The notes under the pieces: generated by a model
Told to the model about the DNA's origin: nothing
Seen by the model: only the letters and a program-made list of their open reading frames with translations
The model's database searches: none
Source: Campylobacteraceae bacterium
GTDB taxonomy: Bacteria > Campylobacterota > Campylobacteria > Campylobacterales > Sulfurovaceae
NCBI GenBank assembly: GCA_027056485.1
Contig: JALUKQ010000143.1
Location: 13,778-52,638 of the forward strand
Direction: 5' to 3'
Length of the DNA: 38,861 bases
Translations under genes and position numbers: made by a program
Part shown: positions 1 through 38,861 of the stretch, in pieces
Layout: each line of letters begins with the position of its first letter
How positions within the stretch are numbered: position 1 is the stretch's first letter

Positions 1-789
1 TCTACCTCTTTTCCCTCTTACTCTACTAGCTCCAAAATAAGATTCATCTACTTCAACTTCTCCTGATAATGGAGAACTTTCTTTACATATTTTTGCAATT
101 CTTTCTCTAAAAAGCATAAGATAACGAATGGTTTTTGTCTCAAATCCATATTTTTCAAGTTCTTTTACCTCCTCTGTACCCCATGCCAACACTGCATCAT
201 ATCTCATGTTCTTCTCATCTGCTATTTGTGGGTCATCATGACAAATTCCAAAAGCTTCTCCTTGACCTACACCTAAAGTCATTTCACATTGAGGAGGAGT
301 TTCTTTAAACTTTTCTTCTAAACCATGCATTTGTGCCGAAAGCTTTTCCCATGCTTTTTGGGAACTCACTTTATAATCACCTAATTCTCGTACAAAAACA
401 ACATCGGTTGCTTCTCTTTCTACTATTTTGGGGGTATTCATCTTTATCTCCTTATACCTTTCAAGCAGTACCTCTGTACCACTTTTATACTCTGTAGGAG
501 TCGTGCCAAATCGTTTTTTAAATGCTTTTAGGAAACCAGTGGGTGTCTGAAAACCTGCATCTAATGCTACTTCTATCATGCTCGTTTTGCCAAATGTTAG
601 TTCACCTGCTGCTCGTTCAAGCTTAAGCCTTGTAGCGTATGACATTGCCGACTCACCTATATGAATTTTAAATATCCTACAAAAGTGAAAAGGTGAATAC
701 CCAGCTACCTTTGCTAATTTTTTTACATCAAGTTCATCATCTAAATGTCTCTCAATATAATAGGTAACTTGTTGTATCTGTTCATTCAT
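1..789 (-). pseudogene. AraC/GyrI-type regulator fused in frame to IS1595 (ISXO2-like) transposase core, cut by window edge
   Basis: Reading the minus strand from ATG at 789 gives 263 open codons to the window edge. Residues 1-100 are an AraC-type helix-turn-helix pair (AGYSPFHFCRIFK; ALDAGFQTPTGFLKAFKKRFG). Residues about 130-222 are a GyrI-like effector domain (GICHDDPQ, RYDAVLAW). The usual end of GyrI domains is missing. From about residue 224 the protein becomes LMLFRERIAKIC and then EVDESYFGASRVRGKRGR, the first catalytic block of ISXO2-like DDE transposases. The start has an upstream AAGGAAACGAG. I infer that an IS insertion or IS-mediated deletion replaced the regulator's C-terminus, so regulator function is probably lost or altered. 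The transposase end lies outside the window. The regulator and transposase identities are firm; the event that joined them is inference. Confidence 0.8.
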
Positions 790-880
790 CTCGTTTCCTT
801 AGCTTTTGATGTTGATAGTATAGAAGATTTTGAAAATTTTTTCTCTTCCTTGATTGCTAACCTTCTATTTTATGAGTGTT

Positions 881-1036
881 TTAGATGATATTTAAGAAAG
901 TTATCTCTTTTTGTGTAAACTCATCTTGAAATTTTTTTAGACTTTTTGGGTTTAAGTTTTTGCCTATGTGTTTTTGAGTGGAGAGTTTTTTGAGATAAGT
1001 AAGCTCTTTATATTTTGTCTTTTTGAATATATACAT
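881..1036 (-). CDS. small hypothetical ORF (51 aa), possible remnant
   Basis: ATG at 1036 opens 51 codons ending TAA at 881-883. The product is lysine-rich (MYIFKKTKYKELTYLKKL at the start, FTQKEITFLNII at the end) and looks helical. It is in the same frame as, and directly downstream of, the stop codon of the acetyltransferase pseudogene at 1043. I see no convincing ribosome binding site. It may be the surviving tail of a larger eroded gene rather than an independent gene; no family was recognised. Confidence 0.3.
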   Translation of the reverse strand: MYIFKKTKYKELTYLKKLSTQKHIGKNLNPKSLKKFQDEFTQKEITFLNII

Positions 1037-1042
1037 ACAACT

Positions 1043-1250
1043 CTACCAAACCCTTTTCTCTTGCCCCATTCTTGCTATTTTCATTCGTCTAAATACAAAC
1101 TTAGCATAAAATAGTTCTTTAGTAGGGTCAGCATAAAGCAGAGTATTTTTTGATGTTCTTTAGAATCTTCAACTAACTTTTCTATAATTGCTTTGCCTAA
1201 TCCTTGACCTTAATAGTCAGAATGATACACCATATTTTTTAGAATCTATA
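1043..1250 (-). pseudogene. GNAT-family N-acetyltransferase remnant
   Basis: On the minus strand the acetyl-CoA binding motif of GNAT enzymes can be read as HSDY-stop-GQGLGKAIIEKLVEDSKE, with a TAA in place of the usual glutamine codon. After one frame change the conserved C-terminal part follows (LLYADPTKELFYAKFVFRRMK), ending at TAG 1043-1045. The N-terminal half of the domain is absent. One internal stop, one frameshift and a missing N-terminus make this a pseudogene. It lies in the eroded stretch beside the IS-derived chimera. Confidence 0.75.
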
Positions 1251-1298
1251 TCAAACATTTTTAAATTTTGTTTAATATTGCATCGGCATAGATTCTAA
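1239..1298. repeat. 10-bp inverted repeat flanking the 3' part of the intergenic spacer
   Basis: TTAGAATCTA at 1239-1248 is matched by TAGATTCTAA at 1289-1298, with a 40-base AT-rich spacer. It lies about 60 bases upstream of the response regulator gene. It could be an operator or chance; nothing else in 1250-1345 looks coding. Confidence 0.35.
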
Positions 1299-1349
1299 AT
1301 AAAACTAATGTGAGTAAAATGTAAAAGCTAAGATTTCAGCTATTTTGAT

Positions 1350-1355
1350 TAAAAT
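1350..1355 (+). promoter_or_regulatory. -10 box for the response regulator, predicting a leaderless mRNA
   Basis: TAAAAT ends five bases before the ATG at 1361, so a start site 6-7 bases downstream would fall on the start codon. There is no Shine-Dalgarno sequence upstream of the ATG. The -35 region is AT-rich, as is usual in Campylobacterota. Confidence 0.45.
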
Positions 1356-1360
1356 ACATC

Positions 1361-2035
1361 ATGAATAACGAACTATTAAACTTAACCCTTCTCTATGTCG
1401 AAGATGATGAGATTATACGCGAAAATGCTGTGGAGTATCTTTGTGATTATTTTAAAGAGGTCTACCAAGCCAAAGATGGAGTGGAGGCACTAGAGGTCTA
1501 TGGAGCTAAAAAACCAGATATTATTATTACCGATATTAAAATGCCTCGTCTTGATGGCTTGGCTATGGCAAAAAAGATTAGAAGAGAAGATAAAAAAACT
1601 CCTATTGTCATTACTACTGCTTTTACAGATACAGAGTATCTTATGGAGGCTGTGGAGCTACAACTTATTAAATATATCCTTAAACCCATTACTTCTAAAA
1701 AGCTAACTGAGGCTTTAACACTTATCTCTGAGCATCTTCATATCGACAGTATACTCTTTATAGATAGAGAAAAACGGTACGATAGTTTAAATAAATCTCT
1801 AGTGATAGACAAAGAGTTAGTAACCCTTACACATAAGGAGCTACAACTTTTTGATTTACTTGCTAAAAATCATCATAGAGTTGTCAATTATGAAGAGATA
1901 GAGAACCATGTTTGGTACGCTGACTATATGAGCAAAGATGCTCTACGTGCACTCATTAGAACCCTTCGTAAAAAGCTTCAAGGTGATTATATAGAGAATG
2001 TTTCAGGCTTTGGTTATAGGCTCACAGTGAAATAA
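1361..2035 (+). CDS. OmpR-family response regulator
   Basis: This is a 224-aa two-component DNA-binding response regulator. The receiver domain spans residues 8-122, with acidic pocket D15/D16, phosphoacceptor D58 (IITDIKMPRLDG), T85/T86 and K108 before the conserved proline. Residues about 130-224 form an OmpR/PhoB winged helix ending in VSGFGYRL. It precedes the histidine kinase gene by 36 bases and is almost certainly its partner. The ATG has no ribosome binding site but sits just below a -10-like TAAAAT, so translation may be leaderless. The stimulus and targets cannot be read from the sequence. It is complete and of normal length. Confidence 0.93.
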   Translation: MNNELLNLTLLYVEDDEIIRENAVEYLCDYFKEVYQAKDGVEALEVYGAKKPDIIITDIKMPRLDGLAMAKKIRREDKKTPIVITTAFTDTEYLMEAVELQLIKYILKPITSKKLTEALTLISEHLHIDSILFIDREKRYDSLNKSLVIDKELVTLTHKELQLFDLLAKNHHRVVNYEEIENHVWYADYMSKDALRALIRTLRKKLQGDYIENVSGFGYRLTVK

Positions 2036-2059
2036 CATTTTTTTCACATCATTTTGGGT

Positions 2060-2065
2060 TATACT
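2060..2065 (+). promoter_or_regulatory. -10 box for the histidine kinase gene, predicting a leaderless mRNA
   Basis: TATACT at 2060-2065 lies six bases before the ATG at 2072. No ribosome binding site is visible, so the kinase may have its own leaderless transcript besides read-through from the regulator gene. Confidence 0.4.
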
Positions 2066-2071
2066 ACAGAT

Positions 2072-3862
2072 ATGAAAAAGCTTATTCTCTTATCTATCCT
2101 CTTCTCTACACTTCTTTTAGCCGATGGTAGAGCATTGGTAGTAAAATCATTCTATACCAATGAAGATATAAATATAAGCACGATAGATAGATATGCGTCT
2201 AAATTTAAGATAAGAACACAAGATGAGGAGGATGTAGAGTTTGAAATTGTCCTTTTTGATAGTGAAGAGGACTCTACTCTAAAACAGAACAATACCAAAA
2301 AATACACATGGTTTATGTTAGAGTTTGATGATAATCTTACAAGTGGGAACTACTGGGTTGAGCATACCAATTTTGAGTTTACTAAACACACCTTTACACC
2401 TCAACAATCAGTAGATAATTTTTCACTCTTAGGACGGAGGTTTTTCTCATTTACCTATGATAGCTCAAGAGATGCTAGACGATATTTTTTAAAAGCAATT
2501 CCCAAACAATCACACGTTGTCGCACAAGCAACGCTCTACACCCCACAAAGTTTCTCAACATGGGCAGATAGCTATGGTCTAAAACTACTGCTTTACTTTT
2601 TTCTCTTTGGGGTTATCTTTATGACAGCTATCTATAATGGGGCATTGTATCTTTATAATCGTGAAAAATCATTTCTTTACTATATGTTGATGCAGATTTT
2701 TATGGTGGGTGTTTTGATATACCAAACTGATATTATTCAAATTTACGTCATGGGCAATGTAGAAGATGAAGAGATAGCTATCTTCTTCTATTTTATTCTT
2801 GTGGAGGTAGCGATTATTTTTATACTCTACTTTATACGTGCATTTTTAGAAACCAAAAAATATCTATCTTTTCATGATAAGATTTTACACTACATTACTC
2901 TTTTTGCTTGGGTCGATTTGGTACTCTTTTTTGTGCCTATTATGCTGATACTACAGATATATAGTTTTGTAATACTCTATGTGGTTGTTGTAGCGTGGCT
3001 TCGTTTTAGACAAGGCTATAGACCAGCACTTTTTTTCCTCTTTGGTTGGTCGGCACTAATGGTTGGGGTGTTTATTTCAGATTTTTTTTCTGAAAACTTT
3101 TTGCCTATTGATTCTCTTGTCATTGGCTCGACCATTGAAGCACTATTTTTAGCGATTGCTATCTCCTATAAGATGCGAGAGATTAGAGATGAGAAAGAGG
3201 AGCAAAAAGAGCTTTTAGTTCACCAAAGCAAACTCGCCTCTATGGGTGAGATGTTAGGAAACATCGCCCACCAATGGAGACAACCCCTTACACGTATGGG
3301 CTACATACTCATGAACATAGAGTCCAAAGACAAAGAGGAGCGTCACAGTAAAAAACTAGAAGAGGCATCCCTGCAACTGGAGTTTATGTCTCAAACGATT
3401 GATGACTTTAGAGACTTCTATAGACCCAAAAAAGAGAAAGAGTCTTTTGATTTGGTAGAAGAGACCCAAAAGGTCATTGCTCTACTAAATCTAAATGAGA
3501 TTGAAGTTGAACTAAAAGCCAAAGAGGAGATAACGATTGTCAACTATAAAAATGAGTACAAACAGGTGATACTAAACCTTTTAGTCAATGCAAAAGATGT
3601 ACTGTTACAACGAGCCATATCCTCCCCTAAAATCACCATAGAGATAAACCAAGAGTACCTTAGCATCAGTGATAATGCAGGAGGCATAGAGCTTGACAAT
3701 ATTCAAAAGGTATTTGAGCCATATTTTAGTACAAAAAGAGATGGACTAGGTATTGGGCTTTATATGTCTAAGACTATTATTGAAAAAAATATGGGAGGGA
3801 AGATAGAGGTTGAAAACAGTGAACAAGGTGCACTATTTAGGTTTTTATTTACAAAAAACTAA
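2072..3862 (+). CDS. 7TM-DISM type sensor histidine kinase
   Basis: This 596-aa membrane sensor kinase starts at ATG 2072, because MKKLILLSILFSTLLLADG is a good signal peptide; a TTG at 2054 would add six residues and spoil it. Residues about 20-165 form a periplasmic 7TMR-DISMED2-like beta domain, followed by about seven membrane segments (roughly 175-375), a short coiled linker, and a HisKA-type H-box with H400 (GNIAHQWRQPLTRMG). The HATPase domain shows an N-box (NLLVNAKD), G1 (DNAGGI) and G2 (GLGIGLYMSK). The HQWRQPL H-box is common in Campylobacterota kinases. It should autophosphorylate and pass phosphate to the regulator encoded upstream. The ligand is unknown; DISMED2 domains are thought to bind carbohydrates or similar ligands. 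Confidence 0.92.
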   Translation: MKKLILLSILFSTLLLADGRALVVKSFYTNEDINISTIDRYASKFKIRTQDEEDVEFEIVLFDSEEDSTLKQNNTKKYTWFMLEFDDNLTSGNYWVEHTNFEFTKHTFTPQQSVDNFSLLGRRFFSFTYDSSRDARRYFLKAIPKQSHVVAQATLYTPQSFSTWADSYGLKLLLYFFLFGVIFMTAIYNGALYLYNREKSFLYYMLMQIFMVGVLIYQTDIIQIYVMGNVEDEEIAIFFYFILVEVAIIFILYFIRAFLETKKYLSFHDKILHYITLFAWVDLVLFFVPIMLILQIYSFVILYVVVVAWLRFRQGYRPALFFLFGWSALMVGVFISDFFSENFLPIDSLVIGSTIEALFLAIAISYKMREIRDEKEEQKELLVHQSKLASMGEMLGNIAHQWRQPLTRMGYILMNIESKDKEERHSKKLEEASLQLEFMSQTIDDFRDFYRPKKEKESFDLVEETQKVIALLNLNEIEVELKAKEEITIVNYKNEYKQVILNLLVNAKDVLLQRAISSPKITIEINQEYLSISDNAGGIELDNIQKVFEPYFSTKRDGLGIGLYMSKTIIEKNMGGKIEVENSEQGALFRFLFTKN

Positions 3863-3863
3863 T

Positions 3864-4748
3864 CTATAATAACTTTTTAAAATCCTCAAACTCAAACAAC
3901 AATAAATCTTTAGCTATACAATTCTTCAGTTCATTAGAGAAACCACTCTTAGAGAAGAGTGCAAAAACATCTATATCTAATTCTGAAGTTTCTGCTTTTG
4001 CTCTTAATTTTGTGAGTTCGCTTTTACACACACGTCTGCTGGTATATTTACACTCGCCAAGTATCTGTCTGCCATCTTTGTGGGTTGCCCAGATATCAAA
4101 TTCGCTGTGTTTGTCCCAGTAGTTTCCGTTGATGGTTAACTGATTTTTAAAGTGTAGGTTTAGTAGCTCTTGTGACAACTGTTCAAAAACAAAGGAGTGT
4201 AGGCGAGAGAAATGTTTTTCAAAGTTTTCAAAAAAACGTTTAGAGTCACCTTTTTTTAGTTCTTGATGATAGGGTTCTACAAAACCAAACCAAAAACGAT
4301 GAAAAGGCTTTTTAAAGTAGACTTTTGGTTCTATTTTATAAGAGCGTAATGCCTTTTCTAGTTTTTGATTTGGGTATTTTTTTAGTGGGGCTTCTCTGGA
4401 CTCTTCAAACTCTATAATGCCCAACTCTTTCAACTCGTCAAGAAGTCGTAAACCTAGACTATCACCAACTCTTGCTTTTCTAAAGACATTAGAGAGACGA
4501 CCATCACCACGAGCTATAGAGACCAAAAGCCAACGATAAGGTTCTTCTATAATATATGAGGGAGAGATAAGTTCGTTTAGAACTTTATATTTTTCTACAA
4601 AATTAAAACGAATTATGGATTCTAAATCATCAAAGAAATCAAGCTCTAAAGCCTCTTCCATTCCTCCGAAAACTGCGAAATATTCAAATGCCTGTTCTAG
4701 CTCTAAGTAGCCAAAATGCTGAAAGAAATTTTGAAATTGCGTTTTAAT
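3864..4748 (-). CDS. DUF234-type protein (ATPase-associated, nuclease-like C-terminus), possible ATT start
   Basis: The protein resembles the DUF234 C-terminal module of archaeal-type STAND/Arch_ATPases, without the ATPase. A winged-helix-like region (GDGRLSNVFRKARVGDSLGLRLLDEL) is followed by a PD-(D/E)XK-like core (SEFDIWATHKDGRQILGECKYTSR: D, then ExK). The first ATG is at 4661 (265 aa), but the frame stays open upstream and family-like residues continue there (FFQHFGYLELEQAFEYFAVFGG). The only well-placed start is ATT at 4748, eight bases after AAAAGGA, giving 294 aa. So the gene either uses a rare ATT start, lost its ATG by mutation, or starts at 4661 without its conserved N-terminus. 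It is divergent from the helicase gene. Function unknown; nuclease activity is inference. Confidence 0.65.
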   Translation of the reverse strand: MKTQFQNFFQHFGYLELEQAFEYFAVFGGMEEALELDFFDDLESIIRFNFVEKYKVLNELISPSYIIEEPYRWLLVSIARGDGRLSNVFRKARVGDSLGLRLLDELKELGIIEFEESREAPLKKYPNQKLEKALRSYKIEPKVYFKKPFHRFWFGFVEPYHQELKKGDSKRFFENFEKHFSRLHSFVFEQLSQELLNLHFKNQLTINGNYWDKHSEFDIWATHKDGRQILGECKYTSRRVCKSELTKLRAKAETSELDIDVFALFSKSGFSNELKNCIAKDLLLFEFEDFKKLL

Positions 4749-4774
4749 TTGTGAAATCCTTTTGAGTTTATTAC

Positions 4775-4808
4775 TTATCTATTACTATATTATAGTAAAA
4801 TAAGATAA
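4775..4808. promoter_or_regulatory. two-tier palindrome in a divergent promoter region
   Basis: TTACTATA (4782-4789), one central T, then TATAGTAA (4791-4798) is a perfect 17-base palindrome. TTATCT (4775-4780) and AGATAA (4803-4808) add outer arms with slightly uneven spacing. It lies between the divergent DUF234 and helicase genes and overlaps -10-like sequences, so it could be a shared operator. Confidence 0.45.
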
Positions 4809-4824
4809 AAAATCAAGGGTTTTC

Positions 4825-6147
4825 GTGAGCGATGTCGATTTAGTCTTAAAGCACTTAAAAAGTAACAATGTTTTTCTAACTGGTGGAGCTGGTGTAGGTA
4901 AAAGCTATACCACTACTGAAATCATAAGGCTTTATCGTTCTCAAACAGACGAACAAGTGGTTGCTTTGGGTTCAACTGGGGTGAGTGCTGTAAACATTGG
5001 TGGGTATACCATTCACAGTTTTTTTGCTTTTGGAATCTCTTCAAACTTTGAAGAGCTTGACCAAAATGACAAACGTTCACGCTCACGACTTGCTGAACTC
5101 AAAAAGATTTTAAAAGCAACTGACCTCATCATTATAGATGAAATCTCTATGGTCTCTTCTAACATGATGGAGATGATAAGCTACCGTTTAAGCTCTATGG
5201 GCTACCTAGGAAAGCTTCTTTTTGTAGGAGACTTTTTTCAGCTTCCACCTGTACAGAAGTTTGGACAGAATAGCCCAGATATATTTGGAGAAAAACTCTA
5301 TGCTTTTGAGTCTGACGCTTGGCGAAGCTTTGCTCCTGTGGTTATAGAACTCACCGAAATGAAACGAACTTCTGATGCAGAATTTACCCACATACTCCAT
5401 AAAGTACGTGTAGGTGAGTGTGACCATGAAGTAACCAATTACATGCTTAGACTTACAAATACAGAGATAAAAGATGAGAACCCTACTTTTCTTTTTGGTC
5501 GAAATGCAGAGGTAAATTCTACCAACAAGAGTAAATTAGAGGCTGTAGATGCTGAGGAGCATCTACTTTTTGCTACCTATGAAGAGCATCAAGGCAGAGT
5601 TCATGAAAAACGTTTGGCTTCATGGAAAAAAATGTTACCTGTAGAAGAACAACTTACTCTAAAGGTAGGTGTTCCTGTACTCTTTACCATTAACAAATGG
5701 GGCAAGTATGCCAACGGTGAACGAGGTATTATACAACGTATAGAAGATGAGTACATCGTCGTAGAAAAAGAGGAGATATTTGTACGGGTGGAACGGCATG
5801 ACTTTGACCTTTTAGAGATGCAAAGCGATGAAAATGGGAAAATAAAAAACGTAAAACTAGCAACTATTTCACAGTTTCCACTTAAACTTGCCTACGCTGT
5901 AACCATTCATAAAAGCCAAGGAATGAGCATAGACAACTTGGTCTGTAATGTGGACAATATTTTTGCCCCAAGTCAGTTTTATGTAGCCATCTCACGAGCC
6001 ATTAACCCTAAAAACCTACGATTGGACTTTAACCGTGGAGACTTAACAGGGTATTTAAGGCGAATGGTCAATGTAGACCAACGTGTAGTAGCCTACTATA
6101 CCCAACTGGGTCAAGCCTACGTAACAAATGAAGAGTTACCTTTTTAG
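4825..6147 (+). CDS. Pif1/RecD-like superfamily 1B DNA helicase
   Basis: This 440-aa ATP-dependent helicase starts at GTG 4825, preceded by AAGGG. Walker A is GGAGVGKSYTT (residues 20-30), motif Ia includes STGVSAVNIGGYTIHSFF, Walker B is LIIIDEIS (D104/E105), then FVGDFFQLPP (motif III, Q-P), and near the C-terminus AVTIHKSQGMS (motif V) and VAISRA (motif VI, arginine finger). These are the complete SF1B motifs of Pif1-type enzymes, with the size typical of bacterial Pif1. It probably unwinds DNA 5' to 3' and acts on G-quadruplexes or stalled forks. It is followed almost without gap by the PqiA-like genes, but that link looks positional only. Confidence 0.88.
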   Translation: MSDVDLVLKHLKSNNVFLTGGAGVGKSYTTTEIIRLYRSQTDEQVVALGSTGVSAVNIGGYTIHSFFAFGISSNFEELDQNDKRSRSRLAELKKILKATDLIIIDEISMVSSNMMEMISYRLSSMGYLGKLLFVGDFFQLPPVQKFGQNSPDIFGEKLYAFESDAWRSFAPVVIELTEMKRTSDAEFTHILHKVRVGECDHEVTNYMLRLTNTEIKDENPTFLFGRNAEVNSTNKSKLEAVDAEEHLLFATYEEHQGRVHEKRLASWKKMLPVEEQLTLKVGVPVLFTINKWGKYANGERGIIQRIEDEYIVVEKEEIFVRVERHDFDLLEMQSDENGKIKNVKLATISQFPLKLAYAVTIHKSQGMSIDNLVCNVDNIFAPSQFYVAISRAINPKNLRLDFNRGDLTGYLRRMVNVDQRVVAYYTQLGQAYVTNEELPF

Positions 6148-6148
6148 T

Positions 6149-6781
6149 ATGAAAAATAGTGAATTAGACAACCTCATCATCTGTCATAAATGTCATACGC
6201 TACATGAAAAAGTTCCTCTTAAAGAAGGAGCGAAGGCACTCTGCAGTAAATGTAATATCGTTCTATATAAAAATGACAAACATGTACTAGATAGAACTTT
6301 AGCCTTGGTTATAACAGCATTCATCTCACTAATTGTTGCTTTTGAATTTACCATTGTTACTATTAACATTAATGGTTTAGAGCAGAGTTTAAACCTCACT
6401 TCTCTTTTTATTGTTATACTTGAAAACAAACAATACATAGTAGGGATTATGCTTCTTTTTCTTATTGTTATTTTTCCTTTTATAATTTTAATCTCTATGT
6501 TTTTTCTTATTATATATATGAAAATGGGTAAAGCAGAGTACTTGGTAAGGCGAATACTAATTCTTCTAGCTCATCTTAGACCATGGAGTATGGTTGATAT
6601 ATTTTTTATCTCCCTATTAGTAGCAATGGTTAAACTTTTTGATGTCGCACAAATAGAACTTGGGGTATCTTTTGTTGCTTTTATAATGACACTTTTTTTA
6701 GATGCTATCATCACTAAAAATATTAGTTTTTATGAACTTTGGGAACATCATGACAAAATTTATGGAGCTAATAATGCTTAG
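6149..6781 (+). CDS. PqiA/LetA-like membrane protein, first half-size copy
   Basis: This is a 210-aa inner-membrane protein with an N-terminal zinc ribbon (CHKCH and CSKC, residues about 11-35) and four membrane helices, the unit that occurs twice in E. coli PqiA and YebS/LetA. The start is taken as ATG 6149, just after the helicase stop; an in-frame ATG at 6128 would overlap the helicase gene by 20 bases and has no better ribosome site. The conserved RPWSMVDIF motif of the family is present. With the next gene it would form a heteromeric equivalent of the two-domain PqiA. It likely hands lipid to, or anchors, the MCE protein encoded downstream. The PqiA family call is confident; the substrate is unknown. 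Confidence 0.85.
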   Translation: MKNSELDNLIICHKCHTLHEKVPLKEGAKALCSKCNIVLYKNDKHVLDRTLALVITAFISLIVAFEFTIVTININGLEQSLNLTSLFIVILENKQYIVGIMLLFLIVIFPFIILISMFFLIIYMKMGKAEYLVRRILILLAHLRPWSMVDIFFISLLVAMVKLFDVAQIELGVSFVAFIMTLFLDAIITKNISFYELWEHHDKIYGANNA

Positions 6782-7379
6782 AAAAAGAAGACATTTTACA
6801 CGTTGCCATATCTGTGAAGCTGTCAATTATGATAATAAAAAAAATATAAACTGTAGACGCTGTCAATCTAAAATACATAAACCAAAACATATCTCTTACC
6901 ACAAAACATTGGCTTTTTTAATCACAGCTATCATACTCTATATCCCAGCCAATCTCTACCCCATTCTCATAAGTAAACAGTTTGGTATAGTTACGGAGAG
7001 TACCATTATGGGTGGTATTTTACACCTTTGGGAGCATGGCTCTTACCCTATTGCTATTATTATTTTAGTGGCTTCTGTTTTTGTTCCTATATTAAAATTT
7101 TTATTTATAATCTATTTACTATTATCAAGTAAGTATAATGTTAAATCATCAAAAGTTGATAAACACAAACTTTTTTACATTACAGAAGCCATAGGACCAT
7201 GGTCAATGATAGACGTATTTGTAGTACTTATACTCTCAGTACTCATACATTTTTCTGGTGTGCAAATCTATCCAGGTATAGGGGCAACAGCCTTTGCACT
7301 AATGGTCTTTTTTACCATGCTCTCTGCTTTGTCATTTGATACTAGATTAATTAAAAAGAGGTTCAATGCAAAAATATAA
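6774..7379 (+). CDS. PqiA/LetA-like membrane protein, second half-size copy
   Basis: The start is ATG 6774, with GGAG seven bases upstream (GGAGCTAATAATG) and an 8-base overlap with the preceding gene; an earlier ATG at 6702 lies inside that gene. The 201-aa product has a zinc ribbon (CHIC, CRRC), the PqiA signature ILYIPANLYPI, four membrane helices, and GPWSMIDVFVV near the end. It pairs with the first copy to rebuild the two-lobed PqiA fold. It overlaps the MCE gene by 14 bases, so the operon is translationally coupled. Confidence 0.87.
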   Translation: MLRKRRHFTRCHICEAVNYDNKKNINCRRCQSKIHKPKHISYHKTLAFLITAIILYIPANLYPILISKQFGIVTESTIMGGILHLWEHGSYPIAIIILVASVFVPILKFLFIIYLLLSSKYNVKSSKVDKHKLFYITEAIGPWSMIDVFVVLILSVLIHFSGVQIYPGIGATAFALMVFFTMLSALSFDTRLIKKRFNAKI

Positions 7380-9027
7380 TACTCCTAAAGTTAAAGAATC
7401 AAAAAGTATTCAAATATTAACAACCATATGGTTGGTACCTTTTTTAGCCATGATTATAGCTTTATGGTTGGCTTTTCAGTACTACACAAAATTAGGTCCT
7501 ACTATTCAGATATCATTTGAGTCAAATGCTGGACTTATTGCCAACCAAAGTCAAATTAAACTACGTAATGTAACTGTTGGTATGGTAACTAAGATATCAC
7601 TCTCTAAAGATGGAGAAGGTATCATAGTTGAAGCTAGAATGAATAAAGAGGTCAGCGACTATCTCAATGATAAATCCAAGTTTTGGATTGTACATGCCGA
7701 TGTAGGTTCTCATGGAGTCTCAGGTTTAGATACTTTGGTTTCGGGCTCATATATAGAATTATATGGAGTAAAAGAAGAAGAGACTAAAAAGCAGTTTGAA
7801 GGGTTAGAAAAACCTTATATGGATCGTGAAGCAAAGGGTGAGTACTACCTTCTAGCAGCTCCCAACTCTTATAATATTACCGATGGCTCAAACGTCTACT
7901 ACCGTATGCTTAAAGTTGGACGTGTTGAACATGTGGGAATAGCACCAAATGGAAAACAGATTAATTTTACAGTTTTTGTTAAAAATGATTATAGTAAATA
8001 TGTCAATGAAAAAAGTAGATTTTATGCAAGTAGCACGGTACAAGTAGATTTGTCCCAAGGTAAACTTGATATTAGTATAGCCTCTATCTCACAAATTGTT
8101 CATGGGGGAATCTCTATTTACACTCCTGTACAAACCATTCATCCAGAATTAAACAGTACAATCTCTAAAGATACAGTTTTTCCTCTCTATAAAAACTTAT
8201 CAGAGATGAAAGAAAAACATCTTATGACGGGTATTGACAATAAAATCTATAAGTTTAATTTTAAAAACAGTATCAACAAACTTGAAATCGGCTCACCAGT
8301 AGAGTTTAATGGTTTCCAAGTTGGATATGTTACCGATATAGATAGTCATTTTAATGAAGCAAATCAGAGTATTAAGTCTGATGTATATGCCATTATACAT
8401 ACCAAAGCATTTACAGGTATTTCAAGCAAAAACAAGGGCTCTGAGATGATAAAAGCACTTGTACACAATGGACTAAAAGCTCAACTTAACTCAAACATAC
8501 CTATGATAGGCTCTAAGTTTATTGACTTAATCTTTAAATCTAATCAGAACAATCAACTTTTAGCAGATAATAATTTTACACTATTTCCTACTATAGAGTC
8601 AACAAAAGAGTTAACAATTATGGAAGAAGTAAAAAAAGTTGTTGTAAAAATAGAAAAACTTGAACTTGAAAAGCTCTTAGCTTCAGCAACCAAACTACTA
8701 GATCAAAATCAAAAACCTGTCAATGACATTTTAAAAGATTTAAGAAAAACCATTAATCATTTTGATACTACCGTTCAAAATTTAAATAAAGTTACTGAGC
8801 AAGATGCTCTACAGACATTACCAGATGATATTCAAAGTACATTGACACAACTAACAGCAACACTTGAAGAGATACAAACACTTAGTAAAGATTATAATGC
8901 AGACTCACTATTTGCTTCTGAACTCTCTATAACACTAAAAGAGTTAACAGCAACGGCTGAATCTATGGGAATTATTAGCCATAAACTTGAGAGAAAAACA
9001 AATGCACTATTACTAGGAGATGATTAA
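7366..9027 (+). CDS. PqiB-like MCE protein with three MCE domains
   Basis: This 553-aa protein is close to E. coli PqiB in size. One N-terminal membrane helix (residues 17-41, TIWLVPFLAMIIALWLAF) is followed by three MCE domains: about 46-140 (GLIANQSQIKLRNVTVGMV), about 155-265 (NVYYRMLKVGRVEHVG) and about 285-395 (GSPVEFNGFQVGYVTDI). Residues 410-545 are helical and likely form the needle-like coiled coil that spans the periplasm. The family moves phospholipids between inner and outer membranes. It overlaps the preceding PqiA-like gene and its stop overlaps the lipoprotein start, a classic pqiABC arrangement. Confidence 0.9.
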   Translation: MQKYNTPKVKESKSIQILTTIWLVPFLAMIIALWLAFQYYTKLGPTIQISFESNAGLIANQSQIKLRNVTVGMVTKISLSKDGEGIIVEARMNKEVSDYLNDKSKFWIVHADVGSHGVSGLDTLVSGSYIELYGVKEEETKKQFEGLEKPYMDREAKGEYYLLAAPNSYNITDGSNVYYRMLKVGRVEHVGIAPNGKQINFTVFVKNDYSKYVNEKSRFYASSTVQVDLSQGKLDISIASISQIVHGGISIYTPVQTIHPELNSTISKDTVFPLYKNLSEMKEKHLMTGIDNKIYKFNFKNSINKLEIGSPVEFNGFQVGYVTDIDSHFNEANQSIKSDVYAIIHTKAFTGISSKNKGSEMIKALVHNGLKAQLNSNIPMIGSKFIDLIFKSNQNNQLLADNNFTLFPTIESTKELTIMEEVKKVVVKIEKLELEKLLASATKLLDQNQKPVNDILKDLRKTINHFDTTVQNLNKVTEQDALQTLPDDIQSTLTQLTATLEEIQTLSKDYNADSLFASELSITLKELTATAESMGIISHKLERKTNALLLGDD

Positions 9028-9575
9028 TGAAAACTCTATTAACCTTATTATTTTTACTACTAACAGTAGGATGTGGTACGAAAAGCTACTATACTTTAGG
9101 AGATAATCTCTCTATAGAGTCTACTGATACCTATAAAGAGAATATAGCTGTAGTTAGAGTTGAGGTACCTAAATATTTAGAAGAGTTTAAACTTGTAAGA
9201 CAAACTACTCCTTATAATGTAGAAATTATAGACAAAGCCAACTGGCTTACACCCATGCAAAAGAGGCTAACTGATGTACTTATAGATTACTTACAACAAT
9301 CTATGAATAATCCTAATGTCCATCTATACCCTTGGGACAGTAGCAACAAAGATAAAAAAAGAGTCTCTGTACGTATTAAAAAATTTATTGCGTACAACAA
9401 TGATGTTATATTAAAAGCTGACTACAAAATACATAACTTAGAGACCAATACTATAAAGTCTGAACTATTTAAAACCAGCGTTAAAACAGATGGTACTTTA
9501 GATGGAATGATGGCTTCTATGGAAAAAGCCTATTTAGAACTTGCTACAAACATTAAAAATAATATTATAAAATAA
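9027..9575 (+). CDS. PqiC-like outer-membrane lipoprotein (ABC-type transport auxiliary lipoprotein)
   Basis: The 182-aa product has a lipoprotein signal peptide with lipobox LTVGC (C16), followed by KSYYTLGD, the usual beginning of PqiC/DUF330 auxiliary lipoproteins. Its start overlaps the stop of the MCE gene by one base (TAATG). It should sit in the outer membrane and dock the end of the PqiB tunnel. Length matches the family, and it closes the four-gene lipid-transport operon. Confidence 0.85.
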   Translation: MKTLLTLLFLLLTVGCGTKSYYTLGDNLSIESTDTYKENIAVVRVEVPKYLEEFKLVRQTTPYNVEIIDKANWLTPMQKRLTDVLIDYLQQSMNNPNVHLYPWDSSNKDKKRVSVRIKKFIAYNNDVILKADYKIHNLETNTIKSELFKTSVKTDGTLDGMMASMEKAYLELATNIKNNIIK

Positions 9576-9604
9576 AGATAAGAGTTATTTTAGTCTTCAA
9601 GGGG

Positions 9605-9610
9605 TATAAT
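9605..9610 (+). promoter_or_regulatory. -10 box for mltG, predicting a leaderless or very short leader mRNA
   Basis: TATAAT at 9605-9610 is followed by CTTAACA and the ATG at 9618, so transcription should begin on or next to the start codon. The only AGGGG nearby lies upstream of the -10 and would not be in the mRNA. Confidence 0.55.
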
Positions 9611-9617
9611 CTTAACA

Positions 9618-10574
9618 ATGAAATATTTTAACACATTTTACGGCTTTATACGCCTAATAATAACTGTAGTATTAGTAATGTTAATTACATTAATATTCTA
9701 TATATCTACACCTATCAAAACAACCCAAACTGTAACCCTACCAAAAGGGAGTATTACCAATACCATTAACTATTTAAAAAGTGAGGGTTATGCTTTAACC
9801 ATTATAGATACTTATCTTTTAGCCTACTTTATTGAAGGTAAACCTAGAAGTGGAACACTAGTCATAGGTGAAGGAAAAATGAATCGTTTAGATTTTTTAC
9901 ATAAACTCACCAATGCAAAAGAGGCAATAGATATTATAACACTTATACCTGGAGAGACTCTTCCAATCTTCTTAGAAACTATTGCTAAAGAGTATAAGTT
10001 TGATATTAAAAAGTTAGAAGAGGGTTATCACAAGTTTAGTAACTATAAAGAGGCTGGGATTATTCCAGATACCTATCATATACCTATAGATACAAATGAA
10101 ACTAAACTGATGAAAATTTTAACAAGTCAGAGTGAAAAGAAGTATAAAGAGTTAGCCATAAAACATCTAAAAAAATATAATGAAAAAGAGTGGAATAAAA
10201 TCTTGACTATCTCATCTATAGTACAAAAAGAGGCTGCCAACAAAGATGAAATGCCAACCGTCGCTTCGGTCGTATTTAACAGACTCAAAAAAAATATGGC
10301 TTTACAGATGGATGGAACCCTAAACTATGGTAAATACTCCCATGTTAAAGTGACACCAAAACGTATAAAAGAAGACAAGAGTAAGTTTAATACATATGCC
10401 AATGTAGGTCTACCTCCCTACCCTATCTGTTCTGTATCTTTAGATGCTATAAAAGCAACACTAGAACCTCAAGAGACAAATTACTTATACTTTATGAGAA
10501 ACAAAACAACTAAAGTACATGATTTTACAGACTCATACAAAGAACATCTAAAAAATATTAAAAAGGCTAAATAA
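9618..10574 (+). CDS. mltG: endolytic murein transglycosylase MltG
   Basis: This 318-aa enzyme cleaves nascent glycan strands in the periplasm to end peptidoglycan polymerisation. One N-terminal membrane anchor (residues 11-31) is followed by a LysM-like region and the YceG catalytic domain. The catalytic glutamate is E205 in SSIVQKEA, followed by VASVVFNRL, LQMDGTLNYG, NTYANVGLPPYPI and the SLDAIKATLEP block typical of the family. It is preceded by its own perfect TATAAT, separating it from the lipid-transport operon. Confidence 0.92.
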   Translation: MKYFNTFYGFIRLIITVVLVMLITLIFYISTPIKTTQTVTLPKGSITNTINYLKSEGYALTIIDTYLLAYFIEGKPRSGTLVIGEGKMNRLDFLHKLTNAKEAIDIITLIPGETLPIFLETIAKEYKFDIKKLEEGYHKFSNYKEAGIIPDTYHIPIDTNETKLMKILTSQSEKKYKELAIKHLKKYNEKEWNKILTISSIVQKEAANKDEMPTVASVVFNRLKKNMALQMDGTLNYGKYSHVKVTPKRIKEDKSKFNTYANVGLPPYPICSVSLDAIKATLEPQETNYLYFMRNKTTKVHDFTDSYKEHLKNIKKAK

Positions 10575-10720
10575 AATACCTTCAAAACAGATGTATTAAA
10601 ATGGGATTATTAAACATTTTTACGCAGAATCTTTATTTCTAGTTTAACTTTTTTAAAAGGAGTGTATGCTAAGTACATGACGTTAAAAGAATTAAAATAG
10701 GAAGAAAAAGGCAAGTAAGG

Positions 10721-10805
10721 TGGTGCGTCAGAGAGGATTTGAACCTCCACACCCGTAGGGCACTACCCCCTCAAGGTAGCGTGTCTACCGTTCCACCACT
10801 GACGC
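10721..10805 (-). tRNA. tRNA-Leu (anticodon GAG)
   Basis: On the minus strand the acceptor GCGTCAG pairs with CTGACGC, followed by discriminator A and an encoded CCA. The D-arm is GTGGAACGGTAGACAC. The anticodon stem CTACC/GGTAG encloses loop TTGAGGG, giving anticodon GAG. A long variable arm (GTGCCCTACGGGTGT) marks a class II leucine tRNA, and the T-arm is GGAGG-TTCAAAT-CCTCT. It reads CUC/CUU codons. Confidence 0.95.
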
Positions 10806-10874
10806 ACATGGGAACTAAAATACTTTTAAAGAGTAATAACTTTTCTAATAAAACGAGGGCATAACTGTTAAGTT

Positions 10875-10895
10875 AGGGTGGCATTATACCACCCT
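10875..10895 (-). promoter_or_regulatory. palindrome AGGGTGG/CCACCCT with TATAAT in its loop, between atpE and tRNA-Leu
   Basis: The 7-bp arms are 10875-10881 and 10889-10895. The minus-strand -10 TATAAT (10883-10888) lies entirely in the 7-base loop. It lies between the atpE stop and tRNA-Leu, both on the minus strand, so it can serve as the tRNA promoter (start near 10876) and/or as an atpE 3' hairpin. There is no U tract, so a classical terminator is less likely. Confidence 0.5.
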
Positions 10896-10922
10896 AATCT
10901 TAGCTAGTCTTTAAACTAAAAC

Positions 10923-11234
10923 CTATCCAAGGAATGGGTTAGCGTAAAGAGCAATAAGAGCAATAACAAGTGTATAGATAACTTGTGCTTCAATCATCGC
11001 AAGAGCAATAAACATAGTAGTCATTAGTTTACCACCAAGACCTGGGTTTCTAGCAGTACCAGCAATAGTAGCAGCAGCAGTATGACCCATACCAATAGCT
11101 CCACCAAGAGCAGCAAGACCAAGACCAACACCAGCAGCAACTACTGAGTATGCTTTAATCATAGATTCACCATCTGCTTCACCGGCAAACGCAACAGCAC
11201 CAAGTGCTAAGAAAAGTAAGAAAAACTTTTTCAT
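10923..11234 (-). CDS. atpE: F0F1 ATP synthase subunit c
   Basis: This 103-aa rotor-ring subunit has a signal-like first helix (residues 1-17) typical of Campylobacterota, then two transmembrane helices joined by the polar ARNPG loop (R62, N63, P64). The ion-binding carboxylate is E82 (ALAMIEAQVIYTLV). The glycine-rich GVGLGLAALGGAIGMG helix is the ring-packing face. As in related genomes it stands apart from the main atp operon. Transcription probably starts about 135 bases upstream, at a TATAAT (11376-11381). Confidence 0.95.
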   Translation of the reverse strand: MKKFFLLFLALGAVAFAGEADGESMIKAYSVVAAGVGLGLAALGGAIGMGHTAAATIAGTARNPGLGGKLMTTMFIALAMIEAQVIYTLVIALIALYANPFLG

Positions 11235-11375
11235 TTTATATCCTTAAAATTATGGGCTTTAAGTCTCCCTTGACTGCGTTTCAAAGTCCGTTCGGATAGC
11301 GTAAACACGTAAACGTGCCAACAAGCACATAAATGCAACCTGTTTCCCTACTTATCACTTCGTAATAACGACGCG

Positions 11376-11381
11376 ATTATA
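11376..11381 (-). promoter_or_regulatory. -10 box of atpE
   Basis: A perfect TATAAT on the minus strand in GGTTATAATCGCGTC. It is the best promoter in the atpE-yoeB gap. Confidence 0.55.
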
Positions 11382-11527
11382 ACCAATAAAAGATATGATT
11401 TAGTTAGTAATCTCAAAAAATAGTTCTACAAAAAAGCCAAAAGTTTTAAGTGGTACAAAAAGAAACAAAAGTTATATTCTAAAATAAATTTCCTTATTAA
11501 AGTGTGTAATGCTTGGCTCGATAATAC

Positions 11528-11554
11528 CTTGAAATTTTAAGACAACTTTTCAAG
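11528..11554 (-). terminator. hairpin downstream of yoeB
   Basis: On the minus strand CTTGAAA and TTTCAAG (7 bp) enclose a 13-base loop, 23 bases after the yoeB stop. The following bases are not a clean U tract, so it is at best a weak intrinsic terminator. Confidence 0.35.
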
Positions 11555-11577
11555 TAAATTTATTACAGTCTGTTTGT

Positions 11578-11838
11578 TTAATTCCCATAATGAAATCTAC
11601 AAGCTATAACATTTATTTGCTCATCAAAAACTTCATAAACCAAACGATGTTCTTGATTGATACGTCGTGACCAAGCACCTTGAAGTTCATATTTTAAAGG
11701 TTCAGGTTTTCCTGTTCCTTCATAGGGAGTTCTTTTTATCTCTTTTAATAAATTGTTGATTTTTTTGAGTAGCTTTTTGTCATATTGTTGCCAATAGCAG
11801 TAGTCATCCCATGCTTCATCTGTAAAAAGAAGATTCAT
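11578..11838 (-). CDS. yoeB: YoeB-family toxin (ribosome-dependent mRNA interferase)
   Basis: This 86-aa RelE-superfamily toxin aligns along its whole length with E. coli YoeB (DDYCYWQQYDKK, KINNLLKEIKRTPYEGTGKPEPLK, WSRRINQEHRLVY, ACRFHY). The catalytic residues E46, R65, H83 and the final Y84 are all in place, so it should be active. YoeB toxins cleave mRNA in the ribosomal A site. Its ATG overlaps the antitoxin stop by one base, so the two are co-translated. Confidence 0.95.
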   Translation of the reverse strand: MNLLFTDEAWDDYCYWQQYDKKLLKKINNLLKEIKRTPYEGTGKPEPLKYELQGAWSRRINQEHRLVYEVFDEQINVIACRFHYGN

Positions 11839-12089
11839 TACTCAAGTAACTCTCTTTGTGTGACTTTCCCTGCTCTTGCACTTGCTAATGAGTTCAGTAG
11901 ACGCTCTCTGTTTTTAGGTGATGAGAGTAGATAATTGGTCTCTTTCATAGCGTTGTAACTATCAAGTGAAATAATCACAACATTCTCTCCATTTTTACGG
12001 TTAACAATGACCTCTTCACTATCTGCATAGACTGAATCAAATAGTGACTTTAGATTGTTTCTTGCTTCTGTAAAATTGACTACTTGCAT
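11838..12089 (-). CDS. yefM: YefM-family antitoxin (Phd/YefM)
   Basis: The start is ATG 12089, because AAAGGAG lies five bases upstream; an ATG at 12110 would add seven residues. The resulting 83 aa match E. coli YefM in length. The N-terminal Phd/YefM DNA-binding fold (VVNFTEARNNLKSLFDSV, VIVNRKNGENVVIISL) is followed by a toxin-neutralising tail (ETNYLLSSPKNRERLL). It should repress its own promoter, with YoeB as corepressor. Confidence 0.94.
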   Translation of the reverse strand: MQVVNFTEARNNLKSLFDSVYADSEEVIVNRKNGENVVIISLDSYNAMKETNYLLSSPKNRERLLNSLASARAGKVTQRELLE

Positions 12090-12114
12090 AAAAACTCCTT
12101 TATGTTCCATATAT

Positions 12115-12137
12115 TGTACATATTATAGGACATTATA
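12115..12137 (-). promoter_or_regulatory. yefM-yoeB promoter and operator
   Basis: Minus-strand TATAAT boxes lie at 12132-12137 and 12122-12127. Just downstream is TGTACA (12115-12120), the hexamer at the core of the E. coli yefM-yoeB operator palindromes. The motif would overlap the transcription start, as expected for autorepression. Confidence 0.6.
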
Positions 12138-12186
12138 GGGGAAATGTCAAGTTTGTTGTAGTTGATAACATAAGCAAGGTTAAAAT

Positions 12187-14319
12187 CTACAACAAGTAAG
12201 CAGGTGTACAAAGCTCTACTTTTTTCCCTTTTTGCTCCATAACTATAATATCAATAGCATCACCAACACTGTATCGCTCACCAAGATTATTTACACGCTC
12301 TTTAGCAACTTTAGAGATATGGAGCAGAGCATCAAAACCATCTGGCATCTCTATAAACATTCCAAACTCAACTATCTTCTTAATTTTACCAGCATATTGT
12401 TTGTTTACTTCATATACCATCTGTTTTTTAACAGGTGCAGAAGTAATAGCATCTATAAACTCTTTTGCTCCATCAACATCTTCTTTTGAAGAACCTGTAA
12501 TTTTAACAGCATTGGTATCACGGTCAATATCTATACTTACACCATACTTTTCGATAATCTCACGAATGGTTCCCCCACCCTTACCAATGATAGCAGGCAC
12601 ATGACTTCCATCTACAGAGAACTGTACCGTAGAAGGTAAAGCTTGACTTGAAGGCATGGTTTTAAGAGACTCTTCCATTATATTTAAAATATGAAGTCTA
12701 CCCTCTTTTGCTTGGAAGAGTGCTTCTTTTAAGACATCTGCTTCTATTCCACCCAGTTTAATATCCATCTGCATAGCTGTTACACCATCTTCGGTACCTG
12801 TGATTTTAAAATCCATATCACCATCATGGTCTTCTAGTCCCATAATATCAGTAAGAACACAGTTTTTTGTACCATCAGTTACCAGCCCCATTGCGATACC
12901 AGCAACAAGCTTAGAAGTCTCTACCTCTGCAGCTCTAAGAGCTAAGGAACCACCACATACCGTTGCCATAGATGAAGAACCATTTGATTCTAAAATCTCA
13001 GAAACCAAACGTACTGTTCCATCTCTATTTAAATCAAGTGTTGGCTCTAAACCTCTTTTTCCAAGATTACCATGACCCAACTCTCTACGCCCTGGAGCTC
13101 TGGCTGGTTTTGCTTCACCCACTGAAAAACCAGGGAAGTTGTAATGAACCATAAATGTTTCATATAATGCACTTTTTGTACCTATAAGGTCATAGGACTG
13201 AGCAGCTTTCATGTCACCGAGTGTTGCTGTAACTAAAGCTTGTGTCTGACCACGAGTAAAGAGACAAGAACCATGAACCGAAGGTAAAATATTGATATCA
13301 ATATCAATAGGACGAACTTCATTTAAAGCTCTTCCATCTGCTCGAACTGATTTGTCGAGAATAAGTGAACGAACTACAGATTTTTTATAAGCTTCTAACA
13401 TTTTAGAAACCAACTCTTTATCTGCTTCTTCACCTTTAGCTTCTAATGCTTCCATAATGGTTGTTCGTACATCTTTTAAAGCTTGACTTCTCTCACTCTT
13501 AGCCATAGATTGAACAGCCAAAGAGACAGCTTCTGCATAGTTCTCCTCTATAAATTTATATAAATTATCATCTGCTTTATCTTCTGCAATCTCTACAGCT
13601 ATCTCTTCTTTTTTAGCTATTTTAAAATCATTATCATATGCTGATGATGCTACTTCAATAGCTGTTTGAGCAATATCAATTATCTCTAAAAGCTCATCTT
13701 CTTCCAGTTCATTAGTCTGCTGAACATGCTCCTCTTGCGTTGCATGAACACACATCTCTATCATTAAGATATCTGAACCAGACCCAACTACCAAAAGGTC
13801 TAAAGAAGAATCTTCTTGCTCTAAAAGTGTTGGATTGATTAATACTTCATCTCCAATCTTACCTAAGCGAACAGCTGCTACTACTTGATTGACAGGAATA
13901 TCAGAAGTATAAAGTGCTGCAGAAGCTGCATGCATAGCTGCTACTTGCATATCTACAGCTGGGTCTGAACTTAAAACAGTAATACTAATCACCACAGGAT
14001 TATGAAATCCTTTAGGAAAAAGTGGTCTTAAACTTCTATCGACTATTCTTGAAGTCAACGTCTCAAAATCACCTGGCTTAGTCTCTCTTTTTATGAATCC
14101 ACCAGGGATTTTTGCTGCTGCATAAGTCTTTTCAACATATTGTACAGTTAATGGTAAAAAATCTTCATCTACTGGTTTTGGGTCAATGGCTACTGCTGCT
14201 AAAAGCACAGCATCTCCACAATGGTAAAGAACAGCTCCACTTGCTTGTTTTGCTACTTTATTAAATTGATATCGCTCTTCTAGGTTATTACAACTCACTA
14301 CTATATTTTGTTCATTCAT
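12187..14319 (-). CDS. pnp: polyribonucleotide nucleotidyltransferase (PNPase)
   Basis: This 710-aa enzyme degrades RNA 3' to 5' by phosphorolysis and is part of RNA turnover complexes. Two RNase PH-like cores flank an all-helical linker; conserved blocks include FLPLTVQYVEKTYAAAKIPGGF, TLTSRIVDRSLRPLFPKGF, RAPGRRELGHGNL and the active-site region DIMGLEDHDGDMDFK. The C-terminus carries a KH domain (VPAIIGKGGGTIREI) and an S1 domain ending at VELCTPAYLL. The start overlaps the stop of the upstream phosphoribosyltransferase-like gene by eight bases. Confidence 0.97.
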   Translation of the reverse strand: MNEQNIVVSCNNLEERYQFNKVAKQASGAVLYHCGDAVLLAAVAIDPKPVDEDFLPLTVQYVEKTYAAAKIPGGFIKRETKPGDFETLTSRIVDRSLRPLFPKGFHNPVVISITVLSSDPAVDMQVAAMHAASAALYTSDIPVNQVVAAVRLGKIGDEVLINPTLLEQEDSSLDLLVVGSGSDILMIEMCVHATQEEHVQQTNELEEDELLEIIDIAQTAIEVASSAYDNDFKIAKKEEIAVEIAEDKADDNLYKFIEENYAEAVSLAVQSMAKSERSQALKDVRTTIMEALEAKGEEADKELVSKMLEAYKKSVVRSLILDKSVRADGRALNEVRPIDIDINILPSVHGSCLFTRGQTQALVTATLGDMKAAQSYDLIGTKSALYETFMVHYNFPGFSVGEAKPARAPGRRELGHGNLGKRGLEPTLDLNRDGTVRLVSEILESNGSSSMATVCGGSLALRAAEVETSKLVAGIAMGLVTDGTKNCVLTDIMGLEDHDGDMDFKITGTEDGVTAMQMDIKLGGIEADVLKEALFQAKEGRLHILNIMEESLKTMPSSQALPSTVQFSVDGSHVPAIIGKGGGTIREIIEKYGVSIDIDRDTNAVKITGSSKEDVDGAKEFIDAITSAPVKKQMVYEVNKQYAGKIKKIVEFGMFIEMPDGFDALLHISKVAKERVNNLGERYSVGDAIDIIVMEQKGKKVELCTPAYLL

Positions 14320-15007
14320 TATCTATCTTTCCTTTTTCATATGTATTCATTACATTTTTCATTATTTTATCTATCTCTTCAAAACCAAAAGGTTCTAACT
14401 CTTCATAGTAATACTCTACAGAGATATAGTCATCTATCTTGTGTGGACAAAAAATATTGTCACATATAGTTAGTAAACTTTTATAAACAACATTGTCTAA
14501 AATAGGGACTGCTATAAAGATGTTTTTTGCACCTAAAGATATGGCTGTCTTAACAGCCGACATCATCGTTAACCCTGTCTCCACACACTCATCGGTCAAT
14601 ATAACATATTTGTCATTTAAATCTTGTAACTCCAATCCATAACGATATTTATCTATATGACTTAAAATATTTTTTTTATACTTAATATACGCCTCTGCAT
14701 AAATATAATCTTTTGAGATATTAAAGGCAGTGGTCAATGCTTTATGAATAATAACCTCTTCAGTCTCTCCAACCATGGCAATGGTTAACTCTTTGTTAAC
14801 ATTAGAGTAGATAGGTTCCGTCAGAAGAATATCCATAGAACAGCCAATTTTCTTAGCAATCTGCTCAGCAAAATAGACCCCACCTTCACTAACAGATAAA
14901 ACAATAATATTATCTAAAGTAGTGACATCTAGAGAAAATTCAGTAATCAACTGTTCTGATGCATCTTTCCTATTCTTAAAAAGTATCTGGTTTTTTTCTT
15001 CTGTCAT
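14312..15007 (-). CDS. phosphoribosyltransferase-like protein upstream of pnp
   Basis: This 231-aa protein has a type I phosphoribosyltransferase fold: the PRPP loop is VILTDECVETGLTMMSA (residues 135-151; D139/E140 and ETG 143-145), and IIVLSVSEGGVYFAEQIAKK is the first strand-loop. The hood region and C-terminus (about residues 185-231) are unlike hpt, apt or upp, so the substrate base cannot be named. It overlaps pnp by eight bases and lies just after the MCE gene, suggesting co-transcription with RNA turnover. It may be a nucleobase salvage or regulatory PRTase. Confidence 0.75.
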   Translation of the reverse strand: MTEEKNQILFKNRKDASEQLITEFSLDVTTLDNIIVLSVSEGGVYFAEQIAKKIGCSMDILLTEPIYSNVNKELTIAMVGETEEVIIHKALTTAFNISKDYIYAEAYIKYKKNILSHIDKYRYGLELQDLNDKYVILTDECVETGLTMMSAVKTAISLGAKNIFIAVPILDNVVYKSLLTICDNIFCPHKIDDYISVEYYYEELEPFGFEEIDKIMKNVMNTYEKGKIDNE

Positions 15008-15019
15008 CTCTATCTTTTA

Positions 15020-16486
15020 CTATTTAGTACCTGAACTTGCAGCAGTTCCTAAAAGGTTTTTTAAATCATTATCAACAAAACTAACACCTAAACCAGCAGA
15101 CATGCTGTTTGCTTTACTATTCAAGATATTGTTTGCACTTACATAGGCATTTATATGTTTAAAAAACTGATAACGCATGGTTGTGGTCAAATTTAAATTA
15201 TTTCCACGTATGTCATTAACAGCATTAAAGTCAAACATGTTTGCACTAACCTTTAAAGTATCATTAAGAGCAAAATAATCTACACCAAAACCACCTTGTC
15301 CCTCTATAAGACCTACCCTAAATAGTAAATCATCAAAACGTTTACCATATTGTGCAGAGAGTAAAAAGTCACCACTCTCATGTTTTTTATTTCCTGCATA
15401 TCCTTGTGCAAATTTTGAATCAGCTTCAAAACTAGGTCCGGATGTTACGCCAAGCATATAGTAACGAGTAGGATCGGGTTTAAGTGTTAAGTTTAGATGT
15501 GACTTTGAGTAACCACCATCATCATAAACTTCATCTGATCTCATCTCTACATGTAGTTCACTTTTAATCATACCATCCAAATATTTATCAACTTTCTGCA
15601 TGGTTTCACTGCTTTCTGAAAAGAAGCCATCAACTGAAGTTAATGCACTAGAAAGTTTATCTTTATTACCATCTATTGTATCATTCAAGTTATCTTCAAG
15701 TTTTACAAACTTATCTATTGCTGTTGGTAACTTTGAATCCAATGTAGAACTTACACCCTCAAGATATTTTGTAATGGCATCTAGCCTTGCCATTATTTGA
15801 GGTAAATCTTTATTTATACCTTTACCAACTTTTGAAAACTCTTGTGAGGTTATACTTATCTCATCACTCATATTTGCAAATTTATTAATAGTATTATTTG
15901 TATTAGTAAGAATCTCATGAATGGTTTGGTTATCTTCTTTTGAAATAGAAGCCAATAGTTCAGAGAACTCTCTTAAATTAGCTAAAGTATCTTGAATATC
16001 ACTCTTTCCACCACTATTAAAAATATCTCTTATATCATGTACTAAAAATTTTATCTCTTGAAATGCTTCATCTGCTGCAGTTGATGCATCAGCGATAGAA
16101 GAGACCTTCTCCTCTTTTGCTAATAGAGCATTTGGCTTTAAAGTTTCTGTAGAGATACCTGGTTTAATATCTAAAAACTTTCCACCTAAAAGAGAGTCTT
16201 GAGAGATGACTATAATAGAGTCTAAAGGAATTTTAACTCCCTCATCAATCATCAGTTTAGTAACTACATCATTATCTAAAAGAGTAACCTTTTCAACATA
16301 ACCAATATCAACACCTTTTAGTTTAACTTTTGCTTTATCTTTCAGACCTGAGCCATCATTAATCTTTGCAGAGATAGAGTAACTCTTTTTAAACAAATTA
16401 TCAAAACTACTCAATTGAGAGAGTAAGCCAAAAAGAAAAAAGAGTGACAATGTAATAAAAAGACCAACTTTCGCTTCTGTTTTCAT
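15020..16486 (-). CDS. MlaD-like MCE protein with a C-terminal beta-rich (barrel-like) domain
   Basis: The start is ATG 16486 (MKTEAKVGLF), five bases after the lptD stop and preceded by AAGG; an earlier ATG at 16540 lies within lptD. The 488-aa product has an N-terminal anchor (residues about 8-27), one MCE domain (about 38-115, SGLKDKAKVKLKGVDIGYV), a long helical middle (about 125-300) and a final 170 residues of alternating beta strands (SHLNLTLKPDP, YYMLGVTSGPSF, DFLLSAQYGKRFDDLLFRVG, TTTMRYQFFKHINAYVS) like an outer-membrane barrel. It would be a single protein reaching from inner to outer membrane. The MCE call is firm; the barrel is inference. Confidence 0.82.
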   Translation of the reverse strand: MKTEAKVGLFITLSLFFLFGLLSQLSSFDNLFKKSYSISAKINDGSGLKDKAKVKLKGVDIGYVEKVTLLDNDVVTKLMIDEGVKIPLDSIIVISQDSLLGGKFLDIKPGISTETLKPNALLAKEEKVSSIADASTAADEAFQEIKFLVHDIRDIFNSGGKSDIQDTLANLREFSELLASISKEDNQTIHEILTNTNNTINKFANMSDEISITSQEFSKVGKGINKDLPQIMARLDAITKYLEGVSSTLDSKLPTAIDKFVKLEDNLNDTIDGNKDKLSSALTSVDGFFSESSETMQKVDKYLDGMIKSELHVEMRSDEVYDDGGYSKSHLNLTLKPDPTRYYMLGVTSGPSFEADSKFAQGYAGNKKHESGDFLLSAQYGKRFDDLLFRVGLIEGQGGFGVDYFALNDTLKVSANMFDFNAVNDIRGNNLNLTTTMRYQFFKHINAYVSANNILNSKANSMSAGLGVSFVDNDLKNLLGTAASSGTK

Positions 16487-16490
16487 AGTT

Positions 16491-18551
16491 TTATTTACCT
16501 TGTGATGAAAATTTTTGTTCAATACTTTGAGATATACCACCTAAAGGATTTAGGTTCAATTCAAAGTAAAGCATGTTATTTCTAAACATGCCATCTAGAT
16601 TAGGAATACGTTCCTGTCCTATACTCAACTTTGCACCCCAACACTTCTGTTTGTGAGCCCAACCTATATACCATTGATGATTAAATGATTTTTCTAAATC
16701 ATAATCATAGTTGAAAAACCATTGATTATGCTTATTATAATTATGAATGAACGATGCATTTATAAAACTTGTTTTCTCTTGTTCAACCTCAAAATCATAA
16801 TTATAAAAATGTGTAAGCATTATATCATAGTTGCTTTGATTATAACCCAAAGAAGTAGTAAGAGAATGAATTTCATCCTTATCTAATGAATAAAATAGAT
16901 TACTATATAGGTTTAAGTTTTCTCCATCATACGAAAATTCACTATTAACATCTCCTCTATTTAACTTCTCTTCAGGAAAATGTATCCACGCCAAACGATG
17001 ATAAAAATTCATATCCAAATCACTATTATAATAATATTGACTCAAACCTAAAGATATACTCTCTTTTTTTGTTTGAGTTACAAATAGTTCTTGTTTTTCA
17101 GAGCGTAAGTCTGCATACTCAACAGGGTTCTCCTTTTCAAAACTTGGTTTTGTATAGATAATCGAAGGATGTATAGTATGTACATTCTCCCCATACTCTT
17201 TTATAAGGTCTGAAGACAACTCCATAGTATGGAAGTTACGATAATAACGATAATTATCACTGTCATAACCAAGATTTGAAAAGTTTACTTGACTCAAATA
17301 TAAATTTTCTGATAGTGAAAAGTTTAAATAATCATCAAAAAATGAGTCATAATAAGTAATAGGTAAATCAAGCTCAGACTGATATGCTCTACTACCTTTA
17401 GTCCTTGTATAGTTATGTAGTTTTGCATCAAAAGTATAAAAAATCTTATCCATAAAAAGCTTATTCATATATTTATGATAATGCAAAGTAGGTAACTCTT
17501 GTAAGGTTTCACTGTTGTCATCTTTACTTGTATCTATATAATATTTCGCATATAGACCCAAATAATTCTCTTCATCATAAACAAAAGCATTCAGACGAGA
17601 CTCAATAAGATTAGAGTTAATTAAAGAGGATGCAGTATCTTTTTGTACATTTAAGTACTCTAAATCATTTAAATAAGTTGCATTAACATAAAATCCACTT
17701 TTATAATCATCCAAATCTAAAAAATTAGTAGAGTTATAAAGAAATTCAAAACCATAATGTTCTCTGTGCAAATTCTGCTTATCTATGTAAGAATCAAAGT
17801 TTTTAAAGTATCCTGTTGTAAACTCTCCAGATGAGTGATTAGAATCTACAAAACGTGTAGTAACATGAGTCCCCATACCCCTACTTGTACGAATTTGAGG
17901 ATTAAACTCTATATCAATATTGTCTGTAGGAGCATAGTAGAAAGGTTGCTCATAAGCAAGCCCCTCAGTATCTGAAAATTTAAAATGGGGGAAAAGAAGT
18001 CCTGTTGTTCGTTTGTCAACTGTAGGAAAAGCCATAAAAGGTAAAGCAAGAATTTTTCTATTAAAAAAAATTAACTCTACATCCTTTAAAGTAATAAAGT
18101 CTTTATCTTTCCTATAGTAAGCCTCCGAAAAACCTATCGTCCAATCAGGATTTGCTTTATTACAAGAAGAGAGTTTACTATTATATATTTTATAATTTTC
18201 ATCTGTTTTTGTTGCTTTTATAGCATCTATCCAAAGGTTCTCTTCTGTCGTTAAAAAAAGCTTTTTAAACTCCACTGCCTTAGTAGAGGTATCAATAACC
18301 AATTCATTTGAAGAAACTCTATTCTCACTCTCACTTAGCATCTCAACATCACCATTGAGCGTTAATGTTGAACTATTTTTATCATAGGTAGCACTATTTG
18401 ACTTTAACATGGCACCATCATAAAGAATCACCACATCACCTATCGCACTAAAATGATCAGCTGTAGCCTTTACATCTTCTGCAAAAACCTCAATAGTCTC
18501 TTTCCCAAACAGAACAGTAGTTAGTAGTAGAGAGAGGAAAAGAGTACGCAT
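16491..18551 (-). CDS. lptD: LPS-assembly outer-membrane protein LptD
   Basis: This 686-aa protein has a signal peptide (MRTLFLSLLLTTVLFG), an OstA/LptA-like N-terminal beta-jellyroll (residues about 20-150: SATYDKNSSTLTLNGDVEM) and a large barrel rich in aromatic beta strands ending WFFNYDYDLEKSF...LYFELNLNPLGG. LptD with LptE inserts lipopolysaccharide into the outer leaflet. It is shorter than the E. coli protein but normal for Campylobacterota. It starts seven bases after the purD stop and is followed by the MCE gene, so outer-membrane LPS and phospholipid functions are co-transcribed. Confidence 0.92.
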   Translation of the reverse strand: MRTLFLSLLLTTVLFGKETIEVFAEDVKATADHFSAIGDVVILYDGAMLKSNSATYDKNSSTLTLNGDVEMLSESENRVSSNELVIDTSTKAVEFKKLFLTTEENLWIDAIKATKTDENYKIYNSKLSSCNKANPDWTIGFSEAYYRKDKDFITLKDVELIFFNRKILALPFMAFPTVDKRTTGLLFPHFKFSDTEGLAYEQPFYYAPTDNIDIEFNPQIRTSRGMGTHVTTRFVDSNHSSGEFTTGYFKNFDSYIDKQNLHREHYGFEFLYNSTNFLDLDDYKSGFYVNATYLNDLEYLNVQKDTASSLINSNLIESRLNAFVYDEENYLGLYAKYYIDTSKDDNSETLQELPTLHYHKYMNKLFMDKIFYTFDAKLHNYTRTKGSRAYQSELDLPITYYDSFFDDYLNFSLSENLYLSQVNFSNLGYDSDNYRYYRNFHTMELSSDLIKEYGENVHTIHPSIIYTKPSFEKENPVEYADLRSEKQELFVTQTKKESISLGLSQYYYNSDLDMNFYHRLAWIHFPEEKLNRGDVNSEFSYDGENLNLYSNLFYSLDKDEIHSLTTSLGYNQSNYDIMLTHFYNYDFEVEQEKTSFINASFIHNYNKHNQWFFNYDYDLEKSFNHQWYIGWAHKQKCWGAKLSIGQERIPNLDGMFRNNMLYFELNLNPLGGISQSIEQKFSSQGK

Positions 18552-18558
18552 TTAGTTC

Positions 18559-19830
18559 CTATAGAGCTTGATAAGCGATATCTGTTCTACAGTGCTTTCC
18601 AGCAAAATGAACTTGACCTACCAACATATAAGCACGTTGCTGTGCTTCTTTAATAGTGTCACCCAAACCTACACAAACCAGTACTCGACCACCTGTTGCA
18701 TAAAGTTCACCATCTTCACCACGGCTAACTCCTGCGTAAGAGATATGTGCATGCTCTTTAAAAATATCATCATGAACAATATCATCTACAATAATCTGAG
18801 CAGGAGCAGAACTCTTATAAGGGTAATCTTTAGATGCCATAACCACACCTACTGCAAACTTGTCATGAAATTCAACTTCTAAATTTTTAAGGTCGTTGGT
18901 TGCACCTTTATAGAACAAATCAAGAGCCGAAGACTTAAGCAAAGGCATTATCTCCTCACACTCAGGGTCACCAAAACGTACATTGTACTCTAAGATAATT
19001 GGCTCATCATTGACAACCATAACACCAATAAACAATACCCCTTTAAACGGCATACCTTCACTCTTCATTCCCTCTAAAGTAGGAACAATAACACGCTCAT
19101 CTAACTTTTTGTAAATCGCATCATTTACCAAAGGTGTCGGAGCGTAAGCACCCATTCCACCTGTGTTTGGTCCTTGGTCGTCATTGTACAGTCTTTTATG
19201 GTCTTGTGCAGCAGGTAACACCACATAATCTTCACCATCACAAATAGCAAAAACAGAAAGCTCATAACCATCTAAGAACTCTTCTACCACTATAGAAGTT
19301 CCTGCATCACCAAATGAATTTCCTGAAAGCATCTCACCTGCAGCCTTTTTTGCTTCATTATGATTTTGGGCAATAATCACCCCTTTACCACCACAGAGAC
19401 CATCTGCCTTAACCACGATAGGTGCTTCAAGAGTCATAATAAACTTATACGCATCTTCTAAAGAGTCTGTCTCTATATATTTTGCTGTTGGAACATTGTG
19501 ACGAGCTAAAAAATTTTTCATAAAAATTTTAGAACCTTCAAGCTGTGCAGCCTGAGCAGATGGTCCAAATATTTTTAAACCACGCTCTTCAAACAGGTCA
19601 ACAATCCCAGCAACCAAAGGGGCTTCTGGTCCTACTATTGTAAGTTCTACATCATTGGCTTCACAAAAATCAGCCAATTCATTAAAGTCAGAAATCTCTA
19701 AATTTGTACCCAATTCATCTGTAGCACCATTTCCTGGAGCAAAATATAACTTCTCTACTTTTTCATCTTTAGCAAGAGCCATCCCTATAGAATACTCACG
19801 CCCACCAGCACCGATTATTAATACATTCAC
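18559..19830 (-). CDS. purD: phosphoribosylamine-glycine ligase (GAR synthetase)
   Basis: This enzyme joins glycine to 5-phosphoribosylamine in purine synthesis. The start is GTG 19830 (protein MNVLIIGAGGREYSIG), nine bases after GGAG; the longer frame from ATG 19863 would add eleven unconserved residues. The 423-aa product is standard for PurD: N-domain GPEAPLVAGIVD, ATP-grasp VVKADGLCGGKGV, the signature GPNTGGMGAYAP and LEYNVRFGDPE, and a C-domain with GRVLVCVGLG. A 6S-like RNA lies immediately upstream on the same strand. Confidence 0.95.
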   Translation of the reverse strand: MNVLIIGAGGREYSIGMALAKDEKVEKLYFAPGNGATDELGTNLEISDFNELADFCEANDVELTIVGPEAPLVAGIVDLFEERGLKIFGPSAQAAQLEGSKIFMKNFLARHNVPTAKYIETDSLEDAYKFIMTLEAPIVVKADGLCGGKGVIIAQNHNEAKKAAGEMLSGNSFGDAGTSIVVEEFLDGYELSVFAICDGEDYVVLPAAQDHKRLYNDDQGPNTGGMGAYAPTPLVNDAIYKKLDERVIVPTLEGMKSEGMPFKGVLFIGVMVVNDEPIILEYNVRFGDPECEEIMPLLKSSALDLFYKGATNDLKNLEVEFHDKFAVGVVMASKDYPYKSSAPAQIIVDDIVHDDIFKEHAHISYAGVSRGEDGELYATGGRVLVCVGLGDTIKEAQQRAYMLVGQVHFAGKHCRTDIAYQAL

Positions 19831-19999
19831 TACAACACACTCCATTTTTATAATTGACGACATTATACACTATTAACCATAAGGGATAAAATAAAGTAAG
19901 TCTTTTATAAAAAAGATGTATTTTATATAGAGTAATTAAATTTTAAATTGATAGTTACAATTGATAAAATAAAAAGGAGCTAGTGACGTGAGCTGTCTG

Positions 20000-20210
20000 C
20001 TGAAGACAATATTTATATAAGCCCCCGAACAGCCGTTCTGCATAAAATCGGCCCTAAAAAGCCAACGGTGCAGGAGAGAGAAAACCCTTAGGGGACAACT
20101 TCTCGTCTAGCTATGCTAGACTCAAACGAAGTCACCCTCACACAGATTTACTACATGTCCCACAAAAGATAATGTTGGACCACATATAACAGTAGTCGAA
20201 CTATTCAGGT
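20000..20210 (-). ncRNA. ssrS: 6S-like RNA upstream of purD (purD-motif RNA)
   Basis: A non-coding, highly structured stretch transcribed towards purD from a perfect TATAAT (20218-20223), with the predicted 5' end near 20210. CUGAA at the 5' end (20208-20204) pairs with UUCAG at the 3' side (20004-20000), and UUAUAUG with UAUAUAA further in. A long terminal hairpin contains GUCUAGC-AUA-GCUAGAC nested in GGGUGACUUC/GAAGUUGUCC, and the 3' side carries a second hairpin (CUGCA...UGCAG enclosing GUUGGC/GCCGAU). A long rod with an internal bubble plus this location fits the epsilonproteobacterial 6S RNA, described first as a purD-associated motif. 6S RNA binds sigma70 RNA polymerase. Ends are approximate. 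Confidence 0.68.
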
Positions 20211-20217
20211 TAAGTGG

Positions 20218-20223
20218 ATTATA
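20218..20223 (-). promoter_or_regulatory. -10 box of the 6S-like RNA
   Basis: Minus-strand TATAAT in TTTGGTATAATCCACTT, with phased T-rich segments upstream. The predicted start matches the beginning of the closing stem. Confidence 0.65.
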
Positions 20224-20254
20224 CCAAATTTCAAACTAAAAATAACTAAATAGC

Positions 20255-20890
20255 TCACTTTTTCTCTATTTCTATCGCTTTTCTTATACATGAATTAATC
20301 AAAGGCTCATCTGCAACAACAAATTTACAATAATTTGGAAGATGCTCTTTTGTAGCATTTCCAATTAATACAGCCGTATAGGAGCTGTCCCACTCAAAGT
20401 TCTTAAAAAAACAGTTAATAGTAGAAGGAGAAGTAAAAATAATAATAGCATTTTCTTTAGGCTTATGCTTTTTAGTATACTTCATACAAGAAGTTTCATA
20501 AATAATCTGTTCTTCTAACGCTATAGCATTTTTTTCCAAATAAGCTTTACTATCAAAAGATACCTCTTTAGGTCGAAGATAGAGCAGTTTTTTATCTGAA
20601 AAACTTTTTTTTATATCTTTTGCTAAAGCTTCACCATAAAACTCTTTTGGATGGTAAATCACCTCTCCACCTAGCTCTTCTATTTTTTTCTTAGTCGCAC
20701 CACCTATTGCAACACAAGGATACTCTTTCCATTTTTCATCAATAGCATCAGCAGAGACAACAGCTTGTTTTGAGGTAAACATAAGTGTATCACAAGAAAA
20801 GAAATCTATCTTATCTGCTACCAATGAAAACTCTATCATAGGCAGTGAAACTGTCCCCTCTTTTATAAGAGGCGAAAGAAGATAAATCAT
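20255..20890 (-). CDS. hemD: uroporphyrinogen-III synthase
   Basis: This 211-aa enzyme closes hydroxymethylbilane to uroporphyrinogen III in haem synthesis. Recognisable family features of this poorly conserved fold are FTSKQAVVSADAI (residues about 38-50), CVAIGGATKKKIEELGGEV, LYLRPKEVSFD, and the second-domain IIFTSPSTINCFF with TAVLIGNATKEHL. The ATG overlaps the stop of the cation-efflux gene (ATGA), so the two are co-translated. The rest of the haem pathway is not in the window. Confidence 0.87.
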   Translation of the reverse strand: MIYLLSPLIKEGTVSLPMIEFSLVADKIDFFSCDTLMFTSKQAVVSADAIDEKWKEYPCVAIGGATKKKIEELGGEVIYHPKEFYGEALAKDIKKSFSDKKLLYLRPKEVSFDSKAYLEKNAIALEEQIIYETSCMKYTKKHKPKENAIIIFTSPSTINCFFKNFEWDSSYTAVLIGNATKEHLPNYCKFVVADEPLINSCIRKAIEIEKK

Positions 20891-21804
20891 TTGCTTACTT
20901 GCCCCAATACTTTACCCTCAGCGATAGCATTGTTTATATCTTCATCATCATAAGGGTCATAGTGAGGGGTAATAATCCAACGCTTTTTATCATCAAGCAA
21001 CATTATCTTATCTTCTATTTGGTCAGAGATTCTATGTGCTTCTATAAGGTACAAGTTTGGTTGCAAAACCAAATGAAACTCTACATAGTTACTGGTTCCA
21101 TCTGTTCTAGTTTTTAACCAGTGAAAGCCATTGACTTCTGGGTGTTCTCCTATGATTTCTCGTATCTTTTCTACTGTCTCTTTTTCTAAAGCTCTATCAA
21201 GTAGTATGGCAATTCCCTCATTAATAATTTCATAAGCAGAGTAGATAATGTAAACCCCTATTCCAAACCCAAAGAGTGCATCGACCCACTCTAAACCTGT
21301 AAAGTAGACAACTCCCAAAGAGAATAAAATTACTCCATTACTCCAAAGGTCTGTTTGATAATGCAGGGCATCCGATTTTATAACCAAGTTATCTGTCTCT
21401 TTTGCAACCTTTAAAAGATACTGAACCAAGAAAAATGTAACCACTATAGAGATAACCATAACAACAATAGCAGAAGTAAGTAGCTCTGTTTTAGAGCCAT
21501 GTATCGCTTTTTGAATCGCTTCATATATAATGTAAATTCCAGAAACAGTAATAACCGTTCCCTCTATCACAGCAGCGATGGCTTGGACTTTCCCTTTCCC
21601 ATACTGAAACTCATCACTGGCTTTCTCTTCAGACTTACGAATGGCAAAGAAATTAAAGATAGAGATGAGTGTGTCAAGCAATGAGTCTATAGCCGAAGCC
21701 AAAACAGCCACCGACCCTGAAGCCACCCCTATAAAAAACTTTATAAGTGTTAATATAGTTGCTATAACTGTTGCTACAACTGTTGCTCTTTTTTCTTGTG
21801 ACAT
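20887..21804 (-). CDS. cation diffusion facilitator (FieF/YiiP-like metal efflux)
   Basis: A 305-aa inner-membrane antiporter with about six helices and a C-terminal cytoplasmic metallochaperone-like domain. Metal-site residues are visible as DSLLD in helix 2 (ASAIDSLLDTLIS) and HYQTD in helix 5 (SDALHYQTDLWSNG), the D-x3-D plus H-x3-D pattern of E. coli FieF, which exports Zn, Fe or Cd. The C-terminal domain contains VNGFHWLKTRTDGTSNYVEFHLVL and an EAHRISDQIE helix. GAGAG precedes the ATG. It overlaps hemD by four bases, so metal efflux and tetrapyrrole synthesis are coupled. Confidence 0.9.
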   Translation of the reverse strand: MSQEKRATVVATVIATILTLIKFFIGVASGSVAVLASAIDSLLDTLISIFNFFAIRKSEEKASDEFQYGKGKVQAIAAVIEGTVITVSGIYIIYEAIQKAIHGSKTELLTSAIVVMVISIVVTFFLVQYLLKVAKETDNLVIKSDALHYQTDLWSNGVILFSLGVVYFTGLEWVDALFGFGIGVYIIYSAYEIINEGIAILLDRALEKETVEKIREIIGEHPEVNGFHWLKTRTDGTSNYVEFHLVLQPNLYLIEAHRISDQIEDKIMLLDDKKRWIITPHYDPYDDEDINNAIAEGKVLGQVSK

Positions 21805-21826
21805 TTTTCTCTCTTTTTATGCAAAT

Positions 21827-22154
21827 ATGATTAATGGTGCGTTAATCCCACAGGGATACATTTCAATAAAAACAGCACCCTGCGATTTTATTTTTTGAAG
21901 TGTACCATTTTAAACTTATTCCAACTATCCTATCTGAACCATCTGCACTTTTTTTGGATACTCAAGAAAACAGATTAAATCTGCTCTACTGTTTTCAAAA
22001 TTCAAAAAAGTGTCTAAAACTTATTGTAGATACAGAAAGTTATGTTCATATAGGAGAGAAACTAAGCACAATCAAAACAGCAGGATATATCTATCTTTAC
22101 GATATGAAAAATAGTAAATATAAACTAATATATGGAGAGTGGGAGTTTAAATAA
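21827..22154 (+). pseudogene. frameshifted hypothetical ORF remnant
   Basis: ATG 21827 opens a run (MINGALIPQGYISIKTAPC, then DFIF) that ends at TGA 21896-21898. The next frame is open from GTG 21900 to 22154 (84 aa, including LLYCFQNSKKCLKLIVDTE and KLIYGEWEFK). Removing one base from the T6 run at 21891-21896 joins the two into one protein of about 108 aa with even composition. The start lies only 22 bases from the divergent cation-efflux start, leaving little room for a promoter, so this is probably the tail of a once larger gene. It could be a small nuclease- or toxin-like domain, but I do not recognise the family reliably. Confidence 0.45.
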
Positions 22155-22156
22155 AT

Positions 22157-22237
22157 GCAAGGAGAGACCGTCACCCTCTCATAGAGTCTGCAAAGCACAC
22201 TCTGGTGGCACAACGGGTTATTTTCACCCCTCTTGCT
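22157..22237 (-). ncRNA. candidate small structured RNA (about 81 nt) with its own promoter
   Basis: A perfect minus-strand TATAAT (22244-22249) predicts a start at 22237, one base before a closing stem in which GCAAGAGGGG pairs with CUCUCCUUGC at the far end (one mismatch, two G-U pairs). Inside is a terminal hairpin AGAGUGUGC-UUU-GCAGACUCU (22203-22183). The stem is followed by AUUUAUUU. No ORF fits the segment. It lacks the GGAA-loop signature of SRP RNA and any riboswitch core I know, and the next minus-strand gene is over 350 bases away, so an independent RNA is the best reading. Confidence 0.55.
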
Positions 22238-22243
22238 AAATTC

Positions 22244-22249
22244 ATTATA
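22244..22249 (-). promoter_or_regulatory. -10 box of the candidate small RNA
   Basis: TATAAT on the minus strand, within the symmetric ATTATAAT. Spacing to the base of the RNA's closing stem is ideal for sigma70. Confidence 0.5.
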
Positions 22250-22308
22250 ATCTAAATTTTGTTAAATAGAGCTAAAAAATAATTTTGATAAAAAACCTTC
22301 ATCAATCT

Positions 22309-23295
22309 CTACTTCCTAAAATGCACCATCTTAAACTTATCGCCCATAATAGTAGGAGCAATAAGTGTCTTAATCTTATCTGCCTCTCTTAAGTAGTTAG
22401 ATTGTGTCGTCTGTTTTGCAAACTGTTCTAAGATGTCAATAAGCCCAAAACGTACCAATGCCCTAGCCTGTGTTTCATACTTATCAAGGGTAAACCCTGC
22501 CTCTTCAAAAGCCTCTATGACGTGTCCAAAGTTTACATCGTAAGTGATGTCTGCTGTTTGAAAAGCATCGGCTAAGACCAACTCTTCATCAAAAAGAGGA
22601 AAGGTTTTATGCTTTTCATAAACACGAATCGAAAAATCATTACGTACAAACTTCTCACCATAGTCAAAGCTTACAAAGTCACAATGTTTAATGCCTTTTG
22701 CCATGTGGTTAGCAAAATCTTCATAGCCTACAGCCACCTCACCTTTTACTTGTCGATGTTTTGAAGCAAACTCTAGTAGTTCTTCGTCTGCTTCTTTCCA
22801 CTCCACTACATTGTCCGATACAAAAGCTTGTTCACCATCTTTTATAAGCTCACAAGGAAAAGCATCAAATATCTCATTGGCAACCACAAAAGCATACGCT
22901 ACTTCTACCTCATCTATATCATTAAAATGGGTAATCTGAATATCTGAACCAAAACGCTCTTCTATGTATTTTAGTTGCTCTTGTTGCACCTTTGGCTGAC
23001 GCTCTACAATTCCAAATTTTAAAGTCTGAACCAAAGTTGGGTCAAGGGTATAGAGCCACTGTATCATGTCGCAAAGCAAGTACCCTTTATGGGCCCCTAC
23101 TTCTATGAGCCAACCATCTTTTTTAAAAGCTTCTTCTTTTATAAGCTTATAAAAATGGTTTGCAATACTTGCCCCAAAAAATGAGCTTGTGCTTACAGCC
23201 GTATAAAAATCTCCCTCTTTTCCTATGGCTTTAAAGGTTTTGTAGTAACCATTTTCTCCGTAGAGCCATTCGTTCATATATGTACTAAATTTCAA
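22309..23295 (-). CDS. SAM-dependent methyltransferase, MidA/NDUFAF7 family
   Basis: This 328-aa protein has the COG1565 layout: N-terminal MKFSTYMNEWLYGENGYY and GDFYTAVSTSSFFGASIANHF, the SAM loop WLIEVGAHKGYLLCDM (residues about 62-77), the family motif FVVANEIFDAFPCELI, and HCDFVSFDYGEKF. The eukaryotic relative methylates an arginine of respiratory complex I, so a role in complex I assembly is possible but not shown here. The gene starts 11 bases after ccdB, so it may be expressed partly from the toxin-antitoxin promoter. Confidence 0.87.
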   Translation of the reverse strand: MKFSTYMNEWLYGENGYYKTFKAIGKEGDFYTAVSTSSFFGASIANHFYKLIKEEAFKKDGWLIEVGAHKGYLLCDMIQWLYTLDPTLVQTLKFGIVERQPKVQQEQLKYIEERFGSDIQITHFNDIDEVEVAYAFVVANEIFDAFPCELIKDGEQAFVSDNVVEWKEADEELLEFASKHRQVKGEVAVGYEDFANHMAKGIKHCDFVSFDYGEKFVRNDFSIRVYEKHKTFPLFDEELVLADAFQTADITYDVNFGHVIEAFEEAGFTLDKYETQARALVRFGLIDILEQFAKQTTQSNYLREADKIKTLIAPTIMGDKFKMVHFRK

Positions 23296-23306
23296 TATTT
23301 TCCTTT

Positions 23307-23612
23307 TTAAAATCCATTTACCAAAAAATCCAAAGCGTCAATAATTTCATTTCGCTTACTCTCTAAACTCAATACTTTTTTTCCACAAGCATTTAGAGAA
23401 ATACCTGCCATATCTGCTGTTGACATTACAACCTTTTGCCCATCTATCTCAAAAGTTGGATTCAAGTGTTTAATAGGTGTAATCCCCAAGCCAAGAGGGA
23501 TAACTACTCTTGTTTTTAAAGAGCCAAGTAAATCATTTTGAACATCTAACAAGTAAGGGAAAAAGCTATTTGTATCTCTATTTATATTTTCATAAACATC
23601 AAATTGTGCCAT
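23307..23612 (-). CDS. ccdB: CcdB-family toxin (DNA gyrase poison)
   Basis: This 101-aa toxin aligns with F-plasmid CcdB: FDVYEN at the start, FFPYLLDVQNDLL, TRVVIPL, VVMSTADMAGI and a C-terminal helix EIIDALDFLVNGF. The last residues of F-plasmid CcdB (WGI) contact gyrase; here the end is NGF, so gyrase poisoning is uncertain. Its ATG overlaps the antitoxin stop by one base. Confidence 0.9.
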   Translation of the reverse strand: MAQFDVYENINRDTNSFFPYLLDVQNDLLGSLKTRVVIPLGLGITPIKHLNPTFEIDGQKVVMSTADMAGISLNACGKKVLSLESKRNEIIDALDFLVNGF

Positions 23613-23857
23613 TAAAAATTCCGTAAGCCATCAGAGAAAATTCCTTGGCTTTCGACACGTTTGTTAAATGCCTCAATAGCTTCAAGGTTCTCCTCTTTCC
23701 ATTTTTGTTCTTCTTTTTCTTTAACTAATTGATTAAGATATATCTCAAAATTTTTAGACAAATTAATATTATATGCTTTTGCTTTTTTCAAAAGGTCAGA
23801 GTTTATGGACAAATTGGTTGCTTTTTTAGGAGCTTCACTACTGTATGCTAAATTCAT
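23612..23857 (-). CDS. ccdA: CcdA-family antitoxin
   Basis: This 81-aa antitoxin has a ribbon-helix-helix N-terminal half (KKATNLSINSDLLKKAKAYNINLSK region, residues 11-35) and an intrinsically loose toxin-binding tail (KWKEENLEAIEAFNKRVESQGIFSDGLRNF region), matching the CcdA pattern of W-x-EN and a final D-x-x-RNF. AAAGGAT precedes the ATG. A perfect palindrome lies just upstream for autoregulation. Confidence 0.9.
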   Translation of the reverse strand: MNLAYSSEAPKKATNLSINSDLLKKAKAYNINLSKNFEIYLNQLVKEKEEQKWKEENLEAIEAFNKRVESQGIFSDGLRNF

Positions 23858-23874
23858 GCGTATCCTTTATGCGT

Positions 23875-23896
23875 ATATGTTATAAGTATAACATAT
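23875..23896. promoter_or_regulatory. 22-bp palindromic operator upstream of ccdA
   Basis: ATATGTTATA (23875-23884), AG, TATAACATAT (23887-23896): a perfect 10+2+10 palindrome 17 bases upstream of ccdA, touching the stop codon of the thioredoxin-like gene. A direct repeat ATGCGTAT (23856-23863 and 23869-23876) adjoins it. It is the likely CcdA binding site. Confidence 0.6.
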
Positions 23897-24285
23897 TATT
23901 TGTCATCTTCTACTAAAACCTCATATTTCTCCAACAACTCCATAATCTGCTCAGGCAACAGATACCCCTCATGTCGCCCTATCTCTGTTCCATTCTCGTC
24001 CCAAAATATAGAGGTAGGCAATACCTCTACATTAGAGTTAATGCCACCTAACATATCTTTGTCGGTGTTAATGTAGTAGATAGGTGTTTTAGGATACTTC
24101 TCTTTTATCTCTTTAAGATAGGGTGCCATGTGTTCACACCAAATGCACTCTGTCTTTCCAAACTGTACCATAAGCCTTTGACCTTTTGGAATGTCGACAA
24201 CTTTTACTTTTGGGATATCTCCAAAGTCATACCCAAATAACGATAAACTTAGAAAGCTCAATAATAGTATTTTCTTTAACATCAT
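23896..24285 (-). CDS. periplasmic thioredoxin-fold protein
   Basis: This 129-aa protein has a signal peptide (residues 1-18, LLLSFLSLSLFGYD), active-site CIWC (C47, C50) in FGKTECIWCEHMAPYL, and a cis-proline loop VLPTS. It resembles SoxW-like or DUF255-type periplasmic thioredoxins that keep partner cysteines reduced. AGGAG precedes the ATG. It lies 15 bases after the TolC-like gene and is probably in its operon. Confidence 0.82.
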   Translation of the reverse strand: MMLKKILLLSFLSLSLFGYDFGDIPKVKVVDIPKGQRLMVQFGKTECIWCEHMAPYLKEIKEKYPKTPIYYINTDKDMLGGINSNVEVLPTSIFWDENGTEIGRHEGYLLPEQIMELLEKYEVLVEDDK

Positions 24286-24300
24286 ATCTCCTTTTAAAAT

Positions 24301-25518
24301 TTAAAGTGCATCAGCTACGTTTATATACAATCCTAAAAGCTCCAACTGTGCATCTATTTTGTAAATCTCTTGGTCTATTTTACGTATCTGTAATGTATTA
24401 GCAACCTTTTGTGTGTCTAGTGATGTTCTATCACCCACCTCTTCTAACTCTTGAGCTGTTACCAACATACTTTCGTAGTGTTGGGCATCCTCTTTTGAGA
24501 GTTCTATCTTTTTATCTATAATATCTAAATGCTTCTGAATCAATCTATAGTTGTTAGCTATCTCTTTTTTCTTCTCATTTAGATTTATCTTGGCTGTTAA
24601 GTACTCTATTTTAGAGTTTTGAATATCAGATAAACTGTTAACAGATAGTGGTAGACTCACTTTAAAACCGTAGTTAAAGTACTCACGTTTTAGTGAGCTG
24701 TCTGGTCGTGCAAAGAGTGGATTTATGTCTTCATTTATGTAACGACCTGTAACAGATATTTCAGGTAGATACTTGGTTAGCGTCATAAATTTATTCTCTT
24801 TTTTCTCTTTAACTCTTAGAGTATCTCTTTTTAACTCTAACTGCTCTTTTTCATAACGCTCTTTGCTTATCATACCAAAGTTTGGAAGCGTTAAAGCGTA
24901 AGGATTGCTGTCACTTAGTAGGGTAAAATCATTCTCTAGTTTGGTAATAGATAGCTCTAACTCTAACTTAGAAGTGCTGTCTTGGTTCTTTTTTAACAAT
25001 GCTTGGTCATAGAGAGTTCTGTTTGTTAAACCCTCTTCGTAGCTCTCTTTTTGTATCTGAATATCTATCTTATCATTCTCAATCATTAGAGCCAATTTTT
25101 CTAACTGATACTTAGATTTTTTAAGATTATAAAGAATGCTCAACGCTTGTGAAATTGCCCCTCTACGTTGTAGCTCAATATCAATATCATTGGCTTTTCC
25201 CAATGCTTTTGCATACTTTATAGCAGACCAAATACCACCCATTTTAAAAATAGGCTGGTCAACTGAAACCACAAACTGTTGGGTATCAATAGCATCTCCA
25301 AACTGGGTGGTATAGTTTTTGGAGTATTGAAGCATGATGGGGTTTATCCATGACTTTTCTAACTGTTTGGTTTGAATATCACTCTGCTCTACTTGCTGTT
25401 TTATGAGTTCATTTTTGTCGGCTGAGAGTATGTTACTTAGTTCACTCTCTGCCAAAAGTGGTGAGAGTAAAAAACTACAAAGAATTAAGTGCTTCTTCAA
25501 AACGCTTAAATCCTTCAT
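24301..25518 (-). CDS. TolC-family outer-membrane efflux protein
   Basis: This 405-aa protein has a signal peptide (LILCSFLLSPLLAESEL, residues about 10-26) and two repeats of long coiled-coil helices separated by short beta pieces (FGDAIDTQQFVVSVDQP; FNYGFKVSLPLS), the outer-membrane factor pattern. It begins inside argD (44-base overlap); a TTG at 25500 preceded by AAGGA would also give a good signal peptide. No pump or fusion protein lies beside it, so its inner-membrane partners are elsewhere. It is slightly shorter than typical TolC. Confidence 0.82.
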   Translation of the reverse strand: MKDLSVLKKHLILCSFLLSPLLAESELSNILSADKNELIKQQVEQSDIQTKQLEKSWINPIMLQYSKNYTTQFGDAIDTQQFVVSVDQPIFKMGGIWSAIKYAKALGKANDIDIELQRRGAISQALSILYNLKKSKYQLEKLALMIENDKIDIQIQKESYEEGLTNRTLYDQALLKKNQDSTSKLELELSITKLENDFTLLSDSNPYALTLPNFGMISKERYEKEQLELKRDTLRVKEKKENKFMTLTKYLPEISVTGRYINEDINPLFARPDSSLKREYFNYGFKVSLPLSVNSLSDIQNSKIEYLTAKINLNEKKKEIANNYRLIQKHLDIIDKKIELSKEDAQHYESMLVTAQELEEVGDRTSLDTQKVANTLQIRKIDQEIYKIDAQLELLGLYINVADAL

Positions 25519-26659
25519 CTATCTCAGCTGTACTAATAGTTAAAGCAGGTAAAAAACGAACCGTATTTCGTCCAGCAGGAAGTACAATCAGTTTCTTCTC
25601 CATTGACTTTGTTAAAACAGCTTTCATGGTATCGTTATCTTTCGCACGTAAGCCTCGCATCAGTCCTAAGCCTACTTCTTCGGTAAAGAGATTTGAGTAC
25701 TTTTTCTGTATCTCTTTTAATTTAACTGTAAAGTACGCCAAAGTTTCAGTAAGTTTTCCTTGTTCATCTAAAGCCTGTAACACTTCAAGAACAGCTAAAC
25801 CAGCCGTGGTACTAAGGTAGTTACCACCAAAAGTACTACCATGGTCACCTGCTACCAATACATCTTTATGCTTAGTCATAACTGCACCTATGGGTACACC
25901 TCCACCAAGTCCTTTTGCCATGGTGATAATGTCTGGTTCTATCTCATACATATTTGAAGCCAACATTGCCCCTGTACGGTAGATTCCTGTTTGAACCTCA
26001 TCTACAATAAGCAGTACATCTTGCTCTTTTAAATGCTGTGCTAGTTTTTGAATTGCCTCTTTTTCAAAGGGTTGTACTCCACCCTCACCTTGAACAAGCT
26101 CTATCATAACTGCTACTGTCTCATCATCTAGGTTTTCATAGACGGCATCTAACCCCTCTACATAAGAGAAACCTGCTGGGTATGGTGAGAAGTTAGGAGT
26201 ATGAAAGCTCTCTTGTCCTGTTGCTTTAACAGTTGTAATAGTTCGTCCATGAAAAGAGTGTTCTAGGGTAATGACCTTATAACGCTTTTTATCAAACTTA
26301 GTCTCACCATATTTACGGGCTATTTTAATGGCTCCCTCATTAGCTTCTGCTCCTGAGTTGGCAAAGAAGATTCCTCCGTCATAATTGGCTAAAGTGCATA
26401 TTTTCTCTGCTAGTTTAGCTTGTGGCTCAATTACTTGTAGGTTTGAGATATGGATAATCTTCTCTACTTGCTCTTGCAGGGCTTTTACCAAAGTTGGGTT
26501 GTTGTGTCCTACAGAGTTTACTGCTATGCCTGATGCAAAGTCAATGTAGTCGTCTCCATTTTCAGCATATAGAGTTGAACCCTCTCCTTTTACGAAGTTA
26601 GTATAGTTTCGGTTGTATGTTTGCAGAACATACTTTTTGTCTAGTTCTTCTAGTGTCAT
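25475..26659 (-). CDS. argD: acetylornithine aminotransferase (class III PLP enzyme)
   Basis: This 394-aa enzyme converts N-acetylglutamate semialdehyde to acetylornithine in arginine synthesis. Landmarks are YIDFASGIAVNSVGH, FFANSGAEANEGAIKIAR, HSFHGRT, LLIVDEVQTGIYRTG and the PLP-lysine segment ITMAKGLGGGVPIGAV. It may also act on succinyldiaminopimelate, as ArgD does elsewhere. The TolC-like gene starts within its 3' end. Confidence 0.93.
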   Translation of the reverse strand: MTLEELDKKYVLQTYNRNYTNFVKGEGSTLYAENGDDYIDFASGIAVNSVGHNNPTLVKALQEQVEKIIHISNLQVIEPQAKLAEKICTLANYDGGIFFANSGAEANEGAIKIARKYGETKFDKKRYKVITLEHSFHGRTITTVKATGQESFHTPNFSPYPAGFSYVEGLDAVYENLDDETVAVMIELVQGEGGVQPFEKEAIQKLAQHLKEQDVLLIVDEVQTGIYRTGAMLASNMYEIEPDIITMAKGLGGGVPIGAVMTKHKDVLVAGDHGSTFGGNYLSTTAGLAVLEVLQALDEQGKLTETLAYFTVKLKEIQKKYSNLFTEEVGLGLMRGLRAKDNDTMKAVLTKSMEKKLIVLPAGRNTVRFLPALTISTAEIDEGFKRFEEALNSL

Positions 26660-26691
26660 CTATATTTTTCCTAAATTTTTATTATCTTTGA

Positions 26692-26723
26692 ACTCGTACC
26701 GAAGCTGGAGCTTATGAACGAGT
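26692..26723. repeat. REP-like palindrome, copy 1 (degenerate)
   Basis: ACTCGT (26692-26697) pairs with ACGAGT (26718-26723), with inner arms AAGCT-GG-AGCTT. It matches the widespread CTCGTTCC-AAGCT-GG-AGCTT palindromes, but the outer part has decayed (ACC against ATGA). Confidence 0.6.
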
Positions 26724-26759
26724 AAATGCTATTTTTCTACTATTCATATTCTCATATGT

Positions 26760-26782
26760 GTTCCCACCGAGACGGTGGGAAC
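26760..26782. repeat. REP-like palindrome, copy 2
   Basis: GTTCCCACC (26760-26768), GAGAC loop, GGTGGGAAC (26774-26782): a perfect 9-bp stem, followed by AAGAG. This is the GTTCCCAC/GTGGGAAC type usually mobilised by RAYT (IS200-like) transposases. It lies at the 3' end of the HIT gene and may also act as a transcript-end hairpin. Confidence 0.7.
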
Positions 26783-26797
26783 AAGAGAAAATGCTCC

Positions 26798-27151
26798 CTA
26801 CAAGCTCTTATTCGCTTCATCTTTATAATGTCCAAATGGAAGCTTTGCACCACCTAAAACATGAAAATGCAGATGGTGGACTTCTTGTCCTCCATCGTCT
26901 CCATTGTTGGTAATAAGCCTATAACCTGACTTATCTATACCTGTTAATGTTGCTACCTCTTGAATAAATGGTGTCATAGCAGCCATAGTCTCAGAACTTA
27001 CCTCTTGAAAACAATCTACATGTTTTTTAGGAATAACCAAAACGTGAATAGGTGCTTTTGGGTATAGATCATGAAATGCGATAAAATCATCATTTTCTAA
27101 AATCTTATTACTTGGTATCTCACCCTCTACTATTTTGCAAAAAATACACAT
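26798..27151 (-). CDS. HIT-family nucleotide-binding protein (HinT-like)
   Basis: This 117-aa purine nucleoside phosphoramidase-type protein carries the histidine-triad motif VHHLHFHVLGG (H93, H95, H97), N-terminal zinc ligands C2 and C5 (CIFCKIVEGEIPS) and the middle block HVLVIPKKHV. Length is normal for HinT. It is divergent from pheS. Confidence 0.92.
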   Translation of the reverse strand: MCIFCKIVEGEIPSNKILENDDFIAFHDLYPKAPIHVLVIPKKHVDCFQEVSSETMAAMTPFIQEVATLTGIDKSGYRLITNNGDDGGQEVHHLHFHVLGGAKLPFGHYKDEANKSL

Positions 27152-27233
27152 TATTTATCCTTTATTATTTGAATGTCTTAAAAAATTATGAAAAATTATA
27201 TCACATTCAATCCCATTATTAGTATATTTTGGA

Positions 27234-27239
27234 TAAAAT
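27234..27239 (+). promoter_or_regulatory. -10 box of the pheS-pheT-aroA operon
   Basis: TAAAAT in TTGGATAAAATCGCAC, about 45 bases upstream of the pheS start. It is the best candidate in the divergent HIT-pheS gap; no attenuator or leader peptide with Phe codons is visible. Confidence 0.4.
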
Positions 27240-27285
27240 CGCACAATTATTAATTGAATTATACATAAATTGAACAGAGGTTATT

Positions 27286-28278
27286 TTGGAAAATTTAGAA
27301 GAACGAATTGAACAGGCTAATACGCTTGAAGCACTGGAGAAAGTTCGTATTGAACTTTTTGGGAAAAAAGGTGCTTTGGCTGCAGAGTTTGCAAAACTCA
27401 AAGATGTACCAGGTCCAGAGAAAAAAGCATTTGCTGAGGGACTCAATAAAAACAAAGCTAAGCTTCAAGCTGTTTACGATGAACGCTATGAGTTACTTAA
27501 AAAAGAGGAGATAGAGCGTCTACTAAAAGCAGAAGCCATAGATGTTTCCCTCTACAACAACCTAAATGAAAAAGGTGCTCTGCACCCAGTTATGGCAACC
27601 ATGGATAAGATTATAGACTACTTTGTAGCATTAAACTTCTCTATAGAAGATGGACCTAAAGTTGAGGATGACTTCCATAACTTTGAAGCACTAAACTTAC
27701 CTAAAAACCACCCTGCACGTGATATGCAAGATACATTTTTCTTTAAAGATGGAGCTGTCTTACGTACCCATACCTCACCTGTGCAGATAAGAACCATGTT
27801 GGCACAAAAACCACCTATTCGTATGATTGCACCTGGTGCTGTTTTTAGAAAAGATTATGACATTACCCATACACCTATGTTTCACCAGATAGAAGGTTTG
27901 GTTGTAGGAGAAGTTGGTGAAGTAAGTTTTGCTAACCTAAAGTCTGTTATGTCTGACTTTTTACACTATATGTTTGGTGATGTGGAGATACGCTTTAGAC
28001 CAAGCTTCTTCCCGTTTACTGAGCCATCTGCTGAAGTTGATATCTCTTGTATCTTCTGTGAAGGTGAAGGGTGTCGCGTCTGTTCACATACAGGTTGGCT
28101 AGAGGTACTTGGTTGTGGTATTGTTGATGAAAATGTCTTCAAAGCCGTTAACTATAAAAATGTAAGTGGATATGCCTTTGGATTGGGTATTGAAAGATTT
28201 GCCATGTTATTACACAAAATCCCAGACCTTCGAATGTTATTTGAAGGCGATACACGTTTATTGGAGCAGTTTAGATGA
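27286..28278 (+). CDS. pheS: phenylalanine-tRNA ligase alpha subunit
   Basis: This 330-aa protein starts with TTG at 27286, five bases after GAGG. A coiled-coil N-terminus is followed by the class II catalytic core: motif 2 region [11 protein letters not shown] and [39 protein letters not shown], and motif 3 [14 protein letters not shown]. The insert CIFC...CRVC (four cysteines before [10 protein letters not shown]) is the usual zinc-like PheS element. It overlaps pheT by four bases (ATGA). Confidence 0.97.
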
Positions 28279-30608
28279 TAGTTACAAGAACTTGGTTAAA
28301 TAACTTTATAGACCTAAGTGAAGTGAGTGATGAGACTCTTTTTAAGAGTTTAAACGCTATTGGATTAGAGGTAGATAATATTAGAACCTATACCATTCCT
28401 GATAAAATCATCGTAGGTAAAATAGTTTCTGTTGAGAAACACCCCGATGCAGATAAGCTTAATGTTTGTCAAATTGATATCGGTTCTGATGTACGCCAAA
28501 TAGTATGTGGAGCTGCCAATATAGTTGATGCCCAGTACGTTGCAGTAGCAACCATTGGAGCAAAATTAGGAGAAGATTTTGAGATAAAACATGCAAAACT
28601 TCGTGGTGTAGAGAGTGAAGGTATGGTCTGTTCTGCTTCAGAACTAGGGTTACCAGATATTGGTGATGGAATTTTGATACTTGATGATAGTATAGGTGAA
28701 CTTATCATTGGTAAAGAACTAAATGAGTATAAAAAACTTGCAGATACCGTCATAGAGATAGAACTTACAGCAAACCGTGGTGACTGTCTATCTGTACATG
28801 GTGTAGCTAGAGATTTATCTGCTGTTTTAAACCTCCCTATAACAGATTTTGACTATGAGAGTCAAAGCCTAGAAAAACTTGGATTAGCTCGTGTTTCTAA
28901 ACTTGAGACCAATGGAGTCATTGATGCTTCAGTTCAATATGTTATGGCAAATATGGAAGAGATTCATACCTCTTTACTTTTTGCTTTACGATTAGCATTT
29001 ATAGATAAGTTAAAATTAGATGCACTAGAAAACATATTGAGCTATATTACACATACTACAGGGGTTATACTTCGTGCTTATGATGTGAGTGACATAGATT
29101 TAGAAAATGAAGAGAAAGTTGTTATTAACCTATCTAACAACGAAGGGATTATTAATGTTTTTATTAATGAGAAACCTTGTTCGCAAATAGGCATCAAACA
29201 AATTGAAGAGAGTAAAGCCAATGAGAACTCCTCAAGGGTTCTTTTTGAAGCATCTTATATTCAACCTACACAGCTAGTAGATATTGTATCTGAGCATAAA
29301 TTAGAAACTGATGAACTCTATTATAATACATCTAGAGGTTCTGAACCTCAACTCTCTTTTTCTATTGATTACCTTACTTATTTATTTGAGAGTTATAACA
29401 AGTGTAAACTTTATAATGGAGTTATCTCTTTAGATAATGAACGAGAAGATAAAATCATTACTATTGGGACAGATGAAATTTCAAAACTTATTGGTCATGA
29501 GATTGATAAATCTGAGATAATAAGAATTTTAACTTCTTTAGGGTTTACAGTTCAAAACTCTAATGAAGAGAACTTTGGAGTAACAGTACCTGAGTTTAGA
29601 CATGATATGGAAAATATTCAAGATATTACAGAAGAGATTGTACGTATATTTGGTATTGACAATATAGACGCAAAACCATTGCAGTTTAAAGAAGCTCAAC
29701 GAACCAACAGTACGACACATAAATACTATGCAAAAAAAGAGTTACGTTCACGTGCTGTTGCAGCAGGTTTTGATGAGAATATCTCTTTTGCTTTTTCAGA
29801 TAAGAAACTTCTTGAAAAATATAATTTTCCTTTTATAAAAGAAGAGTTAGATATCATCAACCCAATTACTACTGACCTAAATACATTAAGAACAACTATA
29901 AGTATAAATCTTTTACAAGCTGCACAGAGAAACTTAAACTATTCACAACGCTCAACAGCTCTTTTTGAGATAGGTACTATTTTTGATGAAAACCGTGAAG
30001 AGAAAGAGCTTCTTTCGCTTATCTATTCTGGTCAAAAAGAGAGTGAATATGTAGGAAATAGTGGAAAACCAAAGAATATTGATTTTGATAGCTTCGTGAG
30101 AAAACTATCGGCCATTCTTGGTAACTTTGAACTTAGAACTTCTACAAGAGACAATGCACTGTTACACCCTTACCAATCTGCCGATATTATTGTCAATAAT
30201 CAGATTTGTGGATACTTAACAAAACTGCACCCTATAGTAAGAGATGATTTTGATTTAGATGAGACATTTATAGCTGAAATAGAATTTGATGCACTGATAC
30301 CCAAACATATAGATGCTAAAGCTATCTCTAAATTTCAAGGAGTCTATAAAGATTTGAGTTTAGTAGTTAATAAGACCATACCTTATTCTCAAATCTCAAC
30401 CACCATTAAATCTTTAGCACTTCCTCTTTTAAATAAATGCTATCCTATAGATGTTTATGAAGATGAACAGCTAGGTGAGGAGAAAAGTTTAACACTGCGT
30501 CTTTTTATTCAAGCCTTAGATAAAACTTTAGATGATAATGATATTGACTCAACAGTCAATAGGATTATAGAGACACTTCATACAGAGTATGGGGCAACAT
30601 TACGATGA
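28275..30608 (+). CDS. pheT: phenylalanine-tRNA ligase beta subunit
   Basis: This 777-aa protein has an EMAP-type tRNA-binding domain (residues about 40-150, [26 protein letters not shown] region), B1 region with [21 protein letters not shown], a divergent B3/B4 editing region (about 210-370), B5 ([20 protein letters not shown]), a catalytic-like core with [21 protein letters not shown], and a C-terminal FDX-ACB domain ([16 protein letters not shown]). The B3/B4 part is hard to align by eye and is AT-rich, so editing capacity cannot be judged. It overlaps aroA by four bases. Confidence 0.96.
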
Positions 30609-31891
30609 AAAGTGTAAACATTGAAAAATGCTCTAAAGCATTCTCTTTAGAGTGTTCTGATATAGCACCTGACAAGTCTATATCTCATCGTTGTGCTATG
30701 TTTTCTCTTTTAAGTGATAAACCCTCTTTTATTAAAAACTTCCTTTTAGGGGAAGATACTTTAGCTTCTCTCTCAATTGCACAACAATTGGGTGCAGAAG
30801 TCATAAGAGATAATGCATATATCTCTATCACCCCTCCTAAAAAGCTTACAGAACCAGACAACATTTTAGACTGTGGAAATGCAGGAACAGGGATGAGACT
30901 TTACTCTGGTCTGCTTGCTGGTCTAGAGGGTTCATTTATTTTAACGGGTGATAAATACCTACGTTCGAGACCCATGAACAGAGTTACCATACCATTACGA
31001 GATATAGGTGCAAAAATAGATGGAAGAGAAAATGGGAACTTAGCACCTCTGGCTATACGTGGTGAAAAGTTAAAATCATTCCGTTACAACTCACCTATTG
31101 ACTCAGCTCAAGTAAAATCTGCTCTTATTTTAGCAGGACTTCAAGCCGATAAAAACTCTTTCTATAAAGAAGAACTTTTATCACGAGACCATACAGAAAG
31201 AATGTTACGTGGAATGGGTGCAGATATTAAGACAAATGAAGATGGCTGGATAGAGATAGAACCTCTAACAGAACCATTAAAGCCACTAAACATTACTGTA
31301 CCTGCTGACCCTTCAAGTGCTTTCTTTTTTGCAGTAGCAGCTGCCATTACCCCAAATGCTAAAGTTATTATTAAAAATGTAACACTTAATCCAACAAGAA
31401 TAGAAGCTTATAAAATACTACTTAGCATGGGTGCTGACCTTAGCTTTATTGAGAGAGAAAATATCTATGAACCTATTGGGGACATAGAGGTCTCTTATAA
31501 TGGTAAACTACAAGCAGTAAGCATTGAAAAAAATATTGCATGGCTTATAGATGAACTCCCTGCTTTAGCTATTGCAATGGCTGTAGCTAATGGAAAAAGT
31601 AGTGTTAAAAATGCTAAAGAGCTAAGAGTAAAAGAGAGTGATAGAATATCAACTGTTATTAATGGATTAAATCTCTGTAATATCCAAACGATAGAACATC
31701 ACGATGGCTATGAAATTATTGGTGAAGAGTTAAAAGAAGCAACTATTAACAGTCATGGTGATCATAGAATTGCAATGAGTTTTGCCATCGCTGGTCTACA
31801 ATGTGGAATGAGAATTGAAGATACAGCCTGTATAGAAACTTCTTTCCCAAACTTCTTTGATATACTCTCACAAATAACAACAGTAGAATAA
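30605..31891 (+). CDS. aroA: 3-phosphoshikimate 1-carboxyvinyltransferase (EPSP synthase)
   Basis: This 428-aa shikimate-pathway enzyme is identified by [62 protein letters not shown] and [14 protein letters not shown]. The NAGTGMR sequence is the glyphosate-sensitive-type substrate loop in form. Its coupling to pheST makes an aromatic amino-acid operon, as in other Campylobacterota. Confidence 0.96.
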
Positions 31892-31946
31892 TAAAAAATT
31901 ATAACTTTTACGGGAACATTGCCCACTCTACGATAAGGAATAAAAA

Positions 31947-32783
31947 ATGAAAATAGAACTTGCATCCAATTATGGCTTTTGCTATGGTGTAAAACGTGCC
32001 ATAGAAATAGCAGAAAAACATCAAAATAGCTTTACCTATGGTCCACTTATTCATAACAAAGATGAAATCAATCGGCTAAAAATTGGCTTTAATATTGGAT
32101 TGGTAGAAAAAATGGAAGATATTGATAGCGATAATACCATTGTGATTAGAACCCATGGAATCCCAAAAGATGAACTTGCAACACTGAAAAAACAAGATAA
32201 TAAAATCATTGATGCTACCTGTCCTTATGTTACAACTCCTCAAAATATTGTAGAAAAAATGAGTTCAGAGGGTTACTCTGTTGTTATATTTGGAGACAAA
32301 GCACACCCTGAAATAAAAGGTGTTGTCTCCTATGCAGAACATCAAGAACATACATTTATTGTTTTAACTCCTGAAGAGTTAGATGTATTACCTTTAAAAA
32401 ATAAAGTTGCTTTGGTCTCTCAAACAACAAAAAAACCAGAAGATTTTACAAAAATAGTTGATGCACTGATTACAACACATAAAGAGGTTAGAGTTTTTAA
32501 TACTATATGTAATGCAACCTTTGAAAACCAAGATGCAGCATCTGCATTAGCAAAAAGAGCTGATATCATGATTGTTATAGGGGGAAAACACTCTTCTAAT
32601 ACAAAAATGTTACATAGTATTTCACAAAATGATTGTCAAGATAGTTATCTTATAGAAAATGAAAGTGAACTTCAAGAGTCTTGGTTTAAAAATAAAAACC
32701 TTTGTGGAATTTCAGCAGGTGCCTCAACACCAGATTGGATTGTTCAAAATGTTATTAATAAAATTCAACTAATAGTTAACTAA
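31947..32783 (+). CDS. ispH: 4-hydroxy-3-methylbut-2-enyl diphosphate reductase
   Basis: This 278-aa [4Fe-4S] enzyme makes IPP and DMAPP in the last step of the MEP pathway. The three cluster cysteines are in NYGFCYGVKRA (C12), DATCPYVT and NTICNAT; HxE-type blocks RTHGIP and GDKAHPEIKG are present, and the C-terminus has GISAGASTPDWIV. AAGGA precedes the ATG. It lies 55 bases after aroA. Confidence 0.96.
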   Translation: MKIELASNYGFCYGVKRAIEIAEKHQNSFTYGPLIHNKDEINRLKIGFNIGLVEKMEDIDSDNTIVIRTHGIPKDELATLKKQDNKIIDATCPYVTTPQNIVEKMSSEGYSVVIFGDKAHPEIKGVVSYAEHQEHTFIVLTPEELDVLPLKNKVALVSQTTKKPEDFTKIVDALITTHKEVRVFNTICNATFENQDAASALAKRADIMIVIGGKHSSNTKMLHSISQNDCQDSYLIENESELQESWFKNKNLCGISAGASTPDWIVQNVINKIQLIVN

Positions 32784-32794
32784 ATCATATAAAA

Positions 32795-32827
32795 ATAACT
32801 TTAAAGAATATTTTACTTTAAAGTTAT
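32795..32827 (+). terminator. 12-bp hairpin after ispH
   Basis: ATAACTTTAAAG (32795-32806), 9-base loop, CTTTAAAGTTAT (32816-32827): a perfect but AT-only stem 11 bases after the ispH stop. No U tract follows, so it may be a transcript-end or protective hairpin. Confidence 0.5.
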
Positions 32828-32898
32828 CAGTACCTTCCTTCATTTCACTATATCATCACATATTCTTATGTTTTCATTATCTATTAAAAAAAAAAGAG

Positions 32899-32904
32899 TA
32901 TAAT
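32899..32904 (+). promoter_or_regulatory. -10 box of rpsA
   Basis: TATAAT following an A10 run in AAAAAGAGTATAATAGCGC, about 36 bases upstream of the rpsA ATG. The poly-A block upstream resembles an UP-like element. Confidence 0.65.
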
Positions 32905-32939
32905 AGCGCAAAATTAGGCACAAGCAAGGATTAGTAAGT

Positions 32940-34604
32940 ATGAAATTCGAAGATATCGAAATAGAAGATGTAGATTTTGGAGCGATGCTCGAGGAGTCGT
33001 TTAAGAAAGCAGATACAAAAAGTGATTTAGTAGATGGTGTTGTTGTTAAAATAATTGAAGATGAGAATCAAGCTATTATTGATGTTGGTCGTAAAAATGA
33101 AGCAATTATGTCATTAGATCAAATTAGAGATGAAGATGGTACTATTATGTTTGAAGAGGGTGAAGCAATTACTGTTGTTATCACTGGATTTAGAGGTGAA
33201 AGACCAAATGTATCATATGAATTAGCAGAAAAAAGAGCAGCACTAGCAGAGTTTATTGAAGAGTATGATGAAGAGCAAGAGTATGTTATTGAAGGTGAAA
33301 TCACTAAAAAGAATAAAGGTGGTTTTGTAGTTGACGTTTCTGGTTTAGAATTCTTTATGCCAAGAACACTTTCATATATCTCTTACAAAGTTGACCCAAT
33401 TGGTAAAAAAATTAAAGCACTTATTGTAAAAGTTGACAAAGAAAAAGGTTCAGTTGTTATCTCTAGAAAAGAGTTAATTGAGCGTGAAAAATCTGAAACA
33501 CAAGAGATTGTTGATAAGTTATTAGAGAACAGAGCTGTTGTTCTTGGTACTGTTAAGAAAATCACATCTTACGGTATGTTTGTTGATGTAGGTGGTATGG
33601 ACGGTTTGGTTCACTATTCACAAATTTCTCATAAAGGTCCGGTTAACCCATCTAAGTACTACAAAGAAGGTGATGAAGTTAACGTTATGGCTATCGATTA
33701 TGATAAAAAGAAAAGACACCTTTCTCTATCTATTAAAGAAGCAACTCTTGATCCATGGAAAGATATTGACAATACACTTAGAGCTGGTGATACTGTTTCT
33801 GTAACAGTTTCAAACATTGAACCATATGGTGCATTTGTTGATTTAGGTGAAGATTTAGAAGCATTCCTTCACGTATCTGAAATTTCTTGGAATAAAAATG
33901 TAAAACATCCTAAAGATTATATTGAAATTGGTCAAGTTATTGATGTTGAAATTATTGAAATTGATAAACAACAAAGAAGACTTAGAGTTTCAAGAAAAAC
34001 TTTACTTCCAAAACCGATTGATCAATTTGCATCTGCAAATAGAGTTGGTGATGTAATTACAGGTACAGTTTCATCTGTAACTGACTTTGGAGCATTCCTT
34101 AAAATTGGTGCTGTTGAAGGTCTTCTTCATAATCAAGAACTATCTTGGGAAAAATCAGAATCTGCTAAGGATCTTTACAAAGCAGGTGATGAAGTTGAAG
34201 TTAAAATCATTAAGATTGATAGAGAAAACGGTAAAGTTTCTTTAAGTAGAAAAGCAATGGAAGAGTCTCCTGTTGCAGCATTTGCAAAATCTCATAAAAA
34301 TGGTGATATTGTAGAAGGTACAGTTAAAGATAAAAAAGACTTTGGTGTATTTATTTCTCTTGAAGCTGGTGTTGATGCACTTATTAGACTTGATGATCTT
34401 GCTCCACTTAAAGAAGATGAAATTGAAAAAGGTCAAACTATTAGAGCTGTAATCTCTTTCATAGATGCTAAAAATGATAGAATTAGAGTTTCTGTTAGAA
34501 GATTAGAGCGTCAAGAAGAGAGAGAAGCACTTGATAAATTAAATGCTGAACAAGATGACAGTATGACTCTTGGTGATGTTTTTAGTGATTTTAAAAACAA
34601 ATAA
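32940..34604 (+). CDS. rpsA: 30S ribosomal protein S1
   Basis: This 554-aa protein consists of six S1 (OB-fold) repeats, roughly residues 30-100, 115-180, 198-268, 283-355, 370-440 and 455-525; the best examples are ITSYGMFVDVGGMDGLVHYSQ, IEPYGAFVDLGEDLEAFLHVS and VTDFGAFLKIGAVEGLLHNQ. S1 feeds structured or SD-poor mRNAs to the ribosome. The 5' half of the gene is locally enriched in GTT, GCA and GGT codons, as in highly expressed genes. AAGGA lies eleven bases before the ATG. Confidence 0.96.
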   Translation: MKFEDIEIEDVDFGAMLEESFKKADTKSDLVDGVVVKIIEDENQAIIDVGRKNEAIMSLDQIRDEDGTIMFEEGEAITVVITGFRGERPNVSYELAEKRAALAEFIEEYDEEQEYVIEGEITKKNKGGFVVDVSGLEFFMPRTLSYISYKVDPIGKKIKALIVKVDKEKGSVVISRKELIEREKSETQEIVDKLLENRAVVLGTVKKITSYGMFVDVGGMDGLVHYSQISHKGPVNPSKYYKEGDEVNVMAIDYDKKKRHLSLSIKEATLDPWKDIDNTLRAGDTVSVTVSNIEPYGAFVDLGEDLEAFLHVSEISWNKNVKHPKDYIEIGQVIDVEIIEIDKQQRRLRVSRKTLLPKPIDQFASANRVGDVITGTVSSVTDFGAFLKIGAVEGLLHNQELSWEKSESAKDLYKAGDEVEVKIIKIDRENGKVSLSRKAMEESPVAAFAKSHKNGDIVEGTVKDKKDFGVFISLEAGVDALIRLDDLAPLKEDEIEKGQTIRAVISFIDAKNDRIRVSVRRLERQEEREALDKLNAEQDDSMTLGDVFSDFKNK

Positions 34605-34619
34605 TAAGGCTTAACTTAA

Positions 34620-36209
34620 ATGTCTAAAATTACTATTGTAGTTTGTGATCATATCCACCAAAAAGGGTTGGATATTCTCGCAAATGATGCCGATATAAAT
34701 CTTATTAATGCTGCAGATGAGCCTAAAGAAAAGCTCATCTCTGAAATTATTCCTCTTGCTGATGTAGCCATTACCCGTTCTTCTACTGATGTTGACCAAG
34801 CCTTTCTTGATAATGCAGATAATATAAAAGCTGTTGTTCGAGCTGGTGTTGGTGTTGATAACGTAGATATAGAGGGTTGTAGTAAAAAAGGTATTGTCGT
34901 GATGAACGTGCCTACTGCAAATACCATAGCTGCTGTTGAACTTACTATGACTCACATGCTTTCATGTGTACGTCAATTTCCTTATGCACATAACAATCTT
35001 AAGCTTGATAGAGTTTGGCGTAGACAAGATTGGTATGGTACAGAACTAAAAGATAAAAAACTAGGAATTATTGGTTTTGGAAATATTGGTTCTCGTGTTG
35101 GTAAAAGAGCCAAAGCATTCGAAATGGATATTGTAGCATATGACCCTTACATAGACTCATCAAAAGTTACTGACTGTGATATTGCCTATACTAAAAACTT
35201 TGACGATATCTTAGCATGTGACATCATTACTATTCATACACCTAAAAATCAAGAAACTATTGGGATAATAGGGTTTGAAGAGATTGCTAAAATGAAAGAT
35301 GGTGTAGTACTTATAAACTGTGCAAGAGGTGGGCTTTATAATGAAGATGCACTTCTCGAAGGTTTAAAGTCAGGTAAAATTCATATGGCTGGAATTGATG
35401 TTTTTAACAAAGAACCAGCAACCGACCACCCTCTTCTTGATCTTGACAATGTTACATTAACTCCTCACTTGGGTGCAAATACAAAAGAGTCTCAGCAAAA
35501 TATTGCTATTCAAGCAGCTGAAAATGCCATTGCTTCAGCAAAAGGTATCTCTTTTCCAAATGCTCTAAACTTACCAATTAAAGAGAATGAGCTACCTGAC
35601 TTTTTAAGACCCTATCTTGAACTTATACAAAAGATGGGACACCTATCTGCACAAGCTACAAAATCAGTAGTTAAAAGTATTAAAATCACAACAGAAGGTG
35701 AGGTTTCTGATCATATTGATTCATTAACGACTTTTGCTACAGTTGGAATTTTAACTGAATCATTAGAAGATACAGTAAACTATGTCAATGCAGAATTTGT
35801 AGCCCAAGAGAGAAGTATTCATCTTATTAAGAACGTACAAGCTAATAACTCTGGTCTTTCTAATAAAATTACTATTAAGCTAACTACTGAAAACGGTACA
35901 TTTATTATCGCTGGAACAGTTTTAGGTGATAATGCTCAAAGAATTATTGAGATAGATGGTTATATGTTAGACTTAGAGCCAAAAGGTAAAATGATTCTCT
36001 TTAGAAATACTGATGTTCCTGGTGTTATTGGAGATGTTGGTCATATTATCTCATCGAATGGTTTAAATATTGCAGACTTTAGATTAGGACGAGACAAACA
36101 TGCACAAGCTTTAGCTGTTGTTAAAGTTGATGGTAATGTAACTAAAAAACTTCTTAATGAACTTTCTACCTTAGAGACCTGTCTTAGTGTCTCATATGTT
36201 ACTATATAA
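34620..36209 (+). CDS. serA: D-3-phosphoglycerate dehydrogenase
   Basis: This 529-aa long-form enzyme starts the serine pathway. It shows an N-terminal substrate domain (TRSSTDVDQAFLDNADNIKAVVRAGVGVDN region), Rossmann motif GIIGFGNIGSRVG (about 144-156), catalytic blocks NCARGGLYNEDAL (Arg), GIDVFNKEP (Glu) and LTPHLGANTKES (His), an intervening domain, and a C-terminal ACT domain (MILFRNTDVPGVIGDVG) for serine feedback. It begins 15 bases after rpsA. Confidence 0.95.
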   Translation: MSKITIVVCDHIHQKGLDILANDADINLINAADEPKEKLISEIIPLADVAITRSSTDVDQAFLDNADNIKAVVRAGVGVDNVDIEGCSKKGIVVMNVPTANTIAAVELTMTHMLSCVRQFPYAHNNLKLDRVWRRQDWYGTELKDKKLGIIGFGNIGSRVGKRAKAFEMDIVAYDPYIDSSKVTDCDIAYTKNFDDILACDIITIHTPKNQETIGIIGFEEIAKMKDGVVLINCARGGLYNEDALLEGLKSGKIHMAGIDVFNKEPATDHPLLDLDNVTLTPHLGANTKESQQNIAIQAAENAIASAKGISFPNALNLPIKENELPDFLRPYLELIQKMGHLSAQATKSVVKSIKITTEGEVSDHIDSLTTFATVGILTESLEDTVNYVNAEFVAQERSIHLIKNVQANNSGLSNKITIKLTTENGTFIIAGTVLGDNAQRIIEIDGYMLDLEPKGKMILFRNTDVPGVIGDVGHIISSNGLNIADFRLGRDKHAQALAVVKVDGNVTKKLLNELSTLETCLSVSYVTI

Positions 36210-36234
36210 ATTTACACTATAACTCTACTCTTTA

Positions 36235-36264
36235 TTTCAAATGCTACAAAAAGTAGCTTTGAAA
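36235..36264. terminator. hairpin downstream of serA
   Basis: TTTCAAA-T-GCTAC, loop AAAAA, GTAGC-TTTGAAA: a 12-bp stem with one bulged T, 25 bases after the serA stop. No strong U tract follows on the plus strand, so terminator strength is unclear. Confidence 0.5.
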
Positions 36265-36306
36265 TAACTATCTATTACAAAAATCAACTCTTTACATAAA
36301 TAAAGT

Positions 36307-36353
36307 TATAATCTCAAAAGTTTAATAACTTCATTAAAAATTATTGATATAAT
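36307..36353 (+). promoter_or_regulatory. promoter region of the efflux operon
   Basis: Two TATAAT boxes occur, at 36307-36312 and 36348-36353; the second lies 58 bases before the ATG at 36412. The flanking sequence is very AT-rich. No clear operator palindrome was found. Confidence 0.45.
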
Positions 36354-36411
36354 TATTTTTAATATATTATTTTGATAATAAAAATAATAAAATCTTATAA
36401 CGAGGTCGCCG

Positions 36412-37815
36412 ATGGTTTTAAAAAAGTCTCTAATGTTTGTAATACTTTCGTTATCCACAACTCTGCTCTTAGCAGAAGAACTTAACGATTCTACAGTTGT
36501 TTCAACTGTACCTTATACCAATCTATCATTGGAAAATGCACTTGAAATCATGAAAAGTCATAACCTAGAACTTAAGATTTCTAAATTTGATGAAGAGATG
36601 AAAGCACATGAAGCAAAAATTGCAGAAGGTAATAATTATGGTAAGCTAGATTTAAAAGTTCAAGCACTACGTTCTAATGATGCAGGTAATGTCTTTGGAT
36701 TTAAACTAAAAAGTAGAGAAGCTACTTTTGGTGATTTTGGTTTTTCTGAATTTGATATGTCTGGTCAAACAAACCCTCTTCCTGTTGCACCCAAAGCACT
36801 AAACTATCCAGATACTAGAAATCATTTTCAAACTACACTTACTTATATGGTTCCTCTCTATACTGGTGGAAAACTAGATCAATATGGGAAAATCACCAAA
36901 GCACTACATACCATGAGTCAACTAGATACAGATAAACTATTAAATGAAAAAGTATTTCAAACGACTAAAACATTTTATGATATCTCTTTGGTAGATCAAT
37001 ATATTCATAATCTAGGAAGTATTGTTAGCAATATCGATCGTCTAGAAAATATTGTTTCTAATATGAAAGAGGAAGGTTTTGCCAAAGATATCGATGCATT
37101 AGAAGTAAAGGCAAGAAAATCTGAAGCACAAAGTATGCTTAGTAAGGCAAAATATAATAGAGTATTGGCATATCAATACCTCTCATTTTTACTCAATAAT
37201 AAAGTAGAATCTATTCAAAACCTTGATACAACAGCACCTATGCCAAAGGTTGTAAAAGAAGAGGTACAAGAGAATAATTTAGATATTCAAAAAGCTAAAC
37301 TTGGACTTAAAATAACTGATATGGCAATTGAGCTTCAAAAAGCAAGTTTCTTACCTACAGTCGGTGCATTTGGTGAGTATGGTTCAAGTGATGATAAAGC
37401 TTTTAATGAGTTTATTGATAAAGATTTTTATACAGTTGGACTACAACTAGAATGGAATTTATTTAACGGAAATATTGATAAGCATAACTTAGAAAAAGCA
37501 AAAGTTGAAAATATGAAAGTTAGAGAACAAGTTGAACTGGCAAAAAAAGGTATCTGTCTGAAGGTACGTAAGCTTTTAACTGAAATTAAAAGTAAAGATG
37601 CTGAAATAGAAAGTTTGACAACACAGTTAGATTTTGCTAATAAAGTTTATGAAAACTATCAGGAACGTTACCAAGAAGGTATCAGTTCTATCTCAGATGT
37701 ACTCATTAAACAGTCAAAAGAGCTGGAAGTACTTTTAAAACTTCTTACAGCGAAAAATGACCGTAATGCAAAAGTTTTTGAAGTAACAAGTATAATTAAT
37801 AAGGGAGACGTATAA
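36412..37815 (+). CDS. TolC-family outer-membrane channel of an RND efflux operon
   Basis: This 467-aa protein has a signal peptide (residues 1-21, ending LLLAEE) and two outer-membrane-factor repeats: SLENALEIMKSHNLELKISK with GKLDLKVQALRS and LTYMVPLYTGGKLDQYG, then LDIQKAKLGLKITDMAIELQ with LPTVGAFGEYGSS and VGLQLEWNLFNGN, the usual TolC strand-helix pattern. Its stop overlaps the start of the membrane-fusion gene by one base. CGAGG precedes the ATG. The substrate is not evident. Confidence 0.9.
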   Translation: MVLKKSLMFVILSLSTTLLLAEELNDSTVVSTVPYTNLSLENALEIMKSHNLELKISKFDEEMKAHEAKIAEGNNYGKLDLKVQALRSNDAGNVFGFKLKSREATFGDFGFSEFDMSGQTNPLPVAPKALNYPDTRNHFQTTLTYMVPLYTGGKLDQYGKITKALHTMSQLDTDKLLNEKVFQTTKTFYDISLVDQYIHNLGSIVSNIDRLENIVSNMKEEGFAKDIDALEVKARKSEAQSMLSKAKYNRVLAYQYLSFLLNNKVESIQNLDTTAPMPKVVKEEVQENNLDIQKAKLGLKITDMAIELQKASFLPTVGAFGEYGSSDDKAFNEFIDKDFYTVGLQLEWNLFNGNIDKHNLEKAKVENMKVREQVELAKKGICLKVRKLLTEIKSKDAEIESLTTQLDFANKVYENYQERYQEGISSISDVLIKQSKELEVLLKLLTAKNDRNAKVFEVTSIINKGDV

Positions 37816-38621
37816 TGAAAAAATTTAAATCTACATTGGCACTTAGCCTTCTTTTAGCTACAACTACACTTTCAGCTATAGATATCAATATTGCTGGTTC
37901 AGTTATGTCTGATAATCAAAAAATGATTACAAGTAGATATATGGGGATTGTCAAAAAAATGTTAGTAGCAGAGGGAGATATTGTAAAAAAAGGTCAACTT
38001 CTTTACGAAATTGACTCTAAAGAGATTGATTCTAAAAAAGAGCAAGTTGAACTTGGAATTTCTCAAGCTCAACTTGCTCTCCAAATGAATAAGAATCAAT
38101 ACAATAATGTACTTTTAAACCTTGGACGATACCAAAGACTCTTTAAAAAAGGTATGGTTTCAAAATATGAACTAGAGAACCTTGAATTGGCCTCTGCAAA
38201 TATGAAAGATATGATTTCCATTGCAAGAAAACAAGTCTCTCAAGCCAAAGCGATGAGAAAAGAAGTGATGAATCAGTATAATTATCTTCAGTTAAAAGCA
38301 CCCAATAACGGTGTTATTATTATGAAAAAACTTAATGTTGGAGAGATGGCAATTCCAGGTATGCCAGGTGTAATCTTGACTGATTTAAGTAAACTAAGTA
38401 TCATTACTGAAATCGCAGAAAATGATATTAAATTTATGACATTAGGTAAAAAAGTTAATATTGAAATTCCTTCAGTTGGATTTAAGACAGATGGGACTAT
38501 CTACTCTATTATCCCTGCATCAAATCCAATGACACACAAATTTAAGATGAAAATAAAGTTTGATACACAAAGTAAATCTATCTATCCAGGTATGTATGCT
38601 AAAGTTCATATTAAAGGATAA
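37815..38621 (+). CDS. periplasmic adaptor (membrane fusion protein) of RND efflux
   Basis: This 268-aa protein has a signal peptide (LALSLLLATTTLSA), a biotinyl-lipoyl half motif (GIVKKMLVAEGDIVKKGQLLYEIDS), a coiled-coil hairpin (residues about 75-150), the second lipoyl half (LKAPNNGVIIMKKLNVGEMAIPG) and a beta-barrel domain (LSIITEIAENDIKFM). It is shorter than AcrA, lacking most of the membrane-proximal domain, which is common in simple Campylobacterota adaptors. It bridges the pump and the TolC-like channel encoded on either side. Confidence 0.9.
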   Translation: MKKFKSTLALSLLLATTTLSAIDINIAGSVMSDNQKMITSRYMGIVKKMLVAEGDIVKKGQLLYEIDSKEIDSKKEQVELGISQAQLALQMNKNQYNNVLLNLGRYQRLFKKGMVSKYELENLELASANMKDMISIARKQVSQAKAMRKEVMNQYNYLQLKAPNNGVIIMKKLNVGEMAIPGMPGVILTDLSKLSIITEIAENDIKFMTLGKKVNIEIPSVGFKTDGTIYSIIPASNPMTHKFKMKIKFDTQSKSIYPGMYAKVHIKG

Positions 38622-38623
38622 TT

Positions 38624-38861
38624 ATGAAAAACAATGAACCTTATGTCGTTAAAGATGTTGCAGGAAAATTAGCAAAAGCCTTTCTCCGAAATCCTCTTAC
38701 GGCTGTACTTGGAATTGTTCTCCTTGCACTGGGTTGGATATCGCTCTCTACCATGCCTCGTGAAGAGGATCCACAAATTGCCATTTCAGGTGGTGGAATT
38801 ATTGTTGCTATGCCAGGAGCTACCCCTCTTGAAGTAGAAAACATTATTGCTAAACCTCTAG
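38624..38861 (+). CDS. RND efflux pump, N-terminal part (cut by window end)
   Basis: ATG 38624 opens 79 codons to the window edge. The N-terminus has a first transmembrane helix (PLTAVLGIVLLALGWISL) and the start of the first porter domain (MPREEDPQIAISGGGIIVAMPGATPLEVE), typical of AcrB/Czc-type inner-membrane RND pumps. It starts two bases after the adaptor stop. Substrate class cannot be set from this fragment; PREEDPQI is common in hydrophobic/heavy-metal RND relatives. Confidence 0.87.
   Translation, partial: MKNNEPYVVKDVAGKLAKAFLRNPLTAVLGIVLLALGWISLSTMPREEDPQIAISGGGIIVAMPGATPLEVENIIAKPL

Follow-up and report, generated by a model that had tools for sequence, protein, structure and literature searches.

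A long MlaD protein with a predicted outer-membrane-type C-terminal barrel, encoded beside lptD in deep-branching Campylobacterota

Results

The gene at the centre of this analysis is a long mlaD from a Campylobacteraceae bacterium (GTDB family Sulfurovaceae), and the window referred to below is the whole stretch of DNA that was analysed, 38,861 nt of contig JALUKQ010000143.1. The gene occupies 15020..16486 on the minus strand and encodes a protein of 488 aa, which translation, Pfam (MlaD), AlphaFold2 (AF2) and homologues together describe as an MCE protein with a C-terminal ten-stranded barrel. A program-made list of open reading frames placed its start at a GTG (16540), but the N-terminus MKTEAKVG is near-invariant across 41 homologues, and the start was therefore assigned to the ATG at 16486; the stop codon ends at 15020. 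An earlier note, made from the sequence alone, had described a beta-rich C-terminal domain on an MCE protein beside lptD. This proved to be real, as reading frame, Pfam and AF2 agree, and the coding strand is the minus strand.

The neighbouring genes are on the same strand. Upstream, across a gap of 4 bases, is lptD (16491..18551; NCBIfam LptD, E = 8.4e-18, below the curated cut-off), and purD (18559..19863; NCBIfam, E = 2.6e-149) lies 7 bases further upstream. Downstream, a gene for a phosphoribosyltransferase-domain protein (14312..15007; Pfam Pribosyltran, 1.9e-10) separates mlaD from pnp (12187..14319; NCBIfam, E = 3e-245), which marks the end of the conserved gene run. The lptD-mlaD neighbourhood is strongly conserved: lptD precedes long mlaD in every Campylobacterota locus with a contig reaching the upstream gene, down to a MlaD identity of ~39%, and pnp is found downstream across the Campylobacterota loci. 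The phosphoribosyltransferase-domain gene is present in nearly all Sulfurovum-type loci and missing in Nitratiruptor and Hydrogenimonas. Beyond the run, two overlapping small genes at 11578-12110 (minus strand) resemble a YefM-YoeB toxin-antitoxin pair, a sequence impression only.

Long MlaD begins with a membrane helix (residues 3-31, 16394..16480, minus strand), seen in the AF2 secondary structure and as a hydrophobic stretch conserved in the 41-homologue alignment. The MCE domain that follows (residues 35-110, 16157..16384, minus strand) is the only one in the chain, and matched Pfam MlaD (PF02470) with an E value of 8.5e-16 and 58.4 bits, against a curated cut-off of 25.1. The E. coli-type equivalog TIGR04430 (OM_asym_MlaD, NCBIfam) scored 81.2 bits, short of its cut-off of 135, and the match to Mtu_fam_mce (NCBIfam) was likewise sub-threshold. 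In a full-length AF2 model of the monomer, built on the 41-sequence alignment, the MCE domain had pLDDT values of mostly 80-90 and its fold matched E. coli MlaD (5uw8) in Foldseek with a TM-score of 0.90, normalised to the target. The best Foldseek matches of the full-length model were mycobacterial Mce1 chains. Between MCE domain and barrel is a helical, presumably periplasmic stretch of ~175 residues (approximately 131-307, 15566..16096, minus strand), which is variable in length, was modelled as helices of low confidence (low pLDDT), and is predicted to be tunnel-forming. It weakly matched Mce4_CUP1 (Pfam), and would measure ~26 nm as a single straight helix. AF2, Pfam and Foldseek evidence thus bears out the earlier view of a single chain combining an inner-membrane anchor, a MCE ring domain and a helical part long enough for the periplasm.

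The last ~170 residues had been read in the earlier note as amphipathic strands like those of an outer-membrane protein, and the follow-up strengthened this reading. A ten-stranded barrel was placed at residues 310-472 (15071..15559, minus strand) on the basis of AF2, Foldseek, amphipathicity and invariant columns, the last including F470, and it is followed by a short C-terminal helix at residues 478-486 (15029..15055, minus strand; AF2 and alignment). Modelled alone, the C-terminal domain again formed a barrel, with the ten strands of the full-length model (pLDDT 83.7, pTM 0.73), rather than a compact soluble domain. Hydrophobic and polar residues alternate along the ten strands to a degree that, taken over the alignment, was reached by 0 of 1000 within-strand shuffles on either scale. 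A majority of the best 50 Foldseek matches of the barrel among solved structures were outer-membrane proteins, and matches included OprF, OMPLA, porins, the designed ten-strand membrane barrel TMB10, OpcA, and KdgM; TM-scores by query were all below 0.5, with the soluble nitrobindin barrel similar at 0.49. A search by sequence for a solved relative of the barrel returned a single chance-level match, and no Pfam family was found for it, while two relatives weakly match the TonB-receptor barrel (Pfam).

Outer-membrane barrels have short turns on the periplasmic side and long outer loops, a last strand ending in F, and conservation on the polar face, and these rules were applied to the model. With the N-terminus taken as periplasmic, the AF2 strand limits give turns of 4, 2, 4 and 3 residues on the periplasmic side and outer loops of 5, 22, 2, 13 and 8 residues. 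The last strand, SMSAGLGVSF, has the alternating residues M-A-L-V-F and ends in the invariant F470. The polar face comprises 37% G/S/T/N and 29% charged residues. Conservation leans towards the polar over the hydrophobic face, but since 272 of 5000 permutations (Campylobacterota) and 541 of 5000 (all sequences) reach the observed value, this test was taken as minor support only. As modelled, the C-terminal domain of long MlaD resembles an outer-membrane barrel in topology, in its faces and in its last strand.

A scan of 84,980 genomes for homologues of long MlaD yielded 54 loci, and a search of plasmids for the gene gave 0 matches. Amino acid identity was 64-92% in Sulfurovum-type genomes and 38-42% in Nitratiruptor and Hydrogenimonas MAGs. 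It was 26% in an acidobacterial MAG, 22% in another MAG, and ~24-27% in Negativicutes (36% where the match covered the N-terminal part only). The homologue of Selenomonas (L053) matched query residues 1-419, with an E value of 2e-18 among candidates, and the barrel columns align up to its C-terminal F. The C-terminal helix is missing from the Negativicutes homologues, the chain of which stops at the last F of the barrel. Long mlaD is the last gene of a mlaE-mlaF-mlaD operon in three loci (L052-L054), one of them acidobacterial and two from Negativicutes. A survey of 100 genomes from the window's family found long MlaD in every one of the 19 sampled from its genus, and the other genera gave only weak matches, to proteins of ~300-380 aa.

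Long MlaD of Campylobacterota co-occurs with MlaE and MlaF and shares their ancestry. Of the 19 genomes sampled from the window's genus, 15 encode a stand-alone MlaE (~263 aa, no MlaB part) and the remaining four are 80-87% complete. The gene for this MlaE adjoins acpS in the loci inspected, and the same type occurs in most long-MlaD genomes of Nitratiruptor and Hydrogenimonas. In a tree of 43 MlaE sequences, the stand-alone MlaE grouped with the MlaE of long-MlaD operons of Acidobacteria and Negativicutes, and a support of 100/100 separated it from the MlaBE type. A matching free-standing mlaF follows prmC-DUF4149 in most loci inspected, prmC being named by sequence impression only. Sulfurovum, Nitratiruptor, and Hydrogenimonas therefore have the genes at three conserved places, lptD-mlaD-pnp, mlaE near acpS, and prmC-DUF4149-mlaF, and mlaD, mlaE, and mlaF are read here as the dispersed parts of one ancient system. 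The gene for the DUF4149 membrane protein directly precedes stand-alone mlaF in most barrel-type Campylobacterota (L111, L118, L133-L139), and could specify an accessory part.

In the window's own assembly, which is 87% complete, neither mlaE nor mlaF was found; two close relatives have mlaF. A true loss of mlaE was considered and rejected: matches to the mlaE region of a relative run exactly to the ends of two contigs (C69 and C59), and acpS is absent as well, so the lack of mlaE is attributed to a contig gap. A gap is also the likely cause for mlaF. Next to mlaE in a relative, a sequence of ~100 bases (L084:867-976) matches many sites of the window's genome (G000) on both strands, and represents a dispersed repeat.

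Within the window's genus, 3 of the 19 genomes have MlaA and 4 have MlaC; neither was detected in the window's own, 87% complete, genome. Other genera of the family have, in 11 of 12 loci, a cluster of mlaBE, mlaF, a mlaD specifying ~300-360 aa, and a gene for a PqiC-like lipoprotein. These distributions favour the earlier suggestion that a separate MlaA or PqiC is dispensed with, although the window itself holds a PqiAABC set and MlaA/MlaC or a second Mla cluster persists in a few members of the genus. Given that barrel-type genera and genera with a PqiC-like lipoprotein occur within one family, there are probably two routes of outer-membrane contact, one through a fused barrel and the other through a separate lipoprotein. 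Mpc-like mlaBE-mlaF-mlaD-PqiC-like clusters (L082:2090-5463, L089:3688-7065, L142-L153) are common in the sister genera, and some members of the window's own genus have them too.

Discussion

The barrel-ended design of long MlaD is already published. Grasekamp et al. (2023) described the long MlaD of Veillonella parvula as a membrane helix, a MCE domain, ~150 helical residues, and a C-terminal barrel of ten strands (PMC10665443), so that the novelty of architecture implied by the earlier note falls. In the same work, a barrel construct fractionated with the outer membrane (with TolC) and a helix-MCE construct with the inner membrane; barrels were inferred in 103 MlaD sequences, mainly from diderm Terrabacteria with some Proteobacteria and close phyla, while most known long MlaD proteins are without a complete barrel (PMC10665443). 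In the main text of that paper, Campylobacterota go unnamed except in one reference title. What is added here is a further lineage, the deep-branching Campylobacterota, with an unusual and conserved dispersal of the genes. The Campylobacterota protein shares with that of V. parvula the membrane helix, one MCE domain, ~150-175 helical residues, and a ten-strand barrel. It is homologous to the Negativicutes proteins over most of its length, and has in common with the V. parvula system a MlaE without MlaB and, mostly, no MlaA or MlaC. Unlike the single mlaEFD operon of V. parvula, the Campylobacterota genes are at three loci, with mlaD in the purD-lptD-pnp run, and the protein differs from Negativicutes MlaD by the short helix after the barrel and by the greater length of the loop joining strands 3 and 4.

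The most probable reading, to which we give a probability of about 0.85, is that the gene specifies a long MlaD of the barrel type, working in a transporter of three parts (MlaE-MlaF-MlaD) that would span the envelope, with the barrels of MlaD as its outer-membrane anchors and not as lipid pores. On the model of the Mla family and of the Veillonella work, six MlaD chains would assemble their MCE domains into a ring on MlaE, the inner-membrane permease, and their helices into a hydrophobic tunnel across the periplasm, the mouth of which would be held at the outer membrane by the C-terminal barrels, acting as anchors or docking sites. ATP hydrolysis by MlaF would then power the movement of phospholipid through the tunnel, the most likely direction being inwards from the outer membrane. 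With the tunnel anchored in this way, a MlaC shuttle and a lipoprotein of the MlaA/PqiC type would be unneeded. The idea that one chain bridges the envelope had been raised in the earlier note, and gains support from the combination of an inner-membrane helix and a barrel of outer-membrane type in one protein, and from the localisation of the two halves of the V. parvula protein to the two membranes (PMC10665443).

Two other views of the barrel were weighed. It might be a soluble periplasmic barrel or sheet, similar to a lipocalin or nitrobindin, that holds lipid or docks to a protein, with the chain fixed in the inner membrane only. The nitrobindin match, the 29% of charged residues on the polar face, and the lack of a complete barrel in most known long MlaD (PMC10665443) would fit this. 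However, outer-membrane proteins make up most of the best 50 Foldseek matches, the short-turn/long-loop topology, glycine-rich polar face and last strand with its invariant F470 are of the outer-membrane type, and in Veillonella the homologous domain was recovered together with TolC on fractionation (PMC10665443), all of which make a soluble barrel very unlikely. The earlier note had instead proposed an opening of the chain in the outer membrane, which would make the barrel a lipid-conducting pore, possibly through merged barrels of several chains. Lipid conduction by outer-membrane barrels has precedent elsewhere (LptD), and the fusion of several barrels was raised as a possibility by the Veillonella authors (PMC10665443), but AF2 predicts that each chain closes its own narrow barrel of ten strands with a polar, glycine-rich inner face, for which reason individual barrels are improbable as lipid pores, and the equivalent Veillonella barrel was judged too narrow for lipid by its authors (PMC10665443). 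A conducting barrel is considered very unlikely. That study left open whether the barrel serves as anchor or conduit (PMC10665443).

The earlier note also saw in the position of mlaD beside lptD a link between phospholipid and LPS transport. Adjacency was confirmed, both in the 4-base gap and in the conserved order, but adjacency does not establish functional coupling, since the same run includes purD and pnp, and coupling to LPS transport stays a hypothesis. A physical or regulatory coupling of LptD and MlaD, in which the operon joins LPS insertion with phospholipid removal at one site, would be compatible with an anchored MlaE-MlaF-MlaD transporter, and the pair is adjacent in all Campylobacterota loci where the upstream gene is on the contig. 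Against it, purD and pnp are unrelated to envelope work, loci outside Campylobacterota that show neighbours have mlaE-mlaF beside the gene with no lptD seen, and LptD and MlaD have no domain in common. Such coupling is considered unlikely, and it is equally doubtful that in deep-branching Campylobacterota MlaD is made with LptD and shares its outer-membrane sites of action, coupling LPS insertion to phospholipid removal, the lptD-mlaD pair being the genetic trace of this. The conserved pair nevertheless offers a concrete lead to a possible connection between the transport of LPS and that of phospholipid.

Comparison with other MCE systems places long MlaD among several designs. The E. coli MlaFEDB-MlaC-MlaA system has the same MCE fold and an ABC permease partner, but its MlaD is short and barrel-less, and works with a MlaC shuttle and a MlaA-OmpC complex. 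The Mpc system of Brucella abortus reportedly makes contact with the outer membrane through a separate lipoprotein and not through a fused barrel. Mpc, a chimeric Mla-Pqi system (PMC12436622), also carries out MCE lipid transport, and the sister-genus mlaBE-mlaF-mlaD-PqiC-like clusters look similar to it. Closely related genera present both designs, a barrel fused to MlaD and a short MlaD paired with a distinct PqiC-like lipoprotein, and the role of the barrel as anchor or conduit can therefore be tested by comparing them. Mycobacterial Mce1 also combines a MCE ring with a helical tunnel, but unlike long MlaD it is a heterohexamer with one shared six-strand barrel, to which each chain contributes a single strand (PMC10665443).

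The window contains a second MCE system, a complete PqiA-PqiA-PqiB-PqiC set at 6128-9575 (plus strand), ~5.5 kb from long mlaD, made up of two PqiA half-genes, a PqiB with three MCE domains and a lipoprotein. PqiB is a periplasm-spanning MCE protein, as long MlaD probably is, but this PqiB has three MCE domains per chain and no barrel, PqiC is separate, and PqiA takes the place of the ABC transporter.

Follow-up and report, generated by a model that had tools for sequence, protein, structure and literature searches.

A very probable 6S RNA gene next to purD in an uncultured Sulfurovum-like member of the Campylobacterota

The locus that precedes purD in the window, i.e. the whole stretch of 38,861 nucleotides of contig JALUKQ010000143.1 (assembly GCA_027056485.1) that was analysed, is almost certainly the 6S RNA gene of an uncultured Sulfurovum-like bacterium of the phylum Campylobacterota, with a sigma70-type promoter, a rod-shaped product, and purD as a neighbour rather than a target. 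This identification is supported by the structure of the RNA, its covariation, its position and its spread in the phylum, together with published work on Campylobacter. The coordinates of the features are collected in Table 1.

Table 1. Features of the probable 6S locus and of purD, in window coordinates (position 1 is the first nucleotide of the window).
Feature	Coordinates	Strand	Basis or remark
Very probable 6S RNA gene	about 20216..20018	minus	R1 model and RF00013; both ends approximate
Rfam purD RNA motif RF01069, which spans the apical arm and the 3' portion of the 6S RNA	20154..20023	minus	covariance match
Putative -10 box of the 6S gene, TATAAT	20223..20218	minus	sequence context TTTGGTATAATCC
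Closing stem, 5' strand	20209..20197	minus	12-pair helix with covariation
Closing stem, 3' strand	20024..20035	minus	12-pair helix with covariation
Central bubble, 5' strand, 44 nt, contains GGUCCAACA	20196..20153	minus	alignment consensus
Central bubble, 3' side, 43 nt, includes a small hairpin	20078..20036	minus	alignment consensus
Small hairpin on the 3' side of the bubble	20049..20064	minus	consensus pairs
Apical arm and terminal hairpin	20152..20079	minus	consensus pairs
Candidate -10 box of purD's own promoter, TATAAT	19867..19862	minus	37 nt ahead of the purD start
purD, phosphoribosylamine--glycine ligase, GTG start	18559..19830	minus	TIGR00877 497.8 bits, cut-off 288; three GARS domains

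The Rfam purD RNA motif, RF01069, was found in the window as a full-length match of 92.7 bits, far above the cut-off of 41 (E 7.1e-17 for the whole window), and this was its single match in the window's own genome (187 contigs, estimated completeness 87%); the next gene on the minus strand is purD. A 6S-like RNA upstream of purD had been proposed in an earlier, sequence-only reading of the same DNA, which named a covariance search as the check, and the search bears the proposal out through RF01069, with a sub-threshold match to RF00013, the Rfam 6S model; the absence of any match to 6S or purD models, given there as a refuting outcome, was thus not observed. The latter match, at 20214-20018, covers all 187 model positions and scores 21.3 bits against a cut-off of 46.4. 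The features had been placed at 20000-20210, and they are indeed present there, but the true span is shifted by a few bases, running from approximately 20216 to 20018 on the minus strand. Precisely this span (20216-20018) was matched with 171.9 bits by a covariance model that we built from 47 aligned loci, hereafter R1, the window being itself one of its 47 training rows.

Among 121 Campylobacterota genomes, RF00013 did not reach its cut-off in a single one, and the only match at E <= 1 (genome G044, 14.7 bits) was at the same place as a sub-threshold RF01069 match (26.6 bits) with purD downstream. In the 14 control genomes the same model gave matches in five, four of them above the cut-off. 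That RF00013 stays below its gathering score in the window counts against the 6S reading; as this is so in all 121 genomes of the phylum, the model does not cover the Campylobacterota branch, and its gathering score was treated here as a tool threshold rather than as a biological property. Of 298 Campylobacterota genomes, 282 gave an RF01069 match at E <= 0.001, which in 271 exceeded the cut-off; none of 14 controls gave one. Within the window's family it was present in 159 of 175 genomes, and in 88 of the 90 with a completeness of 90% or more and a contamination of 5% or less. R1 recovered the RNA in 15 of the 16 genomes without an RF01069 match (E between 7.6e-21 and 2.9e-6); G044, which is among these 15, had belonged to the R1 training set. 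By either RF01069 or R1, the RNA is present in 297 of the 298 genomes, the only genome matched by neither model being G174.

The consensus structure was obtained from an alignment of 47 full-length loci, composed of the window, 40 loci, L072, and five of 30 further RF01069 loci; the row of L072 is shortened and retains little of the closing stem's 5' strand. RNAalifold assigned 38 pairs to this alignment, and at 28 of them at least one sequence was changed on both sides with pairing kept. The closing stem, all 12 pairs of which are standard in the window, was paired in 98.4% of 555 cells and showed two-sided changes at 7 of its 12 pairs (71 cells). Its percentage of pairing, its number of two-sided cells and its covariation score were reached in 0 of 500 shuffles, while 11 of 500 equalled the number of two-sided pairs and 23 of 500 the number of pair types. 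When the partner of the stem was slid by 1 to 3 columns, pairing fell to 31.1-49.0%; the tested structure was derived from the same 47-locus alignment, which gives it an advantage over its slid versions. These results agree with the closing stem, large bubble and terminal hairpin that had been read from the letters: the helix covaries over the 47 loci, the bubble lies between the closing stem and the apical arm in the consensus, and the hairpin is found at the tip of that arm.

The fold energy of the 197-nt window RNA corresponds to z = -3.28, and 1 of 200 dinucleotide shuffles was as low. Folded singly, the window sequence has a minimum-energy structure in which the closing stem is retained, with a mean pair probability of 0.85, and the bubble is occupied by small hairpins that are absent from the alignment consensus; that no open bubble appears in this structure counts against a 6S RNA. 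In the covarying closing stem, the 5' strand is located approximately 55 nt upstream of the start of RF01069 and thus outside the Rfam model. RF01069, an entry of 125 model positions that Rfam types as Cis-reg, is shorter than the window RNA, in which both strands of the closing stem are included.

A strong promoter ahead of the RNA was also part of the sequence-only reading, and this claim is upheld by the TATAAT at 20223-20218, a box that occurs at the same place across related loci. The hexamer was left unlisted by a promoter consensus scan because that scan also demands a -35 hexamer. Counted at 55-82 nt ahead of the purD motif, TATAAT was present in 68 of the 72 loci of the first set; in eleven control intervals of equal length, 0 to 3 of the 72 loci had it. 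To judge from sequence, the 6S gene has its own housekeeping promoter and, being kept in some loci where no purD is near, is free-standing. In the second set, which consists of 64 loci of the window's family, TATAAT was at the usual distance in 42, and over both sets together it was missing from that distance in 26 of 136 loci.

The 22 second-set loci without the usual box are of several kinds. Two of them carry TATACT at the usual distance. In ten (L077, L082, L085, L095, L111, L115, L118, L127, L132 and L133) TATAAT is found further upstream, with a hairpin between the box and the closing stem. The box-to-closing-stem distance is 24-36 nt in these ten loci versus 6-9 nt in 97 of 111 others, the sequence of the hairpin varies across four genera, and an equally good fold is reached by 0 to 16 of 300 simple shuffles; such loci would represent a 6S RNA with an additional 5' hairpin. 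A further ten, all of genus g3 (L078, L084, L086, L089 and L102-L107), have an A+T-rich leader instead, and L033 of the first set belongs with them. All of these g3 loci except L107 have a TGNTATAAT box that precedes the closing stem of 6S by 63-92 nt, and no TATAAT was found in the 161 nt of upstream sequence of L107. The leader arrangement of genus g3 would require 5' processing or another promoter.

On its other side, the probable 6S gene of the window is preceded by a hemD-like gene (PF02602, 98.1 bits). A tRNA gene was seen elsewhere in the window (10724-10805, minus strand, RF00005, 52.1 bits). PurD was compared with 37 relatives in named genomes, close ones only, from which the window's own genome was possibly left out, and the nearest were metagenome assemblies labelled Campylobacteraceae or Sulfurovum. 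Linkage of the RNA to purD was counted over 136 loci, one per genome (72 of the first set and 64 of the second). In 125 of them, as in C. jejuni, purD lies downstream on the same strand; the sequence-only reading had likewise taken this location to fit the phylum. Of the other 11, four have a contig end 133 to 315 nt past the motif and were set aside, i.e. not counted as unlinked, and seven have no purD across 1500 or 2000 nt downstream.

The prevailing order of the two genes, the Cis-reg type given by Rfam, and, in 30 loci of a genus (g16) that is presumably Campylobacter, a motif-to-purD distance of only 14-26 nt would all suit a cis-acting leader of purD, such as a purine-sensing riboswitch. 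A purine riboswitch is what a shorter form of the C. jejuni RNA was earlier proposed to be, and a cis-acting element is what Rfam still takes the motif for; according to excerpts of PMC3847290, the riboswitch reading was later replaced by 6S. The motif is, moreover, merely part of a longer RNA with a covarying closing stem, and the seven unlinked loci keep that RNA above the RF01069 cut-off with at least 1500 nt free of purD behind it. Five of these genomes (G208, G315, G318, G427 and G439) have purD on a different contig; in the other two, G310 and G314, it is on the same strand, 3.7 and 4.1 kb downstream. The same dissociation is seen among the 15 loci found with R1, of which 11 have purD within 1500 nt and four do not; these four are all of family f4, so that 4 of 4 loci seen in this family are without it. 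Persistence of the RNA without a nearby purD is expected for a free-standing 6S RNA and not for a cis-acting purD element. Chiefly on the indirect evidence of the unlinked loci, we rejected the cis-acting leader, which we regard as extremely improbable. The RNA need not act on purD in cis, and purD is probably best described, from the comparison of these loci, as a conserved neighbour.

The unlinked loci have some features of their own. Open reading frames are located between 6S and purD in G310 and G314 (loci L102 and L086, respectively), as if genes had been inserted. In G427 and G439, both of the window's genus, the longest open stretches after 6S run in the opposite direction. As for the promoter, L038 alone has TATAAT at the usual distance, five of the seven have it further upstream, and L107 has none, which speaks against too simple an account of these loci.

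A 6S RNA might also be the main transcript that feeds purD, in which case purD expression would require transcription to continue beyond the 3' end of 6S. In line with this, a simple terminator scan between 6S and purD gave no terminator-like site, and shuffled sequence folds as well as the segment behind the 6S RNA; without such a site some read-through can take place, and it is possible that it adds to purD expression in the window. The 14-26 nt spacer of the 30 g16 loci likewise leaves no room for a purD promoter outside the 6S gene. The window differs from these loci in having 192 nt from the end of the motif to purD and, within this spacer, a separate TATAAT box 37 nt before the start codon. 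In the window's genus TANAAT is found at -50 to -27 of purD in 23 of the 26 loci with purD downstream, against 7 of 99 loci of other genera and 11% of shuffled sequence, this being a pattern count only. Because of the 192-nt spacer and the box in 23 of 26 loci, a dependence of purD on 6S read-through, which the sequence-only reading had considered, is unlikely in the window's genus to judge from sequence, and the explanation by which 6S would be the main transcript for purD is, in our opinion, improbable.

A 6S RNA with purD as its neighbour can be compared with known systems, 6S across bacteria having reportedly been surveyed by Wehner et al. in 2014. R1 was used to scan, with filters off, 6 kb around the canonical ssrS gene of E. 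coli, and its best match was located at 2982-3167, the annotated gene being at 2984-3166; the match was weak (14.4 bits, rough E 0.00076), the next one scoring 8.3 bits. In general layout, and in GUUCG and CGGC where the closing stem meets the bubble, the E. coli gene and RF00013 resemble the window RNA. They differ from it in the low scores obtained in both directions (14.4 and 21.3 bits), and the neighbours of ssrS, zapA and fau, are different from those of the window 6S gene.

Closer to the window stands C. jejuni, for which excerpts of PMC3847290 report the RNA upstream of purD as a 6S RNA of 185 nt with a 13-nt antisense pRNA, and say that the same region of H. pylori carries 6S. To the extent of these excerpts, the C. 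jejuni and window RNAs have in common the position upstream of purD, the strand, a sigma70-type -10 box and the length class, as well as the closing stem, the bubble and the terminal loops. The excerpts also report that C. jejuni 6S is not growth-phase regulated, so its role may differ from that of E. coli 6S. A literature search for 6S and Sulfurovum returned the Campylobacter paper (PMC3847290) only, and a search for the phrase 'purD RNA motif' returned no paper.

From these comparisons, a mechanism may be suggested for the window RNA. An RNA of approximately 200 nt would be transcribed from its own sigma70-type promoter. Its rod-like fold, in which a large central bubble separates the closing stem from the apical arm, is shown by the comparative alignment. 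By analogy with E. coli and Campylobacter, the rod would mimic an open promoter and bind the housekeeping RNA polymerase holoenzyme, from which it would be released when the bubble serves the polymerase as template for a short pRNA. The purD gene would not be a target, given that the RNA is kept in relatives with purD elsewhere and that a promoter-like box precedes purD in the window's genus. The window RNA is, as far as its sequence can tell, the ordinary 6S RNA of the phylum, a regulator of RNA polymerase of approximately 200 bases that is usually located ahead of purD.

These findings support reading the purD motif that Rfam classifies as Cis-reg as the 6S RNA of Campylobacterota, and the annotation of an uncultured genome gains its 6S gene. 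Relatives in which 6S and purD are parted would provide a simple natural control for the dependence of purD on 6S transcription. There is also a small evolutionary point, namely that the link of 6S to purD changes within the phylum. Whether 6S and purD have moved, in the course of this change, between an arrangement that leaves almost no space for a second promoter, with read-through from 6S possibly supplying purD, and independence, through a -10 box of purD itself in the window's genus or through separation of the two genes in some relatives, is a question on which we hold the balance to be even.
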